Positions 1 to 64,000 of a DNA stretch of 64,000 bases are shown piece after piece. Source of the stretch: an uncultured Elusimicrobia bacterium (GTDB taxonomy: Bacteria > Elusimicrobiota > Elusimicrobia > Elusimicrobiales > UBA9959); assembly GCA_903879915.1 (NCBI GenBank), contig CAIRNJ010000091.1, positions 1 through 64,000 of the forward strand, in the 5' to 3' direction. The position numbers and the translations under genes were made by a program. The notes beneath the pieces were generated by a model. It worked only from the letters and a program-made list of their open reading frames with translations, did no database searches and had not been told where the DNA came from. Numbering within the stretch: the first letter of the stretch is position 1; every line of letters starts with the position of its first letter.

Positions 1-159
1 ACAACACTACAGACTTGGTAGCAGCAAAATCAACCAAAAGGAGGCCTGGCCTGGTGGCTACTGCTTGGGTAACATTCTTAATTGATTTGACAGGGGATGA
101 AAGGCCCAGAAGAACATAGGCCATGGTGCCTACTGCTGACAGGGGGGGCCGCTGGGCCC
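1..159. other. Upstream region without a recognisable gene
   Basis: I see no coding sequence that I can support here. The short open frame from 97 to 309 overlaps the kinase start in another frame and resembles no protein I know. Two imperfectly similar stretches, near 41-66 and 122-140, both contain a CTACTGCT core; I cannot assign a role to them. The region may be the tail of a gene or regulatory sequence outside the window. Confidence 0.4.
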
Positions 160-188
160 TTGACAAAACCGGAGCCGCCACCTATCCT
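160..188 (+). promoter_or_regulatory. Sigma-70-type promoter for the TPR-kinase gene
   Basis: A perfect -35 box TTGACA (160-165) is followed by a 17-base spacer and the -10 box TATCCT (183-188). Transcription would begin near 195, leaving a leader of roughly 30 bases before the ATG at 227. Confidence 0.7.
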
Positions 189-226
189 ATTACTTACTTA
201 TATTAGCGTGCGGGCAGCCGGCGACT

Positions 227-2773
227 ATGAGAACTATCGTATTAACCCTTATCTTTGTTCCGCTGTTACTGGCGGCAGGTCCGCTGCGGCCGCTGGCCGC
301 CGTCAATAACGGCGATCCGGCGGTCGCGCCTGTAGCCGAAATAACGCCCTCGCCCGCGGCAGTGCAGGAGGGCGCCGTGATGCACGATCAGCATCATAAC
401 GGCCACCCGCCGGCGGGGCCGGGCGGCGAGGATTTTATGCTGTTCAGGCGCAACGCGACCGACAACCCGGAAATTTCAGCCGCGGCCCTGGTGCGCCTGC
501 TGGAAAAAATGCCGCCCGAAGAGGTGCCCGAGTTCCGCAGAAGGAATTGCGGGAAAATAGTGGAACTGATGACGGCTTTGAACAAAGGCCGGGCGGAAGG
601 GGGGGGAGGCGGAGAGGAATATCAGCGCATCGCCGGGCAGCTCGCTCCGTATAATCTCATCCCCATGGACCGTTTCGGCAACCGTGACGGCGGCCCCCCG
701 CGCGCCGGCTTTATGGCCGACGGCGGCCCCCAGCGCAAGGGAACGCCGCCGGAAAAGGACCCGGTGGTCTCGCTGATGAACGCGCGCATAGCTATGGATT
801 CCGGCGACGCGAAAAAAAGCGAGGCGGCTATAACGGAAGCGGCCGCCTCTTTCCCCGATAACTCCTCCGTGCAGTCGGCGGTCGCGGCCTATTACGCCGA
901 GCTGGAGAATTTCGCGATGGCCGAAAAAGCCGCCACGAAAGCTATTAAGATGGACTCCAATTCCCCGGACGCTTATAAAACGCGCGCTATGGCCAGGGCT
1001 TCCCTCGAGGACAGGAAAGGCGCCATCGAGGACATCAAGAAGGCCGTTGCCATGGACCCGGACGACGAATCCGCGCGCGTGCTGTCCGTTCTGCTTGAAA
1101 GCCGCAAACCGGTGCCCACGCTTAAAACCGTTTCCTCCCTGCAGGACATGAAGCGCTCGCTGGGGATCTCCGAGGATTCTCCCGCCGAGGTGAAGAGCGC
1201 GGCGATGGCCTCCTCCGGGGCCCTGGGCGGGGCCGGAGAGCAGGAGGAGGCTTCCGGGCGGCCTCCGCTCGCGGTCCCCGATTTCGCCCGGTCAAAAACC
1301 TACCTTAAGACCGCCCTGGCGAAGAACCGCCTGGGGGATTACGAGAGCGCCGCGAACTACGCGTCGCTGGCCATCGAGAAGGATTCCGGCAACCTGGAAG
1401 CTTACCTGGAACGCGCCAACGCTTATAATTTTATGGGCAAGTACGAGAACGCCGTGCGCGATACCAGCTACGTGATAGAGAAGGACCCGCGCAATATGCA
1501 GGCTTTCAATATGCGGGCCTGGGCCCTTAACCGCAACGGCAAGGCCCGGGACGCCGAAACCGACGCGAGCCGCGCGATAGGCATCAACCCTAATTTCGCC
1601 GACGCCTGGTTCAACCGCGCGCTGTCTTACGAGAAGCAGGGCGATTACAAGCGCATGCTGGAGGATTTCAGGCAGGCCGCGGCGCTGAGCGGCTCTTATT
1701 CCAGCCGCTACCAGGACGCCGTGGCGCAGTACGGCCCGCGCGTTCCGGGCTTCGTCGCCACCGGGGGCGCCGCGTACCGCGGGGAGATGGCCGCTGCCGC
1801 CGGGCACGCCCGCAGCCCGCTCAAGCGTTTCCTGCTCCTGCTGGTCTTTTCGCTTACCGGCGGCGGCCTGGTAGCATTGGGCCTTGTCCATATTGTGACC
1901 GGCAAGAAGGAAAAAGAGACGGCCGAGGCCCGCGCGACGCACCCCGACGTGCTGTCTCCTTCCGTCTTCTACGAAGGCGTGACCACCGGCAAGTATAAGA
2001 TAGAGAAAAAGGTGGGGGAAGGCGGCATGGGGCAGGTTTACCAGGCCGTGGACCAGTCCCTGGGCCGGACGGTCGCCATCAAGAAAATGAACGAGGAGAT
2101 AAAGGTCAACGACCGCGAGAAACAGCGCTTCCTCGACGAGGCGCGCACCGTGGCGCTGCTGCACCACCCCAATATCGTGGAGATCTACACCATCTTCGAA
2201 GAGGAAGGCGACATCTACCTGGTGTTCGAATACGTGCAGGGCAAGACGCTGGACAAGGTGCTGGACGCGGAGGTGCGCATCCCCTTCGACCGGGCGCGCT
2301 GCATCTTCGACGGGGCGTCCAAGGCGCTGGCCTACGCGCACGCGAAAGGCGTGGTGCACCGCGACCTCAAGCTTTCAAATATCATGCTTTCCGACGAGGA
2401 CGGCAGCGTGAAGGTGATGGATTTCGGGCTGGCGCGGCGCGCCAAGGAATCCCTGGCGCTGGTCTCGAACAGGGAAGTGGTGGGCTCGCCGGCTTACATG
2501 GCGCCGGAACAGGAACTGGGCGTTTCCTCGGTGGAGTCCGACGTCTATTCCCTCGGGATCGGTTTTTACGAGGCGCTCAGCGGCGTGCTGCCTTTCCACG
2601 GGCCGGATTTCCGCTATCAGAAAACGCACAGGTCATACCAGGCTCTCAGCGCGCTGGTGCCGGGGCTTCCCGCGGGCACGGACGCCCTGCTGGACAAATG
2701 CCTGGCGCCGGAGCCGGAGAACCGCTTCCGCAGCGTAGAGGAATTCCGAAAGGCTTTGAACGAACTCGCGTAA
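227..2773 (+). CDS. Membrane-anchored TPR protein with C-terminal Hanks-type Ser/Thr kinase
   Basis: This is a signalling kinase that phosphorylates Ser/Thr on partner proteins; its targets are unknown. Residues 1-25 look like a signal peptide or signal anchor. TPR repeats occupy roughly residues 180-290 and 355-500. A hydrophobic segment near 533-557 crosses the membrane. The kinase fills about 585-848 with all key motifs: glycine loop GEGGMGQVY at 597, VAIKK with Lys619, HRDLK with Asp713, DFG with Asp732, and MAPE. The domain order is the reverse of the common PknB layout, where the kinase comes first and a sensor follows the membrane segment. If the N-terminal signal is exported, the TPR part is periplasmic and the kinase cytoplasmic. 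The stretch 300-350 is low-complexity. It is a single gene with its own promoter and terminator, and it is convergent with the next gene. Confidence 0.93.
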   Translation: MRTIVLTLIFVPLLLAAGPLRPLAAVNNGDPAVAPVAEITPSPAAVQEGAVMHDQHHNGHPPAGPGGEDFMLFRRNATDNPEISAAALVRLLEKMPPEEVPEFRRRNCGKIVELMTALNKGRAEGGGGGEEYQRIAGQLAPYNLIPMDRFGNRDGGPPRAGFMADGGPQRKGTPPEKDPVVSLMNARIAMDSGDAKKSEAAITEAAASFPDNSSVQSAVAAYYAELENFAMAEKAATKAIKMDSNSPDAYKTRAMARASLEDRKGAIEDIKKAVAMDPDDESARVLSVLLESRKPVPTLKTVSSLQDMKRSLGISEDSPAEVKSAAMASSGALGGAGEQEEASGRPPLAVPDFARSKTYLKTALAKNRLGDYESAANYASLAIEKDSGNLEAYLERANAYNFMGKYENAVRDTSYVIEKDPRNMQAFNMRAWALNRNGKARDAETDASRAIGINPNFADAWFNRALSYEKQGDYKRMLEDFRQAAALSGSYSSRYQDAVAQYGPRVPGFVATGGAAYRGEMAAAAGHARSPLKRFLLLLVFSLTGGGLVALGLVHIVTGKKEKETAEARATHPDVLSPSVFYEGVTTGKYKIEKKVGEGGMGQVYQAVDQSLGRTVAIKKMNEEIKVNDREKQRFLDEARTVALLHHPNIVEIYTIFEEEGDIYLVFEYVQGKTLDKVLDAEVRIPFDRARCIFDGASKALAYAHAKGVVHRDLKLSNIMLSDEDGSVKVMDFGLARRAKESLALVSNREVVGSPAYMAPEQELGVSSVESDVYSLGIGFYEALSGVLPFHGPDFRYQKTHRSYQALSALVPGLPAGTDALLDKCLAPEPENRFRSVEEFRKALNELA

Positions 2774-2785
2774 GGACGGCGGCGG

Positions 2786-2822
2786 CCGGCTCAGGGATTG
2801 TTCCCGGGGCCGGTCTTTTTTT
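2786..2822 (+). terminator. Rho-independent terminator after the kinase gene
   Basis: A hairpin pairs CCGGC (2786-2790) with GCCGG (2809-2813) and GGGA (2794-2797) with TCCC (2802-2805) around a TTGT loop. A run of seven T at 2816-2822 follows. It overlaps the last codons of the convergent minus-strand gene that ends at 2791. Confidence 0.75.
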
Positions 2823-4365
2823 GCGCGTCCAGGGCGGAGGCTATGTACTGGAAAGCTTTGCCGATGCTGTAGGTCTTGTGGCCGGGGGGAAGGGTTTCCA
2901 TCAGCCTGCGCACCGCGGTCAGATCGTCGCCCAGCGTGACGATGGGCGGCTCTTTGTAGCCGCTGGCCCAGGTCTGGGGGAAACCGGCCGTGGCCAGCAG
3001 CCCGTTGCACAGGCAGACCCTGCCTTTGGTGTGCGGGACCTTGCCGCCTTTGCGCACGTATTCTTCCTCGTTCTCCGCCGGGCAGCGGAAACGCAGGTCG
3101 CCCTGCGGGGTGAGGTAGGCGCTTTGCAGAAAACCGATATCGCAGACCCGCCTGCGGGCCGAATAGACCTTCTCGTCCGATAAAGTGCCGGGGATCTGCG
3201 CGACTTTGAACGGAAAGCCGCTGGGCGAGGTCCTGCCGTCGGTCTTGATCTCCAGAGCGTTCCTGGAGATCATCTCCAGGGCCTGGTTGCGGAGTTCCGG
3301 GGCGAGCCCGGACTGCCCGCTGAGAGCCGCGGCGGTGCCGAATTGTATGCCGGAGGCGCCGAGAGCCAGCGCTTCAGCGAGCCGCTCCGGGCTGCCGTAA
3401 GCTCCGGCCATCCAGAAAGGCAGGCCGAGGCCGGCTATGGCCTTGACGTCGATAGCGTCGGCTTCGGTATAGATCACGACAGCATCGCCCTGCTTGTTGA
3501 AAGCCTTGCGGCCGGGAGGAGCGTTATGCCCTCCGGCCACCGAGCCTTCTATGATGAAGCCGTAGGGGCGGGAAACCGGGTTGGAGGCCAAAGCTTCGGC
3601 CAGGGCGAAAGAGGAGACTATGGCCAGGAACTTAGGTTTAGGCAGGGCCGGAGCTGCGGCGCCGGCGCCCAGCGTGTCCGGGCGTATGCAGACCGCGAAT
3701 TCGCCCGAGTTGGAATCGGTGCCGTAAACGCGCAGCGCCAGCGACGCGGCCTCGTGCCTGGAAAGTTTATCGATGATCCCCGGAATTTCGGCCGGGCTGC
3801 CGGCGCCCATCGCCACATAGTCCACGCCGGCCAGCATGGCCCCGTAAAGGCCCCAGGGCAGCGGGCGCTCGACTTTGCGCAGGTAATTGATGCCGACCTT
3901 CCCGGCATGGCCCTCTTTGGCCAGCCAGACTTCCGCGAAATTGGCGGCCAGCGTGAGCAGCTGGAATTCGGGGTTGGGCTCCCAGAGGGAAGCCGGGCCG
4001 GCCGCCCCCGGGACGCGGGTGAGTTTACCGGTGGGGGTGGCTTTGAACGGCGCCGAGGCCGGCTTGCCGTTCTCTATGAAATAATTCTTCAGGAGCTGCC
4101 TGAGCGGGAGTTCCAGGGCCGGCACGCGGCGGCTGAGCTCGGCGAAGGCCCGGCGCACGTGGCCGCCGGGGTCGCCCTGCTGCAGTATGCGGGCGTAGAC
4201 TATGTCCAGGGCCGTCCCCGAAACTATGCCCATGCCGCCCAGCAGGGAAACTATGCGGGACATGACCCAGCAGGAGATCCAGATGCCCATGCCGCCGGAG
4301 ATTATGACGGGGTCCTGCTGTTGGGCGGGAAGGCCGGAAAAGGTGGATATCGGGTCGTTTACCAT
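2791..4365 (-). CDS. Nitronate monooxygenase / PfaD-family FMN enzyme
   Basis: This is a TIM-barrel flavoprotein of the 2-nitropropane dioxygenase superfamily, which oxidises alkyl nitronates; the PfaD branch instead works as an enoyl reductase in polyunsaturated fatty acid synthesis. The N-terminal part has the PVIISGGMG segment expected at the barrel mouth. The middle has GSVAGGHNAPPG, the His-bearing motif of the family, and the phosphate-binding part GAYGSPERLAEAL...GASGIQFGTA follows. The C-terminal third has an RFRC...RVCLCNGL cysteine cluster typical of the longer PfaD-like proteins. At 524 residues it is longer than classical nitronate monooxygenases of about 350. No polyketide-type PUFA synthase is nearby, so the substrate is unassigned. 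It lies downstream of the UshA-like gene on the same strand, 90 bases away, but has its own -10 box. Confidence 0.85.
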   Translation of the reverse strand: MVNDPISTFSGLPAQQQDPVIISGGMGIWISCWVMSRIVSLLGGMGIVSGTALDIVYARILQQGDPGGHVRRAFAELSRRVPALELPLRQLLKNYFIENGKPASAPFKATPTGKLTRVPGAAGPASLWEPNPEFQLLTLAANFAEVWLAKEGHAGKVGINYLRKVERPLPWGLYGAMLAGVDYVAMGAGSPAEIPGIIDKLSRHEAASLALRVYGTDSNSGEFAVCIRPDTLGAGAAAPALPKPKFLAIVSSFALAEALASNPVSRPYGFIIEGSVAGGHNAPPGRKAFNKQGDAVVIYTEADAIDVKAIAGLGLPFWMAGAYGSPERLAEALALGASGIQFGTAAALSGQSGLAPELRNQALEMISRNALEIKTDGRTSPSGFPFKVAQIPGTLSDEKVYSARRRVCDIGFLQSAYLTPQGDLRFRCPAENEEEYVRKGGKVPHTKGRVCLCNGLLATAGFPQTWASGYKEPPIVTLGDDLTAVRRLMETLPPGHKTYSIGKAFQYIASALDAQKKTGPGNNP

Positions 4366-4388
4366 TGTGATTCAGTCCGCAACGTATA

Positions 4389-4394
4389 ATTATA
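4389..4394 (-). promoter_or_regulatory. -10 box for the nitronate monooxygenase-like gene
   Basis: On the minus strand a consensus TATAAT lies 23 bases before the ATG at 4365. No good -35 box is visible. The surrounding sequence is AT-rich in an otherwise GC-rich region. Confidence 0.5.
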
Positions 4395-4455
4395 GATATT
4401 TTCGGCTTCCGTGTCACCGCAGGAACGGGAAACGGGGGGCGCGAAAGCCCGGTGG

Positions 4456-7203
4456 TCAGCGCTTTAATTTGAAAAGCCTGGAATATTCCAGCGAAAAGCC
4501 GGTGGTAAGGTTCGAAGCGGAGCCGCCGAGCTTCTTGCCCGAAGCGAGGAAATAACTCGCGAACGGGTTTATTGTTATATCGCCGTACAGCCGCGTGCTC
4601 AGTCTGAAGTTCAGCTCGAGCCTTTCTTTGAGGTCGTTGACCGTGTCGAAGCGGCTGCGCGCGAAATTACGGTAAGTGCCGTCCGCGTTCAGGGTCAGGG
4701 CCGTGCCCGGCACCGGCCAGGCCAGGCGGAAGCCGGTTTCGGCCGCGTACTGGGTGCGCGCCGGGGAATAGGTGTAGACCTGCTCCGTGGTCAGGCCGGC
4801 GTAAAATTCCTGCACGTAAGTGCCCTCGAACATTTTCAGGCCGGCCTTGCCCCGCAGCACTTTCCTCAAAGGCAGGGGGGTGGCCCTTGAAAATTCGGTG
4901 TCGTAGGCCGCCGTCGCGAAAGGGCCTATTACCAGCGCTCCCAGCGCCCCGTTGTAGCTCTTGAGCCGGTACCGGAGTTCGTTCTCCAGTATTATCTGGT
5001 CCACGCTTTCGGTGGTCACCTGCGGCCGGCCGGAGGGGCGCAGCACCAGTTTCCCGTAGTCCGCCGAGATCCCGGAATCGAACCTGAATTTCCCGCTGTG
5101 GAATTCGGAGAACAGCTTGCCGGAGCCCTGTATCTGGGTCTGGTCCACGGCGCTCAGCCGCGACTCGTTGACGCCCGCGTAGCCCGTCCCGGCGGAGACC
5201 GACGTGTTAACCATCTGCAGCGAAAGGTCGCGCAGGTTCAGGCGCCAGATGTCGCGGTTCTCCGGCAGGTCCGCCGCTGCGGCCTTGACCGCCCTTTCCC
5301 AGGCCTCGCGCGTAGGGGAGCCGTCCTTCAGGGCGCGCAGGCTTCCCGTCACGGCCTCGTGCAGCGTGACCGGCGGGCCTTTTCTCCTGTGGAACCCGTT
5401 CTTGCCGGCCAGCAGGCTGGCCGGCAGCGCGGTAAGGTAGTATTCCCCGTCGCTGAGCGGCAGGCCGGCCACGCGGCCGGCGGCGTCGATGCCGGAGACG
5501 GCGTAATACTCTTTTTCCCTGTACGACTGGGCCGAATAATACGCCAGGGCGTTCATGGCCGGCGGGACCTTTCTCGCGAAATTCCTGAGAAAGGCCCCGG
5601 GCACCCAGACCAGCTCTACCGGCTCGTCCGGGCCCAGCCAGACCTTTACCAGCGAAGAGGGCGTATCGCCCAGCACGTTGCTTATGCCGGGCGTCAGCTT
5701 CAGCACCGCGACCTCGGCCTTGAATTTTTTCCTGAGGAGGCCGGCCGCCATGTTGAAAAAGTCGGGGACGGCGTAGATCGGGAAAGGGGGCCTGTTGTTC
5801 AGCGAGATGCGGCGCGGGTCGGGCAGCAGCGCGTCGCCGGAGCCCATCAGGCTTTTGATGATGCGCTCTTTCATCTCCGTCTTTTTCTGGTACTGGAAAG
5901 GTTCGCTGGCGTCCTCGGGCCGCGGCGCGGCTTCCGCCGCCGTGAACTCGCCTTCCTGGTTGAATTCCAGGGTTATCCTGCCGGCGCCGCTGGAGTCCGG
6001 GAAGACCGTCAGGGCCGGGCCGAAGCGCGTCTCTTTGCTCCAGTTCGCCAGCTCCACCCGGTTCTTCCTTACCGGGGCGGTCTCCCCGGTCCTGGGGCCT
6101 ATCAGCACGTCTACGCCCGCCGTGTTCAGCAGCCAGCCCAGGTCCTCCTTTCTGGAGAACGTCACCGCCACCACCGTCCCGGAGTTGAATTTTCCGCGCA
6201 GTTCGGCCAGCAGCGCCGGGAAAGCCTCGCCGGAGCGGGGGTCCCACGGCGCGAAAGGCGAGCCGCGCAGCGCGGCCAGCGTGACCGGGTTGTAGGGAAG
6301 CAGGGAGATGAACGCCACCGTAGTGCCGGCTATCTCCCGCAGGGCGTAAGGCTTTATGACGCCCGCGAGGTCGGGGTCGGAGATCTTCACGTTGGAGCAC
6401 ACGAATTCCGGCGCCGAGGAGGAGAGCTGCACTCTCCCTTCCTTGGACAGGCGCCAGAAATTCGTCAGGTCCGGCTGGTCCAGCGCGGCGATATCGGTGC
6501 CGGCGGCGGCCAGCTCGTCGAGCAGCAGCCCGTGGCCCGCGTCCCCGGAACTGGGCGGCCTGGCCTCCGAGGCCCCGAGGCTTAAAAGGAGGTTGGAATC
6601 CTTGTTGGAGGCCTCTTCCACCGTGTCGCAGCTCGGGCTGTCGAGGCCCATCGGGAGCCCGAGGCTGGTGAAGATCCTTCTCCCGGAGTCCACAGCCAGG
6701 CGGTGTTCCATCTTGAAAGTGGGCTCCCACAGCCGCTTCTCCCGGAAGGAGGGGACGTACAGCACGCGGAACTTAAGCCCCGACGGCGAATACCCGGTAA
6801 GTATCTCCGCCGGCAGCTGTTCGGTCTTCAGGCCGGCGGCCCGCGTAGTCTCGGAGAAATTATCCAGCAGGTCCCTGGGCGGAACGATCAGGGAATTCCC
6901 GCCCGCTATGATGTCCAGCCTTCTTTCGAACGTGTAGCGGGTGGTGCGGCCCAGTTCCGCCGGGCCCAGCTCTTCCGGGCCGTTGATGACGAATTTCGCG
7001 CCGTTGGTATAGGTTATGGCGCTGTTGACGCTCTCCAGCTTTATCGTGCCGGTGGAGGCGGCGAACTGCTCCACGGCCCCGGCCAGGCCGAAAGTGATGC
7101 GGTATTCGTGGTCGAAGTAGTGTATGGCCACGCTGGAGGCGGCGTTGAGCGCGCGGGGCGAAAAAAGCAGCAGAACGGCCGTCAGCGCCTGGAGTGTTTT
7201 CAC
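4456..7203 (-). CDS. Secreted UshA-like protein (catalytically degenerate) with C-terminal barrel-like domain
   Basis: Residues 1-22 form a signal peptide ending near LNAA. Residues about 165-420 follow the order of the UshA/5'-nucleotidase metallophosphatase domain and about 450-640 resemble its substrate-binding C-terminal domain ([33 protein letters not shown]). The metal ligands of the family are missing: the segment where GNHEFD is expected reads [11 protein letters not shown], and the place of the GGHTH motif reads [11 protein letters not shown]. Residues from about 665 on have alternating aromatic beta-strand patterns like an outer-membrane barrel. I infer a non-enzymatic or altered-specificity envelope protein. 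Translation starts at a GTG immediately after a strong promoter. I am fairly sure of the domain resemblance and less sure of the barrel. Confidence 0.6.
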
Positions 7204-7209
7204 GGGACT

Positions 7210-7238
7210 AGATTAGCATTCTTCGAGTTCCGGTTCAA
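7210..7238 (-). promoter_or_regulatory. Promoter of the UshA-like gene, giving a probably leaderless mRNA
   Basis: On the minus strand TTGAAC (7238-7233) is followed by a 17-base spacer ending in TGC and then TAATCT (7215-7210), an extended -10 arrangement. The -10 box ends six bases before the GTG start at 7203, so the transcript would begin at about the start codon. Confidence 0.6.
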
Positions 7239-7244
7239 AATCGG

Positions 7245-7250
7245 TATAAT
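7245..7250 (+). promoter_or_regulatory. -10 box for tdh
   Basis: A consensus TATAAT sits about 65 bases before the tdh ATG, back to back with the divergent promoter of the UshA-like gene. The -35 region is poor, at best TTCGAG at 7222. Confidence 0.5.
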
Positions 7251-7314
7251 ATTATTCGCAGGGAAAACCCGCCGCGTGCCGCCAGTGAGCGTTTCTTTTT
7301 TTAAGGAGAAAATT

Positions 7315-8346
7315 ATGAAAGCCCTTGTGAAAGCGAAACCTGAAAAAGGCCTCTGGCTGCAGGACGTCCCGAAGCCGCAGATAAACGACAACGAGGTGCT
7401 GGTAAAGATCCGCCAGACCGCCATCTGCGGCACCGATATACATATTTACCAGTGGGACGAGTGGGCGCAGAAGACCATTCCCGTGCCGATGCACGTCGGG
7501 CATGAATTCGTGGGCGAGATCGCCGAACTCGGGAAGAACGTCAAGGGCCACTTCCTCGGCGAACGCGTTTCCGGCGAAGGCCACATCGTGTGCGGCCACT
7601 GCCGCAACTGCAAGGCCGGCCACCGGCACCTGTGCGTGAACACGAAGGGCATAGGCGTGAACCTCCCGGGCTGCTTCGCTGAGTACCTGGCCATACCGGC
7701 CGAGAACGTGTTCCCGCTGCCGGAGGGCGTGTCCGACGACGAGGCCTCCATCCTCGACCCGCTGGGCAACGCCGTGCATACGGCGCTTTCCTTCGACCTT
7801 ATCGGCGAGGACGTGCTGATAACCGGCGCCGGCCCCATCGGCATAATGGCCGGGGCCATAGCCGGCCATGTGGGCGCGCGCCACGTGGTGATAACCGACG
7901 TGAACGATTACCGCATGGACCTGGCCCGCAAGCTGGGCATAAAGAACGTGGTGGATTCCCGCAAAGAAAAGCTCCCCGAAGTGATGCACCGCCTCGGCAT
8001 GACCGAAGGTTTCGACGTGGGCCTTGAAATGAGCGGCAACGCGCAGGCCTTCAACGACATGATAGGCTCGGTGAAGATGGGCGCCAAAATAGCGCTGCTC
8101 GGCATACTGCCGCCCAACACCACGATCCCGTGGAGCAACGTCATCTTCAAGGCCCTTACGCTGAAATGCATCTACGGGCGCGAGATCTTCGAGACCTGGT
8201 ACAAGATGTGCGCCATGCTTACCAGCGGCCTGGACATAAAGCCCATCATCACGCACCGCTTCCCGGCCAGGGATTTCAAAGAGGGCTTTGAAATAATGTC
8301 TTCCGGCAGGTCGGGCAAGATAATACTCGACTGGACGAAGCTCTGA
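7315..8346 (+). CDS. tdh: L-threonine 3-dehydrogenase
   Basis: A zinc-dependent NAD+ dehydrogenase that converts L-threonine to 2-amino-3-oxobutyrate in the cytoplasm. The 343-residue length matches the family. Catalytic zinc ligands Cys38, His63 and Glu64 and structural zinc cysteines 93, 96, 99 and 107 occupy the same numbered positions as in the E. coli enzyme. A Rossmann GAGPIG motif lies near residue 175. The start is the ATG at 7315 because AAGGAG lies six bases upstream; the open frame continues upstream without coding character. The usual partner kbl (2-amino-3-ketobutyrate CoA ligase) is not adjacent, so it may be elsewhere or the product may decay to aminoacetone. Confidence 0.96.
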
Positions 8347-8417
8347 GCGGGCCGCGCGAAGCCCGGGGGAGCCTCCCGGGGCAGGGCGGGACGAGAATAA
8401 AGACCGGGAAACCCACG

Positions 8418-9662
8418 ATGATGAAGAACTTCAAACTGTTCGCCGCCGTAGCCGCCATGCTGCTGCTTTCGGGCTGCGGCTTCGTCAAAGGCAAGGCCGC
8501 CGGCTATTATCTGTCCAAAGCCCGCGCCACCGCGCAGAAGGCCGGCCCCGCGCCGGCCGAACTCGAGGAGGCTTTCGCGCGGGTGGAAAAGGCCTCCGGG
8601 TACGCGCCCGACTCGCCCGCGGCCGTGGATGTGCTCGACGACCTGGCCGCCGCCAGCGAAAAGAGCGCCTTCGCCAAAGGGCAGGAACTGCAGTCGGCCA
8701 TCCTTAAGAAAATGATAGCGCGCAACGGCGCCTACTGGCCCGCGCGGGAATCCCTCGTGAGCTTCCTGGCCTCGCGCGGGGACTTGAGCGGCCTGGCCGA
8801 CGAGGCTATGGCCGCCGGAAAACTTGCCTCTGATTCCGATAAAGATCCCGGGAACCGCTATTGCGCTCTGCTGGTGCAGCTGGCCGCCACGGCCGCCTCG
8901 GTGCCCTGGCTGGAATCGGAAGCTTTCGTCAGCCTGAACAAGTCGCCCGAGGTCTTTTTCGAAAAAGCCGGCGGCTATTCCGCGGCCGCGGAGCAGGTCT
9001 CGGCCATCAAGGCCGAGCTGGACAGGATGACCGCCGCCGACGCCGCGCTGAAAAAAGTCCCGCCGCCGAAGCTCGCCTCGGCGGCCGAAGTGGCCTGCGC
9101 CGACGCTCTGCGCGATAAGGACGCGATAGCGCGGGCCGCGGCTTTCAACGCGAAAGCGGCCGCCGAGCCGGCTTTCAGGAACGCCGTTACGATGACCATA
9201 CAGGGCAACGCCGCTCTGGTCGGCAAGGACTACGCCCGGGCCCGGGCCTTCTACCAGGGCGCGCTGTCCCGGTATCCCGGGCTGCTAGACTCCCGGCGCC
9301 AGCTGGCGGAGACGGATTTCCAGGAGGGCGCCAGCCTTGCCGCGGTGGGCGGGGCGGCCAAGGCCGCCGACCAGCTGCTGGGCAGGGCCTATGCCGGCGC
9401 CAACGCCGTGATCGCGGCCGCCGGGCAGGCCGCCAACAGCATCCCTTTCCTGAAGCCGGATAAGTTCATCGGGGATACCTATGCCCTTAAGGCGGCGTCC
9501 ATCGCCGCCATACGCGCGGTGAAGGGCGCTAAGCTTAAAAAAGCGGCCGCGGCCAGGCTTGAAGCGGATTTTAAAGCCTCCCTCGACGAGGCGCTTAAGT
9601 TCAACCCCGAAGGCCGCCTGGCGCGCGAGCTGAACGAGCGCTATACCAAAGAAGGATTTTAG
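8418..9662 (+). CDS. Alanine-rich helical lipoprotein with TPR-like repeats
   Basis: I do not recognise a named family. The first 20 residues are a lipoprotein signal with lipobox LLSGC, so the mature protein should be lipid-anchored in the envelope. The rest is almost entirely alpha-helical, alanine-rich and TPR-like: the segment near residues 275-300 (KDYARARAFYQGALSRYP) has the spacing of a TPR unit. No catalytic motif is visible. The start could be either of two adjacent ATGs, 8418 or 8421. It follows tdh by 71 bases on the same strand and precedes another exported protein gene. Confidence 0.7.
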   Translation: MMKNFKLFAAVAAMLLLSGCGFVKGKAAGYYLSKARATAQKAGPAPAELEEAFARVEKASGYAPDSPAAVDVLDDLAAASEKSAFAKGQELQSAILKKMIARNGAYWPARESLVSFLASRGDLSGLADEAMAAGKLASDSDKDPGNRYCALLVQLAATAASVPWLESEAFVSLNKSPEVFFEKAGGYSAAAEQVSAIKAELDRMTAADAALKKVPPPKLASAAEVACADALRDKDAIARAAAFNAKAAAEPAFRNAVTMTIQGNAALVGKDYARARAFYQGALSRYPGLLDSRRQLAETDFQEGASLAAVGGAAKAADQLLGRAYAGANAVIAAAGQAANSIPFLKPDKFIGDTYALKAASIAAIRAVKGAKLKKAAAARLEADFKASLDEALKFNPEGRLARELNERYTKEGF

Positions 9663-9693
9663 GGCGGTTTCCCGGGCCGCCTTTGTGGCTTAT

Positions 9694-10431
9694 ATGAACG
9701 CGCGTCCACATGTACGATCAGGCCCGCCGCTTCCGCGGGCGCTCCCCGCCGCGCTGCTGCTGGCGCTGGTCTGCGCGCGCGCCGGGGCGCAGGCCCCGCC
9801 GCTGCGGGGGGGCGTGGAGGCTTCTACCGTCCCGGCGTCCCAGGCCAGCCTGTTCCAGCAGAGCAATTTATTCCTGAATATCTCGAAGAATTCCGAACGT
9901 TCGCGCGTGGGGCTGGATTATTCCATGAAGTGGGATTTTTCCGACCTGCTCTCCTTCCGGCCGAGCCTCAGCACCCTGCTCACAGAGGTTAAAGCGCTTA
10001 CTTCCTGGGATATAACCCGGAACACCAGGCTTAACTATTACGGCTTTAAGACCAATCCCTGGCGCCTGATCATCGCGCACGAGGATCCGCCTCCGGCCGC
10101 CGCCGCGGAGGGCCCGACCGGCGGCGGGGTGGTCAACCGGGCCGCCGCCGGTCCGCGTAAGCGCCTGCGGCTGTCCGTGTCGCCGCTGGTGGACGATATC
10201 AAGCTGAACTTAGAGGACAGTCTGCGGGAAATGCTGCTGCGCGGCTCCCTCAGGAACCTTTCCCCGCAATGGGAGCGCGCCGGCAAGGACGGCCGCAGGG
10301 AGTTCGTGCGGGACGTGCTTTCCCTGGGGATCTGGGACGCCCCGCTGCCGCTTATCAGGGAGAGCCGGGGGGGGCTGGAGTATCTCAGCGAAAGCCCGGC
10401 GCCGAGGGCGGGGGCGGGTGCGAGACCCTGA
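9694..10431 (+). CDS. Exported protein of unknown function
   Basis: I do not recognise this protein. After a short arginine-containing N terminus it has a hydrophobic signal peptide (residues about 12-32) with a likely cleavage after ARAGA. The mature part has beta-strand-like stretches (NLFLNISKNSERSRVGLDYSMKW style alternation, then LNYYGFKTNPW), so an outer-membrane or periplasmic beta-rich protein is possible. A Pro/Ala/Gly-rich linker lies in the middle and the last residues are low-complexity. An in-frame GTG three codons upstream (9685) is an alternative start; I prefer the ATG at 9694. The gene sits between the lipoprotein and the double-receiver gene in one direction. Confidence 0.55.
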   Translation: MNARPHVRSGPPLPRALPAALLLALVCARAGAQAPPLRGGVEASTVPASQASLFQQSNLFLNISKNSERSRVGLDYSMKWDFSDLLSFRPSLSTLLTEVKALTSWDITRNTRLNYYGFKTNPWRLIIAHEDPPPAAAAEGPTGGGVVNRAAAGPRKRLRLSVSPLVDDIKLNLEDSLREMLLRGSLRNLSPQWERAGKDGRREFVRDVLSLGIWDAPLPLIRESRGGLEYLSESPAPRAGAGARP

Positions 10432-10492
10432 AAGTATTGTATTATTTCCTGAAGTTCAGGCGCGGCGGCGCGCGGCCGGGGGAAGAACAGCG

Positions 10493-11275
10493 ATGCTTAA
10501 AATTCTGGCGGTGGAAGATAACCCCGCCATATTGGATTTTTACAGGGATTTTTTCGGCGAGGCCGGCTTCGAGGTCCAGACCGCCGAGGACGCTTTTTCC
10601 GCGATAACGAAGCACCAGCAGTTCAAGTCCGACCTGATAGTGCTCGACCTGAACATCCCCGCCGGCGGGGGGATGCTGGTTTTCGACACGCTGCGCAACC
10701 GCCTCAACGACCCGGTGCCCATTATCTTTTCAACAGGCAAGCCTGAGCTGCTGCCCAATCTTAAGAATATCTGCAACGTGGCCGTTGTGAGCAAGCCCGC
10801 CGATCCTGAATTCCTTATGGCCACCGTTAAACGCCTTCTCCCGAGGCATTTCGGCCAGGCCGTGGACAACAATCCGCCGCCTCCTCCGCCGCCGCCCCGG
10901 CTTCCCCCCGCCGTAAAGCAGAAAATACTGGTGGTGGACGACGACGTGGTGATACTGGAGCTTTACACGGAAATACTTTCAAAGGCCGGTTTCGAAGTGC
11001 AGACCGCGGAAGACGCCATAGGCGCGGTCACCGTGTTCCAGAACTTCAAGCCCGCGCTGGCCATACTCGACGTGGACATGCCGGCCGGCGGCGGGAAGAA
11101 GGTTTTCGAGCGCCTGCGCATACAGCTCGCGTCCTCCGCCCCGATAATATTTTCCACCGGCTCACCGGAATCCGTGGCCGGCCTGGAAAGGAACTTGAAC
11201 GTCATGGTTCTGAAAAAGCCGCTTACCCCGGAGATCCTGCTGGCAGCGGTGAGGAAACTTCTTAAAATAGGCTAG
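10493..11275 (+). CDS. Response regulator with two receiver domains and no output domain
   Basis: Two CheY-like receiver domains are joined by a proline-rich linker (residues 128-138, seven or more consecutive prolines). The first spans about 1-118 with the acidic pair near residues 8-9, phospho-acceptor Asp52 and Lys101. The second spans about 143-260 with an Asp triplet at 148-150, Asp192 and Lys241. Both keep the residues needed for phosphorylation. The two halves are clearly related (both contain FEVQTAEDA and PAGGG), so the gene arose by internal duplication. No DNA-binding or enzymatic output domain is present, so it likely acts by protein contact or as a phosphate relay. The ATG at 10493 is preferred because it is preceded by a GGAAG-like ribosome site and starts exactly at the first strand. 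No cognate histidine kinase is in the window. Confidence 0.85.
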   Translation: MLKILAVEDNPAILDFYRDFFGEAGFEVQTAEDAFSAITKHQQFKSDLIVLDLNIPAGGGMLVFDTLRNRLNDPVPIIFSTGKPELLPNLKNICNVAVVSKPADPEFLMATVKRLLPRHFGQAVDNNPPPPPPPPRLPPAVKQKILVVDDDVVILELYTEILSKAGFEVQTAEDAIGAVTVFQNFKPALAILDVDMPAGGGKKVFERLRIQLASSAPIIFSTGSPESVAGLERNLNVMVLKKPLTPEILLAAVRKLLKIG

Positions 11276-11308
11276 GCCCCCCGGCCGCCCCGTTCACCGC
11301 CGGCTCCT

Positions 11309-12073
11309 ATGAAATTCAATGAAACGCTGAAAAGGCCCGCCGTTTTACTGTGGGCGCTGGCGTTCTGCGCCGTGCCGGGCCGGCTCGGCTATTACGGCGC
11401 CGCGCTGTATAAAGCTTCGTCCGGCCTGGACAAAGCCGCGGCGGCGCTGACGCTGGAGAACGCCGAGGCGAAGGCGCTGGCGCAGGAAGTGCGCGCCGGG
11501 GCCGAGGACGCGGCGTTCTTCAGCGGGCTGATGGAGCTTTACCCCGAGAACAAGGGCTACCTGCGCACGCAGAAGGCCATAGCGGAAGAGGTGGACGTGC
11601 TCAGGAAAGCGGCGGGCGCCCGCCTGGGGGGCCGGCTGCATATCGCCGTTGACACCAGGGCCAACAAACTTTATTTCAAGAAAGGGCTGCGCCTGCTGTG
11701 GGCCGCGGACTGCTCGGTAGGGCGCGGCGGGACCATCAGGGACCGCAAGACCGGCCGCTCCTGGCTGTTCGCCACGCCGCGCGGCGAATTCCGGATAATA
11801 ACCAAAATAGACAGCCCGGCCTGGCTGAAGCCGGACTGGGCTTACGTAGAGAACAAAGAGCCCGTGCCGCCGCCGCAGGACCCCTCGCGCAAAGTGGAGG
11901 GGGAACTGGGCAAGTACGCGCTCGATATCGGCGACGGCTACCTGATACACGGCACGAAGAACGAGGCCGCCCTGGGGACCCCGGTCTCCCACGGCTGCAT
12001 CAGGCTGGGCGCCGGGCCGCTGGAGAAGCTTTATAAAGCCGCCCCGACGGGCACGAAGGTTTATATCTACTGA
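11309..12073 (+). CDS. L,D-transpeptidase (YkuD family)
   Basis: Predicted periplasmic enzyme that makes 3-3 peptidoglycan cross-links or attaches proteins to peptidoglycan. A single N-terminal hydrophobic segment (residues about 10-30) anchors it. A helical spacer region covers 35-105 and the YkuD catalytic fold runs from about 109 to 254. The active-site signature is complete: His214 in IHGT, then SHGCIR with His228, nucleophile Cys230 and Arg232. It overlaps the next gene, which encodes a divergent relative, by one base (TGATG junction), so the two are translationally coupled. Confidence 0.9.
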   Translation: MKFNETLKRPAVLLWALAFCAVPGRLGYYGAALYKASSGLDKAAAALTLENAEAKALAQEVRAGAEDAAFFSGLMELYPENKGYLRTQKAIAEEVDVLRKAAGARLGGRLHIAVDTRANKLYFKKGLRLLWAADCSVGRGGTIRDRKTGRSWLFATPRGEFRIITKIDSPAWLKPDWAYVENKEPVPPPQDPSRKVEGELGKYALDIGDGYLIHGTKNEAALGTPVSHGCIRLGAGPLEKLYKAAPTGTKVYIY

Positions 12074-12834
12074 TGACGCTCAAGACCGAGATCCCTTCCG
12101 TTGTGCTTAAGGCGCTGGGCGCCGCGCTGCTGGCCCTGCTGTGGCTGGCCGGCTCGCGCCTGGCCGCGAAGCTGGAGACGGTCAGGCCGGACGCCCTGCG
12201 CGTCGAGGCGGCCGTGGCCGATGCCGGCGCCGCGCTGGAAGAACTGCGCGTGCTCAGGGACCTTAAACTGCGGGACGTGGACAATTATAAAAAAGCGCTC
12301 AAGGACCTGGCGAAGTCGAAGACGGCCGTTTACGAGGCCGGGGCCTCACTGCAGGAAGAGAAGCGCCTGCTGGAAAAGCAGCTGGAGATAATGACCACTT
12401 ACCTGGAGCTCAATGAGGAGACCGGCAAGATCGCCCTGATGCGCGGGGACCATTCGCTGAAAGATTACCCGTTCCAGTATTCCCCGCTGAAGTCGTTCGG
12501 CCCCGGGAGGCAGGCCATGCCCGCCGCGGCCAGGATAATCTCCAAAGAGCGCTACGCCCATCCGGAAAGAGGCAGGGTGGAAGAGGCGGACGGGAAGCTG
12601 ACCTGGGAGCCGCCGCAGGTGGGCAAAGACCCCCGGAGCGGCGGCCTGGGCGAGTTCGTGCTTTTTACGGACGGCCCCCTCATTCTCCACGGCCCGGCGC
12701 CCCAGAAAAAACTGCACGAGGCTTTCCCTCACGTCTGCCCCGGCGTGACCGCCTACACCGCGCGCGCCCTGTACGAGAACGTTTTCGTCGGCACCAAAAT
12801 AGTCCTCATAAAAAAGAAAAGACCGCAGCCGTGA
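12073..12834 (+). CDS. Divergent L,D-transpeptidase-like protein with coiled coil
   Basis: This appears to be a diverged paralogue of the preceding L,D-transpeptidase. It has an N-terminal membrane segment (residues about 10-32), a long coiled-coil stretch (about 40-115) and a C-terminal region that aligns with the YkuD end: LILHG with His206, then PHVCPG with His220 and Cys222, and a closing VGTKIVL. The spacing between the two histidines is 14 residues in both proteins. The SHGC-x-R signature is changed to PHVCPG, so the conserved Gly and Arg are lost while His-His-Cys remain. It may be an enzyme with altered specificity or a non-catalytic partner of the first protein. The pairing by gene overlap supports a joint role in wall remodelling. 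Confidence 0.6.
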   Translation: MTLKTEIPSVVLKALGAALLALLWLAGSRLAAKLETVRPDALRVEAAVADAGAALEELRVLRDLKLRDVDNYKKALKDLAKSKTAVYEAGASLQEEKRLLEKQLEIMTTYLELNEETGKIALMRGDHSLKDYPFQYSPLKSFGPGRQAMPAAARIISKERYAHPERGRVEEADGKLTWEPPQVGKDPRSGGLGEFVLFTDGPLILHGPAPQKKLHEAFPHVCPGVTAYTARALYENVFVGTKIVLIKKKRPQP

Positions 12835-12855
12835 CCGGCTGACCGCGGTTGAATG

Positions 12856-12900
12856 CGGTGACATAATATCTGTTTGTTGGAATTGAGTATTATGTCACCG
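12856..12900. terminator. 13-bp perfect inverted repeat between convergent genes
   Basis: CGGTGACATAATA (12856-12868) is exactly inverted at 12888-12900 around a 19-base loop. It lies between the converging L,D-transpeptidase-like and protease genes. No T run follows, so it may be a weak bidirectional terminator or a protein-binding palindrome. Confidence 0.45.
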
Positions 12901-12905
12901 TAGTT

Positions 12906-13940
12906 CTATTGGAAGCGGATGCTGCGGCTCATATCCTGCTGCGGCTCGGAAGTGTCCAGTTTCATGTCCATCATTTCCGGGATCTCTTTATTTAAGCCCG
13001 CCGCTTTCCCGGTATGCGGGATGTAGGCGCTCAGGGCGGCTATCTTCGTGACGGCCTCGCCCTTGCCTTCCTTCTGGCCTACCTGGTAGGAAACCGTGCA
13101 GCCTGCCGGGCTCTTTACGAAGTCGGTGCCGCCGCGCACGAGGATGCCCTCTATAAGTTTCGTGTTCGCGTTGAAGACCGCCGAGCCGGAGTTCCCGCCG
13201 AAAGTGTCCAGGTCGGTCATGAAAAAGTACCGCGGCGAAGCGTCCCGGACGCTGGCCGAGCCGGCGACTTTAAGCGGCAGCCCTACCGGGTGGCCTATCA
13301 CAAACAGGCCGGTCCCTTTAGCTGCGCCTTTTCCGCGGTTGACGGCCAGCGGCTTATGGTTGGTCACCTTCCTGTCCAGCTGTATAAGCGCGTAGTCGGG
13401 CCCCGTGCCGCCGTTCACCATGTTGCCTATCAGCATGGCTATAGCGCTGAGGAAAGTGGCGGGCTGGGTGCTTAGGTCGCGTTTTATTATCCTCTTGCAG
13501 GCGTAAACTTCACCTGCAGGGATGGTGGTGGCGGCCGGAGCCCCGGCTCTCCTTATGCTGTAGCCGAACACGAACCTGGCGCCGGCGCAGCCGGCGTTGT
13601 CCACTATGCAGTGGCCGGCGGTCATTATAATGTCTTCCCCGACCAGCGTGCCGGAACAGAAAGCGCCGGCGGGCTGGTCCCTGAACCTTTCGGACGGGCA
13701 GAGCTTGAGGGCGTCGCCGAATTTTACCGTGCGCAGCCTGTAATTGCCGCCGTCGGCCTTAAGGTCTTTGGAATCCCACAGCGAGACCACCGAACCCGCG
13801 AGCCGCTGTATATCGGCCGAGGCCTCGTGATACTCGAGCCGGTTATCGTCGCCGTAGATGCTTCTGCCTTGCGCCGGAGATAACAGCGGGAAAGCGGCGG
13901 TCAGCAAAACCGCGCTTAAAACCAGTTTCAGCGCTTTCAT
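12906..13940 (-). CDS. Secreted trypsin-like serine protease
   Basis: An exported S1-family (chymotrypsin fold) endopeptidase. A signal peptide covers residues 1-24 (cleavage near SPAQG). The catalytic triad is visible: His110 in TAGHC, Asp182 in DYALIQL, and Ser251 in GGNSGSAV. A CSGTLVGEDIIMTAGHC segment is typical of the family and the FVIGHPVGLPLK stretch resembles V8-like peptidases. Several cysteines could form disulphides in the periplasm or outside. The last 40 residues are a polar tail. The 344-residue length is normal. It is transcribed alone from a good promoter and converges with the L,D-transpeptidase pair. Substrates are unknown. Confidence 0.9.
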   Translation of the reverse strand: MKALKLVLSAVLLTAAFPLLSPAQGRSIYGDDNRLEYHEASADIQRLAGSVVSLWDSKDLKADGGNYRLRTVKFGDALKLCPSERFRDQPAGAFCSGTLVGEDIIMTAGHCIVDNAGCAGARFVFGYSIRRAGAPAATTIPAGEVYACKRIIKRDLSTQPATFLSAIAMLIGNMVNGGTGPDYALIQLDRKVTNHKPLAVNRGKGAAKGTGLFVIGHPVGLPLKVAGSASVRDASPRYFFMTDLDTFGGNSGSAVFNANTKLIEGILVRGGTDFVKSPAGCTVSYQVGQKEGKGEAVTKIAALSAYIPHTGKAAGLNKEIPEMMDMKLDTSEPQQDMSRSIRFQ

Positions 13941-13996
13941 ATATTTCCTTTATAAACGTAAAGCGTTCGATCCGAAAAAAACGGCCTTACGCGTAT

Positions 13997-14025
13997 GTTA
14001 TAGCCCCGGCGCCGGCAAATGTCAA
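13997..14025 (-). promoter_or_regulatory. Strong sigma-70-type promoter of the serine protease
   Basis: On the minus strand TTGACA (14025-14020) is followed by a 17-base GC-rich spacer and TATAAC (14002-13997), a near-consensus promoter. The leader is about 50 bases with an AAGGAA ribosome site near the ATG at 13940. Confidence 0.75.
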
Positions 14026-14058
14026 GAGCGGCCCGGATAGTCCCAACGGATTTTTTAC

Positions 14059-14064
14059 TATAAT
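14059..14064 (+). promoter_or_regulatory. -10 box for the ZapA-like pair and downstream operon
   Basis: A consensus TATAAT preceded by a T run lies 15 bases before the ATG at 14080. No clear -35 box is visible. It is divergent from the protease promoter and may drive the whole rarA-xseAB-tlyA run. Confidence 0.55.
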
Positions 14065-14079
14065 TGGACGTGGGAAAAT

Positions 14080-14346
14080 ATGCATAACCGTATAAAGCGC
14101 CTTGAGGAACTGGTAAGCGGCGCGGCCGCCGTAATCCAGCGTCTCAAAGAAGAGAACGAGGTCCTTAAGGGCCAGGTGGAACTGCTGGGCGCGGCGCGCG
14201 GCAAGGCCGCCTCCAACACCGCGGCCGCTCGCGAGCTTGTGGATTTTAAAGCCAAGGTCCGGCGGCGCCTCGAGCGCATCTGCGCGAAGATAGAGAAAGT
14301 CAACGACCTGCAGCCGGGGCTGTTCGGAGGGGAAGAAGATGAATAA
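14080..14346 (+). CDS. Small coiled-coil protein, ZapB-like
   Basis: An 88-residue, highly charged protein that is a coiled coil over most of its length, with leucine heptads near the N terminus (IKRLEELV...VIQRLKEENEVLKGQVELL) and an acidic tail. Its size, composition and position just before a ZapA-like gene suggest a division-associated coiled coil such as ZapB, but the sequence is too simple to assign on its own. It overlaps the following gene by eight bases (ATGAATAA), so the two are translationally coupled. Confidence 0.6.
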   Translation: MHNRIKRLEELVSGAAAVIQRLKEENEVLKGQVELLGAARGKAASNTAAARELVDFKAKVRRRLERICAKIEKVNDLQPGLFGGEEDE

Positions 14347-14635
14347 CAACGAATTCGAGGCCAAGGTGCGCAACCGCCTGATAAAATTCCCGGCCGTGGA
14401 CGGACTTTCCCAGCTGGAACTGAGCGCCATCGTCGGCCAGGTGGAGAAAAAAATGAACAAGGTGGAGGAGAACCTCGCCATAGTTGACTCCTCCAAGATA
14501 GCCATCGTGGCCGCTTATGAGTTCGCGGTGGAACTTTACAACCTCAGGCAGCAATCCGAGACCAACATCACGGCCAATTCCCAGAAAGTGGAGGAAATGA
14601 TCTCCAAGCTTGAAAGGTCCGTAGAGAAGGCATAG
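14339..14635 (+). CDS. zapA: ZapA-like cell division protein
   Basis: A 98-residue cytoplasmic protein with the ZapA arrangement: an N-terminal globular part, then a long helix in which AIVAAYEFAVELYNLRQQ matches the family core (AI-x-AAL-x-hA-x-EL) and a C-terminal coiled coil. ZapA binds FtsZ and helps bundle it at the division site. The start overlaps the end of the upstream coiled-coil gene. It is followed after 26 bases by rarA. The N-terminal half is less typical than the helix, so a more general ZapA-superfamily assignment is safer than a specific functional claim. Confidence 0.65.
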   Translation: MNNNEFEAKVRNRLIKFPAVDGLSQLELSAIVGQVEKKMNKVEENLAIVDSSKIAIVAAYEFAVELYNLRQQSETNITANSQKVEEMISKLERSVEKA

Positions 14636-14661
14636 CCCGTCCGCCGCCGCGGCAGCACAAT

Positions 14662-15993
14662 ATGACAGACCCGCTTTTTGAAGCGCCCCCGGACCCCGCC
14701 GCCGAAGACGGCGGGCCCGCCTTCGCCCCGCTGGCCGCCCGCCTGGCGCCCAGGGACCTGGCCGATTTCTCGGGGCAGGAGCATATCCTGGGCGAGGGCA
14801 AGCTGCTGCGCCGCGCCATAGAGGCCGACACGCTTAAGTCGGCCGTTTTTTTCGGCCCGCCCGGCTCCGGCAAGACGGCCCTGGCGCGCTACATAGCCTC
14901 CCGCGCCAACGCCAAGACCTTCGATCTCAACGCCGTGATGGCCGGGGTGGCCGACCTTAAAAAAATAATCGAATTCTCGCGGGGCCTGGGCGCCGGGCTC
15001 GCGCAGCGCCAGCGCGTGCTGCTGGTCCTCGACGAGATCCACCATTTCAACCGCACGCAGCAGGACGTGCTGCTCCCCTCGGTGGAAAAAGGCGAGATCA
15101 TCCTTATCGGGATGACCACTGAAAACCCTTTTTTCTACATCAACCAGGCGCTGCTGTCCCGGTTCATCGTGGTGGAGTTCAAGCAGCTGGCCACCGAACA
15201 CCTTTCCGCTATTTTCGACCGGGCGCTGACGGCCGGGGCCGGGCTGAAGGACCTTAACCCGAGCGTTACCCCGGAAGCCAAGAATTACCTGGTGGAGAAT
15301 TCCTCCGGCGACGCGCGCCGGCTGCTCAACGCGCTGGAACTGGCGGTCATCACCACCAAGCCGGGGACGGACGGCCGGCGCGTGATAGACGAGTCAGTGG
15401 CCCGCGAAAGCATACAGCGCCGGAGCCTGCGCTACGACCGCAGCTCCGACGAGCATTACGACCACATCTCCGCTTTCATAAAAAGCATGCGCGGCTCCGA
15501 CCCCGACGCCGCAACGTACTGGCTGGCCAAGATGCTGGAGGCGGGCGAGGACCCCCGCTTCGTGGCGCGGCGCATCCTTATCTGCGCCTCCGAGGACGTG
15601 GGCAACGCCAACCCGATGGCGCTGATGCTGGCGCAGAGCGCGTTCAGCGCGGCCGAGGTTCTGGGCATGCCCGAGGCGCGCATCATCCTCGCGCAGGCGG
15701 CCATCTACGTGGCCTGCTCGCCCAAGTCCAACGCGGCCTACCTGGCCGTGAGCGCGGCGCAGGCCGAGGTGCGCGAAGGCGCGGAGCGCGCGGTGCCCCT
15801 GCACCTGCGCGACGCTTCCAAGGACGGCAAGGCGCTGGGCCACGGCCAAGGTTATAAATACCCGCACGATTTTAAAGGCCATTACGTGAAGCAGGAATAC
15901 ATGCCCGAGCCCAGGACCTTCTACAGCCCCACCGAGCAGGGCTTCGAGGCGGAGATAGCCAAGCGGCTCAAGCGCCTGCGGGGAGAAAAATGA
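14662..15993 (+). CDS. rarA: Replication-associated recombination protein RarA (MgsA-type AAA+ ATPase)
   Basis: A clamp-loader-related AAA+ ATPase that acts at stalled replication forks. Walker A GPPGSGKT spans residues 65-72 (Lys71), Walker B is LVLDEIH with Asp124-Glu125, and the sensor segment LIGMTTENPFF follows. The C-terminal half carries the RarA-specific helical and tetramerisation domain, including DPDAATYWLAKMLEAGEDP and the LPLHLRDA-like motif (VPLHLRDAS). The length of 443 fits the family. The gene overlaps xseA by four bases (ATGA), placing DNA repair functions in one transcript. Confidence 0.95.
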   Translation: MTDPLFEAPPDPAAEDGGPAFAPLAARLAPRDLADFSGQEHILGEGKLLRRAIEADTLKSAVFFGPPGSGKTALARYIASRANAKTFDLNAVMAGVADLKKIIEFSRGLGAGLAQRQRVLLVLDEIHHFNRTQQDVLLPSVEKGEIILIGMTTENPFFYINQALLSRFIVVEFKQLATEHLSAIFDRALTAGAGLKDLNPSVTPEAKNYLVENSSGDARRLLNALELAVITTKPGTDGRRVIDESVARESIQRRSLRYDRSSDEHYDHISAFIKSMRGSDPDAATYWLAKMLEAGEDPRFVARRILICASEDVGNANPMALMLAQSAFSAAEVLGMPEARIILAQAAIYVACSPKSNAAYLAVSAAQAEVREGAERAVPLHLRDASKDGKALGHGQGYKYPHDFKGHYVKQEYMPEPRTFYSPTEQGFEAEIAKRLKRLRGEK

Positions 15994-17279
15994 CGGAGCC
16001 GAGGATCTATACCGTCAGCGAGCTCAGCGGGGGAATAAAGTACCTGCTGGAGACCTCGTTCCGCGAGCTGTGGGTGGAGGGGGAGATCTCCGGCCTGAAG
16101 ATCTCGTCGCTGGGGCACACTTACTTCGAACTGAAGGACGCCAATTCCAACATCTCCGGCGTGATGTTCCGCGGCTTCGCGGCCAATCTGAAGTTCGATC
16201 TCGCCAACGGCCTGCTGGTGCGCGTGCGCGGCAATATAACCACTTACGACAAGCAGAGCAAATACCAGCTGATGGCCAAAGAGATCGTGCCCGCGGGCAT
16301 CGGCCCGCTGCAGCTGGCCTTCGAGCAGCTCAAAAAAAAGCTGCAGTCCGAGGGGCTGTTCGACGCCGGCCGCAAACGCCCCATTCCCGCGCTGCCGCAG
16401 AAGATAGCGGTGGTCACTTCCCCGACGGGCGCGGCCATCCGCGACATCCTTTCCATTTTAAAACGGCGCTACGCCAACATGCACATCATCATAGCGCCGG
16501 TGAAGGTGCAGGGCGCCGGCTCGAAGGAAGAGATAGCCCAGGCGATAAAAGACCTGAACGAGGGTTTCCCGGACATCGACGTGATGCTGGTAGGGCGCGG
16601 CGGCGGCTCCATGGAGGACCTCTGGGCCTTCAACGAGGAAATAGTGGCCCGCGCCATAGCCGGCTCGAAGATACCGGTGATCTCCTGCGTGGGGCACGAG
16701 ACCGATTTTACGATAGCCGATTTCGTGGCCGACCTCCGCGCGCCCACGCCTTCGGCGGCGGCGGAGCTGGTGGTGAAAAGCAAGGTGGAGCTGGCGGCCA
16801 ATATCGCCGGGCTGGAGCGGCGGCTGCTGCAGAGCCTGCGCATCTATTACGAGAACCTCAGCGGCAAGTTCCGCCGGCTCATTTCGAGCAGGCCCATGGT
16901 GAACCCGCTGGTGCTGCTGGAGCGGCCCGTGCGGCGGCTGGACGACGCGGTGGAGGGGCTGTTCGCGGCTTCGGCGGACAGGCTGCGCCGCGCCGGCGAG
17001 AAATTGAATTTACAGAGCGAGAAGCTTAAGGCGCTGAGCCCGCTGTTCCCGCTCAGGAAAGGCTACGCGATAGTTAAGAACGCGCAGGGCAAGGCGGTGA
17101 AAACCGCCGCCACGCTGGCCGCCGGCGACAGGCTGTCGCTGCAGTTCGCGGAAGGCAGGGCGGAGGCCGAAGTGCTGGGCTCCGGTACGGCCGGCGGCGC
17201 CGGCGCCGCGGCGGACAGGAAAAAACGGCGGCCCGAAAATAACGGCGGGAGCGCGCCCGAACAGGAGACTTTATGGTAA
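15990..17279 (+). CDS. xseA: Exodeoxyribonuclease VII large subunit
   Basis: Catalytic subunit of the single-strand-specific exonuclease VII, acting in the cytoplasm with XseB. The N-terminal OB-fold is visible in LWVEGEISGLKISSLGHTYF and the central catalytic domain contains KIAVVTSPTGAAIRDIL, LVGRGGGSMEDLWAFNEE and SCVGHETDFTIADFVADLRAPTPS-type motifs (given here in parts). A coiled-coil region and a C-terminal KGYAIV segment complete the family layout. At 429 residues it is normal in length, with a short Gly/Ala/Lys-rich tail. It overlaps rarA by four bases and xseB by seven. Confidence 0.96.
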   Translation: MTEPRIYTVSELSGGIKYLLETSFRELWVEGEISGLKISSLGHTYFELKDANSNISGVMFRGFAANLKFDLANGLLVRVRGNITTYDKQSKYQLMAKEIVPAGIGPLQLAFEQLKKKLQSEGLFDAGRKRPIPALPQKIAVVTSPTGAAIRDILSILKRRYANMHIIIAPVKVQGAGSKEEIAQAIKDLNEGFPDIDVMLVGRGGGSMEDLWAFNEEIVARAIAGSKIPVISCVGHETDFTIADFVADLRAPTPSAAAELVVKSKVELAANIAGLERRLLQSLRIYYENLSGKFRRLISSRPMVNPLVLLERPVRRLDDAVEGLFAASADRLRRAGEKLNLQSEKLKALSPLFPLRKGYAIVKNAQGKAVKTAATLAAGDRLSLQFAEGRAEAEVLGSGTAGGAGAAADRKKRRPENNGGSAPEQETLW

Positions 17280-17521
17280 AAAAAACCAACCCCGGCGGTT
17301 TCGAGGAAAAGCTTGAAAAGCTAGAAGAGATAGTGGGCAAGCTCGAGGACGAGAACACGCCCATTGAGGAATCCCTTTCTCTGTTCGAAGAGGGCGTGAC
17401 CATTTCCAAAGAACTTTCCGTGAAGCTGGAGGAAGTGAAGCGCAAGATAGAAGTGCTGCGCAGGGACGCCGAGGGCAAGCTGAAGCTGGAAGCCTTCGAG
17501 GACGGGGACGGCGATAAATAA
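17273..17521 (+). CDS. xseB: Exodeoxyribonuclease VII small subunit
   Basis: An 82-residue helical hairpin protein that binds the XseA coiled coil to form exonuclease VII. The family signature is clear: FEEKLEKLEEIVGKLEDEN, then PIEESLSLFEEGV and a basic helix ending in KIEVL. The start ATG overlaps the end of xseA by seven bases, consistent with fixed stoichiometry through coupled translation. Confidence 0.95.
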   Translation: MVKKTNPGGFEEKLEKLEEIVGKLEDENTPIEESLSLFEEGVTISKELSVKLEEVKRKIEVLRRDAEGKLKLEAFEDGDGDK

Positions 17522-17534
17522 ACGGGCTTATATA

Positions 17535-18266
17535 ATGAAAATGCGCCTGGACCTGGCCTGCGTGGAGCAGGGGCTGTTTGAAAGCAGGGAAAAAGCCCTG
17601 CGCGCCATCATGGCCGGGCTGGTGGCCGTGAACGGCAAACCCGCCGACAAAGCCGGGCAGGCCGTGCGCGACGGCGACGCGATCTCATTGCTTAAAAGCG
17701 ACTGCCCCTACGTGTCGCGCGGCGGCCTTAAGCTCAAGAGCGCTCTGGCTAATTTCAGCATAGAGGCCGGCGGCAGGATCTGCCTGGACGTGGGCGTGGC
17801 CACCGGCGGGTTCACCGACTGCTTCCTGCAGGCCGGGGCGAAAAAGGTGTACGCGGTGGACGTGGGCGAAGGCCAGATCCACGAAAAAATAAAGAACGAT
17901 CCCCGCGTGGTCTTCATCCCGCAGACCAACGCCCGGTTCCTTAAGCCGGAAATTTTCAGCGAAAAGCCCGGGCTTTGCGCCATCGACGTTTCTTTCATCT
18001 CGCTGAAGCTGGTCCTTGGCCCGGTATTCGGCGTTATGGCCCCGGGCGCGGAAATGGTGGCGCTGATAAAACCCCAGTTCGAACTGTCGCCGGCCGACCT
18101 CAAGCGCGGCATAGTCAAGACCGAAGAGCTGCGGCTTAAAGCCGTTGAGAAGATGCGCGCTTTCCTTGAAGACGCCCTGCCCGGAGTCGAGGAAAAAGGC
18201 CTGATGGATTCGCCCATAAAAGGCGCCAAAGGCAACCTGGAATTTCTCTGGTACCTGAAAAAATGA
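17535..18266 (+). CDS. tlyA: TlyA-family rRNA (cytidine-2'-O)-methyltransferase
   Basis: An S4/FtsJ-type protein that 2'-O-methylates cytidines in ribosomal RNA; some relatives were first described as haemolysins. Residues about 1-58 are an S4 RNA-binding domain (RLDLACVEQGLFESREKA) and 62-243 are an FtsJ-like methyltransferase with the SAM motif DVGVATGGFTDC and SRGGLKL before it. IDVSFISL and LIKPQFE, also typical, follow. There are two candidate starts, ATG 17535 and 17541. A TATAAT at 17531-17536 overlaps the first, so an internal promoter may exist. It overlaps the following radical SAM gene by four bases. Confidence 0.93.
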   Translation: MKMRLDLACVEQGLFESREKALRAIMAGLVAVNGKPADKAGQAVRDGDAISLLKSDCPYVSRGGLKLKSALANFSIEAGGRICLDVGVATGGFTDCFLQAGAKKVYAVDVGEGQIHEKIKNDPRVVFIPQTNARFLKPEIFSEKPGLCAIDVSFISLKLVLGPVFGVMAPGAEMVALIKPQFELSPADLKRGIVKTEELRLKAVEKMRAFLEDALPGVEEKGLMDSPIKGAKGNLEFLWYLKK

Positions 18267-19414
18267 AATATAGCCTGGCTTGCGTGGTCTGGGAGCTGAC
18301 GCTGGGGTGCAACCTTAAATGCCTGCATTGCGGTTCTACCGCGGGGCGGCGCCGGACGCGCGAGCTTACCACCGAGGAGGCGCTTAAGATCTGCGCCGAC
18401 CTGAAGCAGGCCGGCTGCCGGGGCGTGGCCCTGATGGGGGGCGAGCCGCTGCTGCGCGGGGATTTCTTTACCATAGCCTCCCGCGTGCGCGAGCTGGGCA
18501 TGGAACTGTCCGTAATAACCAACGGCACCATACACAGCGAAGAAATATTCGCGGGACTAAAAAAGCTGAAGCCGCGCGCCGTGGCCGTAAGCCTGGACGC
18601 CGCCGGCGCGGCCCTGCACGACCGCATACGCGGCGCGGAGGGAGCCTTCGCGAGATCCGGCGCTTTCATCGAACGCTGCCTTAAAGAAGGGCTGCCGGTC
18701 AGCGTTATCACCACCGTGCATAAACTGAACATAAAAGAGCTGCCCGGGCTGCGCGACCTGCTGAAGGGCCGCGGCATCGCCTGGCAGGTGCAGACCGCCG
18801 GGGCCGAGGGCGGGCGGTTCTCCGAAGAATTCCTGCTGGACCGGGAGGAATTCTACTCCGTAGGGCTTTTCGTGGAGGCCTGCCGCCGCGAATATACGCC
18901 GGAAGAACTGCCGGTGATCGGCGCCCACGACCTGGGCTATAACTCGCTGCTTTTAAAGAACGTTTCGCTGTACGATAAATGGGAAGGCTGCCAGGCCGGG
19001 ATCTCGGTGGCCGGCATAAGGAGCGACGGCGATGTGCTGGGCTGCCTGGCCATCAACGACGGGCGTTTCATCGAAGGCAGCGCGCTGGCGACGCCGTTCT
19101 ATGAACTGTGGAGCAGGCCGGGCGCTTTCAGCTATACGCGCGGTTCTGAAACAAGCCAGGCCGGGCCCAATTGTTCCGCCTGCGGGCACGCGCAAGCCTG
19201 TAAAGGCGGCTGCAGCGAGATGTCCCTGATGAAGACCGGCGCGCTGCACAACGACCCGTACTGCTTCTGCGCCATTGAAAAAGAGCTTTTCGCGGAAGAG
19301 CTAGGCGATCCCTTTAAAAAACTGAAGCTGCGCCTCGCCGGTTTAGCGGGGCGGGGCGCTTTCAGGCGGCTGGGGCGGATGTTCTCCGGGGAAAGAGGGG
19401 CCCGTGAAAATTAA
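18263..19414 (+). CDS. Radical SAM / SPASM domain protein
   Basis: An iron-sulphur enzyme using S-adenosylmethionine to start radical chemistry. The radical SAM cluster motif is CNLKCLHC (Cys16, Cys20, Cys23), followed by MGGEPLL and a TIM-barrel half with NGT and SLDAA segments. The C-terminal SPASM region has CQAG, CLA and a final CSACGHAQACKGGCSE plus a further YCFC, enough cysteines for auxiliary clusters. SPASM proteins usually modify peptides or make cofactors such as PqqE or mycofactocin. The next gene, a methyltransferase, overlaps it by 11 bases, which suggests a two-step modification. No small precursor-peptide gene is evident beside it, so the substrate is unknown. Confidence 0.88.
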   Translation: MKYSLACVVWELTLGCNLKCLHCGSTAGRRRTRELTTEEALKICADLKQAGCRGVALMGGEPLLRGDFFTIASRVRELGMELSVITNGTIHSEEIFAGLKKLKPRAVAVSLDAAGAALHDRIRGAEGAFARSGAFIERCLKEGLPVSVITTVHKLNIKELPGLRDLLKGRGIAWQVQTAGAEGGRFSEEFLLDREEFYSVGLFVEACRREYTPEELPVIGAHDLGYNSLLLKNVSLYDKWEGCQAGISVAGIRSDGDVLGCLAINDGRFIEGSALATPFYELWSRPGAFSYTRGSETSQAGPNCSACGHAQACKGGCSEMSLMKTGALHNDPYCFCAIEKELFAEELGDPFKKLKLRLAGLAGRGAFRRLGRMFSGERGAREN

Positions 19415-20357
19415 TATCGGCTGCGGCTACAACTACCTGCCCGGCTATCTGAACATAGATGCTTCCATAGCTTCGGCCGCCGACAGGAGGATGGAGGCGC
19501 ACGCGCTGGACCTGCCGGACCGCTCCGCGGAAGAAATTAAAGCCCTGCAGCTGGTCGAGCATCTCGGTTTTTTTAAGACCAAGTTTTTCCTGGCCGAGTG
19601 CTGGCGGGTGCTGGCCGCGGGCGGGACGCTGAGCCTGGAAACCCCCGATATCGAAAAAACCTTCGAGGTTTTTTTGAACGGCGACCACAAGGTAAAGGAA
19701 GCCGCCCTGGGCTGGGTGTACGGCTCCGAAACTCCCGGCATGAACCATCTTTACTGTTTCCCGGCCGGGCTGCTTGAGGAATTGCTGTCCGAGGCGGGGT
19801 TCGAGGTAACGGCCCTAGCGGCGTTCAACTTCCAGCCCGGCCGCCCCGCGCTGCGCTTCTCCGCGGTGAAGAGAACCGCCGAAAAAGCAGCTCTGAACGC
19901 GGCCCTGCGGCGCCGGCTCGCGGAAAAGGGCCTGGCCGGTTTTTCCGACGAGCTGGAGGCGGCGGGAATGGATTTTGTTATAAGGCGGCTGCTGGGCTGC
20001 GGCGGCGATAAGGCGCGGGCCCTGGAGCTGGCGCTGTACAGCGCGCCCGCGGTGCTTGAATTCTTTTCCCTGGAGGAGGAGAACGAACACCATCCCTCGG
20101 CCGAAGCCCTGGCCGCGGCGAAGCTGGCCGCGGCGGGCGTGCAGGCGCAGCTGCTCTCGGAGCTGGAAAAGAACTGCGCCGGGGGGGAGGTTACGCAGGA
20201 AGCTTTCGCCGCGGCGCTGGAGCATGGCCGCGGGCTGCTGGCCGCGGCATTGAGGGGAGAAACTCCGGCTCCCGCCGGCCCGGGACCGGCGCCCCTGGTT
20301 TTCACTTTTGACGCCGCCTGCGCTTTTCTCGCGAAAAAACGGGCCTTGCTCCGCTGA
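19404..20357 (+). CDS. SAM-dependent methyltransferase with C-terminal helical extension
   Basis: Residues 1-155 form a class I methyltransferase fold: motif I is INIGCGYNYLPGYLNIDAS, motif IV is seen as ALQLVEHLGF and the post-motif GGTLSLETPD follows. Residues about 160-317 are an alanine-rich helical region with no recognised domain. The start is a GTG at 19404, chosen because the SAM-binding strand begins immediately; it overlaps the radical SAM gene by 11 bases, so the two products are probably made together. The acceptor molecule cannot be told from sequence. The predicted product could also be a glycan or lipid methyltransferase. Confidence 0.75.
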   Translation: MKINIGCGYNYLPGYLNIDASIASAADRRMEAHALDLPDRSAEEIKALQLVEHLGFFKTKFFLAECWRVLAAGGTLSLETPDIEKTFEVFLNGDHKVKEAALGWVYGSETPGMNHLYCFPAGLLEELLSEAGFEVTALAAFNFQPGRPALRFSAVKRTAEKAALNAALRRRLAEKGLAGFSDELEAAGMDFVIRRLLGCGGDKARALELALYSAPAVLEFFSLEEENEHHPSAEALAAAKLAAAGVQAQLLSELEKNCAGGEVTQEAFAAALEHGRGLLAAALRGETPAPAGPGPAPLVFTFDAACAFLAKKRALLR

Positions 20358-20404
20358 CCGGGGGGCTTGTTGAACCCGGGGCGGCAAAAAATGTAGTATT
20401 GAAC

Positions 20405-20410
20405 TATAAT
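20405..20410 (+). promoter_or_regulatory. -10 box of the small lipoprotein gene
   Basis: A consensus TATAAT lies in a short AT-rich patch 70 bases before the ATG. No well-placed -35 box is seen; a TTGAAC at 20370 is too far upstream. Confidence 0.5.
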
Positions 20411-20436
20411 TTAAGGCATTAAAGCCGGAAAATTTA

Positions 20437-20460
20437 CCCGGGGGCGCTTAAGTCCCCGGG
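20437..20460 (+). promoter_or_regulatory. Leader hairpin before the small lipoprotein gene
   Basis: CCCGGGG (20437-20443) pairs with CCCCGGG (20454-20460), placing a stable stem in the 5' leader just upstream of the AGGAGA ribosome site. It could stabilise the mRNA or affect translation. Confidence 0.4.
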
Positions 20461-20480
20461 AATTTATAGGAGAAAGAAAA

Positions 20481-20666
20481 ATGAAAAAGACAGTACTGTT
20501 CGCTCTGCCCCTAGTGGCTCTGGTGTTCGCTTTCGGTTGCAAGAAGCAGGAAGCCCCCGTGGCCGAGCAGCCCGTGGTCGAGCAGCCCGCCGCTGTAGCC
20601 GCTCCCGCCGCGACTCCCGCTCCCGCCGCCACCCCCGCCCCTGCCACCACGAAGAAAGGCAAATAA
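20481..20666 (+). CDS. Small Pro/Ala-rich lipoprotein
   Basis: A 61-residue protein with a lipoprotein signal (residues 1-20, lipobox FAFGC, Cys20). The mature part is a low-complexity tail of Val-Glu-Gln-Pro and Ala-Thr-Pro-Ala-Pro repeats ending in KKGK. It resembles small entericidin-like or structural lipoproteins only in type. A strong AGGAGA ribosome site precedes it, and its own promoter, leader hairpin and terminator indicate a highly expressed single-gene unit. The basic C terminus might contact peptidoglycan; that is a guess. Confidence 0.75.
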   Translation: MKKTVLFALPLVALVFAFGCKKQEAPVAEQPVVEQPAAVAAPAATPAPAATPAPATTKKGK

Positions 20667-20682
20667 GGCACAGGCCTCAGGC

Positions 20683-20727
20683 AAAAAAAATCCCGGCGCC
20701 CGTTCAAAGCGGGCGCCGGTTTTTTTA
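20683..20727. terminator. Bidirectional Rho-independent terminator
   Basis: A 10-bp GC-rich stem (20693-20702 with 20710-20719, loop TTCAAAG) is followed by eight T (20720-20727) and preceded by eight A (20683-20690). It can terminate the lipoprotein transcript and the converging RNA methyltransferase transcript. Confidence 0.92.
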
Positions 20728-20739
20728 TTCCCTGTCCAG

Positions 20740-22020
20740 CTATTCTTTTTCGAATACCAGCAGGGTTTCCGCGTGCGGCGTATTGGGGTAGAAGTCGAAG
20801 CCCGCGGAGCGGATGATCTTATACTTCTCCAGGAAGAACGCCGCGTCCCTGCCCTGGGTGATGGGGTTGCAGGACAGGTAAATGATGCGCTTGGGCAGTA
20901 TTTCCATGATCCGCTTTATCACTTTGTTATGCAGCCCGGCGCGCGGAGGATCGAGCACCAGTATGTCCGTCCCGTCGAACAGGTCGTCGGCGGTCTTTTC
21001 CGACAGCGAGCAGACCATCTCGAAGTTGGCGGCGCCGTTGGCCGACGCGTTGAGCGCGGCGTATTTCGCGGAGTTCGCCGAGGATTCCACCGCGTAGACC
21101 TTGTCCGCCAGGTCGCGCAGCGTAAGGCCTATCACGCCCACCCCGGAATAAAGGTCCACCAGCTTGCCGCATTTGAAAGCGGCCCCGCGTATCTCCTTGA
21201 GCGCCTCCTCGAAAAGTTCCATGTTGTTCTGGAAGAAGCAGTCGAAGCCGTAGGAGAACTTCCCGCCCAGCAGCTCCTCCGTCACGAAATCGTCGCCCCA
21301 GGCGCTGAGGATGGCGTCCACCTGGCTCATCGGGCTGAGCGGGTTGGAGTACGCCGCCACGAAGCCGTTGAGACGCGGGCTTTTCATGTCCGGCAGCACT
21401 ATATCCTGCCTTTTGAGGTAGAGCACGGCCACGCGGCTGCCGGGCTTCTTCGCCTCGCGGATTATCAGCGTCTTGACGTCGGAGGTTGAAAGGTTCAGCG
21501 AATTGATCATCGCCAGGATCTCCAGCGCGGCGGCGTTGGCCTCGGGGCTGATCAGCGCGCAGCCGCCGGGCAGCAGGTACATCTCGCGGAAATTGCCGCG
21601 CTTGTGGAACGCGAAGGACAGGTGCCCGGCGGGGCCCGTGAAGCTGTACTCTATTTTCGTGCGGTAGCCGAACGCCTTCGACGCGGTGTAGAACTTGTCC
21701 AGCCGTATGGTCTCCTTGGTGGTCTGGTAGAGCAGGTCCTCTATCAGGCCTTTTTTCGTCTCGCACTGGAATTCGTAATCCATCACCTGCCAGGGCGAGC
21801 AGCTGAGGTAATGGTCCTCGGCGGGAGCTACGCGGCGGGGGGAGGGGGTGAGGACCTCTATCAGTTCGGCCTCCATGAAATTGCGCTTTTCTACGGTAGT
21901 TCTCACCCGGGCGGTCTCATTGGGCAGTACGCCGTAGCAGAACACCACCTTGCCGTCCGAGCGGCCCAGCGCTTTCCCCTCGCCTACTATTTTCTTGAAT
22001 TCCACGGTAAGTTCGCGCAT
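20740..22020 (-). CDS. TrmA/RlmD-family RNA (uracil-5-)methyltransferase
   Basis: A SAM-dependent enzyme of the family that makes 5-methyluridine in tRNA or 23S rRNA. Residues 1-55 are a TRAM domain (VGEGKALGRSDGKVVFCYG). The C-terminal methyltransferase has DLYSGVGVIGL, LDPPRAGL and the catalytic LSCNP motif. The [4Fe-4S] ligands of RlmD-type proteins are not intact: only one Cys (Cys74 in LSCSPWQ) remains where a CGGC-like cluster is expected, so this member probably lacks the cluster. The start was set at the ATG at 22020, where the TRAM domain begins; the open frame extends upstream to 22110 across the divergent promoter region. The exact target base cannot be assigned. Confidence 0.9.
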   Translation of the reverse strand: MRELTVEFKKIVGEGKALGRSDGKVVFCYGVLPNETARVRTTVEKRNFMEAELIEVLTPSPRRVAPAEDHYLSCSPWQVMDYEFQCETKKGLIEDLLYQTTKETIRLDKFYTASKAFGYRTKIEYSFTGPAGHLSFAFHKRGNFREMYLLPGGCALISPEANAAALEILAMINSLNLSTSDVKTLIIREAKKPGSRVAVLYLKRQDIVLPDMKSPRLNGFVAAYSNPLSPMSQVDAILSAWGDDFVTEELLGGKFSYGFDCFFQNNMELFEEALKEIRGAAFKCGKLVDLYSGVGVIGLTLRDLADKVYAVESSANSAKYAALNASANGAANFEMVCSLSEKTADDLFDGTDILVLDPPRAGLHNKVIKRIMEILPKRIIYLSCNPITQGRDAAFFLEKYKIIRSAGFDFYPNTPHAETLLVFEKE

Positions 22021-22081
22021 AGTTCCAAGCCTTTTTGCGGTTAATTTTATATACTTTATTAAATATAGGGGAGCGCGGACA
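22021..22081. promoter_or_regulatory. AT-rich divergent promoter region
   Basis: This short spacer between the divergent RNA methyltransferase and membrane-protein genes is much richer in A+T than its flanks. TATACT at 22050-22055 (plus strand) and TATAAA-like sequence on the minus strand are possible -10 boxes. Neither has a convincing -35 box. Confidence 0.4.
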
Positions 22082-23284
22082 ATGGCGGCTGCGAATAATA
22101 TTTTTTCCAAAATTGATTTCGATAAGCTCGCCGTCAGGGTGCTGGCGGTGTTCGCGTTCGTGATGCTTTCCTATAACCTGCTGGTCTGCTGGAAGGTTTA
22201 CAGGGAAGTGCCGCTGCGCGAGGCCGCCTCCCGCTCGCTGATGGCGGCCGGTTCCCGGTATTTTTACGACTCGGGCCTGTCCGAGCCCCTGGCCGTATTC
22301 GCGCTGAAGGCCGCCGTGTTCCTCGGCGCCGACCCCGACGCCGCGGTACGGGCGGAGGGGCTGGCGATGTTCGCCGCCGTGACCGTGCTGACGGTGCTGG
22401 TGCTGCGCCGCCGGGCCGGCGTTCTCGCGGGCCTGATGGCCGCGCTGTTCCTGGCCGCGAACCCGTACCTGGGCTATTACGCCATGCAGGGCGACACCCA
22501 CCTCTACGCCCTGTTCTTCCTGCTGCTTTTCTGGCATTACTTCGACCCCGCCGCGCTTAACAGGCGCCGGGCCGTCCTGGCCGGGCTTTGCGGCGGGCTC
22601 GCCTGCCTGGCCCGCCTGGACGCCGCCTGGGCGGTACTGCTGGCCGCCGGGCTGTTCGCGGCGCTGAATTTCCGCAGCTTCAACTACAAGGCCGCCGGCG
22701 TTTCCCTGGGCCTGGCATTCCTGCTGGTGATCCCCTATCTGGCCTATCAGCGGGCGCATTATAAAAATTCTTTTTACGCGCAGGAGCTGGCCCTGCGCCG
22801 CTGGGCCAACATCGACCAGTACCGGCGCGACCCGGCGGCGCCCATGCTGACCGCGCCCCTGTCCGCCGCGGCTTTCGTTTTCCGCGGCGGCGCGGCCGGC
22901 GCGCTGCGCGGCGCTTTCAGCGGGCTGGGGCGCAGCCTGGCCTATGAGCTGCCCAAGGCCGTTCATTACAAGCTTATCATCATTTTCGTTTTCCTGGGTT
23001 TTTACTCGGCCTTTGTCCTGAAGAAAGACGCGCTGCTGGTCTTTCTGGCCGCGGTTTTTCTGCCGGTGCTGGCGCTGGCCCCCATCAACGAGATCTCCGC
23101 CGCCGGCGGGATCACGCTGCGGTATTACCTGTGGACGCTCTGGGCCTTCTGCGCCGTGGCAGGGCTAGGGTTCCAGAGCGTGCTGGAATGGATGGAAACC
23201 CAGTTCGGCGAATGGGCGGCGGAAAAAGAAAAGATCATCCTCGAGCTGGAGAGGAAGAAGGGCAAACCGCAAGTGCGGAGGTGA
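22082..23284 (+). CDS. Polytopic membrane protein, GT-C/ArnT-like glycosyltransferase candidate
   Basis: The protein has about eight to ten hydrophobic segments from residue 15 to 375 and a charged C-terminal tail (WAAEKEKIILELERKKGKP). Its pattern of a long periplasmic loop after the first membrane helix (YREVPLREAASRSLMAAGS), paired helices such as GLMAALFLAANPYLGYYAMQG and a DTHLY segment resembles the GT-C, dolichyl-phosphate-mannose/ArnT-type family. These enzymes transfer sugars from polyprenyl carriers at the outer face of the inner membrane. I see no decisive catalytic residue, so the class is tentative. The ATG at 22082 is preceded by GGGAG. It starts a run with the Cache protein and the amylase gene. 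Confidence 0.6.
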   Translation: MAAANNIFSKIDFDKLAVRVLAVFAFVMLSYNLLVCWKVYREVPLREAASRSLMAAGSRYFYDSGLSEPLAVFALKAAVFLGADPDAAVRAEGLAMFAAVTVLTVLVLRRRAGVLAGLMAALFLAANPYLGYYAMQGDTHLYALFFLLLFWHYFDPAALNRRRAVLAGLCGGLACLARLDAAWAVLLAAGLFAALNFRSFNYKAAGVSLGLAFLLVIPYLAYQRAHYKNSFYAQELALRRWANIDQYRRDPAAPMLTAPLSAAAFVFRGGAAGALRGAFSGLGRSLAYELPKAVHYKLIIIFVFLGFYSAFVLKKDALLVFLAAVFLPVLALAPINEISAAGGITLRYYLWTLWAFCAVAGLGFQSVLEWMETQFGEWAAEKEKIILELERKKGKPQVRR

Positions 23285-23288
23285 ACTT

Positions 23289-24248
23289 ATGAACGGTAAA
23301 TATAAATTCCTGGCCGCGGTCATCGGTCTTTTCCTGCTGCCGTTCCTGATAATCAGCGGGCACTTCGTTTACGGGAACACGGCGCTGCGCAAGAACGACA
23401 TGCTGCGCTATTTCGAGATGCGCACCCTGGCCGGGGCCAGGATAATCGCCAACGAGATGAACGCGAACTACAACCTGTCGCGGCTGACCGGAGATAAAAA
23501 ATTCAGGGAGGCCGGCGCCGAGGGCAGAAGGGCCGCGATGGAGCAGCGCACCAAAGAAATGCCCTTCATCTATTCCGAGCTCGCGCTGGTCACCGCCGCG
23601 GGCCGCGAGGTCTGCCGCGTGTCCGCCGGCAAGGACGGCAAGCCCGCCATCGATTACGCCAAAAGCGGCGTGTTCGAGGAGGCCGCGAAAACAGCGGCCC
23701 CCGCTGGGGCGGTGGAATACGGCGAATACACTCCGCCGGCGCTTATCCTGGCGCAGCCGGTGGAGACCTCCGGCGGCAAGCCCGGGTACTACCTGGCCGG
23801 GCGGCTGAGCCTGGCCTACCTCGGGGAAGTGATCAGGCTGCTGGGCAAGAATTCGCTGGGCAATTTCGGCCTGCTGGACGGCGGCGGCCAGGTGATAGCC
23901 GATTCCATGAACATGTCCACCGTAAGGCCGGGCATCCAGGCGCCGCGGGAGATCCTGACGCTGGTGGCCGCCGCGCAGGAACGGGTCATCCAGAATTTCA
24001 CGCGCGAAGTTTTTTTCAAGCGGCGCGCCAGCCTGGTTTCCGTCTCGAACGTGCCCGGCACCAAATGGTGGGTCTACGAAATAATGGACGCCGGCGACAT
24101 CCCCTCCAAAGGCTTCTCCAGCGCCAGGCGGGTGGTCCTTTCCGGCGTCCTGCTGATAGTCATTTTCGGGTTCGTCGCCTATAGCCTGGCCTTGCGCTGG
24201 CTGGTGCCCGGGCGGGAAGAGGAGCAGCGGGAGCCGGAGGAAAAATGA
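23289..24248 (+). CDS. Membrane-bound Cache-domain protein without output domain
   Basis: Two membrane segments (residues about 8-28 and 280-302) flank an extracytoplasmic domain of about 250 residues that looks like a Cache sensor: a long N-terminal helix, then FIYSELALVTAAGREVCRVS and a second lobe FGLLDGGGQVIADS followed by GTKWWVYEIM. Such domains bind small ligands in chemoreceptors and histidine kinases. Here the cytoplasmic tail is only about 15 charged residues, so any signal must pass to another protein or the domain may only bind ligand. It overlaps the amylase gene downstream by four bases, which hints at a link to glucan sensing. Confidence 0.7.
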   Translation: MNGKYKFLAAVIGLFLLPFLIISGHFVYGNTALRKNDMLRYFEMRTLAGARIIANEMNANYNLSRLTGDKKFREAGAEGRRAAMEQRTKEMPFIYSELALVTAAGREVCRVSAGKDGKPAIDYAKSGVFEEAAKTAAPAGAVEYGEYTPPALILAQPVETSGGKPGYYLAGRLSLAYLGEVIRLLGKNSLGNFGLLDGGGQVIADSMNMSTVRPGIQAPREILTLVAAAQERVIQNFTREVFFKRRASLVSVSNVPGTKWWVYEIMDAGDIPSKGFSSARRVVLSGVLLIVIFGFVAYSLALRWLVPGREEEQREPEEK

Positions 24249-26191
24249 GCCTGGCCCGCCGCCTTTTAATTTATTGCCTGGGCGCGGCCCTGTACGCGGG
24301 CGCCTGCGCGGCCGGCGAACCAGAGGCCGAGCGGGCCAGGGCCGCCGCCCTCTTCGACGGCGGCGGTTTTTACGCGCTGCCCGGGCCCGTGGGCGGCCGG
24401 CCCGGCGCGAAGAACGAATTCCTGCGGCAGATGAAGGAGGTGCTGTCCTCCGGCGCCTGGAACGGCCCGACCCCGCAGCTGCGGCCGTTCATGTTCCGGA
24501 ACTCTTCGGGGGGGTGGACCGCTCAGGCGCAGAGCTCCGGCCTGGAGGGCTTCCTCTGGACCAAGAAAGAACTGGAGGGCAAATACGGCGTACAGCCCTT
24601 CCTAAATAACCTGAACGATTATTTCGTCTATCTCGATTCCCTGCTTAAGAACGTGTCCTGGACCGGCGAGCTGCGCACGGCGCTGGACGGGCTGAAAAAT
24701 TCCCGGCTGCCGGCCGAAGAAAAGAGCTCCCGGCTCACCGCTCTCCTGGAAAATTACATATCCGGCCTGCAGGCCAACATGGCCCGCTACGACCTGGCCG
24801 CCTGGGCCAAGAAGGCCAGGATCTACGAACTGTTCCCGCGCGCCTATAACCTGGCCGGGCGCCGCGCCGCAGCGCAGGGCGCTTTCTTCCGCGAGTTCCG
24901 CGCCGCCGACTTCGACGTTATAAAGCGCATGGGTTTCGATACGGTCTGGCCCATGGGTATCCTGCCCATAGGCGTACGCGGCCAGACCGGCACCGGCGGC
25001 GGCTCGCCCTACTCCATCAGCGACCATTCCACCGTGAACCCGGACCTGGGCACCGAGGAGGACTTCAGGGGGTTCGTGAAAGCCGCCCACCAGGCGGGGC
25101 TTAAGGTGATAGTGGATTTCGTGGTTAACCATACCTCGCTGGACTCGCAGCTGCTTGGTGAGAACCCGGATTATTTCGTAAGCTTCCGCTACGACGGGGC
25201 GTGCCCGAAGGACGGGTATTTCGAAAGCTGGCACGACGGGCAGAAATACTGCGTGCATCACGGCGGCTTCGAATACGGGGACGGGGTCTCGAGCTGGATA
25301 GACACCGCCCAGATAAATTATTCCGATACCGGCCTGCGCGACCGGATGACGGCCATCGTCAAAGGCTGGGTTACCAAGTTCGACGTGGACGGGTTCAGGG
25401 TGGACATGGCCTACCTGGCCCTTAACAACGTGTTCGCCCGCACCTGGAAGAAGACCATGCCGCCCGGGGAATTCTACCGCCAGCTTATCTGGACGGTCAA
25501 GGAAGCCAAGCCTTCGGCGGCGTTCATGGCCGAAGCCTACGCCTACCAGGAGGACCTGGGCGCGTGCGGTTTCGATACCATCTACAGCAAGCACGAGGAC
25601 GCCAGGCCGGAGGGGCAGACCGGGTGGTACAACGCCACCGAAGCCGGCAATGCCGGCGCGATACAGAGTTCCGTGAACAGGGCCGCGTACCTGGCCTGGC
25701 AGACCGGCGGGGCGGGCTCGGTGATGTTCCTGGGCAACCATGACGAACCGGCCCCCGAAACGGTTTACGGCCGGCGCCTGCCCGCGGCTCTGGCGCTGAC
25801 GCTGTTGTATCCGGGCGGCGTAATGATGTATGCCGGCGCCGAGATAGGCTATGACGCGGCTGTCCCTTCGGAGCACAAACCGCTGCCGTTCAGCGTGCCC
25901 TGCGAAATTAACTGGAACGGCGGCGACCCCGCGGTGAAAAAAATTTACCAGGAGGTCCTGGCCGGGGCGGCCGCCCTGAGCGCGGAGCTGGGCGCTTACG
26001 ATATCGAACCCCTGTGGCCGGGGCCCGGGCAGAACTGGGCCGGGTATATCCTGAAGTCCAAGGACAAGCCGGGCCTGCGCAAGGCCGTTATCGGGAACCT
26101 CACCTGGAACGCCACCCGGGCCGAACTGCCGCAGGCCGGGTTCACCGGCAGCCTGGAGCCCGGCGAGTACCGGCTGCTGGATCTGAAGTAG
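24245..26191 (+). CDS. Secreted GH13 alpha-amylase family enzyme
   Basis: A glycoside hydrolase acting on alpha-1,4-glucans, probably outside the cytoplasm because of an N-terminal signal peptide (residues 1-24). An N-terminal region of about 195 residues precedes the catalytic barrel, which opens with ARIYELFPRAYN. The four conserved regions are present: DFVVNH, GFRVDMA with nucleophile Asp387, FMAEAY with acid/base Glu430, and GNHDEP with Asp500. The last 90 residues are a beta-rich domain C. The ELFPR opening resembles the GlgE-like subgroup of GH13, but specificity cannot be read from sequence. It overlaps the Cache gene by four bases and is followed by a second, cytoplasmic GH13 gene. 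Confidence 0.9.
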   Translation: MSLARRLLIYCLGAALYAGACAAGEPEAERARAAALFDGGGFYALPGPVGGRPGAKNEFLRQMKEVLSSGAWNGPTPQLRPFMFRNSSGGWTAQAQSSGLEGFLWTKKELEGKYGVQPFLNNLNDYFVYLDSLLKNVSWTGELRTALDGLKNSRLPAEEKSSRLTALLENYISGLQANMARYDLAAWAKKARIYELFPRAYNLAGRRAAAQGAFFREFRAADFDVIKRMGFDTVWPMGILPIGVRGQTGTGGGSPYSISDHSTVNPDLGTEEDFRGFVKAAHQAGLKVIVDFVVNHTSLDSQLLGENPDYFVSFRYDGACPKDGYFESWHDGQKYCVHHGGFEYGDGVSSWIDTAQINYSDTGLRDRMTAIVKGWVTKFDVDGFRVDMAYLALNNVFARTWKKTMPPGEFYRQLIWTVKEAKPSAAFMAEAYAYQEDLGACGFDTIYSKHEDARPEGQTGWYNATEAGNAGAIQSSVNRAAYLAWQTGGAGSVMFLGNHDEPAPETVYGRRLPAALALTLLYPGGVMMYAGAEIGYDAAVPSEHKPLPFSVPCEINWNGGDPAVKKIYQEVLAGAAALSAELGAYDIEPLWPGPGQNWAGYILKSKDKPGLRKAVIGNLTWNATRAELPQAGFTGSLEPGEYRLLDLK

Positions 26192-26203
26192 CGGACCGCT
26201 ATT

Positions 26204-26212
26204 TGCTATAAT
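26204..26212 (+). promoter_or_regulatory. Extended -10 promoter for the second GH13 gene
   Basis: TGC directly precedes TATAAT, giving the TGnTATAAT extended -10 element that needs no strong -35 box. The start codon GTG at 26266 lies 53 bases downstream. Confidence 0.6.
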
Positions 26213-26265
26213 TAACTAAGGGTAGAGATATATAAAATTTATCGGCGATCGGTAGCGAGGGCAAT

Positions 26266-27762
26266 GTGCTGCGTTCTAATCCGCATTTGATCGAGCTTAA
26301 CACCGGGCTTTGGCTTAAGCAGCTCCGGCTCAAGTATTCCATGCCCGAAATGACGCTTTCCTCCGTGCCGGACGACGAATGGCAGGAACTGCGGCACCTG
26401 GGCTTCGATATTATCTGGCTGATGGGCGTCTGGGCTCTCAGCCCGGAATCCGAGCGCGTGGCCAAAGCGGACAAGGCGCTGCTCGAGGACGTAAAGCGGC
26501 TGCCGCCCGGCTTCGGCCCCGACGCGATAGGCGCCTCCCCTTACTCGGTCTTCTGGTACAAGCTCAATCCCGAATTCGGTTTCGAATGGGAGCTGAAGGG
26601 CCTCAGGGAAAAGCTCAACTCCATGGGCATGAAGCTGATGGTGGACCTGGTCTCCAACCATACGGCCAAGGATAATCCCTACGTGCAGGAACACCCGGAA
26701 TGCTTCATCAACGGTTCCGAAGAGGATTTTAAAGCGCATCCCGACTGGTTCTTCGAAGTGACGGTGGGGGACAAGAAGCGCTATATCGCGTACGGCCGCG
26801 ACCCCAACTTCCCGGCCTGGACGGATACCGCCCAGCTGAACTATTTCAACCCCGATACCAGGGCGCGCGTGCTCGACGTGCTGCTGCGCATAGCGGACAT
26901 GGCCGACGGCGTGCGCTGCGACATGGTGATGCTGACCTTGAACGAGATCCACGAGACCACCTGGGGCTGGCTGCTCAACCGCAGCAGCTACCGGCGGCCG
27001 CAGGACGAGTTCTGGGAAAGCGCCATCCGCGCGATAAAGGAAAAACACCCGGAATTTGTTTTTCTGGCCGAGGTTTACTGGGGCCTGGAATGGCGCGTGC
27101 AGCAGATAGGGTTCGATTATACCTACGACAAAGGCACCTACGACCGCCTGCGCTTCCACGGGCCGCAGGAAGTGCGCGGCCATCTGCGCGCCGAGAAGCT
27201 TTACCAGAAGCGGTCCGCCCGCTTTATAGAGAACCACGACGAGCAGCCCGCGCTGACGGTCTTCGGGAAACAGAAGGCGCTGGCGGCGGCGGTGGTAGTC
27301 TCCACGATAAAGGGCCTGCGGTTCTACAACGACAACCAGCTGGACGGCGTGAAAGTGCGTCCGCCGCTGCAGCTCAAAGAGCTTTATGAGCGGGTGCCGG
27401 ACCCCGAAGTCAGGAAGTTCTACGTTAAACTCCTTAAGATAACCGACCATCCCGCCTTTCACGGGGGGGAATGGTCGCTGGTGGACGTGCGTCCCTGCGA
27501 CGCGGAAAACCACAGCAACGTGAACATCCTTGCCTGGTCCTGGGCCCAGCGGCGCACCCTGAAGGTGGTGGCCGTGAACTATTCGGCCGAGCCCGCCTGC
27601 GGGATCGTGAACGTTTCCATCAAGAGCGACGGGGAGACCACGGCCCTGTTCGAGGAGCTCTCCGACCGTTTCTTCTCCTTCAAGGCCGAGGAACTTTCCG
27701 GCGGCCTGCGGCTGAAGCAGATGTCCCCCTATTCCGCGTACATCTTCGACGTGGAATTTTAA
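26266..27762 (+). CDS. Cytoplasmic GH13 alpha-amylase family enzyme
   Basis: A second glucan-active enzyme without a signal peptide, so probably cytoplasmic. The catalytic barrel is complete: DLVSNHT, GVRCDMVML with nucleophile Asp219, FLAEVYWG with acid/base Glu269, and ENHDEQ with Asp325. A C-terminal beta domain runs from about 395. The replacement of the usual Arg-x-Asp context by RCDM is acceptable because Arg217 is retained. The start is a GTG at 26266; an overlapping ATG at 26264 is out of frame. It differs strongly from the secreted enzyme upstream, so the pair is not a recent duplication. Intracellular maltodextrin or glycogen processing is a reasonable role. Confidence 0.88.
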   Translation: MLRSNPHLIELNTGLWLKQLRLKYSMPEMTLSSVPDDEWQELRHLGFDIIWLMGVWALSPESERVAKADKALLEDVKRLPPGFGPDAIGASPYSVFWYKLNPEFGFEWELKGLREKLNSMGMKLMVDLVSNHTAKDNPYVQEHPECFINGSEEDFKAHPDWFFEVTVGDKKRYIAYGRDPNFPAWTDTAQLNYFNPDTRARVLDVLLRIADMADGVRCDMVMLTLNEIHETTWGWLLNRSSYRRPQDEFWESAIRAIKEKHPEFVFLAEVYWGLEWRVQQIGFDYTYDKGTYDRLRFHGPQEVRGHLRAEKLYQKRSARFIENHDEQPALTVFGKQKALAAAVVVSTIKGLRFYNDNQLDGVKVRPPLQLKELYERVPDPEVRKFYVKLLKITDHPAFHGGEWSLVDVRPCDAENHSNVNILAWSWAQRRTLKVVAVNYSAEPACGIVNVSIKSDGETTALFEELSDRFFSFKAEELSGGLRLKQMSPYSAYIFDVEF

Positions 27763-27825
27763 GCCCCATTACCTGTTCCGCCCCGCGCCTGGCCCCGGAT
27801 CCCCATCCGTCTCCGGTATCTTTTA

Positions 27826-27831
27826 TATAAT
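27826..27831 (+). promoter_or_regulatory. -10 box six bases before the GH30 start codon
   Basis: Consensus TATAAT ends six bases before the ATG at 27838, so transcription should start at the initiation codon. The upstream 30 bases are GC-rich with no -35 match. Confidence 0.55.
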
Positions 27832-27837
27832 TTCAGG

Positions 27838-29241
27838 ATGAAAACCTTAAAGTTCATCCTGCCGTTAGGCCTGATATTCTTTTTGCCGGTCTTTAGCCGC
27901 GCGGCCTCGGAATTCTGGCTGACGAAGGCGGACGGCTCGGTGAAGTTCCAGAAACAGCCCGGCCAGGTCCCGTTCACGGCCCGGCCCGCCGTGTCATCAG
28001 GGCCGGTCATCGCTATCGACCCCCGCGTGACCTACCAGGCGATGGACGGCTTCGGCTGCACGCTTACCGGGGGCAGCGCCGGCCTGCTGTTAGGCCTGCC
28101 GCCGGAGGAAAGGGCCGCCCTGCTCAAAGAGCTGTTCTCCGCTGAAGGCGCCGCCATAGGGCTCAGCTACCTGCGCGTCAGCATAGGCGCCTCCGACCTG
28201 GACGAGCGGGCGTTCTCCTACGACGACCTGCCGCCGGGCGGGCGCGACCCCGGGCTGGAGAAATTCAGCCTCGGGCCCGATAAGGCGGCGCTTATCCCGG
28301 CGCTGAAGGAGATATTGAAAATAAACCCGGCGCTGAAACTGCTCGCTTCGGCCTGGTCGCCGCCCGCCTGGATGAAGACCAACGACAGCCCGAAGGGCGG
28401 CTCGCTGCGGCCGGAGTATTACGGCGCTTACGCGGCTTACCTGGTGAAATATATCAAAGCCATGCGGGCCGAGGGGATAGCGATCGACGCTCTCACCATA
28501 CAGAACGAGCCTTTGAACCCGGACAATAACCCCAGCATGTTCATGCCGGCCGAGACGCAGGGGCTTTTTATAAAGAAACACCTCGGGCCCGCGTTCGCGA
28601 AAGAGGGCATAAGAACAAAAATACTTCTGTACGACCACAATTGCGACAGGCCGGAATACCCGCTGGACATACTGGCGGATAAAGAAGCCCGGAAGTATGT
28701 CGACGGTTCCGCTTTCCATAAATACGGCGGCGAGATCACGGCCATGGCGGCGGTGCATGACGCGTACCCGGACAAGAACGTCTATTTCACCGAACAATGG
28801 GTGGGCGGGCCGAGCAATTTCGCGGCCGATTTCAAGTGGCACCTGGGGGCTTTGATAATAGAGGGCTCCAGGAACTGGAGCAGGACCGTGCTGGAGTGGA
28901 ACCTGGCCTCGGACCCGGCCTACGGGCCGCATACGGAAGGCGGCTGCCTGAACTGCCAGGGTGCGCTGACCATCGGCCCCGGCCTTGTAAAGCGCGACGT
29001 GGCGTATTATGTGCTGGCCCACGCCGCGAAATTCGTCAGGCCCGGTTCCGTCAGGGTGGCCTCCACGCTGCCGCCGTCGCTGCCCAACGCCGCGTTCAGA
29101 ACGCCGTCGGGTTCGCTGGTGCTTATAGTCCTTAACGGCTCGCCGGCCCAGGCCAATCTTATCGTCCGGTACGGCGGCAAGGACGCGGCGGTGACCCTCC
29201 CGGGCGGATCCGCAGCCACGCTGGTCTGGGACGCCGACTGA
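27838..29241 (+). CDS. Secreted GH30-family glycoside hydrolase
   Basis: A retaining beta-glycosidase of the glucosylceramidase/endo-beta-1,6-glucanase family, exported through a signal peptide (residues 1-23). The family opening QAMDGFGCTLTGGSA is present near residue 63, and the catalytic pair is Glu224 (acid/base, TIQNEP) and Glu319 (nucleophile, FTEQW). The AWSPPAWMKTN motif is also characteristic. A C-terminal beta-sandwich (from about 400) completes the two-domain structure. The length of 467 is normal. It follows two GH13 genes, making a polysaccharide-degradation cluster, but has its own -10 box with essentially no leader. The natural substrate could be a beta-1,6- or beta-1,3-glucan or a glycolipid. 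Confidence 0.92.
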   Translation: MKTLKFILPLGLIFFLPVFSRAASEFWLTKADGSVKFQKQPGQVPFTARPAVSSGPVIAIDPRVTYQAMDGFGCTLTGGSAGLLLGLPPEERAALLKELFSAEGAAIGLSYLRVSIGASDLDERAFSYDDLPPGGRDPGLEKFSLGPDKAALIPALKEILKINPALKLLASAWSPPAWMKTNDSPKGGSLRPEYYGAYAAYLVKYIKAMRAEGIAIDALTIQNEPLNPDNNPSMFMPAETQGLFIKKHLGPAFAKEGIRTKILLYDHNCDRPEYPLDILADKEARKYVDGSAFHKYGGEITAMAAVHDAYPDKNVYFTEQWVGGPSNFAADFKWHLGALIIEGSRNWSRTVLEWNLASDPAYGPHTEGGCLNCQGALTIGPGLVKRDVAYYVLAHAAKFVRPGSVRVASTLPPSLPNAAFRTPSGSLVLIVLNGSPAQANLIVRYGGKDAAVTLPGGSAATLVWDAD

Positions 29242-29262
29242 ACGGACCGGCCGCAGTATGCC

Positions 29263-29991
29263 TTACGGCTCGCGGGCCAGCGTGTAGGCCGTGACCGACT
29301 TCGCCCCGGCGGCTTTCAGCTCCGCGGCCAGCGCTTCCAGCGTGGCCAGCGTAGTGGCTACGTCGTCTATCAGCAGCAGGCGGCGCCCGTTCACAAGTTC
29401 CGGCTTTACCGCTTTGAAAGCCCCGGTCATGTTACGCCTGCGCTCGGTTTTCGAGAGCGAGGTCTGGCTGGGCGTGTTCTTTACGCGCCTGGCGGCGCCG
29501 GCAAGGTAGAACAGGTTCCTGCGCCGGGCCAGCCCCCGCGCCAGCAGCTCCGCCTGGTTGTAGCCCCGCGCCGCCCGTTTCGACGGGTGCAGCGGCACGT
29601 CCAGGATGAAATCGTGTCCGGCGAAGACGCCGAACCTGTCCATGGCGGCGGCCATCTCCGCGGCGAAGAACTCGGCCAGGTCCTCCCTGCCGCCGTATTT
29701 GAACGCGTGCAGGAGGCTGCGCAGCTGCGGATTGAACACCAGCGCCGAGCGCGCGGCATCCAGCGCGCGCGGCCCCGCGCCGCGGCAGTCGTAGCAGGCC
29801 GCGCCGCCGGCGGTCAGCGGCAGGCCGCATTTTTTGCAGTGCAGTTCCGGCAGCGGCTCCAGCCGCGCCGCGCAGGCCGGGCACAGCGGCCCCGGCTCCA
29901 GGTAAGGCAGGTCGGCGGCGCAATGCGGGCAGGCCCGCGGCAGCACCGCGTTCAATAAATATTTCCAGATCTTCCCGGGCTCTAACCCCAT
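29263..29991 (-). CDS. comF: ComF family protein (phosphoribosyltransferase-like)
   Basis: A cytoplasmic protein related to the DNA-uptake protein ComFC. The N-terminal 75 residues hold four CxxC-type pairs (CPHC, CPAC, CKKC, CYDC), giving zinc-ribbon modules. The C-terminal type I phosphoribosyltransferase domain contains DVPLHPSKRAARGYNQAELLA and the PRPP-binding LLLIDDVATT. ComF proteins help move single-stranded DNA in natural transformation, though many carriers are not known to be competent. It lies 33 bases after the stop of the large SprA-like gene on the same strand, and the GTG/ATG choice is clear because ATG at 29991 begins the conserved region. Confidence 0.92.
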   Translation of the reverse strand: MGLEPGKIWKYLLNAVLPRACPHCAADLPYLEPGPLCPACAARLEPLPELHCKKCGLPLTAGGAACYDCRGAGPRALDAARSALVFNPQLRSLLHAFKYGGREDLAEFFAAEMAAAMDRFGVFAGHDFILDVPLHPSKRAARGYNQAELLARGLARRRNLFYLAGAARRVKNTPSQTSLSKTERRRNMTGAFKAVKPELVNGRRLLLIDDVATTLATLEALAAELKAAGAKSVTAYTLAREP

Positions 29992-30024
29992 TTTCCCCGA
30001 CCCCCCTGAACTTCTGCCGCCGTT

Positions 30025-33000
30025 CTAGAACTGGAAAGTAAGCGTGCTGCCGGCCTGGTAGGACACGTATTCGTCCTGCTTGAGGTACTTGTGCCACAGG
30101 CGCTGCAGGCCAAGGTTGAAAGTGAGGCGCAGGTTCTTTGCCGCCTCGTAGTCCGCGCTGGAGTTCAGCGAGAACAGGCGGCTGTTCTCGGCGATGGTGA
30201 TGGGCGAGGACTGGATGGCGTAGCTGAGCGTGGTGGTCCAGATGATGCGGTTGGTGAACATTATGGTCTTCTTGGTGAACGGCACCCGCAGGCCTTTGGG
30301 CAGCTGGAAATCGGCCTTCATCAGCAGGCTGGGGGTGATGGTCTTCGTGTTCTGCGTCACTATGCCCAGCGTGCCCTTCGTAACGTCGGAGACGTAGTCT
30401 ACCTTCGGCGTCAGGCGCATCTTGCGGTAATCCATGGCGCCCTGCAGCGTGAAGTCGTTGTGCCTGACGTCCTGCGTGACGCGGTCCAGGCGCAGGTCGC
30501 GCTTGCCGGACAGCCGCAGGTTATAGCTGGCGGCGGTATCAACCTTGTTTATCAGCTTGAAGCGCAGGTCCATGCCGTAAGTGTCGGAGTTATCGAGGGA
30601 GATGTCCCTGGACTCGTTGCTGTTGTGCGAGTATTTTATGTTCACGGTGGCGTTCTGCGCCCAGCGGCCGGTGCGGGTGAGCACTTCCAGCTGGGACATG
30701 GACACTATCATGTCGGGGAACGTGCGGTTGACGTTCTTGGTGATGGTCCCGGTCACTTCGGAACGCTGCACCGCGTTGCTGTAATTGTTGGTCACCGACA
30801 GGGTGTTCAGCGTGGCCAGCCGGCCTTTGAGCCCGTAGCCTTCGAAAGGCTGCCAGCGCTGGTTGGAGGTTACCGTATCGCGCAGCGTGACGGAATTGCG
30901 CAGGGCGAGCGGGCTGGACGGCCTCAGGGAATCCCTGAGCCAGATCTTCGAGCGGGTGTCGTATTCCTTCTCTATGTTGGACCAGGAATCGCCGTCCTGT
31001 ATCTGGTAGTTGGAGGACAGCGTGAGCGAGCGCAGCAGCTTGCTGGTGGGCAGCAGGTCGTTCATCGACAGCGTCAGGCTGACGGAGCCCTGCGCCGTCC
31101 GGGTCACGGCTTTGATCATGCCCGGCGAAAAGACCGCCGAGCTCCGGGCCACCGTGACGGTGGTGATGGTGAGGTTGTTGTTCTCCATCGTGGTGATGGA
31201 GTAGCTGGCCGACGGATTGAACCAGCGCGCCAGCGGGAAATTAGAGTTCAGGTCCACCGTCTGCTGCATCGATTTGGGATAGCGTTCGAAGGTGGCGGGC
31301 GCGCTGAGCGGAACGCGCTGTTCCCTGGCCGTCTGCAGCGCGTAGCCCGGGTTGAAAGAAGCGCCTTTCCAGGGCACGAAAGCCAGCTTGCCCCCGTAGA
31401 TATCCGTGCGCTCGTCGGTGTCGTACAGGTCGGCGAGGTTGAGCAGGCGGGTGGGGTCATAGGTTACCTTGCTGCGCCCCAGCGAGTAATTGGCGTCCAC
31501 CTTCTCCGGCAGCAGGAAGAAAGAGCCGGGGACGGCGTAGGTGAAATTGGCGGCGTAGATGTCCTTGTTGTCCTTGCGGCTCAGCACCGTATAATCCGTT
31601 ACGCCTTTGGTGTAATTGAAGCCGAATTTGGGCAGCGCCTTAATGGCCAGCGAGCCGGTGGCGGTGCCGTCGAATTTTTTCACGCGGCCCTGCTGCATGG
31701 AGTTCACCAGGTTGTTGGAGCCGGTGACGAAGGCGTTGGGCGTGGCCGTTATCTGCCGCGCCGCCGTAACGTTGACCGGGAGGAAGGAGAGGCGGGTAAT
31801 GTTCATGTACCCGGTCTGCTGCTCGTTGTCCTGGTTGGCAATGACAGTCACCGGGGTCTGGAAATTGCGGTCGACGTAGCGGTGCTTGCCGCCGAAGTTC
31901 AGCCACCCGGGGATCTCGAAAGAGCCTTCCACTTTGCGGGCGTTGCCCACCCGCGTCAGCGGCTTGGCCAGGTGGACCTCGTTGAGATAGACGGTGCCGC
32001 TATGCGCGGCCCCGTCCGCGGCGGCCGTTACGCCCGTGATGATCTGCGACACCTGCTGAAGGCTGGGAGTACCCCTGGAGGAGATCGTTACATTGTAATT
32101 GGAGCCGTTCGTCCAGATATCCGGTATGTTATCCCCGTTGAGGTCTTGCTGGTCGATGGTTATAAGGCGCCATTCCGTGAAATCAGCCAGCGGGATCTCG
32201 GCCCGGAAATAATTATTCGCGTCGCCCAGCTGCAGGTAGAAACTGGTGTTGGGATACAGATTTTCGGGTTTGATCAGGAAGCGGAACTCCGCGTGCTGGG
32301 AAATGTCCACGGGGCGGGAGAATTTCCTGTACACGTAGGCCGTAGAGGTCGAAGTGATCCCTTCGTAGCTCAGCGCGAGGGTCTGCTCCGAGAGGTTCTT
32401 CGAATTGGTCTTCTGCTTCTGCTCGGAGACCGTGCCGTACAGGTCCTTGAAGACCCCGGGCGCGTCGCCGCCGGCCTCGTAAATGGGCGTATAGCTGACA
32501 TTGTCCAGGTTGTTCTCCGCCGCCACATGCAGGATGCCCGTGTCCGAAGGCGTGGTGCTGTCCTGCACGTTCCAGGTGTTCCCCACGGCGGAGATCCTGG
32601 CGAATTTTATCGTGCCGGACACCGGCGCGCCCGAGAACGCGGACTTCTTGAGCGAGATGCGCACCTGCTTAATGGCGTTCCATTTATAGGCGTCCGCGGA
32701 GGCTATTTTCATCGGCATGATGAGGGTGTGCCAGCCGGAGAAGTCAATGGTGTTCTTAAGCGGGGCGAGAGAATCGTTATTGTCCGTGAACTTTGAATTA
32801 CTGACATAGCCGAAGCTGCCGCCGGTGAAGTCCTGCGCGTCCAGGCGGCCGTTCCTGTTGAGGTCCTCGGAGTCCAGCCGGCCGTTGGTCCCGCCGTAGC
32901 GCCGCTGCGGCAGGCCGGGCGGGGCGTAGAGCCAGCCTATATCCTCCGCGTTGGAAACCTGCTCGTCGCAGTTCGTGTCCTCGCTCTTGGGCGCGTTGGC

Positions 33001-35415
33001 CAGCGTCAGGCCCGAGGTGCAGACGAAGTTCTGCCCGCCGGTGTTATCCGCGTCCTCGTTTATCTGGCCCATGTGAATATTGAACTGGGGGCCTTCGGTG
33101 CCGGCGGCGGTACCGTTAGACCCGAATACCACCAGCTCCATCATGTTCTTCTGGGAGAAATCCACCCCGGTGGGGGAGAGCGGGTAAACTATCGAAACTT
33201 CGGAAGAAACGCTGAAATCATAATGCACGGAGAGCACCTGCTGCGTGCCGTCGGACGTGGAGGCAGGGTTGATGTCGCGCAGCTTCACTACCTCGCTCTG
33301 CCAGTCGAGCGCGTCCGGGCTCGCCGGGGCCAGCGTCGGGTTGGCGGCTATGAACCAGTAGTTCCTGTCCAGCGAGGCGGAGTCGTCCTGCTTCACGCCT
33401 TCCATGTTGTCGACCAGGGCGTAGTCGTTCATGTTCGGGTTCATCCGGCTCTGCGCGATCTCGCCCGACAGCGTGGTCCTGAGCCCCAGCAGGTTCAGGC
33501 CCTTGAACTGGGCGTCGCCTTCATAGACCATCATGCTGTTGGTCAGGTCCGTGACGCTGGGCACCGAGTTGGATTTTATGCCGCCCTGGTAGAGCAGCGT
33601 CGAGCCCAGCGAGAAATGGCTGCCCAGGTCGTAGGACGCCCGGCCGCCGACCAGCGACTGGTTGCCCACGCCGCCGAAGGGCGAAACTTCGTAGGTGATG
33701 TCTATCTTCGCGTCCTGGCCGATGCGCTCGGGGTAGTAGAAGGTTATGAAGCCTGACTCGTAGTCTATGAAATAGTCCTCGTTGCGGCCGAATTTAGCGC
33801 CGTTGACGCGTATAACTTCCGACTGCAGCACGATGTCCGGCTCGAGCAGGAAGGTCTTGAACCGGTAGGAATATTCCACCCTTATCACGCGCTTTGAGAC
33901 CGGCGAGGCGGAATAGACCTGCGGGTCGGGGCTGGAGGCCGGCGCGCCGTCGAGCGTGAACGGCTGCTTGAGGTGGAATATGCCCTGCTCGAAGTCCACC
34001 TCGATGTTGTCCGGGTACTTCGGCATATTGTTCGTTACCGTGGGCAGCACCTCGTTGCGGTTCAGGTCCTGTATCTTCAGCGTGAAGTTCCCCCGGCCGT
34101 CGTCGCGGACCAGGTTGCTCTGGCCGATGGAATAATAGGTCTTCTGCTCCTGTAAATGCGACACCTGCAGGCTCGAGACCGCCGTGTCGGAGGACAGCGC
34201 GATATCGTTCTGCGTCTTGATTATGGCGGGCGCCACCACGGCGGCTAAAGCGGTGACTGACGTAGTGGAGGGGTTCTGCGAAAGATAGGTCCCGCCCGCG
34301 TTCTGGTAGTCTATGATCACCACGTCCTGCGTGTTGAGCGTGCGGTTGAAGGTCAAAAGGCCCTTCGCATAGTCCATGATGTAGTCGGTGCCGGGGTTCA
34401 GCAGCTGGAAGCGGCCGGTATAGGACGAGGTCTGTACGGCCATATCCTTGCCGGTCATGGCGAGCACGATGACGCCGTCCACCGGGGCCTGGGTCTGCTG
34501 GTCTATGTAGATGCGCTCCGACGCCGACTTTATCGGGAGACGGGCCGTGTTGCCGAAGGACACGTCGTAGTATTTGCGCCGCAGGTAGCTGGTGTCGGCC
34601 AGGTCCGCGGTCTGGAACTGCGTGTTGCCGGTATACTGCTTGGTCTTCGTCACGCCTTTGGTGCGCGAGCCTACGAAAGTGAATTTCAGCCGGTTCGTCT
34701 TCAGGTCGGCCCTGATGCCGAACAGCTGCTTGTTATAGGAAACGAATTCTGTGGCGGGCAGGGAAAGGTCTATGTCGCCGAAAGAGACGTTCTGCACCAC
34801 TTCGTTGGCGTCGCCCTGGTAGACCACGGAGATGTCCTGTTTGTCCTGTTTAGTGTCGTCATAGTCGACGTTCACGGTTATCTTTTCGCCCACCTTGCCC
34901 TGCATGCGCACCTGCATCTGCTGGGTTATCTCGAACAGGCTGAGGCTCTGGGCGCGGGTGACGGTGGTCTGGCGGTTCAGGAACTTCTTGCCGCTGTAGC
35001 TGAGCGCTATCACTTTGCGCCCGGTCACCGACAGGGTCGTGCCGGATTCCTTGAACTCCACCTGCGGTTCCGGCGCCAGCGGAGCGCCGGAGGAGACCTC
35101 CACCGCCGGCGCGGGAGCGGCGGTTTCTCCGGGGATATTGCCGCTCTCCACCGCTTCGCGCGCGGCGTTCCAGGCGTCTTCGCTGTAGGAGAACGGCAGC
35201 TCCGAAGCCAGCGCGTCCAGCCCGGGCGTATCGGCCGCGGTGGAAACGTCCGCGTCCAGCAGCGGGCGGCCGGTGTCCCGCTCCAGCAGCAGGAAGCGCT
35301 CGCCCGCCGCGGAGCCGAGCTGAGCCGGCAGTTCGGCCGCGCGCGCGCCTGCCGCGCATGCCAGCAGCGGCAGCAGCAGCGTCAGCGACAGTTCCCTGAG
35401 TTTTATCGGTCTCAA
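30025..35415 (-). CDS. Giant SprA-like outer-membrane protein
   Basis: About 1796 residues. The signal peptide starts at a TTG codon (35415): MRPIKLRELS then a leucine-rich core and cleavage near GARA. Residues about 150-300 match the SprA pattern: GKVGEKITVNVDYDD, VVYQGDANEVVQNVSFGDIDL, LFGIRADL. SprA is the translocon of the type IX secretion system of Bacteroidota. The rest is beta-rich with aromatic residues; three Asp/Asn-rich calcium-loop-like motifs occur near 820, 850 and 1095 (for example DLNGDNIPD). The protein ends with LTFQF, a terminal Phe typical of outer-membrane barrels. Alternative upstream starts are ATGs at 35496 and 35529; these would put about 30 polar residues before the signal. 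No other type IX component is visible, so secretion function is inference. Confidence 0.75.
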   Translation of the reverse strand: MRPIKLRELSLTLLLPLLACAAGARAAELPAQLGSAAGERFLLLERDTGRPLLDADVSTAADTPGLDALASELPFSYSEDAWNAAREAVESGNIPGETAAPAPAVEVSSGAPLAPEPQVEFKESGTTLSVTGRKVIALSYSGKKFLNRQTTVTRAQSLSLFEITQQMQVRMQGKVGEKITVNVDYDDTKQDKQDISVVYQGDANEVVQNVSFGDIDLSLPATEFVSYNKQLFGIRADLKTNRLKFTFVGSRTKGVTKTKQYTGNTQFQTADLADTSYLRRKYYDVSFGNTARLPIKSASERIYIDQQTQAPVDGVIVLAMTGKDMAVQTSSYTGRFQLLNPGTDYIMDYAKGLLTFNRTLNTQDVVIIDYQNAGGTYLSQNPSTTSVTALAAVVAPAIIKTQNDIALSSDTAVSSLQVSHLQEQKTYYSIGQSNLVRDDGRGNFTLKIQDLNRNEVLPTVTNNMPKYPDNIEVDFEQGIFHLKQPFTLDGAPASSPDPQVYSASPVSKRVIRVEYSYRFKTFLLEPDIVLQSEVIRVNGAKFGRNEDYFIDYESGFITFYYPERIGQDAKIDITYEVSPFGGVGNQSLVGGRASYDLGSHFSLGSTLLYQGGIKSNSVPSVTDLTNSMMVYEGDAQFKGLNLLGLRTTLSGEIAQSRMNPNMNDYALVDNMEGVKQDDSASLDRNYWFIAANPTLAPASPDALDWQSEVVKLRDINPASTSDGTQQVLSVHYDFSVSSEVSIVYPLSPTGVDFSQKNMMELVVFGSNGTAAGTEGPQFNIHMGQINEDADNTGGQNFVCTSGLTLANAPKSEDTNCDEQVSNAEDIGWLYAPPGLPQRRYGGTNGRLDSEDLNRNGRLDAQDFTGGSFGYVSNSKFTDNNDSLAPLKNTIDFSGWHTLIMPMKIASADAYKWNAIKQVRISLKKSAFSGAPVSGTIKFARISAVGNTWNVQDSTTPSDTGILHVAAENNLDNVSYTPIYEAGGDAPGVFKDLYGTVSEQKQKTNSKNLSEQTLALSYEGITSTSTAYVYRKFSRPVDISQHAEFRFLIKPENLYPNTSFYLQLGDANNYFRAEIPLADFTEWRLITIDQQDLNGDNIPDIWTNGSNYNVTISSRGTPSLQQVSQIITGVTAAADGAAHSGTVYLNEVHLAKPLTRVGNARKVEGSFEIPGWLNFGGKHRYVDRNFQTPVTVIANQDNEQQTGYMNITRLSFLPVNVTAARQITATPNAFVTGSNNLVNSMQQGRVKKFDGTATGSLAIKALPKFGFNYTKGVTDYTVLSRKDNKDIYAANFTYAVPGSFFLLPEKVDANYSLGRSKVTYDPTRLLNLADLYDTDERTDIYGGKLAFVPWKGASFNPGYALQTAREQRVPLSAPATFERYPKSMQQTVDLNSNFPLARWFNPSASYSITTMENNNLTITTVTVARSSAVFSPGMIKAVTRTAQGSVSLTLSMNDLLPTSKLLRSLTLSSNYQIQDGDSWSNIEKEYDTRSKIWLRDSLRPSSPLALRNSVTLRDTVTSNQRWQPFEGYGLKGRLATLNTLSVTNNYSNAVQRSEVTGTITKNVNRTFPDMIVSMSQLEVLTRTGRWAQNATVNIKYSHNSNESRDISLDNSDTYGMDLRFKLINKVDTAASYNLRLSGKRDLRLDRVTQDVRHNDFTLQGAMDYRKMRLTPKVDYVSDVTKGTLGIVTQNTKTITPSLLMKADFQLPKGLRVPFTKKTIMFTNRIIWTTTLSYAIQSSPITIAENSRLFSLNSSADYEAAKNLRLTFNLGLQRLWHKYLKQDEYVSYQAGSTLTFQF

Positions 35416-35497
35416 AATAGATTTCCGGGCAAACGCAAACTGCCCACCGTACAAAGGGGGGCTGCGGCGCCGCGATGATTCCACGGCGACGTCCATA

Positions 35498-35503
35498 TAT
35501 AAT
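35498..35503 (+). promoter_or_regulatory. -10 box for lptF-lptG
   Basis: Consensus TATAAT lies 12 bases before the lptF ATG at 35516, giving a leader of only about six bases. No -35 match is visible. The divergent SprA-like gene begins about 80 bases away. Confidence 0.5.
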
Positions 35504-35515
35504 AGAATAATTGGT

Positions 35516-36628
35516 ATGCTCGTGCCCATAGCCCGGCTTTACATCCTGCGCGTTTTCGCGAAACACCTTCTGCTTTCGCTGTTCGTCTTCGCGTCCCTGC
35601 TGGTGATGCTGAATTTCGTGCAGATGGTCAACCAGGGCGTGCTGGCCGGCTTCTCGTTCTATTTCCTCGCCAAGAGCATGCTCTACCTGGCGCCCAACAT
35701 CCTGGGCACTTCCCTGCCGCTGGCTTTCCTGCTGGCCGTGCTGCTCAGCCTCGGTCAGATGTCGCAGGACGGGGAAATAATGGCGCTGCGGGCCGGCGGG
35801 TTCTCTTTCTACGATATTTTTTCCTGGGTTTTCGGCGCGGCCGTTCTCTGTTCCCTGTTCCTGGTGTTCGTCAACAACTGGGCCGGCCCCAAAGGCCTGA
35901 AGCGGTCCACCGATTACACCATCTCGATGATAAACCGCGTCACCAAGATAGAGCTGAAGCCGCGCACTTTCCAGCAGATCTCCGACTGGGTGCTGTACGC
36001 GCGCGAAGTGAACGGCCTTACGGGGAAAATGAGCGGCGTGAAGCTCATCCAGCGCATCAATAAAGGCGACTCCCCGGCGTTCGTCACCAAGCTGACCGCG
36101 CTCGACGGGCGCTACCGGATGGCCCGCGAGCAGGGGCTGGAGATAGAGCTTTCTGACGGGCAGTTCAGCCAGACCGACTGCGGCAGCGCGGGCAAGCTGC
36201 TTTACGGGAGCTTCGCCTCGTACAAGACCATGCTCCCTTTCTTTTCCGAAAGCGGCCGGGCGCGCAAGCTCAACCAGCGCGAGATCTCCACCCCGGGCAT
36301 CATGGCGAGGCTGCGCGACGGCATAGCGGACGAGCAGGTGGCGGCCAAATTCCGCATTGAGGCCGCCTCGCGCTTCGCGCTGGCCCTGGCGCCGCTGGTG
36401 TTCTTCCTGGTGGGCGCGCCGCTGGGCGTGGCGCTGGACAAGCGCGGGCGCTCGGCCGGTTTCGCCCTGAGCCTGCTGATAATCTTTTTTTACTACGGCC
36501 TGACGGTAAGCGGCATGGTGCTTTCGCGCAAGTACCCGGGGCTTTTCCCCTGGGCCGTCTTCGCGCCCGCCGCGCTGACGGGAGCCGCCGGGCTGTGGCT
36601 GTGGAAACAGCGCCTGTTCGCCAGGTGA
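35516..36628 (+). CDS. lptF: LptF/LptG-family LPS export permease (first)
   Basis: Inner-membrane permease of the LptB2FG transporter that extracts lipopolysaccharide and passes it toward the outer membrane. The YjgP/YjgQ layout is seen: three membrane segments in the first 115 residues (LYILRVFAKHLLLSLFVFAS opening, then NILGTSLPLAFLLAVLLSLG and the EIMALRAGG coupling stretch), a large periplasmic beta-jellyroll domain (about 125-275), and three more membrane segments to the end. The conserved SQDGEIMALRAGGFS contacts the ATPase. It is followed after seven bases by the second permease. The lptB ATPase is not in the window. Confidence 0.92.
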   Translation: MLVPIARLYILRVFAKHLLLSLFVFASLLVMLNFVQMVNQGVLAGFSFYFLAKSMLYLAPNILGTSLPLAFLLAVLLSLGQMSQDGEIMALRAGGFSFYDIFSWVFGAAVLCSLFLVFVNNWAGPKGLKRSTDYTISMINRVTKIELKPRTFQQISDWVLYAREVNGLTGKMSGVKLIQRINKGDSPAFVTKLTALDGRYRMAREQGLEIELSDGQFSQTDCGSAGKLLYGSFASYKTMLPFFSESGRARKLNQREISTPGIMARLRDGIADEQVAAKFRIEAASRFALALAPLVFFLVGAPLGVALDKRGRSAGFALSLLIIFFYYGLTVSGMVLSRKYPGLFPWAVFAPAALTGAAGLWLWKQRLFAR

Positions 36629-36635
36629 TCCGCCG

Positions 36636-37724
36636 ATGAATAAAATATTCTACCGCTACATCGCGCGCAGTTTCTGGGCCCCTTTCGGCTTCGGGTTGGC
36701 GGTGTTCTGCCTGCTGCTGATCTTCGGCAGCCTTTTCGACAACCTGAACTTTTTCATGAAGAGCGGCGCCGGCCCGGGGCTGTTCGCGCGGTATATCCTC
36801 TACCAGACGCCTTATTTCATGGTCAAGATGATGCCCATCGCCACGCTGCTGGCGGTGCTGTCCGCGCTGGGCGGCATGATCTCGCGCGGCGAGTGGAAAG
36901 CCGGCCTGGCCGGCGGCTGGCGGCCTTTCGATATGCTCAAGCCCCTGCTGGCCTGCGCGGCGCTGACCGGGGCCGGCCAGCTGCTGCTGCAGGAGACCGT
37001 GGCGCCGGATTTTTACCTGCGCTCCGAATACATCTTCGAGAACAAGCTGCGCGAGCGGGACGACTGGCGGCAGGTCATAAAAAAGGACGTTTCCTTCTCC
37101 GCCGGCGACGAGGTTTTCGTGACGGCGCGGATCTTCGACGGCCGGCGCCAGCTGATGGAGGGGGTAATACTCAACATCTATAAGGAAGGGCGCCTGTTCA
37201 CCGAGGTGAACGCCGCCCGGGCCCGCTGGCGGAAGGATGCCGGCCGCTGGGTCTTCTCCGACGGGGTGTCCATAAAGTACGCCGGCGAGGCCGCCCCGAT
37301 AATGAAAAATTTCGACGCGTGGGAGTCCGGGGTGTCCGTGCCCCCTGAGGACCTGATCCTGGAAAAACTCGTTCCGGAAGGGGTCTCTTCCCTGGAAGTG
37401 CTGCGCCGGCTGCGCCGGCTGCGCGTGGTGGGCTCGCCTTCCACCGCCGAGAACACGCTGCTCTGGGTAAAGCTGGCCGCGCCGCTGGCGAACCCGGCCA
37501 TGGCCCTGATAGGCGCCGCGATGGTGCTGATGCTGCGCACCAACAACAGGATCCTGGGCTTCGGGCTGGCCGTGGGCGTGGGGTTTTTCTTCTGGGCCGT
37601 TATAATAATGACGCAGGAGGCGGGCAAAGCCGAACTGCTGCCTCCGTTCGCGGCGGGACTGGCGCCCAGCGCCGTCTTCGCCCTGGCTTCGCTGTGGGGC
37701 CTCAGGCGCGCCCGCGCGATCTAG
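36636..37724 (+). CDS. lptG: LptF/LptG-family LPS export permease (second)
   Basis: Partner permease of the preceding gene, with the same six-helix plus periplasmic jellyroll arrangement. The opening IFYRYIARSFWAPFGFGLAVF and the segment MPIATLLAVLSALGGMISRGEWKAG (positions about 70-95) match the family; the coupling region has the G-x-W-KAGLAGG variant. Residues about 130-270 are periplasmic, including EVNAARARW. The last three helices include NNRILGFGLAVGVGFFFW. At 362 residues it is of normal length. Assignment as G rather than F rests on gene order only. Confidence 0.9.
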   Translation: MNKIFYRYIARSFWAPFGFGLAVFCLLLIFGSLFDNLNFFMKSGAGPGLFARYILYQTPYFMVKMMPIATLLAVLSALGGMISRGEWKAGLAGGWRPFDMLKPLLACAALTGAGQLLLQETVAPDFYLRSEYIFENKLRERDDWRQVIKKDVSFSAGDEVFVTARIFDGRRQLMEGVILNIYKEGRLFTEVNAARARWRKDAGRWVFSDGVSIKYAGEAAPIMKNFDAWESGVSVPPEDLILEKLVPEGVSSLEVLRRLRRLRVVGSPSTAENTLLWVKLAAPLANPAMALIGAAMVLMLRTNNRILGFGLAVGVGFFFWAVIIMTQEAGKAELLPPFAAGLAPSAVFALASLWGLRRARAI

Positions 37725-38143
37725 CGGTCCTAACTTCGCGGCTTCGGCATTGTCGCTCTCTGCCGCTTCCCTGCGGCCCGGCATAACAGCTCCTTATCTG
37801 TTCCCGCCGGTAACCTGCACTCCTTGAATACAGCTTCAGGTTCTTCCCTGCGTAACCGCGGCGCGGTCTTTCCCTGCTTTTATGCCGTTATCGTAACAGG
37901 CGGGGATGACGACCTGAAGGCCTGAACGGCTTGACTTGTCAAGGCCTATTTTTAAGATAAAGCGGGGCTTCTCTCCGACGAGAAAGCGCGCGGCCCGGCC
38001 GGGGGGGGGCTGGCAGAATCCGAAAAAAGCGTCTATACTATCGGTAGGGAATTCCGGGAGTTTTGCGGCAGCCCGGACGGTCGAGAGGCGGCAGCGGTTT
38101 CTCCGGTGAAGAGCGCGCCTGGCGCGGCTCGGGAGAGGGAGTT
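37725..38143. other. 419-base intergenic region with short repeats and promoter-like sites
   Basis: No coding sequence is supported here. The octamer TTCCCTGC occurs three times (37767, 37844, 37869). CTTGAC and GTCAAG form a small palindrome at 37930-37943, followed by TATTTTT. TTGACT (37931) with TAAGAT (37953) at 16 bases could be a promoter, and a second -10 box lies at 38034. A small RNA is possible, but I cannot show one. Confidence 0.4.
38034..38039 (+). promoter_or_regulatory. -10 box upstream of the low-complexity membrane-anchored protein
   Basis: TATACT lies about 105 bases before the ATG at 38144. The -35 region (TGGCAG at 38011) is weak. Confidence 0.4.
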
Positions 38144-39679
38144 ATGGAAGGCAATTCGAAACCGGTTTTCGTGCTCGCTTTTGCTTCCACCGTTGTTCTT
38201 ACCGGCGGGTTCCTGTTCTTCGTCTATATGGACGCGGAATCCAGAAAGCCCGAAGGGATGCGTTCTCATTTCGATCTCCGCGGCGCGGCGTCCACCGCTT
38301 CCGTTTATTTCCACGACGTCGAAAAAAAAGGCGCGGAGCTGAAAACCAGGGCCGGGAACTATCTCTCCGGCTTCTTCGGCGGCGGCGCCGGGCCCGCCGC
38401 TCCCGCCGTGCAGACCGCGGACGCGCGGCAGGAGCCCGCCCAGGAGCAGTATTCCGCCGAGGACGAGTTCGAAAAATATTTCAAGAAGAGTTCCGAAGAC
38501 GGCGGCGCGTCCGGGGGTAATCCCTGGGCGGATATGGGCGAAGGCGGCGCGTCCGGCGGCGGCGTGGCCGGCGGCGGAGCCGGCGGCAGCCTTACCGAAG
38601 CCGCAGCCGGGCCCGCTCCCAAGGCTGCTTCCAAGAAGGTGGCGTGGGACGGCTCCGCTTCCCCCGAGGTCAAGGCGCCGGCCTATTCTCCGCGCGCGGT
38701 GCTTAATGTGCCGGCGCAGGAGGGGCTGCGCAGCGCGGCGCCGCGGTCTTTCGCCTCCCTGACCCCCAGGGAAGGGCCGGGCGGTTCCGAATCAGGTCCC
38801 GGCTACGGCAAGGGCAGCGCGGACTACGGTGACAAGGCGCGCAACGCCGCCTCAGGCTTCAACAATGCGCAGGGAAAAGGCACAGCTTCTCTTGACGGCG
38901 CTTCCGAAAGCGAGAGGTCCGGGGCCCAGAGCAGCTATAATTCCAAAATGTCCGGCGGCGCCGCGGCCGCGGCCGGAGCCGGTGCCGTGGGGGGGGGGTC
39001 TGCTCCTGCCGCTTCCGGCCCGAAAGCGGCCGAGGACGGCAAGGCCGGGGCGGCCGCGGATGGTAAAACCGGGGCCGACGCAGGAAAAACGGCCGACGCG
39101 GATAAAACGGCCGCCGGCGCCGCGACCAAGAGTAAACGCGACAAATCTATGCTCTCCCCCGACGATGCCGTGGAGGAAGATACGGACCTCCTGAAATCAG
39201 TGGTCACGGACAGGCAGAAAGGGCTGGAGGTCAAGTATGTCACCGACGAGGAGGCTAAGGTGCCTCCTGAGCCTACGCTGCTGAAAGCTAACGTCACCGA
39301 CGGAGATAACACTAAATCGGCCGAGGTGGCCGCACCCGATTCTCCGAAGTTTGCCAGTCTGCCCGCAGCGCGGAAGCTGGAGCTGCGAAAAGAGATCCAC
39401 AGGTTTTTAAAAAGGATAGAGGTCAGGTTCGAAAGCCCGATGACGGGGATCTATTCCACCTCCTGCAATACTACCCCGGAACTGTGCGCCGACCATGGGA
39501 TCACCATGAGCTATCTGACCATGACCACTGAAAACAGCGGGCAGGTGGTAATGGGCCTGAAATATGCTAATACCAGGTGGCGGCGGCATGTCATAGATTT
39601 TAAACGGCCGGACGGGGTCACAGGCGGCCAGCGTCACCGCCCGCAAGCGCCTGCTGACGATCAGAAAAGCGAGGAATAA
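38144..39679 (+). CDS. Membrane-anchored Gly/Ala/Ser-rich low-complexity protein
   Basis: I do not recognise a family. One membrane segment (residues about 8-28) follows a short N terminus, so it is a signal-anchored protein with the bulk outside the cytoplasm. Residues about 80-345 are low-complexity, rich in Gly, Ala, Ser and Pro, with repeated runs such as GGASGG and GAAADGKTGADAGK. The C-terminal 110 residues are more ordered and include EIHRFLKRIEVRFESPMTG and a cysteine pair (STSCNTTPELC). The start is the ATG at 38144, preceded by GAGGGAG; the open frame extends to 38063 without coding character. It might be a surface or matrix component. Confidence 0.6.
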   Translation: MEGNSKPVFVLAFASTVVLTGGFLFFVYMDAESRKPEGMRSHFDLRGAASTASVYFHDVEKKGAELKTRAGNYLSGFFGGGAGPAAPAVQTADARQEPAQEQYSAEDEFEKYFKKSSEDGGASGGNPWADMGEGGASGGGVAGGGAGGSLTEAAAGPAPKAASKKVAWDGSASPEVKAPAYSPRAVLNVPAQEGLRSAAPRSFASLTPREGPGGSESGPGYGKGSADYGDKARNAASGFNNAQGKGTASLDGASESERSGAQSSYNSKMSGGAAAAAGAGAVGGGSAPAASGPKAAEDGKAGAAADGKTGADAGKTADADKTAAGAATKSKRDKSMLSPDDAVEEDTDLLKSVVTDRQKGLEVKYVTDEEAKVPPEPTLLKANVTDGDNTKSAEVAAPDSPKFASLPAARKLELRKEIHRFLKRIEVRFESPMTGIYSTSCNTTPELCADHGITMSYLTMTTENSGQVVMGLKYANTRWRRHVIDFKRPDGVTGGQRHRPQAPADDQKSEE

Positions 39680-39785
39680 GCCTTTCCCGCAGTTCCCTCC
39701 CCTGCTTCCTTAATTATATCGGATGGGCCTTTGGACCCATGCCCGGACTGCCCTTTGTGCTCATGCCAGGGAAAGCCATTAAACT

Positions 39786-39791
39786 TATAAT
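39786..39791 (+). promoter_or_regulatory. -10 box of the deiminase gene
   Basis: Consensus TATAAT in an AT-rich patch, 74 bases before the ATG at 39866. No -35 box is convincing. Confidence 0.5.
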
Positions 39792-39822
39792 TTATTAGCG
39801 CAGTATTTGGAACTGTTCGGGC

Positions 39823-39840
39823 CGCGTTCTGAAGAACGCG
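39823..39840 (+). promoter_or_regulatory. Leader hairpin before the deiminase gene
   Basis: CGCGTTC pairs with GAACGCG around a TGAA tetraloop in the predicted 5' leader. A stable seven-pair stem 25 bases before the start codon could protect the mRNA or influence translation. Confidence 0.4.
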
Positions 39841-39865
39841 CAATCTACAACAAGGCGGATCCTGC

Positions 39866-41080
39866 ATGAAGAAGATCAACGGGTTTATCGCGCTGTCGTT
39901 CTTAAGCATTCTCTCCACCGGGGCTTTCGCCCTGGATATCGCAAAACCTCTCCCTAACTGGATCGACTCCGCCCGCGAAATATCGGACGGGGGGGCTCCT
40001 TCCATAACGTACGGGGAAAAAGCCGCGCCCCCGGCCGATTTCCATATTCCCGCCGAATACGAGCCCGTAGGCGCCGTGGTCATAGGCTGGGCTGGCTACA
40101 CCGATATGCTTGCCGCCATAGGCCAGGCCGTGACCGGCCCCGGTCAGGCGCAGCTCTGGGGCGTCGCCGCCCCGGCCTCCATACAGGGCGTGCCCGCCGC
40201 CAAATACAGCCGCATAAACGCCAAGATAGACACCGTGTGGATGCGCGACTACGGTCCTTTCGGCGTCAGCGCCGGCCAGAACAAGCCCGGCATAGTGGAC
40301 ACCACTTACCGCCATTACCAGTACCGCCGCAACGACGATGCCCTCCCCGCCAACCTCGGCAAGGCCAAGAAGATAGAAGTGTACGCGATGCCGATAATAC
40401 TTGACGGCGGCAACCTGATGGTGGACTCCAAGGGCAACCTGTACATGACCAAGCGCACCTATATCTGGAACTCCGACAAGACCCAGGACCAGGTGGACGC
40501 CGCGCTCAAGTCCTATTTCAGCGTCAAGAACATCTATACTTTTGAATATTCCGGCTATCCCGGCGAGCCCTCCGACGGCACCGGCCATATCGACATGTTC
40601 ATGAAGCTGCTCAACGACCACACGGTGCTGATCTCCGTGGCCGACACCGAGCCGTTCAAGACCAATTCCGAGAAAGCCATGGCTTTCTTCAAGAACCGCA
40701 AGGCCGCCGACGGCGAAATGTTCAAGGTCATACCGGTCAAAGCCTGGCAGGAGAACGGCACCTGGTACACCTACACCAATTCGCTGATAGTCAACAAAGT
40801 GGCCATCATACCTTCCTACTCCGGTCATTCCACGGAAGAAGCGGCCGCCAAAGCCGCCTACGAGGCCGGGATCCCGGGCGTGACCGTGGTGCAGGTGCCC
40901 TCCGACGACAGCATCACCGCCGGCGGCTCCATCCACTGCGTGACGCAGACCATACCGGTGCTGCCCGGCAACGCCCTGAAGGCCAGCGACGTTTATACGG
41001 ACGTGGTCTTTACCGAGCCCGTGACCCCGCTGCGCGGCAACGGTTCGACGGCCGTGGAGCAGCTGCTGAACAGCCTGTAA
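39866..41080 (+). CDS. Secreted peptidylarginine/agmatine deiminase-family enzyme
   Basis: A guanidino-modifying enzyme of the bacterial PAD_porph family, related to Porphyromonas peptidylarginine deiminase and to agmatine deiminases. A signal peptide (residues 1-22, cleavage near TGAFA) indicates export. The catalytic residues are in place: Asp128 in WMRDYGP, His241 and Asp243 in GHIDM, and nucleophile Cys358 in GGSIHC. Their spacing is close to that of the Porphyromonas enzyme (Asp130, His236, Asp238, Cys351). Export favours citrullination of peptides or proteins or use of external agmatine over cytoplasmic polyamine synthesis. It stands alone between a leader hairpin and a very strong terminator. 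Confidence 0.88.
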   Translation: MKKINGFIALSFLSILSTGAFALDIAKPLPNWIDSAREISDGGAPSITYGEKAAPPADFHIPAEYEPVGAVVIGWAGYTDMLAAIGQAVTGPGQAQLWGVAAPASIQGVPAAKYSRINAKIDTVWMRDYGPFGVSAGQNKPGIVDTTYRHYQYRRNDDALPANLGKAKKIEVYAMPIILDGGNLMVDSKGNLYMTKRTYIWNSDKTQDQVDAALKSYFSVKNIYTFEYSGYPGEPSDGTGHIDMFMKLLNDHTVLISVADTEPFKTNSEKAMAFFKNRKAADGEMFKVIPVKAWQENGTWYTYTNSLIVNKVAIIPSYSGHSTEEAAAKAAYEAGIPGVTVVQVPSDDSITAGGSIHCVTQTIPVLPGNALKASDVYTDVVFTEPVTPLRGNGSTAVEQLLNSL

Positions 41081-41093
41081 GCCTTAGAGAGAA

Positions 41094-41134
41094 AAATAAA
41101 GAACCGCCCGCTTTCCGCGGGCGGTTCTTTATTT
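41094..41134. terminator. 18-bp perfect hairpin between convergent genes
   Basis: The arm at 41094-41111 is exactly inverted at 41117-41134 around the loop TTTCC. The GC core is flanked by A-rich and T-rich ends, so it works as a terminator in both directions for the deiminase and 6-phosphogluconolactonase transcripts. Confidence 0.93.
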
Positions 41135-41148
41135 ATGTCCTTTCAGTC

Positions 41149-41832
41149 TTACTTTTCCGAGAAAAGCAGGTAATAGCCGCCGCGGGGCCTGAGGGCCCCG
41201 GCCGGGATGCTTTTGTTCCCTTTCGCGGCGGCTTTGAAAATATTTTTTTTAGCGGGACCTGCGGCCATAAGCACCACCAGGGCGGCGCGGTTGATAGCCT
41301 CCGGCGTGAGCGTAACGCGCCTGCGCGGGGCGGCGCCGGCCGGGGCCAGGGAAGGACCCGCGAGTTTATTGCCGGTGCCGGGCGCGGGAGAGCCCGCGAA
41401 CAGCGACGCGGTATGCCCGTCCTCGCCCAGGCCGAGAATAACTATATCGATAACGCCGGCCGGCCCGGCGGTGGTCCTCAGTTCTTTTTCATAGGCGGCG
41501 GCCGCGGCGGCGGGGGAGCTGTTCCTTACCGGGTGCAGGTTGCCGGCCGGGATGTTTATTTTCGAGAAGAGCCGCCTGCGCGCCTGCCCGAAATTGGAAC
41601 CGGCGGCGGCGCGGGGGACCAGTCTTTCGTCCGACATGAAAAAATGTACCCTGTCCCAGGGAAGGGCGGCGGCGGCCAGCGCCTTGAAAAGCTCCAGAGG
41701 CGTCTTCCCTCCGGGCAGTGCAACGGTGAAAGCCGGCGCGCGGCTAAGGCGCAGCGCGCGCCTGAAAAGCCCGGCCGCGCAGGCGGCCATGGCGGAACTG
41801 CTGCGGAATCTTTTTACCTGCCGGACCTTCAA
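41149..41832 (-). CDS. pgl: 6-phosphogluconolactonase
   Basis: Hydrolyses 6-phosphogluconolactone, the second step of the oxidative pentose phosphate pathway. The family motifs are visible: VALPGGKTPLELFKAL near the N terminus, VHFFMSDERLVP in the middle, and GLGEDGHTASLF with the catalytic His. The length of 227 is normal. I set the start at a TTG (41832) that overlaps the zwf stop in the sequence TTGA, matching the typical family N terminus; an internal ATG at 41790 would remove the first conserved strand. The long upstream extension of the open frame lies inside zwf and is not coding. Confidence 0.88.
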   Translation of the reverse strand: MKVRQVKRFRSSSAMAACAAGLFRRALRLSRAPAFTVALPGGKTPLELFKALAAAALPWDRVHFFMSDERLVPRAAAGSNFGQARRRLFSKINIPAGNLHPVRNSSPAAAAAAYEKELRTTAGPAGVIDIVILGLGEDGHTASLFAGSPAPGTGNKLAGPSLAPAGAAPRRRVTLTPEAINRAALVVLMAAGPAKKNIFKAAAKGNKSIPAGALRPRGGYYLLFSEK

Positions 41833-43307
41833 AGCCAGGCCCTCCCGTCTTTTTCTATCAGCGCGGCGGCTTCGGCCGGCCCCGGCGTGCCGGGCCGGTA
41901 GCGGTACAGCGGATCCTGCGCCGGGGCGCCCTGCCAGGCGGCCAGCAGCGGGGAAAGGAATTCCCACATGAAACGCATTTCAAAAGGGCTCAGGAACAGC
42001 GTCCTGTCGCCGGCCATGGCGTCTATCAGCAGGCGCTCGTAATCCGTGGGCGCGGCAAATTCCTCGGCGTGCTCCCTGTAGTCCAGGCCCATCGTTTTTT
42101 TAGTGAAGCAGAGCTTGGGGCCGGGGTGCTTGGTGATCAGCGAGAAAGAGACCGTTTCCGCCGGCTGCATGTTCATGGAAAAAATATTGGCGGGGCCGGT
42201 GTCCATGTCCTTGAAGGCGCCGTGGGCCGGCTTTTTATAGACCAGGTCGATGCTGGTGCGCTTGAGCCCGGTCTTTTTCCCGGCCCGGACGTAGAAGGGG
42301 ACGCCGCGCCAGCGGGCGTTGTCCACGCAGAACTTGAAGGCCAGGAAAGTCTCGGTCACGGACCCGGCCGCTACGCCCGGCTCGGCCAGGTACCCGTCAT
42401 ATTGCGCGCGCACGGCCTGCCCGGGCTGCGAGCCGCAGGGCCGCTTCAGGCTTTCGAAAAAGCGCTTTTTCTCCGTTTTAAAGTCGGTGTCCCTGAACGA
42501 GGCAGGCAGGTCCATGGCCGTAATGGCGGCCAGCTGCAGCAGATGGCTCATCATGTCGCGGGCCAGGCCCATGCGCTCGAAAAAAGCCGCCCGGCCCTCC
42601 AGCCCCAGCTCTTCGAAGACCGTTATCTGCACGTGGTCGATGAAGCCGGCGTTCCAGGTTTCGTCGAACACGCTGTTGGCCGAGCGCAGCGCCAGCACGT
42701 TCTGCACCGTCTCCTTGCCGGTGAAATGGTCTATGCGGTAGATCTGCTCCTCGGCGGCGGCCTGCTTCAGGCCGGCTTCCAGCGCGCAGGCGCTCTCGAG
42801 GCTTTCCCCGTAGGGCTTTTCTATTATCACGCGCGACCAGCGCGCGCGGTCGCCGGGGGGGCTGAGCAGCCCGGAATCCCTGAGTTCCCGCGTTATAAGG
42901 CCGAACGCGGCGGGGGGAGTGGCCAGGTAAAAGAGATGCTTGCGCGGCGCGCCGAATTTAGCGCCCAGCGCGGCCAGGCGCTCCGCCAGGCGGGCGTAAA
43001 ATTCCGGGCTTTCATAATCCGCGCGCAGGTATTCCGTGCGGTCCAGGAAATCCTTGAAGCAATCCGGGCTGAGGCCGCCCTCCGACTTCTCTATTATCGC
43101 GGCCAGCCGGCTTTCAAATTCCGGGCGGTCCAGGGGCGTGCGGCCCGCGAACAGCAGGTAGAAATTCTTCGGCGCGAGCTTCTTGCTGCAAAGGCCGAAC
43201 AGCGCCGGAATGATCTTCCTGCCCGCCAGGTCGCCGGTGGCGCCGAACAGCACGAAGCCGCAGTTCTCAGGCCTGGTCTCCTGGCAGAAGCCTATTGTTT
43301 CGGTCAT
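41829..43307 (-). CDS. zwf: Glucose-6-phosphate 1-dehydrogenase
   Basis: Oxidises glucose 6-phosphate to the lactone with NAD(P)+, the entry to the oxidative pentose phosphate pathway. The N-terminal Rossmann part has FGATGDLAGRK, and the catalytic region has the RIDHFTGKE form of the family signature (usually RIDHYLGKE). IEKPYGESL and FYVRAGK are also present. The length of 492 is normal. Downstream pgl overlaps by four bases. The gene has a consensus -10 box 10 bases before its ATG, so it can be transcribed separately from the tkt-gnd genes upstream. Confidence 0.97.
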   Translation of the reverse strand: MTETIGFCQETRPENCGFVLFGATGDLAGRKIIPALFGLCSKKLAPKNFYLLFAGRTPLDRPEFESRLAAIIEKSEGGLSPDCFKDFLDRTEYLRADYESPEFYARLAERLAALGAKFGAPRKHLFYLATPPAAFGLITRELRDSGLLSPPGDRARWSRVIIEKPYGESLESACALEAGLKQAAAEEQIYRIDHFTGKETVQNVLALRSANSVFDETWNAGFIDHVQITVFEELGLEGRAAFFERMGLARDMMSHLLQLAAITAMDLPASFRDTDFKTEKKRFFESLKRPCGSQPGQAVRAQYDGYLAEPGVAAGSVTETFLAFKFCVDNARWRGVPFYVRAGKKTGLKRTSIDLVYKKPAHGAFKDMDTGPANIFSMNMQPAETVSFSLITKHPGPKLCFTKKTMGLDYREHAEEFAAPTDYERLLIDAMAGDRTLFLSPFEMRFMWEFLSPLLAAWQGAPAQDPLYRYRPGTPGPAEAAALIEKDGRAWL

Positions 43308-43317
43308 GGTTCAGGGA

Positions 43318-43323
43318 ATTATA
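43318..43323 (-). promoter_or_regulatory. -10 box for zwf-pgl
   Basis: On the minus strand TATAAT lies 10 bases before the zwf ATG at 43307, giving a leader of only a few bases. No -35 match is obvious. Confidence 0.5.
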
Positions 43324-43378
43324 GTATTAATCCCGGGCGGAAACACCCGTGTACCGGGGCTGTTCCCCGCCCGCGGCT

Positions 43379-44854
43379 TTATTTGGCGGTGAGGTAGTTC
43401 ACGAAAGCGCTCCAGCCGGTGGCCTTGTCGAAAGCCAGGTCGGTGTATTTGGTCTTCAGCGTGGAGGAAGCGCTGACAAAAGTGGCCGTGGCCAGGTTGG
43501 CGGCTGAGTTGGGTTTCATGAACGGGAGATAGATGGAAACCCCGCGGCTCTTCGCGTACTTCTTGCCATTCGCGCTGCCGATGGTGAAATTCTCCAGCAC
43601 AAGACTGCTCGTTATGTAGCTTTTGAGCTCTTCGGCCGCCGCGTCCAGGGCGCGGGTCTGCGGTGAGCCGGCTATCTTTCCCTCCGCAATTTTCGCGGCC
43701 ATGCCGCGCTGCGCCAGCTCCACGAAATCGTAAAGATCGGCGCAGTTCTTGTACTGGTAGCGCAGCACGTCCTTCATGGCCTGCCTGTACGCCAGTTTGG
43801 CCTCCGGGCCGGCGGCGGCCTGCGCGGCCAGCGCGTATTTTTTTACGGCCTCCTGCAGCCCGTCGGTCTTCGAGGTGTCTATCAGGGAGAAAGTCCCCGG
43901 GTACCTTTTGTACGTGTTCCAGACCGCGCTGTTGTATTCCGAATAGGTGCGCATGAACCCGGTGACGAAAGCCGCCGGCGTCATGCCGGGGGCGGCCTTC
44001 AGCGGGGCGAAAAGCTTTGCCGGCTTGAAATGCCCGGTATAGCTGACCTCCTCCGAGCCCAGCAGGAACTCCGCCCTGGTCCCCACCTCGGCGGCCACTT
44101 CCGCGGTCTGCATCAGGCAGTCGTCGAAAATAAGCACGTCGGCCCCGCCGAATTCCCGCAGCGCCGCGCCTATTTCCGGAGTGGTGATGTAATTGTTTGT
44201 CACGTCGTCGTAAGAAACGCCTTTCTGGGGCGCGGGGGCCGTTTTTTTCCTGTCCACCCAGGCACCGCCGTGGTTGCTTATCACCACTATGTATTTTTCC
44301 GCCGGGAAATTGGCCTTGGTCCAGGTCACGAAAGAGACCAGGTTCCTGTAGTCGCCCATGTCGAGGTTCTCGGGGGAGGGCAGCCGCAGCGAGGTCGCTA
44401 TCGTCGTGTGCCTGGGGTCGGGGTTCTTTACCACGTAGAAGCGGCGCGTGCCTTCCCAGGCGGCCCCGTACATATTGGCTACGGCGCAGGTGCTGCAGGC
44501 CGGCTTGGGCTGCACCAGCCCCACTTCCGCAACGATATTTATGTTCGCGTCCGAGCCCACTTCCTCCAGCTCCATCAGCTTGCGGGCCATGAACGTGCCC
44601 AGGTTGTTCTTTCCGTTCATGAACAGCGCTATAGTGTACTTTCTCTGCCGCATCGGCATCCGGAGCAGAACCTGAGCGGCGGGCCGCGCGGGAACGGCGG
44701 CCGCTTTTTCCGGGGCGGGTATGTCCCCGGGGGCCAGGGACAAAGTTTCCCCGCCGAAAGAGACGGCGGAGCCGGCCGCCTTCGCAGCCGCGGGCGCGGC
44801 CAGCAGCAAAGCGGCGAGCAGGAGCAGACTTGCGTCTCCCTTACGTATCCTCAT
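43379..44854 (-). CDS. Secreted clostripain-family (C11) cysteine peptidase
   Basis: An exported endopeptidase of the clostripain family, which usually cleaves after Arg or Lys. A signal peptide covers residues 1-27. The catalytic pair is His195 in ISNHGGAW and Cys246 in IFDDCLMQ, both in the caspase-like fold typical of clan CD. The domain begins with YTIALFMNGKNNL near residue 73 and continues to about 450. Two extra cysteines (120, 123) precede the catalytic part. Such enzymes are often activated by self-cleavage. It sits between gnd and zwf on the same strand, yet has a separate, near-perfect promoter, so it is probably not part of the sugar-phosphate operon in function. Confidence 0.88.
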   Translation of the reverse strand: MRIRKGDASLLLLAALLLAAPAAAKAAGSAVSFGGETLSLAPGDIPAPEKAAAVPARPAAQVLLRMPMRQRKYTIALFMNGKNNLGTFMARKLMELEEVGSDANINIVAEVGLVQPKPACSTCAVANMYGAAWEGTRRFYVVKNPDPRHTTIATSLRLPSPENLDMGDYRNLVSFVTWTKANFPAEKYIVVISNHGGAWVDRKKTAPAPQKGVSYDDVTNNYITTPEIGAALREFGGADVLIFDDCLMQTAEVAAEVGTRAEFLLGSEEVSYTGHFKPAKLFAPLKAAPGMTPAAFVTGFMRTYSEYNSAVWNTYKRYPGTFSLIDTSKTDGLQEAVKKYALAAQAAAGPEAKLAYRQAMKDVLRYQYKNCADLYDFVELAQRGMAAKIAEGKIAGSPQTRALDAAAEELKSYITSSLVLENFTIGSANGKKYAKSRGVSIYLPFMKPNSAANLATATFVSASSTLKTKYTDLAFDKATGWSAFVNYLTAK

Positions 44855-44860
44855 GGTTAT

Positions 44861-44888
44861 AGTGTAGCAGGCCGCCTTGTCTTGTCAA
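44861..44888 (-). promoter_or_regulatory. Strong promoter of the clostripain-like gene, leaderless
   Basis: On the minus strand TTGACA (44888-44883) is followed by a 16-base spacer that ends in TGC, then TACACT (44866-44861). The -10 box ends six bases before the ATG at 44854, so transcription starts at or next to the initiation codon. Confidence 0.7.
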
Positions 44889-44916
44889 GGGACCGCCGGG
44901 AACGTCGGAAGCGGGC

Positions 44917-45828
44917 CTACGTTTTTTTCGCTTCGTGCCCGCCGAACTCGCGGCGCAGCGCGGAGGAAAGCCGGTCGCTGAAATTGTCCTTGTTCTGCGA
45001 ACGGAACCGGCTGAACAGCGCGGCCGAGATGGCCGGCAGGGAAACCCCCAGCCGCGCCGCTTCCTCCACGGCCCAGCGGCCTTCCCCGGAGTCCGGGACT
45101 ACGCCGGAGACGCTTTGCAGGCCCGGGTCCTTGTTTAAAGCGTTCTGCGCCAGCTCCAGCAGCCAGGAGCGCACCACGCTGCCGCGGTTCCAGAGGGCCG
45201 CCACCGCCGCGGGGTCGAGCCCGCCGAAAGGGGAGGCTTTGAGCAGTTCGAAGCCTTCGCCGTAGGCTTCCATCATGGCGTACTCTATGGCGTTGTGCAC
45301 CATCTTGGTGTAATGCCCGGCGCCGGCCGCCCCGCAATGCAGGTAGCCGCCGTCCTGGCAGAGGACTTTCAGGAAAGGTTCGGCGCTTTCGAAAGCCTCT
45401 TTCTTGCCGCCGGCCATTATGCAGTAGCCGTTGGCGAGCCCCCAGATGCCGCCGGAAACGCCGGCGTCGAGAAAGCCTATGCCCAGCTTCTCCGCGGCTT
45501 CGGCGCGCCGCACGGCGTCGCGCCAGTTGCCGTTGGCCCCGTCGATGATAAGGTCGCCCTTCTGCAGCAGCGGCAACAGCCCGAGGAACAGGTTTTCCGT
45601 GGCCTCCCCGGCGGGGAGCATCATCCAGACCGCGCGCGGGGAACCCAGTTTCTCCGCCAGCTCGGTGAGCGTGGCGGCGGCTACGGCGCCGCCGGCTGCC
45701 AGCGCGGCCGTTTTCCCCGGGCTGCGGTTCCAGACCACGGGCCGGACGCCTTTTGACACAAGGCGCAGCGCCATGTTCGAACCCATTTTGCCGAGCCCGG
45801 CTATGGCTATCGAGCGCGCGGGGCTCAT
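44917..45828 (-). CDS. gnd: 6-phosphogluconate dehydrogenase, short (GndA/YqeC-like) type
   Basis: Oxidatively decarboxylates 6-phosphogluconate to ribulose 5-phosphate. The Rossmann motif GLGKMGSNMA is at residue 10; FLDAGVSGGIWGLANGYC carries the substrate-binding GVSGG, and HYTKMVHNAIEY holds the catalytic Lys. At 303 residues it is the short form found in many bacteria, often NAD+-linked, instead of the 470-residue form. The ATG at 45828 overlaps the tkt stop by four bases (ATGA). The open frame upstream of this ATG is inside tkt. Confidence 0.93.
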   Translation of the reverse strand: MSPARSIAIAGLGKMGSNMALRLVSKGVRPVVWNRSPGKTAALAAGGAVAAATLTELAEKLGSPRAVWMMLPAGEATENLFLGLLPLLQKGDLIIDGANGNWRDAVRRAEAAEKLGIGFLDAGVSGGIWGLANGYCIMAGGKKEAFESAEPFLKVLCQDGGYLHCGAAGAGHYTKMVHNAIEYAMMEAYGEGFELLKASPFGGLDPAAVAALWNRGSVVRSWLLELAQNALNKDPGLQSVSGVVPDSGEGRWAVEEAARLGVSLPAISAALFSRFRSQNKDNFSDRLSSALRREFGGHEAKKT

Positions 45829-47789
45829 TTGACCAGCTTTCTGGCCGCGGCGGCTATCTTCTCCGCCGTCAGGCCCAGCGCGGCGTAAGCCTGCCCCGCG
45901 GGAGCGGAGGTCCCGAACGTTTCCACGCCCAGCACCGTGACGGGCGCGTTGATAAGGTCCTTCCAGCCGATGCCGCGGCCGGCCTCTACGGCCACTTTGG
46001 GCAGGCCGGTCACGAAGACGGAGTCCTTGTACGCCTGCTCCTGCTCGCGGAACAGTTCGAACGAGGGTACGGAAATTATCCGGGCGGCGATGCCGTCCTT
46101 TTCCAGCAGCGCGGCGGCCTCGAACAGCAGCGAAACTTCGGAACCGGAAGCTATCAGCTCTACGGCCGGGGTGGTGGAGGGGCCCCTTAAGAGGTAGGCC
46201 CCGCGCGGAACGCCGGCGGCTATTTTCTCCCGGTACTGGGTGAGCAGCGGCAGCTTCTGGCGCGACAGCGCCAGGCACGCAGGGCGCTTCAGGCGCACCG
46301 CGGTTTCCCAGGCGTGCAGCGTTTCCCAGGCGTCGGCCGGGCGCAGCACCAGCAGGCCCGGGATCAGGCGCAGGCTCATCAGCTGCTCCACCGGCTGGTG
46401 GGTGGGGCCGTCCTCGCCCACGCCGATGCTGTCGTGCGTGAACACGAAAACGGCGGGGGCCTGCATCATGGCGGCCAGCCGCAGCGCCGGGCGCATGTAG
46501 TCGGAGAACACCAGGAACGTGGCGCCGAAGGGGATCAGCCCGCCGTGCAGCGCCAGCCCGTTGAGGATGGAACCCATGGCGTGCTCGCGGATGCCGAAAT
46601 GCAGCGTGCGCGCGGGTTCGGCTGTGAAGTCCGTTTTAGTGGAAGGCCCCAGGTCGGCGGAGCCGCCGGTCAGGCCGGGCAGGCCCGCCGCCATCAGGTT
46701 GATCACTTTGCCGGAAGCCTCGCGGGTAGCCAGCGGCTTGTCGAAGAAAGTGTTCTCGGGCTTGAACAGGCCCTCGGGGATCTCCCGGCCCAGCATGGCC
46801 TTGGCGAGGTCGGCCTTCTCCGGCAGGGCCTCGCTGTAGTTCTTCCAGAGCTTCAGCCAGCGCTTGCGGTCCTTTTCTCCCTCTTCCGCCTGCTCCGCGA
46901 AACGCGCGCGCGCCTCTTCCGGTACGAAGAAAGATTCCGTCGAGGGCCAGCCCAGCTTGGCCTTGGTGGCCAGGATCTCGTCGGGCTTGAGCGGCTCGCC
47001 GTGCACGGAGTTCTTGTCCTGCTTGGGGCTGCCCCAGCCTATATGCGTTTTGGCGATTATGATGGTGGGTTGTCCGGCTTCGCGCTTGGCTTTCTTTATG
47101 GCGGAGTCGAGCTCTTCGAGGCTGTTGCCGTCCTCAACTTCGATAACCTGCCAGTCCTGGGCGAGGAAGCGCTTCTTCACGTTCTCGGTGAAGGCCAGGC
47201 TGGTGGAGCCCTCGATGGTGATGCCGTTGGAATCGTACAGGCAGATCAGCTTGCCCAGCTTCAGCGTGCCGGCCAGCGAGGCCGCCTCGTAGGAGACGCC
47301 CTCCATCAGGTCTCCGTCGCCGCAGACCACGTAGGTGAAGTGGTCGACGAGCCGGAACTCCGGCGTGTTAAGCTTTTCGGCCAGCAGCTTCTCGGCCAGC
47401 GCCATGCCCACGGCGTTGGCAAATCCCTGCCCCAGCGGCCCGGTGGTGGTCTCTATGCCGGCCGCGTGGCCGTATTCCGGGTGGCCCGGCGTAAGGCTGC
47501 CGAGCTGGCGGAATTTTTTCAGGTCCTCCATTTTGAGGCCGTAGCCGTAGAGGTGCAGCATGGAGTAAAGCAGCGTTGAGCCGTGGCCGGCCGACAGCAC
47601 GAAGCGGTCCCGGTCTATCCAGGCGGGTTCGGAGGGGGTGAATTTAAGGTGCCCGGCCCAGACGGCGTAGGCCAGCGGCGCCGCGCCCAGCGGCAGGCCG
47701 GGGTGGCCTGAATCGGCCTGCCCTACCATATCTATGGAAAGGGTCCTGAGAGTGTTCACGCAAAGTGTGTCGGTTGTGTCGAATTTCAT
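45825..47789 (-). CDS. tkt: Transketolase
   Basis: Thiamine-diphosphate enzyme that moves two-carbon units in the non-oxidative pentose phosphate pathway. The N terminus has DMVGQADSGHPGLPLG, the cofactor site has the GDGDLMEGVSYEA motif, and the pyrimidine domain has FGIREHAMGSILNG. The length of 654 fits the family. The start is the ATG at 47789, which has GGAG ahead of it and overlaps the nudix stop by four bases. Downstream gnd overlaps by four bases. The three genes form a coupled operon. Confidence 0.97.
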   Translation of the reverse strand: MKFDTTDTLCVNTLRTLSIDMVGQADSGHPGLPLGAAPLAYAVWAGHLKFTPSEPAWIDRDRFVLSAGHGSTLLYSMLHLYGYGLKMEDLKKFRQLGSLTPGHPEYGHAAGIETTTGPLGQGFANAVGMALAEKLLAEKLNTPEFRLVDHFTYVVCGDGDLMEGVSYEAASLAGTLKLGKLICLYDSNGITIEGSTSLAFTENVKKRFLAQDWQVIEVEDGNSLEELDSAIKKAKREAGQPTIIIAKTHIGWGSPKQDKNSVHGEPLKPDEILATKAKLGWPSTESFFVPEEARARFAEQAEEGEKDRKRWLKLWKNYSEALPEKADLAKAMLGREIPEGLFKPENTFFDKPLATREASGKVINLMAAGLPGLTGGSADLGPSTKTDFTAEPARTLHFGIREHAMGSILNGLALHGGLIPFGATFLVFSDYMRPALRLAAMMQAPAVFVFTHDSIGVGEDGPTHQPVEQLMSLRLIPGLLVLRPADAWETLHAWETAVRLKRPACLALSRQKLPLLTQYREKIAAGVPRGAYLLRGPSTTPAVELIASGSEVSLLFEAAALLEKDGIAARIISVPSFELFREQEQAYKDSVFVTGLPKVAVEAGRGIGWKDLINAPVTVLGVETFGTSAPAGQAYAALGLTAEKIAAAARKLVK

Positions 47790-48358
47790 GGTTTCTCCAG
47801 TAGTTTTATCTTCCACGCCTGCAAAGCTATGATGGTCTTGGAATCATGTATCTTGCCGTCTTTCAGCATGCGCCAGGCTTTTTCAAAACTCATGATCTCC
47901 ACGCGCAGGAATTCGTCCTCGTCGGGCGAGGCCGGGCCCGGGCGCAGCTGTTCCGCAATGAAGATGTGCAGCACTTCGTTGGCGAAAGCGGGAGAGGTCC
48001 AATAGGACAGGAGCGGCTTTATCTTTTTAGCGGTGTAACCTGTTTCTTCCTGGAGTTCTGCTTTTGCTCGCGCCAGGGTATCGTCCGCCGGCGAATGCAG
48101 TTTGCCCGCGGGTATCTCCAGCGTGGCTTCTCCCACCGGGTACCTGTACTGTCTTACGAAAATTATCCTGCCGTCGGGCAGCACCGGCAGCACGGCCACC
48201 GCTCCGGGGTGGTCCATGAACTCCCGCGTGGATCTCTTCCCGTTGGGCAGCGTTACCGTATCTACTCTGAACTTAATGGTCCCCTTAAAGAGCACTTTCT
48301 CCTTAAAAGTCTTCTCCACCAGCAGGTGCCCGCTGGCCGTCCTAAGATCTTTTCCCAT
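47786..48358 (-). CDS. Nudix hydrolase, ADP-ribose pyrophosphatase-like
   Basis: A cytoplasmic hydrolase of nucleoside diphosphate derivatives, likely ADP-ribose or ADP-sugars by overall similarity (GAVAVLPVLPDGRIIFVRQYRYPVGEATLEIPAGK in parts). The Nudix box is GKLHSPADDTLARAKAELQEETGY: the catalytic EL-x-EE-x-G part is kept, but the first Glu is not clearly conserved, the Arg before it is Ala, and one residue seems inserted. Activity is still likely. It is the first gene of the nudix-tkt-gnd unit and is transcribed from a -10 box six bases before its ATG. The neighbouring island lies just upstream. Confidence 0.88.
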   Translation of the reverse strand: MGKDLRTASGHLLVEKTFKEKVLFKGTIKFRVDTVTLPNGKRSTREFMDHPGAVAVLPVLPDGRIIFVRQYRYPVGEATLEIPAGKLHSPADDTLARAKAELQEETGYTAKKIKPLLSYWTSPAFANEVLHIFIAEQLRPGPASPDEDEFLRVEIMSFEKAWRMLKDGKIHDSKTIIALQAWKIKLLEKP

Positions 48359-48364
48359 GTCCCC

Positions 48365-48370
48365 ATTATA
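48365..48370 (-). promoter_or_regulatory. -10 box six bases before the nudix start codon
   Basis: On the minus strand TATAAT is followed by GGGGAC and the ATG at 48358. This again predicts a leaderless transcript for the nudix-tkt-gnd operon. Confidence 0.55.
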
Positions 48371-48447
48371 TAATTTCCGTAAAAACTTAAGTATTCATAT
48401 CATTCTCAATAAATAGGACCCTTTTTACCGTGGGCTTAGTTATCCCG

Positions 48448-48581
48448 ATGGCGGGGCGGTGAGCGGGTTAGAAAAACACAGGGTCGGCCACACCGTGGCC
48501 GCCCTTCCTCACTCGGCTTCCGCGCTTACGCAAGCGGAAGCCTCCGTGAAGGTTTTTCTAACCCGCTCCCCGCCCCGCCAT
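48448..48581. repeat. 134-nt folded element, copy 1 (left border of the AT-rich island)
   Basis: A 30-nt outer arm (48448-48477) pairs with 48552-48581 with one mismatch. Inside are two hairpins: A (48480-48505, AGGG, a bulged T, CGGCCAC, loop ACC, GTGGCCG, CCCT) and B (48515-48542, GGCTTCC...GGAAGCC with an inner GCTT/AAGC). The inverted copy at 49865-49998 has the same length and fold; the two agree at 106 of 134 positions. The 38 bases at 48509-48546 are identical in both. Confidence 0.9.
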
Positions 48582-48604
48582 TGCGTTATTGAAAATCATC
48601 CATT

Positions 48605-48613
48605 TGCTAGAAT
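48605..48613 (+). promoter_or_regulatory. Extended -10 promoter for the island genes
   Basis: TGC directly followed by TAGAAT forms an extended -10 element 24 bases after copy 1 of the folded element. The first island gene starts at 48650. Confidence 0.45.
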
Positions 48614-48649
48614 GTTTGCGACTAGTGTACAGGGCTAATTAAAAGATTT

Positions 48650-49459
48650 ATGACATGGCGAATCTGTAAAGTTTTTATCCTTAGCGGCTTGCTGGCTTTA
48701 TCTTTCTCTGTTAAGTCGAAGGCTATTGGGAAAGTAGCAGGCAAAATAGGAGATGCTGATATTGAGTTCCTGTTGTGGCAGGCAAATATTGAATGTTTTC
48801 ATCCTTATTTTGCTTTTATGGTTCAGCCATTTTTTGCTGCTCAGTCTCTGCATCATTTGGAAGATCAGATGTGTATTAATAATTGCGTCAGTGATAGTAT
48901 GTCTCCGGAAATAAGAAAAGAAGTTACGAGGAGATTATCTGATTTTTATCTCAGGCTGGATAATGAAAAAATAAGTGGTTTTCCTCTTCCAGGTGGTTTA
49001 AACACTATGCGGCCTGGGTGCGGCGCATCTAAAAACTATATTATTGAAATTATTTCCAGAGATGGGAGTCCGGAAGCTGAAGAGTTTTTTGGAAAAGTTC
49101 TGGATTCTGGTGCTAGCGAAGAAATAAATTCTGCCTTAAGGGTTTTGGCTTTTTCTCTAATTAAAAGGCCAAAATTGTACGGTAAAATTACTGAGGACTG
49201 TGATAAAGGATTGATTACGGAGGCACAAAAAATAATTAGCCATCTACGGCTAGATCCAATTCGTGCAGTTCCAGAAGCAAAAAAATTTCTCTTAAACTCA
49301 GGTAATTTTTCTGATTTTCGTAACGTTGAGATGATATATGAGGACGTATTAAAGCAAATGTTGAAAGTAGAGACTAATGCGAGAATACGTGCGGAAATAA
49401 ATGATTCGATAGCGGAGATAGAAACTGTAAAGCAAAAGAATAAAAAACGCAGCAAATGA
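48650..49459 (+). CDS. Island gene 1: exported helical protein of unknown function
   Basis: I do not recognise this 269-residue protein. Residues 1-25 look like a signal peptide (KVFILSGLLALSFSV). The rest is helical and may contain HEAT-like helical pairs, for example SGASEEINSALRVLAFSLI near residue 152. Four cysteines (near residues 49, 75, 79 and 104) could pair in the periplasm. The C terminus is a lysine-rich tail (KQKNKKRSK). Codon use is AT-rich, unlike the flanking genes, which suggests recent acquisition. No strong ribosome site precedes the ATG. It forms a two-gene unit with the next gene, 11 bases downstream. Confidence 0.65.
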   Translation: MTWRICKVFILSGLLALSFSVKSKAIGKVAGKIGDADIEFLLWQANIECFHPYFAFMVQPFFAAQSLHHLEDQMCINNCVSDSMSPEIRKEVTRRLSDFYLRLDNEKISGFPLPGGLNTMRPGCGASKNYIIEIISRDGSPEAEEFFGKVLDSGASEEINSALRVLAFSLIKRPKLYGKITEDCDKGLITEAQKIISHLRLDPIRAVPEAKKFLLNSGNFSDFRNVEMIYEDVLKQMLKVETNARIRAEINDSIAEIETVKQKNKKRSK

Positions 49460-49470
49460 GATAGATTATT

Positions 49471-49818
49471 ATGGGAACACTATTGCTTGTTTTTTTGGGA
49501 TATTTCATCTATGCCCGTAAGGAAAGTCTATATGGGCGCCTGAAAATTGCTGTTCTCGTTCCTGCTTTGGCGGGGTTTGTCTGGTGCATTGTTGCAGGCA
49601 ACATATTTGGAATAGCACTTTTTTTTACGTTATATCCATTTCTATTGTTGTTGGTTATAGGATTGTGTGCGTTTGTTGTTCTTACCGACATCGTTTTTGG
49701 GAAATTCAGGGTTTCCTCAAAATATTATCTTGCATTTAGTGGCTTGTTGTTTCTATTTTTCATTCTTTGGCATATAGCTCCTATGCTACCTGTTCCAAAG
49801 ATGGATATGAGCCTATAA
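49471..49818 (+). CDS. Island gene 2: small membrane protein of unknown function
   Basis: A 115-residue protein with about four hydrophobic segments (around residues 2-13, 25-45, 48-73 and 85-103) separated by short basic loops such as YARKESLYGRLK. It has no motif that I recognise. Its AT-rich codon use matches island gene 1 and contrasts with the neighbouring chromosome. The pairing of one exported protein and one membrane protein could form an envelope-located system, but that is speculation. Confidence 0.6.
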   Translation: MGTLLLVFLGYFIYARKESLYGRLKIAVLVPALAGFVWCIVAGNIFGIALFFTLYPFLLLLVIGLCAFVVLTDIVFGKFRVSSKYYLAFSGLLFLFFILWHIAPMLPVPKMDMSL

Positions 49819-49864
49819 ATACAAGAGCTTGGGTTTTCAAAAAAGTGCTGAATATTTTGTTCGT

Positions 49865-49998
49865 GAGCGGGCGGGGGGACCGGGCTGGAAAAACCTTCGC
49901 GGAGGCTTCCGCTTGCGTAAGCGCGGAAGCCGAGTGATGAGGGGCGCGCACGGTGTGCGCGACCCCGTGTTTTTCCAGCCCGGTCCCCCCGTCCGCCC
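49865..49998. repeat. 134-nt folded element, copy 2 (right border, inverted)
   Basis: Outer arms 49865-49894 and 49969-49998 pair over 30 positions with one G-T wobble and one mismatch. Hairpin B is at 49904-49931 and hairpin A at 49941-49966 (GGGG, CGCGCAC, loop GGT on this strand, GTGCGCG, bulged A, CCCC). It is copy 1 in reverse orientation, so the B hairpins of both copies face the island. Compared with copy 1, twelve base pairs have changed on both sides with pairing kept. Confidence 0.9.
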
Positions 49999-50083
49999 TC
50001 CTGGTGACCATCTAGTCTTTATTGTAAGATGCCATTATTTCCTGTTTCCCCTGCGGAAATCTCTTAAGTGGCTTAATTATTTA

Positions 50084-50089
50084 TATAAT
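50084..50089 (+). promoter_or_regulatory. -10 box for dnaE
   Basis: Consensus TATAAT in an AT-rich stretch, 51 bases before the dnaE ATG at 50141. The -35 region is not recognisable. It lies just outside the right border of the island. Confidence 0.55.
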
Positions 50090-50140
50090 TAGAGACTGCG
50101 GAGCAAGTTGGCCGCGAAGATTTTTTTTGTTCGGGGATCG

Positions 50141-53100
50141 ATGTCACCTGAGTTCATACATCTTCATAACCACTCCGAGTATTCTTTGCTCGACGGCATG
50201 CTGCGCCTGAGCGACGGCCACGGCAACCCGTCCGAATTCCTCAAGGGCCTGGCCGCGCAGAAAGGCAACGCGCTGGCCATCACCGACCACGGCAACATGT
50301 ACGGGGCCATGGATTTTTATTTCATGGCGAATAACGCCGGCCTGAAGCCCATCATAGGCTGCGAATGCTACGTAGCCAAAGGCTCCCGCAAAGACCGCGA
50401 CAAAGCCACCGGCCGCCGCGACAACGGCCACATGACCGTCCTGGCGGGGAACGATGCAGGCTACCGCCACCTCATGAAGCTGGTTTCCAACTCTTTCCTG
50501 GAGGGGTTCTACCACGATCCCCGCATAGACAGCGAAAGCCTCGCCGAGCACGCCGACGGCCTCGTCTGCCTCTCCGGCTGCCTCAAATCCCATATAGCCC
50601 GCGCCTGCGCCGAGGGCCGCCTCGACGAAGCCCAGAAAATAGCCATGGATTACCAGGACATCCTCGGCAAGGGCAACTATTACCTCGAGCTGATGGACCA
50701 CGGCATCCCCGAAGAAGCCGCCGCCATGGCCGGTCTCCTCGAGGTAGCCAGGCGCACCGGCATCCCGCTGGTGGCCACCAACGACTGCCACTACCAGAAG
50801 AAAGAAGACTGGGAAGCCCACGAAGCCCATGTTTGTATCTCTACCGGCAAGACGCTGGATGACCCTGCCCGGATGAGGCAGACCCAGCACGAGCTCTACT
50901 ACAAATCCCCCGAAGAGATGATCAAGCTCTTCTCCCACACGCCCGAAGCCATAAAGAACACTCTCGTAATAGCCGAGAAGTGCAACATAAAAATAGATAC
51001 CAGCAAGCTGCATTTGCCGGCCTTCGACATACCGCAGGCGTACAAGGACAAGCACCCCGAAGGCGACGGTGATTATTATTATCTCAGGGACCTGTGCGAG
51101 GTGGGGCTTAAAAAGAAAGTCCCCAATGCCGGGGACGATTACCACAAGCGCCTCGAGTTCGAGCTGGATACCATCAAGAAAATGGGCTTTTCCAGCTACT
51201 TCCTGATAGTCATGGATTTCATAAACCACGGCCGCAGCATAGGCGTCCCGGTGGGCCCGGGCCGCGGCTCCGGCGCCGGCGCGCTGGTGGCCTACGCGCT
51301 CGATATCACGCGCGTGGACCCGCTGCCCAACGGCCTGCTCTTCGAGCGCTTCCTCAACCCGGGCCGCAAGAGCATGCCCGACCTGGACATAGACTTTTCC
51401 GACGACGGACGCGAAAAGGTGGTGCAGTACGTGCGCGAGAAGTACGGCGCCAGCCGCGTGGCCAACATCATAACTTACGGTACGATAAAGGCCAAGAGCG
51501 CCGTGCGCGACGTGGGCCGCGTGATGGGGATACCGCTGTCCGATGTCAACGCCATGGCGAAGCTGGTGCCGGCCGACCTGGGCACCACGCTCTACAAGGC
51601 CCTCAACGACGTCAAGGAGCTCCAGGAATACGCCCGGGACCCCAAGATCAAGAAGATGTTCGATATCGCCATGAAGGTGGAAGGCCTGCGCCGCCAGGTG
51701 GGCGTGCACGCCGCCGGCGTGGTGATCTCCAAGGACGACGTCACCGATTACGTGCCGCTGGCCAACCGCAACAACAAGGAAGTGATCACCACCCAGTACG
51801 ACGGCAACATGCTGGGGAGCCTCGGCATGCTCAAGGTGGACTTCCTCGGCCTGCGCACGCTGACCATCATAGAGACCGCCTCGGAGTTCATCCGCGCCCT
51901 GCCCGGTAAGGAAGATTTCGATATCTATTCCGTCCCGATGGACGACAAAAAAACCTTCGACCTGCTATGCGACGGCAAGACCACCGGCGTGTTCCAGCTG
52001 GAAAGCGACGGCATGAAAAAGCTGGTCAAGGGCCTCAAGCCCACGGCTTTCACCGATATCGCCGCCCTGGTGGCGCTGTACCGCCCCGGGCCCATCGAAA
52101 GCGGCATGCTGGACATGTTCGTGGACCGCAAGCACGGCCGCAAGAAGATCACCTACGACCACCCGATGCTGGAGCCGATACTCAAGGATACCTACGGCAC
52201 GATGGTGTACCAGGAGCAGGTGATGGAAATTTCCAAGAGCCTGGCCAATTTCACTCCCAGCGAGGCCGACGATTTCCGCAAGGCCATGGGCAAGAAGAAG
52301 CTGGACGCTATGGAGAAGCTGCGCGTGAAGTTCGTGGAGCAGGCCAAGAAGTTCCACGATATCCCCAATAAGCTCTCCAGCAAGATCTTCGACGATATGG
52401 CGAAGTTCGCCGGCTACGGCTTCAATAAATCGCATTCGGTGGCCTACGCGCTGGTGGCCTACCATACCGCCTGGCTCAAGGCCAACTGCCCGGTGGAGTT
52501 CATGGCCGCGCTGCTGACCAGCGAAATAGGCAAGAGCGCCGTGAATTCCGAGGACAAGGAGAACAAACTGGTCACCTACATCGGCGAGGCCCAGGATATG
52601 GAGATAGAGATAGCCGGGCCGAACGTCAACAGCTCCTTCAAGAAATTTTCCATAGAGGACCACAAAGGCAGGCCGGCGATCCGTTTCGCGCTGACCGCGG
52701 TGAAGAACGTCGGCGAAGGCGTGGTGGAGGCCATAGTGGCCGAGCGCGGCAGGAACGGCCGGTTCCGGTCCTTCGAGGAGTTCACGCTGCGCGTGGATTC
52801 CAAGCAGCTCAACAAGCGCGTGATAGAGTCCATGGCCAAAGGCGGCTGCTTCGACTGCTTCTACCCGGCCGAGAAGCCCGAGATCTCCAGGACCAGGGCC
52901 ACCGAGGCCGTGGAGGCTTTCTGCGGCGGCAAGGCGCACGACGTCAACCAGACCATGCTCTTCGGCGACGAAAAAAAGGTCGCGCCCGTGATGAACGAGC
53001 ATACGCTGCTCAAGAACGAGCACGAGGTGCTGGGCTTCTATTTCTCGGGCCACCCGCTCAACAGCTACCGCAGGCACCTGAGCATGGTCTCCAACGCGCA

Positions 53101-53653
53101 GGTGGACAAGGTGCTGGCCGGCGGCTTCGCCGAGGGCGCGGTGGTGCGCGTGGCCGGCATAGTGGCGCAGTTCAAGAACATCCAGACCAAGAAGACCGGC
53201 GAGACGATGGCCAAGTTCGAGGTGGAGGACCTGACCGGCAACCTGGGCGTGGTCCTGTTCCCCAAGAAGTACAAGATGTACGGCGCGCAGCTCGGCCCCA
53301 ACAAGGTGGTGGTGGTGACCGGCAAGGTGCAGAAATCCGATTTCGGCGAACAGAACTTCGAATTGATAGTGGAAGAGACGTACGGCCTGTTCGAGGCCAT
53401 GAACAAATGGGCCCGGGGCCTCGTGCTGACCCTGCCGGAGGGCATACTTTTCGACGAGAAGCAGCTGCACGAACTGAAGAGCGCGCTGGGCAAAAGCCAC
53501 GGCATGTGCCCGGTGTATTTCCAGGTGAACGCCAAGGGCCGCGGCGTCTACATGATAGAAACTACCGAACGGGTGGGGCTCAGCGACGCGCTGCTGCGCG
53601 AGATCGAAAAGCTGCTGGGAGATAAAACATGGAAGGTAGAAAGCGGATTCTGA
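50141..53653 (+). CDS. dnaE: DNA polymerase III alpha subunit
   Basis: The replicative polymerase. The N-terminal PHP domain begins with FIHLHNHSEYSLLDG. The palm carries the catalytic aspartates in PDLDIDFSDDGRE (near residue 415), the GPGRGSGAG fingers motif precedes it, and GYGFNKSHS and the helix-hairpin-helix region follow. A C-terminal OB domain (VVRVAGIVAQFKN) and tail complete the DnaE1 layout at 1170 residues. The ATG at 50141 is chosen because the PHP domain starts there; an in-frame TTG at 50108 is the alternative. The last 25 bases overlap the following response regulator gene. Confidence 0.97.
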   Translation: MSPEFIHLHNHSEYSLLDGMLRLSDGHGNPSEFLKGLAAQKGNALAITDHGNMYGAMDFYFMANNAGLKPIIGCECYVAKGSRKDRDKATGRRDNGHMTVLAGNDAGYRHLMKLVSNSFLEGFYHDPRIDSESLAEHADGLVCLSGCLKSHIARACAEGRLDEAQKIAMDYQDILGKGNYYLELMDHGIPEEAAAMAGLLEVARRTGIPLVATNDCHYQKKEDWEAHEAHVCISTGKTLDDPARMRQTQHELYYKSPEEMIKLFSHTPEAIKNTLVIAEKCNIKIDTSKLHLPAFDIPQAYKDKHPEGDGDYYYLRDLCEVGLKKKVPNAGDDYHKRLEFELDTIKKMGFSSYFLIVMDFINHGRSIGVPVGPGRGSGAGALVAYALDITRVDPLPNGLLFERFLNPGRKSMPDLDIDFSDDGREKVVQYVREKYGASRVANIITYGTIKAKSAVRDVGRVMGIPLSDVNAMAKLVPADLGTTLYKALNDVKELQEYARDPKIKKMFDIAMKVEGLRRQVGVHAAGVVISKDDVTDYVPLANRNNKEVITTQYDGNMLGSLGMLKVDFLGLRTLTIIETASEFIRALPGKEDFDIYSVPMDDKKTFDLLCDGKTTGVFQLESDGMKKLVKGLKPTAFTDIAALVALYRPGPIESGMLDMFVDRKHGRKKITYDHPMLEPILKDTYGTMVYQEQVMEISKSLANFTPSEADDFRKAMGKKKLDAMEKLRVKFVEQAKKFHDIPNKLSSKIFDDMAKFAGYGFNKSHSVAYALVAYHTAWLKANCPVEFMAALLTSEIGKSAVNSEDKENKLVTYIGEAQDMEIEIAGPNVNSSFKKFSIEDHKGRPAIRFALTAVKNVGEGVVEAIVAERGRNGRFRSFEEFTLRVDSKQLNKRVIESMAKGGCFDCFYPAEKPEISRTRATEAVEAFCGGKAHDVNQTMLFGDEKKVAPVMNEHTLLKNEHEVLGFYFSGHPLNSYRRHLSMVSNAQVDKVLAGGFAEGAVVRVAGIVAQFKNIQTKKTGETMAKFEVEDLTGNLGVVLFPKKYKMYGAQLGPNKVVVVTGKVQKSDFGEQNFELIVEETYGLFEAMNKWARGLVLTLPEGILFDEKQLHELKSALGKSHGMCPVYFQVNAKGRGVYMIETTERVGLSDALLREIEKLLGDKTWKVESGF

Positions 53654-54003
53654 TAGCTGACGACGACCCGGATATATGCGACCTGCTGGAATCCTATTTC
53701 CGGAAGGTGGGCTATGCCGTTACTATTACCGTGAACGGCAAGGAAGCGCTGCAGAAAGCCGAGGCGGAGAAGTTCGACCTGGTGCTGCTGGACGTGATGA
53801 TGCCCTATATAGACGGCTACCACGTGGCCAGCGAGATCTCTTCGCGCGGCGGGGCCGACGCCCCCAAGATCGTGATCATGACCTCGCGCGACATAGCCGC
53901 CGAGCGGGGCATAATCCAGCTGAGCGGGGCCTGCGACGCGCTGCAGAAGCCGTTCACGCTGCAGGAGCTGGGCGCCAAGATAAAGTCCGCGCTGGGCGAG
54001 TAA
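53629..54003 (+). CDS. Single-domain response regulator (CheY-like)
   Basis: A 124-residue receiver domain with the acidic patch at Asp11-Asp13, phospho-acceptor Asp55 in LLLDVMMP, and Lys107 in LQKPFT. There is no output domain, so it must act through protein partners such as a motor, kinase or phosphorelay. It starts 25 bases inside dnaE, so its expression is likely linked to that gene. The start codon is preceded by a GGGAGAT ribosome site inside dnaE. No histidine kinase is adjacent; the HAMP protein 2 kb downstream is the closest signalling gene. Confidence 0.88.
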   Translation: MEGRKRILIADDDPDICDLLESYFRKVGYAVTITVNGKEALQKAEAEKFDLVLLDVMMPYIDGYHVASEISSRGGADAPKIVIMTSRDIAAERGIIQLSGACDALQKPFTLQELGAKIKSALGE

Positions 54004-54048
54004 CTTCGCCGGGCGCGGGGGCAGGGTGTAATAACTTAAGGAAGGTTG

Positions 54049-54795
54049 ATGATGAAAATATTAAAAACTGTGCTCGCCGTTCTGCTGCTGGCCGCGGTCC
54101 CCGCCATGGCCGAAAAGGACAAAAAAGAGGCCGTAGTGCTGCCGGACGTGGAAATGCTGGACGTCCCTACCGCCGGCATCCTGGATTATTACGGCTTCAT
54201 GATGAAGACCCGGTTCTACTCCGACGGGGGCGTGCTGGGCTCGCTGAACTTCGGCGTGCTGGAGCGCCTGAACCTGGGCGCCGCCATGACCGTGGACCGT
54301 CTGATCGGGTCGGATTCCCCCATACGGATGCGCCGCCCCGAGATACAGGTGAAGTACCGGTTCTACGACGGCGGCTACTATATGCCCGCCGCGGCGCTGG
54401 GCTACGACAGCCAGGGCTACTATTATGACGCGGTCTCGAAGAAATACCTGGAGAAAGGCAAGGGCCTGTACCTGGTGGGGTCCAAGGAAATAGGCGTTTC
54501 CAATTTCGTCCTCCATGGCGGGTTGAACGTGCCCGACTTCGACAATAACTATCTTTTCGGCTTTATCGGCGCCAACTACACGCTGGAGGACAAGCTGGCG
54601 TTCATCCTGGAATACGACAGCATGTTCCACAACGACGACCCCGCCCGCTTCAACGCCGGTACCCGCATTTACATTACCCCTTACTTCCAGCTGGACATAG
54701 GCGTGCGCGAGATAGGCCGCAACGACACGTTCGCCAACGGGACGCCGCGCAAGGCGGAGCGCATAGTGCAGATGCGCTACACCACCAGCTTTTAA
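54049..54795 (+). CDS. Predicted outer-membrane beta-barrel protein
   Basis: A signal peptide (residues 1-20, ending MAEK) is followed by about 225 residues of alternating polar and aromatic strands (MKTRFYSDGGVLGSLNFGV, EIQVKYRFYDGGYYMPAAAL) and a terminal Phe, the pattern of an outer-membrane barrel with roughly ten strands. The family resembles uncharacterised YjbH-like or DUF-type barrels; no ligand is known. The AAGGAAGG ribosome site fits the ATG at 54049 best; a TTG three bases upstream is possible. The gene lies between a receiver gene and phosphofructokinase. Confidence 0.7.
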   Translation: MMKILKTVLAVLLLAAVPAMAEKDKKEAVVLPDVEMLDVPTAGILDYYGFMMKTRFYSDGGVLGSLNFGVLERLNLGAAMTVDRLIGSDSPIRMRRPEIQVKYRFYDGGYYMPAAALGYDSQGYYYDAVSKKYLEKGKGLYLVGSKEIGVSNFVLHGGLNVPDFDNNYLFGFIGANYTLEDKLAFILEYDSMFHNDDPARFNAGTRIYITPYFQLDIGVREIGRNDTFANGTPRKAERIVQMRYTTSF

Positions 54796-54816
54796 GCCGG
54801 CCGGAGAGCGCCGGCT
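54795..54816 (+). terminator. Hairpin at the end of the barrel gene
   Basis: AGCCGGC (54795-54801) pairs with GCCGGCT (54810-54816). It overlaps the stop codon and is not followed by a T run, so it may only weaken read-through into the phosphofructokinase gene. Confidence 0.35.
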
Positions 54817-54836
54817 ATATTCTAAGGAGACAAAAC

Positions 54837-55871
54837 ATGAAAAAAAAGATCGGAATTTTAACGGGCGGCGGCGACTGCCCCGGGCTTAACCCGGCCATAC
54901 GCGGCTGCGTTTACGGGGCCGAGAAGTACGGCTACGAATGCGTGGGCCTTACCGACGGCTGGAGAGGCCTCGTTGAAGGCACCACCACCCCGCTCTCCCG
55001 CGAAATAACCGAATACATCGTTATGAAGGGCGGCACGATGCTGGGCACTTCCCGCACCAACCCCTATAAGGCGGAAGGCAGCGTGCAGAAATGCCTCGAG
55101 ACCTTCAAGAGGCTGGACCTGTACGCCCTGGTGGCTATGGGCGGCGACGACACGCTGGGCGTGGCTACGAAACTTTACCGGGACTATAAGCTCAACGTTG
55201 TGGGCGTGCCCAAGACCATGGATAACGACCTGAGCGTCACGGACTACACCTTCGGCTTCGACACGTCGGTGACGCACGCCATGGAGGCCGCGCAGTCGCT
55301 GCTGGACACCGGCGCCAGCCACCACCGCGTGATGGTGCTGGAGGTGATGGGCCGGCACGCCGGCTGGGTGGCGCTGTACACCGGCATAGCGGCCGCCGCG
55401 GACTACGTCTGCATCCCCGAGCGCGCCATCAACACCCCCGACATGATCAGGAAGATCAAGGACGCCTACGCCAGGAAGAAATACGCCCTGGTGGTGACCA
55501 GCGAGGCCGCGGAGCTTCCTGAAGCCGGGGAAGGCGCCTCCAAGCGCGAGGTGGACCAGTTCGGGCACGCCATCCTCAAGGACCGGGGCATGGGCGAAAG
55601 AATAGCCGCCTTTATAGAGAAGAACACCGGCATCGAGACCCGCTCGGCCGTTATCGGCCACATGCAGCGCGGCGGGGCGCCCACGCTGTTCGACCGGATG
55701 CTCGCCACGCGCGTGGGCCTGAAGGCCGCCGACCTTGTGCATGCCGGCCAGTTCGGCCAGATGAGCGCCCTGGTGAACAACAAAATAACGGGCGTGCCGC
55801 TGGAAAGCGCCACCGGCGCGCTGAAGGTCGTTTCCAAAGAATGGTTCGACCTGATGGAAGTGCTGTTCTAG
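54837..55871 (+). CDS. pfp: PPi-type 6-phosphofructokinase
   Basis: Phosphorylates fructose 6-phosphate at position 1 in glycolysis. The fold motifs are GILTGGGDCPGLNPAIRG at the N terminus and GHMQRGGAPTLFDR near the C terminus. Two residues point to pyrophosphate as donor: GGDDT (Asp105 where ATP enzymes have Gly) and PKTMDND (Lys126 where ATP enzymes have Gly). In the PPi-dependent group these changes block ATP binding. The length is 344, that of the short PPi or mixed-substrate clade. A good AAGGAG ribosome site precedes the ATG. A PPi enzyme makes the step reversible and saves ATP, consistent with a fermentative life style. Confidence 0.9.
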   Translation: MKKKIGILTGGGDCPGLNPAIRGCVYGAEKYGYECVGLTDGWRGLVEGTTTPLSREITEYIVMKGGTMLGTSRTNPYKAEGSVQKCLETFKRLDLYALVAMGGDDTLGVATKLYRDYKLNVVGVPKTMDNDLSVTDYTFGFDTSVTHAMEAAQSLLDTGASHHRVMVLEVMGRHAGWVALYTGIAAAADYVCIPERAINTPDMIRKIKDAYARKKYALVVTSEAAELPEAGEGASKREVDQFGHAILKDRGMGERIAAFIEKNTGIETRSAVIGHMQRGGAPTLFDRMLATRVGLKAADLVHAGQFGQMSALVNNKITGVPLESATGALKVVSKEWFDLMEVLF

Positions 55872-55922
55872 GTGAAATCGGGGAAATCGAGGGTCGGGGA
55901 TCGTGGAACTTTTGTTCTTTTT

Positions 55923-55950
55923 GATTCTAGATTCTCGATTCTCGATCTTC
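55923..55950 (+). repeat. Tandem 7-nt repeat in the leader of the HAMP gene
   Basis: Four units in tandem: GATTCTA, GATTCTC, GATTCTC and GATCTTC. They lie in a pyrimidine-rich stretch between the phosphofructokinase stop and the HAMP gene start. The number of units could vary between strains. Confidence 0.6.
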
Positions 55951-55971
55951 GGGTTTTATTTAAGGAGCTTT

Positions 55972-56517
55972 ATGGCTGATAATACACAAGTGAAAGCGCC
56001 GGTGCAGTTCCAGCGCAAGACCATCCTGATAAAAAAGCACCTGCAGTACCGCTATATGGCGCTGATCTTCGCCAGCGTCCTGCTGGCCTTCATCGTGGTA
56101 GGCCTGGACGTGCTCTGGACCGTCTCCAAAGTGGTCAACGAACACCCCATGATGCAGCCGATGCTGGAGGAGATCACGGCCATGGCGCCGCTGTTCGCCA
56201 TAAAGATCTGCCTGTACCTGCTGATAGTGCTGGTGGTCTCCGTAGTGGTCTCCCACCGCATGGCAGGCCCGGTGTTCAAGTTCGAAAAGAGCTGCTCCGT
56301 GGTGGCCGGCGGCGACCTTACGCACAGGGTCTATCTGCGCAAAGGCGACCAGCTGCTGGACCTGCAGGAGCAGTTCAATAACATGGTGACGGCCGTACAC
56401 GAAGCGGCTAAGGAATACGAGAAATTCCGGGCCGACGCGGCCGCCGGGGGGCTGAAGGACAAGGCCGACGCCCTGGGGCTAAAGATCCGGGAGATAATGC
56501 CCGAATTCAAGGTGTGA
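55972..56517 (+). CDS. HAMP-domain membrane protein without signalling output
   Basis: Two membrane segments (residues about 30-52 and 75-97) enclose a short periplasmic loop, and a HAMP linker follows (HRMAGPVFKFEKSCSVVAGG, then GDQLLDLQEQFNNMV). The remaining 40 residues are a short helical tail. Proteins of this kind resemble the membrane half of chemoreceptors or histidine kinases, but neither a methyl-accepting nor a kinase domain is present. The start is the ATG at 55972 with AAGGAG upstream; the open frame extends further upstream over the tandem repeat without coding evidence. The TolC-like gene starts one base after its stop codon, so the two are probably cotranscribed. Confidence 0.75.
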   Translation: MADNTQVKAPVQFQRKTILIKKHLQYRYMALIFASVLLAFIVVGLDVLWTVSKVVNEHPMMQPMLEEITAMAPLFAIKICLYLLIVLVVSVVVSHRMAGPVFKFEKSCSVVAGGDLTHRVYLRKGDQLLDLQEQFNNMVTAVHEAAKEYEKFRADAAAGGLKDKADALGLKIREIMPEFKV

Positions 56518-56518
56518 T

Positions 56519-57802
56519 ATGCTGCTTGCCGCGCTGTTAGTCCTTTTTCCGGCCGGGCCCGCGCAGGCCCAGCCGGGCAGCGAGCCGCTGACGCTGGAAG
56601 AAGCGGTTACCCAGGCCGTTAAAAGCAACCCGGCCGCGCTGGCCGCCGAGCAGGACATAATAATAGCGCGCCAGCGCATGAGCGAAGCGCGCTATACTTA
56701 TCTGCCGCAGTTCACGCTTTCCGGCACCGCCAGCCGCGTTAATCTTGATTACCCCTCCGTGCTTGGCCCCGAGCTCGGAGAAAGATATCTCGACCCGCTG
56801 ATAAGCCGCAGTTTCTACACCCTGCGCGCGAGCGCCCTGCAGCCGCTTTATACCGGCGGCAAGAACGCCAACACGCTGAAGCTGGCCCGCACCGCCCACA
56901 ACCAGGCCAGGGTGAACTACGAAACCGTAAAAGCGGACGTGGCCCTGGAGGCGAAGAAAGCTTTTTACGACCTGCTGTACCGGACCCGGCTGAAGGAGAC
57001 TGCCTCTGCCTGGCTGGCCGGCGCGCAGGACTACGCCGCGCTGCTGAAAACCTCCGATCCCGCCGAAGCCCTCGAGGCCCGCGTACTGCTGGCCGGGCTC
57101 TCCGGCCGCGCCCGCGAAGCCGTCAGCGGCCTGGACGCGGCGGCCACCGCGCTGCAGAAAGCGCTGAACCGCGAGCCGGGCTACCAGGTGGCGGCCGCCG
57201 GGGACTTCGAGCCGCTGCCGGTCAGGGACGAGGTGACGCGCTGCCTGGTAACGGCCATGGAGGCGCGCCCCGACCTGAAAAGCGAGCTTTATAAAGCGCA
57301 GATGGACGATATCGCGGTGAATATGGCCATGATCCGCCGCTATCCCACCGTTTACCTGGGCGCCAGCTACGATATAAACGCCTACAAGCTTTCCGCGCTC
57401 AACGAGAGTTCGCTGCGCTCCAACAACTGGCTGGCTTCGCTGGCCATCCATTTCCCGCTTTCCTACGATATCTGGACGCAGGTGCGGCAGCGCAAGGCGC
57501 AGCAGCGCCAGGGCGAGCTGAAGCGCGTGGAACTGCAGGACAAGATCCGGTTCGAGATAATAGCCGCGCACAAGGACGCGGTTTTCTGGCGGCAGGAAGC
57601 GGAGCGGAGGAAAGCGGAGGTGGAGCAGCTTAAAGCCGGCTATAAGGCGGCCGCCGCCGCCGGCCGTTCGCTGGCCGGCCTGCGCGCGGCCGGCGCCACC
57701 GCCGAGCTTGAGCGCGGCTGGCTGGAGGCTGTCTATAACCAGCTGATGGCCCGCATCAGGCTCGAATGGGCGCAGGGCAGGGACCTGCCGAAGCAGGATT
57801 GA
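56519..57802 (+). CDS. TolC-family outer-membrane efflux protein
   Basis: An outer-membrane channel component of tripartite export or efflux systems. The signal peptide occupies residues 1-18. LTLEEAVTQAVKSNPAALAAEQDI is the hallmark TolC opening, and the two long coiled-coil hairpins are seen in residues about 95-200 and 320-410, with a barrel stretch such as YPTVYLGASYDINAYK in between. Neither an inner-membrane pump nor an adaptor is next to it. It begins one base after the HAMP gene and is followed by the patatin gene; transport of lipid-derived material is one guess from that context. Confidence 0.85.
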   Translation: MLLAALLVLFPAGPAQAQPGSEPLTLEEAVTQAVKSNPAALAAEQDIIIARQRMSEARYTYLPQFTLSGTASRVNLDYPSVLGPELGERYLDPLISRSFYTLRASALQPLYTGGKNANTLKLARTAHNQARVNYETVKADVALEAKKAFYDLLYRTRLKETASAWLAGAQDYAALLKTSDPAEALEARVLLAGLSGRAREAVSGLDAAATALQKALNREPGYQVAAAGDFEPLPVRDEVTRCLVTAMEARPDLKSELYKAQMDDIAVNMAMIRRYPTVYLGASYDINAYKLSALNESSLRSNNWLASLAIHFPLSYDIWTQVRQRKAQQRQGELKRVELQDKIRFEIIAAHKDAVFWRQEAERRKAEVEQLKAGYKAAAAAGRSLAGLRAAGATAELERGWLEAVYNQLMARIRLEWAQGRDLPKQD

Positions 57803-57818
57803 GGGCCGGGCGGTCCTG

Positions 57819-57824
57819 GATAAT
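57819..57824 (+). promoter_or_regulatory. -10-like box seven bases before the patatin start
   Basis: GATAAT lies seven bases before the ATG at 57832, the same spacing seen at other genes in the window. A TTGAGG at 57799 is too close for a standard -35 box. Confidence 0.35.
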
Positions 57825-57831
57825 TCGCACT

Positions 57832-58785
57832 ATGAAGGTTTTCCCCGATAAATTATTTCTGTCGGCTCTGCTGCTGCTGGCGCCCGTCCCGGGCATGGCG
57901 CAGCGATCCGACGACGAGATCCTGCGCGACGCGCTGTGGACGCGCCTGGCGCTGGCGAAGCCGCCCGCGCGCCCCTCCGTGGGGCTGGCGCTGTCCGGCG
58001 GCGGCGCCCGGGGTTTCGCCCATGCGGGCGTGCTGGAAGTGCTGGAGGACGCCGGTTTCCCGGCGGACTATGTGGCCGGCACCTCCATGGGGTCGGTGAT
58101 CGGCGCGCTGTACGCGTCGGGGCTGCCGGCCGAGGAGATCTGGCGCTTCGGCCTGGAAGCTTCCGGCCGCAACGTCACAAGGGATTTCCGGAGCATAAAA
58201 CTGGTGCGCCTGCTTATCTCGGACAAGCTTATCACGCCCACCCATATAAACCGGTTCATCGATCTGCGCCTCGGCGGCCTGACCTTTGAAAAACTGAAAA
58301 TACCTTTTTCCTGCTCCGCGATGGATATACGGACGGGGGAGAAAATAGTTTTTACCGACGGCCCCGTGGATATGGCGGTGCGCGCGAGCGTCAACCTCCC
58401 CGGCATCTTCGCCCCGGTACAGTACCGGCAGCGCTACCTGGTGGACGGCGGGGTGGTTGATTTCGTCCCGGTGGACGCGGCGCGCGACCTGGGCGCGGAC
58501 TGGGTGCTGGCCAGCGTTACGGACAGTTCGCCGGACAGCATGCCCGAGAACGTGCTGATGTCCCTTTTACGGGTGATAGACATCCGCGGCTCGCTGCTGG
58601 CGCTGTCGGCCGAGAAGAAGGCCGATTTCGTGATGAAGCCCGAAGTGGGGGATATAGCGCTGGCGGATTTCGACAAGTGCGCCGAAGCGGGGGAGGCCGG
58701 CCTTACGGAGGCCTTCCGGCGCGTGAACGCCGCAAAAGAAGCGCTGCTGGTCTATTCCGAGCCGTGCCTGGCGGGAAAACCATGA
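57832..58785 (+). CDS. Exported patatin-like phospholipase (RssA/NTE type)
   Basis: A serine lipid acyl hydrolase with a Ser-Asp dyad. The N-terminal signal peptide (residues 1-23, ending PGMAQ) suggests envelope location. The patatin motifs are GLALSGGGARGFAHAGVLEVLE, GTSMG with nucleophile Ser85, and DGG with the catalytic Asp near residue 205. The oxyanion loop GGGARG is intact. The C-terminal quarter resembles RssA-type proteins. The preferred start is the ATG at 57832, where the signal begins. It overlaps the TPR gene downstream by four bases, and the upstream TolC-like gene ends 29 bases before it. Confidence 0.9.
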   Translation: MKVFPDKLFLSALLLLAPVPGMAQRSDDEILRDALWTRLALAKPPARPSVGLALSGGGARGFAHAGVLEVLEDAGFPADYVAGTSMGSVIGALYASGLPAEEIWRFGLEASGRNVTRDFRSIKLVRLLISDKLITPTHINRFIDLRLGGLTFEKLKIPFSCSAMDIRTGEKIVFTDGPVDMAVRASVNLPGIFAPVQYRQRYLVDGGVVDFVPVDAARDLGADWVLASVTDSSPDSMPENVLMSLLRVIDIRGSLLALSAEKKADFVMKPEVGDIALADFDKCAEAGEAGLTEAFRRVNAAKEALLVYSEPCLAGKP

Positions 58786-59762
58786 AGCCCGGTATCCTTA
58801 TAGCGCTGCTGCTCGCCGCGCCGCTGCCGGCCCCGGCTTTCTTTTTCGGGGGGGCCTCCGAAAAGGCGGCCGCGGCGCGGCTGGGCGCGATGCGCGCCTC
58901 TTTCGAGGCCGGCGACTGCGCCTCTGTGCGGGAGCTCTCCTCCCCTTTCCTGGACGAAAAGCCCGCGGGCCGGCTGCGCGAGGAGGCCTACGGCTATCTC
59001 GGCCAGTGTTATGAAACGGGAGGCCTGACGGACAAGGCCATAAGCCTTTACAAGTTGGCGCTGGAACTGTACCCGGACAATACGCTGTTCGCGGCAAGGC
59101 TGGCCGGCGTCTATAACAGGTCCGGGTTTTACGAAAGCGCCGCGCCGCTGTTCCTGAAAATACTGGTCCTCAGGAGCGACGACATCGAGGCCAATCTCGG
59201 CCTGGCCCGGGCGTATGCCGGGCTCGGCTTCCTCGGCAGGGCGCAAGAATTCTATGCGAAGGCCGCGGCGCTGCAGAACTTCGCCGTGCCGGAAGTGCTG
59301 CGTGAGTACGCGCTCTGCCTGCTCGGGCAGAGGCACTGGGCCGAGGCGGCCGCCATGAACCTTAAAGGCGCGGCGGCCGAGCCCGGCGAGGCTTTCTGGC
59401 CGCAGCTGTCGGCGCGGATCCTGGCCGGGCAGGGGGATTATCAGGGCGCGGCGGCGGCCATGGCGGCGGCCATCGCCCTGGCCCCCACCCGGCAGGGCAG
59501 GCTGGAGCGGGCGCTGTACCTGCTGCTGGGCGGCAGGCCCGCCGAGGCCATAGAGGCGGCCGACGCGGAGCTGGCCGCCGGCGGCGCGGACGCGCTGGCG
59601 GCCGCGGTGAAAGCCCTGGCGCTGTATTCCCTGGGCGAGAAGGAAAAAGCGCAGCCCTATTTCGCGGCGGCGGCCGCCGGCGGCGGCGCTTTCACCGGCA
59701 GGCTGGCGGCGGCGTTCCTGGCTGCCGGGAGCAACGGAGGGCGGGCAGCGTGCAAAAAATGA
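58782..59762 (+). CDS. TPR-repeat exported protein
   Basis: A protein of 326 residues with a signal peptide (residues 1-18, APAFFF cleavage) and about eight TPR-like helical pairs (for example AYGYLGQCYETGGLTDKAIS and ANLGLARAYAGLGFLGRAQ). TPR units act as scaffolds for protein complexes. No enzymatic domain is present. The ATG at 58782 overlaps the patatin stop by four bases (ATGA), so it is translationally coupled, and its own stop overlaps dapF by four bases. The three genes are therefore likely in one operon with dapA. Confidence 0.82.
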   Translation: MKPGILIALLLAAPLPAPAFFFGGASEKAAAARLGAMRASFEAGDCASVRELSSPFLDEKPAGRLREEAYGYLGQCYETGGLTDKAISLYKLALELYPDNTLFAARLAGVYNRSGFYESAAPLFLKILVLRSDDIEANLGLARAYAGLGFLGRAQEFYAKAAALQNFAVPEVLREYALCLLGQRHWAEAAAMNLKGAAAEPGEAFWPQLSARILAGQGDYQGAAAAMAAAIALAPTRQGRLERALYLLLGGRPAEAIEAADAELAAGGADALAAAVKALALYSLGEKEKAQPYFAAAAAGGGAFTGRLAAAFLAAGSNGGRAACKK

Positions 59763-60556
59763 ACTTCTGGAAAATGTCGGGCGCCGGCAACGATTTCGTG
59801 CTGCTTACCGGCGGGCGGGCGGGTACCGCCGCGCTGAAGAAGCTCGCGGTAAAACTTTGCGCGCGCAGGGCGGCGATAGGCGCGGACGGGCTGCTTTACG
59901 TTAACAGCGCCGGAAAGAACGCCGTCAGCGTGCGCTATTTCAATTCGGACGGCTCCGAAGCTTTCTGCGGCAACGGCTCGCGCTGCGCGGCCTGGTGGGC
60001 CTATTCTGCGGGGCTTGTCAGGGGGAAAAAATTCCTGCTTAAGACCATCAGCGGCGGCCTGCCCGCCGAGATAGCCGGCCCGGAAAGCGTCCGCATGCGC
60101 ATGCCGGACGTGGCTGCGGCCGCGCTGTACTTCAAAGGGAAGTATCCGCCGGGCGTGAAGGCGGCGCATTTCCTGAATACGGGAGTGCCTCACGCGGTAG
60201 TGCCTGTGGCGGACCTGGAAAACACCGATGTCCAAGGCCTCGGCCGCGCGCTGCGGTACAATAAAGCTTTCGGCGCCCGGGGCACCAACGTGGATTTCGT
60301 AAGCGCAGCCGGCGGCCGGATATACGTGCGCACTTACGAGCGGGGCGTGGAGGCCGAAACGCTGGCCTGCGGCACCGGCATGACCGCCAGCGCCGTGGCG
60401 CTGTGCCTGGCGGGGAAAGTGAAACCGCCGGTGACGCTGGTCGCGCGCGGCGGCGAAAAATTCCGGGTATGGCTGAAGGCGGCCGGCGCCGGGGCAACGG
60501 ACATTTATCTGCGGGGCCCGGCTAGAATAACGTTCGAGGGAAAAATACGGATCTGA
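59759..60556 (+). CDS. dapF: Diaminopimelate epimerase
   Basis: Converts LL- to meso-diaminopimelate for lysine and peptidoglycan synthesis. The typical opening NFWKMSGAGNDFVLL supports the ATG at 59759, which overlaps the upstream stop. A GTG at 59750 is an alternative start. The two catalytic cysteines are in FCGNGSRC (Cys70) and the ACGTGMT motif (near residue 203). The length of 265 is normal. It is followed by dapA after 15 bases, so the two diaminopimelate steps are cotranscribed. Confidence 0.96.
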   Translation: MNFWKMSGAGNDFVLLTGGRAGTAALKKLAVKLCARRAAIGADGLLYVNSAGKNAVSVRYFNSDGSEAFCGNGSRCAAWWAYSAGLVRGKKFLLKTISGGLPAEIAGPESVRMRMPDVAAAALYFKGKYPPGVKAAHFLNTGVPHAVVPVADLENTDVQGLGRALRYNKAFGARGTNVDFVSAAGGRIYVRTYERGVEAETLACGTGMTASAVALCLAGKVKPPVTLVARGGEKFRVWLKAAGAGATDIYLRGPARITFEGKIRI

Positions 60557-60571
60557 GGGCCAGGAGACATT

Positions 60572-61453
60572 ATGCTTAAACTTAAAGGCTGTTTCACCGC
60601 GATAGTGACCCCGTTCAAAGGGGACAAAGTGGACAAGGAAGCCCTGCGCCGCATCGTCCGCGCCCAGCTGAAAGGCGGCGCGGCGGGCCTGGTGCCGTGC
60701 GGGTCCACCGGCGAGGCCGCCACGCTTTCCCCTGAGGAATACCTGGACGTTATAAAGCTCGTCGTCGACGAGGCCAAAGGCCGGGTCCCCGTAATGCCCG
60801 GCGTGGGCACGAACTGCACCGCCAGATCGGTGGAGATGGTGAAGAAAGTTTCCGGCCTGGGGGTGGACGGCCTGCTGGCCATCGTGCCGTACTACAACAA
60901 GCCCACGCAGGAAGGCATGATAGCGCATTTCTCGGCGGTCACCCGCGCCAGCCGCCTGCCGGTGGTGCTTTACAATATCCCCGGCCGCACCGGGGTGAAC
61001 ATGACGCCGGCCACGGTGTTCGCGCTGCGCCGGAAATTCTCCAGCATCATAGGGATAAAGGAAGCCTCCGGCAATCTCGACCAGGTCAGCGAAATAATAA
61101 ACATCCTTGACGAGGATTTTACGGTGATGAGCGGGGACGACTCGCTGACGCTGTCCATGATGGCGGTGGGGGCGCGCGGGGTCATCTCGGTGGTCTCGAA
61201 CATCGCCCCGGCGCAAACGGCGGAGATGTGCGCGCTTTTCCTGAAGGGCGAGCCGCACGAAGCGGCCAGGATCCATCACAACCTGTTCCCGCTGGTCAAG
61301 GCGCTGTTCGCGGAGACCAATCCCATCCCGGTGAAATACGCCGTTTCGCTGCTGGGGCTGTGCGGGGACGAGCCGCGCCTGCCGCTGACGCCCCTGACGG
61401 AGCCGAACCGCGCCGCCGTGAAAAAAGCTATGATGGTAGCCGGAATTCTGTGA
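60572..61453 (+). CDS. dapA: 4-hydroxy-tetrahydrodipicolinate synthase
   Basis: Condenses pyruvate with aspartate semialdehyde, the first committed step to diaminopimelate and lysine. The class I aldolase residues are present: GSTGE at 44-48, Tyr134 and Arg139 in YNIPGRTG, and the Schiff-base Lys163 in GIKEASGN. The length of 293 fits. AGGAGA lies just upstream of the ATG. In many species this enzyme is inhibited by lysine. Confidence 0.97.
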   Translation: MLKLKGCFTAIVTPFKGDKVDKEALRRIVRAQLKGGAAGLVPCGSTGEAATLSPEEYLDVIKLVVDEAKGRVPVMPGVGTNCTARSVEMVKKVSGLGVDGLLAIVPYYNKPTQEGMIAHFSAVTRASRLPVVLYNIPGRTGVNMTPATVFALRRKFSSIIGIKEASGNLDQVSEIINILDEDFTVMSGDDSLTLSMMAVGARGVISVVSNIAPAQTAEMCALFLKGEPHEAARIHHNLFPLVKALFAETNPIPVKYAVSLLGLCGDEPRLPLTPLTEPNRAAVKKAMMVAGIL

Positions 61454-61496
61454 GCGCGCCCGGCGGCCCTCCGCTTCCTCCGGTCTCCCGGCACCT

Positions 61497-62927
61497 ATGA
61501 AGATCTTCCTGATAACTTTCGGAAAAAGAAGCCTCGGCGCGCGGCAGATCTCCTCTTATCTGAAGCAGAAAGGCTTTGACGTGGACTTCCGGTTCGTGGA
61601 GCCGGAGAAGGCCGCGGCTTTCGATATCTCGGTGTTCGGGCCGGAAGATATCATCGGGATAAGCGTGCTGACCGATCATTTCCCGTGGGCCCGGCAGCTG
61701 GCCGGCCGGATAAGGGAGCGGTTCGGCGCGGGAAAACCGGCCATAATCTTCGGCGGGCCTCACGCCACTATCATGCCCGGCGAATGCCTGAAGTTCTGCG
61801 ACTACGCCGTAAGAGGCGAAGCCGAAGAGACCATGCTTGCGATCTGCACCCGCTACCCGGATATCGGGGCCATTCCCGGGGTCTGCCGCCTGGAGGACGG
61901 GCGGCTGGTCGAAAATCCCCCGGCCCCGCTGGTGCAGGACCTGGACAAATACCCGATCCCGGACTATACGGGCTACAAGGGCCTGGACGATTATATAATC
62001 CTGGCCTCCAGGGGCTGCCCTTACCGCTGCGCCTACTGCTACAACAACTATTTGAAGAAGCTTTACCACGAGGGCGGCCAGTACCTGCGCAAGCGCGGGA
62101 CGGAGAATATCATTGCCGAGCTGAAGGCCGCGCGGGCGGCTTTCCCGGGCCTCAGGACCGTCTCTTTCTACGACGACACGCTGCTGGCCAGGAGCGCGGC
62201 GGAGCTGACGGAACTGTTCGGGCGGTATAAAAGCGAGATAGGGCTCCCTTTTTTCTGCATGACCAGCCCGGCGCAGCTGACGGACGAGAAGATAAAGATC
62301 CTGAAAGGGGCGGGACTCGAGCGCATCCAGATAGGCCTGCAGACCGGCAGCGAGGCGGTCAACTTCAAGATCTATAAAAGGTTCTTCCCCAACAGCAGGA
62401 TAGTGGAATGCGTGGAGCTCTGCCGGAAGTACGGGGTGGAGATCTTTTTCGACATAATCTTCAATAACCCCTACGAAACGGAAGAGGACGTGGGCCGCAC
62501 GCTGACCTTCCTGCTGGAGCTGCCCCTGACCCGCAGGCAGCGGCACATGTACGGCTTCAACCTGATCTTTTATCCCGGGACCGAGATAACCGACAACGCG
62601 GTGCGCGACGGCTACATTTCCCCGAAGCTGGAGGAGCCTCAGGGCGGGCTGACCATACAGGGGGTCCTGAACACGCCGCTGTCCTTTAATTCCTCCCTGG
62701 ACAACCCGCTGTGGAACATCCACTTCTCATCCAGGGAAAAAGAGCACTATAACGCTTTAATAGCGCTTACCCCGTATTTCCCGAAACCGGTGATAGTATT
62801 CCTGATAAAGCGCCGCGGTTTGGTCCGCCTTATCAGCCTGGCGCTGCGGCTGGCTATCTGGGTGATAGTCAAGACCGCGCTGCGGGAAGATAATTTCGTG
62901 ATGAACTTTTTCCGGAAGCTCAGATAA
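61497..62927 (+). CDS. B12-binding radical SAM protein
   Basis: Residues 1-150 form a cobalamin-binding-like domain (opening KIFLITFGKRSLGARQISSY, then GISVLTDHFPWARQLA and FGGPHATIMPGECL), though the DxHxxG cobalamin ligand motif is not evident. The radical SAM core has CPYRCAYC with three cysteines, followed by FYDDTLL and a SLQTGSE-like segment (GLQTGSEAV). The C terminus contains hydrophobic helices (VIVFLIKRRGLVRLISLALRL in parts), so membrane association is possible. Members of this family include BchE, HpnJ and methylases of lipids, hopanoids or peptides. The next gene, on the opposite strand, encodes a flavin oxidoreductase. The target is unknown. Confidence 0.85.
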   Translation: MKIFLITFGKRSLGARQISSYLKQKGFDVDFRFVEPEKAAAFDISVFGPEDIIGISVLTDHFPWARQLAGRIRERFGAGKPAIIFGGPHATIMPGECLKFCDYAVRGEAEETMLAICTRYPDIGAIPGVCRLEDGRLVENPPAPLVQDLDKYPIPDYTGYKGLDDYIILASRGCPYRCAYCYNNYLKKLYHEGGQYLRKRGTENIIAELKAARAAFPGLRTVSFYDDTLLARSAAELTELFGRYKSEIGLPFFCMTSPAQLTDEKIKILKGAGLERIQIGLQTGSEAVNFKIYKRFFPNSRIVECVELCRKYGVEIFFDIIFNNPYETEEDVGRTLTFLLELPLTRRQRHMYGFNLIFYPGTEITDNAVRDGYISPKLEEPQGGLTIQGVLNTPLSFNSSLDNPLWNIHFSSREKEHYNALIALTPYFPKPVIVFLIKRRGLVRLISLALRLAIWVIVKTALREDNFVMNFFRKLR

Positions 62928-62935
62928 GAGCCCGG

Positions 62936-64000
62936 TCAGCGCCGGCGCAGCAGAGCGCCGGCGGCTTCCAGCCCTTCCTTTACGCTTTCTTCCATGAAGG
63001 AATATTTCCAGGCGCCGTAGCGTCCTATGGACCCGGCCTTTCGCGACTTCAGCCAGCCGGAGATAACCGGCAGGGCTTTGGTACGATCCGCGTCGTATAT
63101 CACATAAGCGCAGGGGATCTTGAGCCAGAGCCGCTCTACGACCTGCGCCGCGCTCTTTATAAGGCCGCAGGCCTTAAGGCCGCCTATGACCGCCGTTTCC
63201 GCCGAGGCCAGGTCCGGGACCCGGCCGTCCGTGGCTATCTCGATATAGAAAGAAGCGCAGCCGCGCGGCGCCAGCTCTTTCGAGAAATTGGTGGCCAGGC
63301 CGGCGCGGTAAAAAGGGAAACGGGCCTCGGGGAAATAGCCCCAGTGCATGTCCGACTTTACGCCCTTCACGCCCAGGTTAAGCACGTAGACCGTGTTGTG
63401 GCGCAGCCGCGCGGCGGCGCGCTTCACCGCGGCCGGAGCGTCCTCGGCGCGGGCGATAAACTCGTTCAGGGGGGAAGTGTTTATGAGGCGTTTGAAATGC
63501 ACCGGGCCGAAATGCCGCACGTTCGCCACGCCTTTTTTAAGGTTAAGGGTTTCCACCTCGAGGCCCAGCCGCAGGCCCCGCAGGTCCCTGGCCAGCGCGT
63601 TCGACAGCGCGCCGATGCCGCCGCGTTTCGGGTAATTGAAGACCGTGTTATAGCCCAGCCCTTCCGCCTTTTTGCCATAGGCGCCTTCGATAACCTCCTC
63701 GGGCTTCGGCATAGGGACAAAAGGCGCGCACCATTCGGTGGTGAGCCGCTCCAGCGGGTACTGCCAAAGTTTGGCGTTGTAGGGCAGCATGAAATGTTCG
63801 GAGATCCCGTCGCCGAAAACCCGCCGCGTCCAGCGGCTGAAGCTCTCGGAGCCGTCGCCGGGGCCGGAGTTGCCGGAGTTATAGGCTTTCAGGAACCCGC
63901 TGACGCATTCCGCTTTCACCCGGCCCGGCATGCCTGAGAGATTGGCCTGGAACGGGTAAGGCGTCCAGCTTTTGTGCGCGTAGATGCGCGCGTCGCGCTT
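62936..64000 (-). CDS. FAD-dependent amine oxidase/UDP-galactopyranose mutase-like protein, 5' end cut off
   Basis: The gene runs off the right edge: the reading frame continues in the last 69 bases with a KSWTPYPFQANLSGMP-type segment that belongs to the family, so the ATG at 63931 is not the start. The visible part has FSRWTRRVFGDGISEHFMLPYNAKLW, which is typical of the protoporphyrinogen oxidase and UDP-galactopyranose mutase-like branch, often linked to surface polysaccharide synthesis. The FAD-binding N terminus (GxGxxG) lies outside the window. The stop at 62936 is nine bases from the convergent radical SAM gene. Confidence 0.8.
   Translation of the reverse strand, partial: KRDARIYAHKSWTPYPFQANLSGMPGRVKAECVSGFLKAYNSGNSGPGDGSESFSRWTRRVFGDGISEHFMLPYNAKLWQYPLERLTTEWCAPFVPMPKPEEVIEGAYGKKAEGLGYNTVFNYPKRGGIGALSNALARDLRGLRLGLEVETLNLKKGVANVRHFGPVHFKRLINTSPLNEFIARAEDAPAAVKRAAARLRHNTVYVLNLGVKGVKSDMHWGYFPEARFPFYRAGLATNFSKELAPRGCASFYIEIATDGRVPDLASAETAVIGGLKACGLIKSAAQVVERLWLKIPCAYVIYDADRTKALPVISGWLKSRKAGSIGRYGAWKYSFMEESVKEGLEAAGALLRRR

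Follow-up and report, generated by a model that had tools for sequence, protein, structure and literature searches.

What kind of element keeps its fold whilst its sequence changes, and is it RNA or DNA that folds? The question is raised by two inverted copies of a 134-nt folded sequence that lie beside the dnaE gene of an uncultured Elusimicrobia bacterium, in a 64,000-nt stretch of DNA (the window; positions 1–64,000 of contig CAIRNJ010000091.1, assembly GCA_903879915.1). As far as the searches described here show, the folded element is real and undescribed. The best explanation, and one that we consider fairly probable, is that the copies are folded-DNA ends: they would terminate non-autonomous mobile units that resemble REPINs, carry genes in some cases and are served by an enzyme acting in trans.

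An inverted pair of folded copies

Copy 1 (48448–48581, forward strand) forms the left end of the arrangement and points right; copy 2 (49865–49998, reverse strand) forms the right end and points left. These coordinates, the shared length and the opposite orientation are exactly as originally predicted. In copy 1 an outer stem of 29–30 pairs is followed by hairpin A (48480–48505, forward strand), with the conserved apex CACACCGTG and an unpaired T bulge, then a linker and hairpin B (48515–48542, forward strand), with the conserved apex GCTTACGCAAGC. The predicted long outer stem enclosing hairpins A and B is therefore present, but in the window copies it consists of 29 pairs and one mismatch rather than a clean 30. 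Fold energies are −98.5 kcal/mol for copy 1 and −102.3 kcal/mol for copy 2 (z about −13 and −10), 200 shuffles gave no fold as good, and the covariance model matches the two copies with 152 and 143 bits, respectively.

When aligned, the copies differ at 28 positions. Twelve pairs have changed on both sides with pairing kept, nine in the outer stem (one of them to G-T) and three in hairpin A; the remaining differences comprise two pairs changed on one side only and two unpaired positions. Element positions 62–99, the 38 nt of hairpin B and its linkers, are identical. The alignment agrees with the original prediction in the 28 differences, the 12 pairs changed on both sides and the 38 identical nt. 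The same behaviour is seen in other copies. Among 16 from the same genome, 36 of 55 pairs show double-sided changes, against a shuffle mean of 19.3 (none of 500 shuffles reached the observed value) and 12–16 pairs in controls with slid partners. With 83 copies the figure rises to 51 of 55 and the covariation score is 0.562 against 0.153 when shuffled, in an alignment that was fitted to the structure and in which sliding the partners lowers the score to 0.07–0.12. The compensatory pattern far exceeds chance.

A large repeat family in one lineage

The window copies are members of a large palindromic repeat family, apparently undescribed, in one Elusimicrobia lineage. In the window's own genome (G000; 3.37 Mb in 112 contigs) a BLASTN search with copy 1 gave 27 matches and the covariance model (R1) 29, leaving about 25 copies once reverse-strand duplicates and contig-end halves are removed. 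Many of these sit at contig ends, indicating that the folded element breaks the assembly; on one long contig there are 7 copies in 400 kb, which scales to about 60 per genome. Family matches were found in 45 of the 101 genomes searched (G000 and 100 relatives). Besides G000, all 31 genomes of the same genus carry the element, with 9 to at least 33 matches each, as do 13 genomes from four other genera of the same taxonomic family; among the 101 genomes there was no match outside that family. Against the possibility, raised with the original prediction, of few homologues or no covariation, there are thus dozens of copies per genome across the genus and massive covariation.

A search of GTDB contigs with the exact core pattern returned 11 stretches, of which ten belong to a single Elusimicrobia MAG and the last to another bacterial MAG. 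The same pattern is absent from viral contigs, and a phage origin was rejected for this reason. No Rfam family reached its gathering score in the window, and with permissive settings the only hits were miRNA-type hairpin models and a single snoRNA, all scoring well under the threshold; a known RNA family was accordingly rejected, in keeping with the earlier failure to recognise any known element with this fold. A literature search found neither such elements in Elusimicrobia nor compensatory mobile hairpins.

Genomic context and pair order

The copies are intergenic and lie between tandem, divergent and convergent genes alike, with no orientation preference, and a role as transcription terminator was rejected on these grounds. 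Neighbouring copies face each other: 46 non-redundant pairs within 2.2 kb comprise 43 ordered ‘> <’, one ‘< >’ and two in tandem. For ‘> <’ versus ‘< >’ the two-sided p is about 5e-12 if the pairs are taken as independent, an assumption that holds only in part, since a few pairs come from one locus in different species and the motif was used to retrieve some loci. The spacer is shorter than 100 nt and without a gene in 33 of the 46 pairs, the usual spacing being about 50 nt; of the 13 pairs more than 100 nt apart, 10 are still ‘> <’. The sole tandem arrangement seen is in G054 (L068:653-2496), where three copies about 850 nt apart have near-identical flanks.

In many copies the stem is bordered on its outer side by a terminal motif, CCGCGAGATGCNNAGTCGG, and the DNA upstream of this motif is not conserved. 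Several units bear the motif at both outer edges, whilst the window copies have a degenerate version at most. Since units with the motif at both ends show no clear target-site duplication, and the loci compared no clean empty site, movement of the pair as a unit is something that we infer. Three further observations concern the surroundings of the copies. At L258, L273, L277, L283, L252, L253 and L080 the motif often starts 10–25 nt downstream of a hairpin resembling an intrinsic terminator, a possible insertion preference. Some copies (L066, L172, L211) appear nested within the hairpin of another copy, as if folded DNA were a target. There is also a second hairpin family, with a different conserved core (GGGAAACCGTTGCGCGGTTTCCC...GGCGGGGCCCCCCTTCCCCAAAG) and locus-specific complementary outer arms, at L305 and L306 (G028, G024), L155 (G013), L215, L260, L263 and L298, several copies of which are bordered by the same terminal motif.

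Genes enclosed by the pairs

The window unit as a whole spans 1551 nt (48448–49998, no strand assigned) and, judged by pair order and by comparison with a sister species (G002), reads ‘end > cargo < end’. Its cargo comprises two forward-strand ORFs. The first (48650–49459, 269 aa, 37% GC) has a start resembling a signal peptide and no close homologue in 58 relatives, distant matches of ~30% being all that was found; the second (49471–49818, 115 aa, 38% GC) is apparently a membrane protein and was not found at the same locus in relatives. The ORFs have no match in Pfam, NCBIfam or PADLOC, and a known passenger function was therefore rejected. The cargo has 36.9% GC against 62% for the window, in which no other stretch of equal length is as low. 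To its left lies a gene for a NUDIX-type hydrolase (47786–48358, reverse strand), which by synteny adjoins dnaE genus-wide, and to its right dnaE itself, encoding DNA polymerase III alpha (50144–53653, forward strand), both named by inspection. The same two genes flank the site in most relatives, but its content has been gained or lost between species: G002 has one copy and no ORFs, and other species have 0, 1 or 2 copies, of various subfamilies, and sometimes other genes. In enclosing orphan genes of foreign appearance, the window pair is arranged as one would expect of the two ends of a small mobile gene cassette.

Ten pairs with longer spacers enclose 0.4–1.8 kb, mostly AT-rich orphan genes. 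There are seven distinct orphan cargoes at 37–44% GC, and further cargoes include an Mrr-type nuclease and a Gp49/HTH toxin–antitoxin-like pair adjoining an orphan. In G016 alone, five separate pairs hold five different orphans (89, 150, 188, 196 and 300 aa) at about 40–44% GC, the largest having no relative in 58 other family genomes. At one site, different AT-rich orphans stand beside the same copy in the sister species, a 111-aa membrane-like protein in G000 (L149:5800-6328) and a 290-aa protein with a signal-like start in G002 (L117:5001-6190); in both, this copy is accompanied by a Gp49/HTH toxin–antitoxin-like pair. At a third intergenic site the content varies between genomes, from next to nothing up to 11.5 kb. 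Its 11.5 kb insert in G008 was rejected as a mobile unit with these ends, for it holds GC-rich ordinary genes, and in the search for an autonomous parent two motif-bounded intervals of 6.5–8 kb held housekeeping genes only.

It is possible, though on the whole unlikely, that the family consists of REPIN/BIME-like repeats and nothing more: inverted doublets of about 300 nt would spread, and genes between distant copies would be incidental or later arrivals, those of the window pair being host or foreign genes enclosed by chance. The large share of pairs with short, gene-free spacers suits this reading, as does the 93% inverted order of REP doublets in Pseudomonas (PMC3116915). So does the pair at L136, whose enclosed gene, for an ordinary-looking phosphatase, occurs in both sister species, showing that enclosure alone does not prove co-mobility. 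The ‘> <’ order is, however, retained by those 10 of 13 widely spaced pairs, nearly all enclosing AT-rich orphan DNA, and the five G016 pairs each contain a different orphan of about 40% GC, which would not be expected from chance spacing. Cargo might also have entered existing pairs by another route.

Candidate enzymes

No mobilising gene was found inside any unit, and none correlated with the family in a comparison that covered Y1/RAYT, Y2 and integron integrases. The Y1 domain PF01797 is absent from G003, G015, G023, G025 and G031, draft genomes 82–93% complete that carry 24 to at least 33 copies, and present in G032, G034 and G035, all without folded copies. Neither the 14 Y1 loci nor the two Y2 loci examined contain a folded copy or the terminal motif; seven of the Y1 loci carry GGGGACAG palindromes instead. 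With the distribution and cognate-repeat tests both negative, mobilisation by RAYT was rejected. One copy, on contig C51 of G000 (L042:1461-1660), sits inside a separate palindrome, AGGAAAAGGGGACAGGCTACTTTTT, which resembles the GGGGACAG repeats flanking Y1 (RAYT) genes at L339, L341, L344 and L346. An IS91-like Y2 transposase was rejected because it occurs, patchily, in just some of the element-bearing genomes. An integron was likewise rejected, as the integrase is lacking (TIGR02249 scores above cut-off in one of 59 family genomes, G034, which has no folded element) and the box order is reversed.

These results leave room for a bolder reading, which we put forward tentatively and rate as doubtful: an as yet undescribed cassette-mobilisation system in Elusimicrobia, in which a recombinase of non-Y1, non-Y2 and non-integron type moves or swaps AT-rich genes between paired three-way-junction folds. 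If true, such a system would achieve an integron-like function by independent means.

Divergence between sister species

The closest relative of G000 is G002, with dnaE 95% identical. For most copies in G000 there is one in G002 that lies between the same genes, and movement of folded copies is therefore rare. Sister-species copies also allow arm-to-arm correction to be measured. In ten orthologous pairs of copies the outer stems have diverged by 10.0% per site, compared with 8.4% in the adjacent flanks. Counting pairs from best folds over sister-species pairs proved too noisy; counted in the outer stem only, double Watson–Crick changes number 17, as against about one expected had the arms changed independently, and a further 23 changes affect one side. 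The stems evolve about as fast as their flanks, but in step, which fits arm-to-arm correction, compensatory selection or both. Correction of this type, by template switching, is documented for quasipalindromes (PMC7202029, PMC3820800). Because the arms diverge about like the flanks, yet pairwise, it probably contributes to pairing here, and to that extent the palindrome repair offered as an alternative in the original prediction holds good.

What arm-to-arm correction does not explain is the conservation of loops, bulges and mismatches. Loops, T bulge, linkers and apexes are conserved across copies, the apex pairs of hairpin A are invariant in the 117 copies where the motif was found, and in 130 pooled outer stems mismatches are retained by position at two places. 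The fold is thus not merely a perfect palindrome undergoing homogenisation. One pair position in hairpin A is C-G in 58 copies, G-C in 52 and T-G in one. That the elements are passive long palindromes whose fold is under no selection, and in which template-switch correction of imperfect inverted repeats alone produces the compensatory changes, would agree with flank-like divergence in paired steps and with the quasipalindrome precedent. We nevertheless regard it as improbable, since unpaired apexes, the T bulge and positional mismatches have not been corrected away and since copy number and the terminal motif indicate dispersal.

Orthologues also differ in whole modules. Hairpin B differs in its entirety between some G000 and G002 orthologues. 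In some copies (L025, L026 and L027 of G000; L129 of G002) the linker also contains an additional hairpin, C, which may be present or absent at orthologous sites. These differences suggest exchange of hairpin modules among copies.

Pairing in DNA rather than RNA

Over the 83 aligned copies, G-U accounts for 53 of about 3977 standard pairs (1.3%), which is low for structured RNA. Amongst isolated mismatches in the 130 pooled outer stems, meaning those flanked by three pairs on each side and scored without favouring G-U, there are 29 G.T and 23 A.C. Selection on an RNA from either strand should strongly favour one or the other; neither is favoured, which argues against the RNA reading, and since A.C is as common as G.T it is as DNA that the stems are kept paired. 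A structured non-coding RNA family with its fold under selection would explain the conserved loops, bulges and linkers and the very strong covariation, but is most improbable in view of the scarcity of G-U, the equal frequency of A.C and G.T, the inconsistent orientation relative to genes, and the inverted doublets with their enclosed cargo. The original prediction allowed either RNA or a transposon end acting as folded DNA: the first half is disfavoured by these pair and mismatch counts, and the second is better supported, given that the copies form inverted pairs, bear a terminal motif, enclose foreign genes and occupy intergenic sites in every orientation. The family thereby provides a rare natural data set for separating RNA-level from DNA-level maintenance of a fold (G-U versus A-C).

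A model for the folded family

Taking the copies as folded-DNA ends, each 134-nt copy would be one end of a non-autonomous mobile unit made of two giant folded palindromes in inverted order. An enzyme acting in trans would recognise each end by its three-way-junction DNA fold, most likely in the single-stranded state; recognition of such a junction fits arms that are strictly Watson–Crick and free in sequence together with apexes, bulges and mismatches that are fixed. The common unit would be ‘end > ~50 nt < end’, about 300–360 nt, like an oversized REPIN. Some units would carry passenger genes, mostly AT-rich, between the ends, two in the case of the window unit. Template switching at the hairpins as the DNA is replicated would probably also help to keep the arms complementary. 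Integron attC sites and REP elements are already known to be recognised by DNA fold and not by sequence; if this model is right, the same principle operates in a large repeat family that carries cassettes, in a phylum that has been little studied.

Comparison with known systems

The closest parallels are REPINs and REP doublets, which are likewise extragenic palindromes present in many copies per genome, arranged as inverted doublets with a short spacer; on that defining point the folded family agrees with REPINs. REPINs, mobilised by RAYT (TnpA-REP), are also non-autonomous and evidently handled as folded DNA. The differences are, however, substantial. Each half is here a 134-nt three-way junction rather than a 20–40 nt hairpin, no GTAG/CGTC tag was seen and the conserved ends read CCGCGAGATGCNNAGTCGG, the arms are free in sequence, some pairs carry genes, and the family does not track Y1, the RAYT loci examined having no copies.

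With MITEs and mobile insertion cassettes (MICs) the family shares inverted ends, the lack of a transposase and passenger genes inside some units, but its ends are defined by a covarying fold instead of a fixed terminal sequence, and neither a parent IS nor a target duplication was found. Integron attC sites, too, are recombination sites of variable sequence recognised as folded single DNA strands, and integron cargo, like that seen here, often consists of orphan or toxin–antitoxin genes. An integron cassette has a single attC, though, whereas the units described here have two ends in inverted order; and in place of the attC order RYYYAAC...GTTRRRY the arms, on inspection, have the opposite order, with GTTA ahead of TAAC, and not every copy shows it. 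Although it departs from REPINs and from integrons in features that define each, the folded element works like REPINs and, in part, like integron or mobile insertion cassettes.
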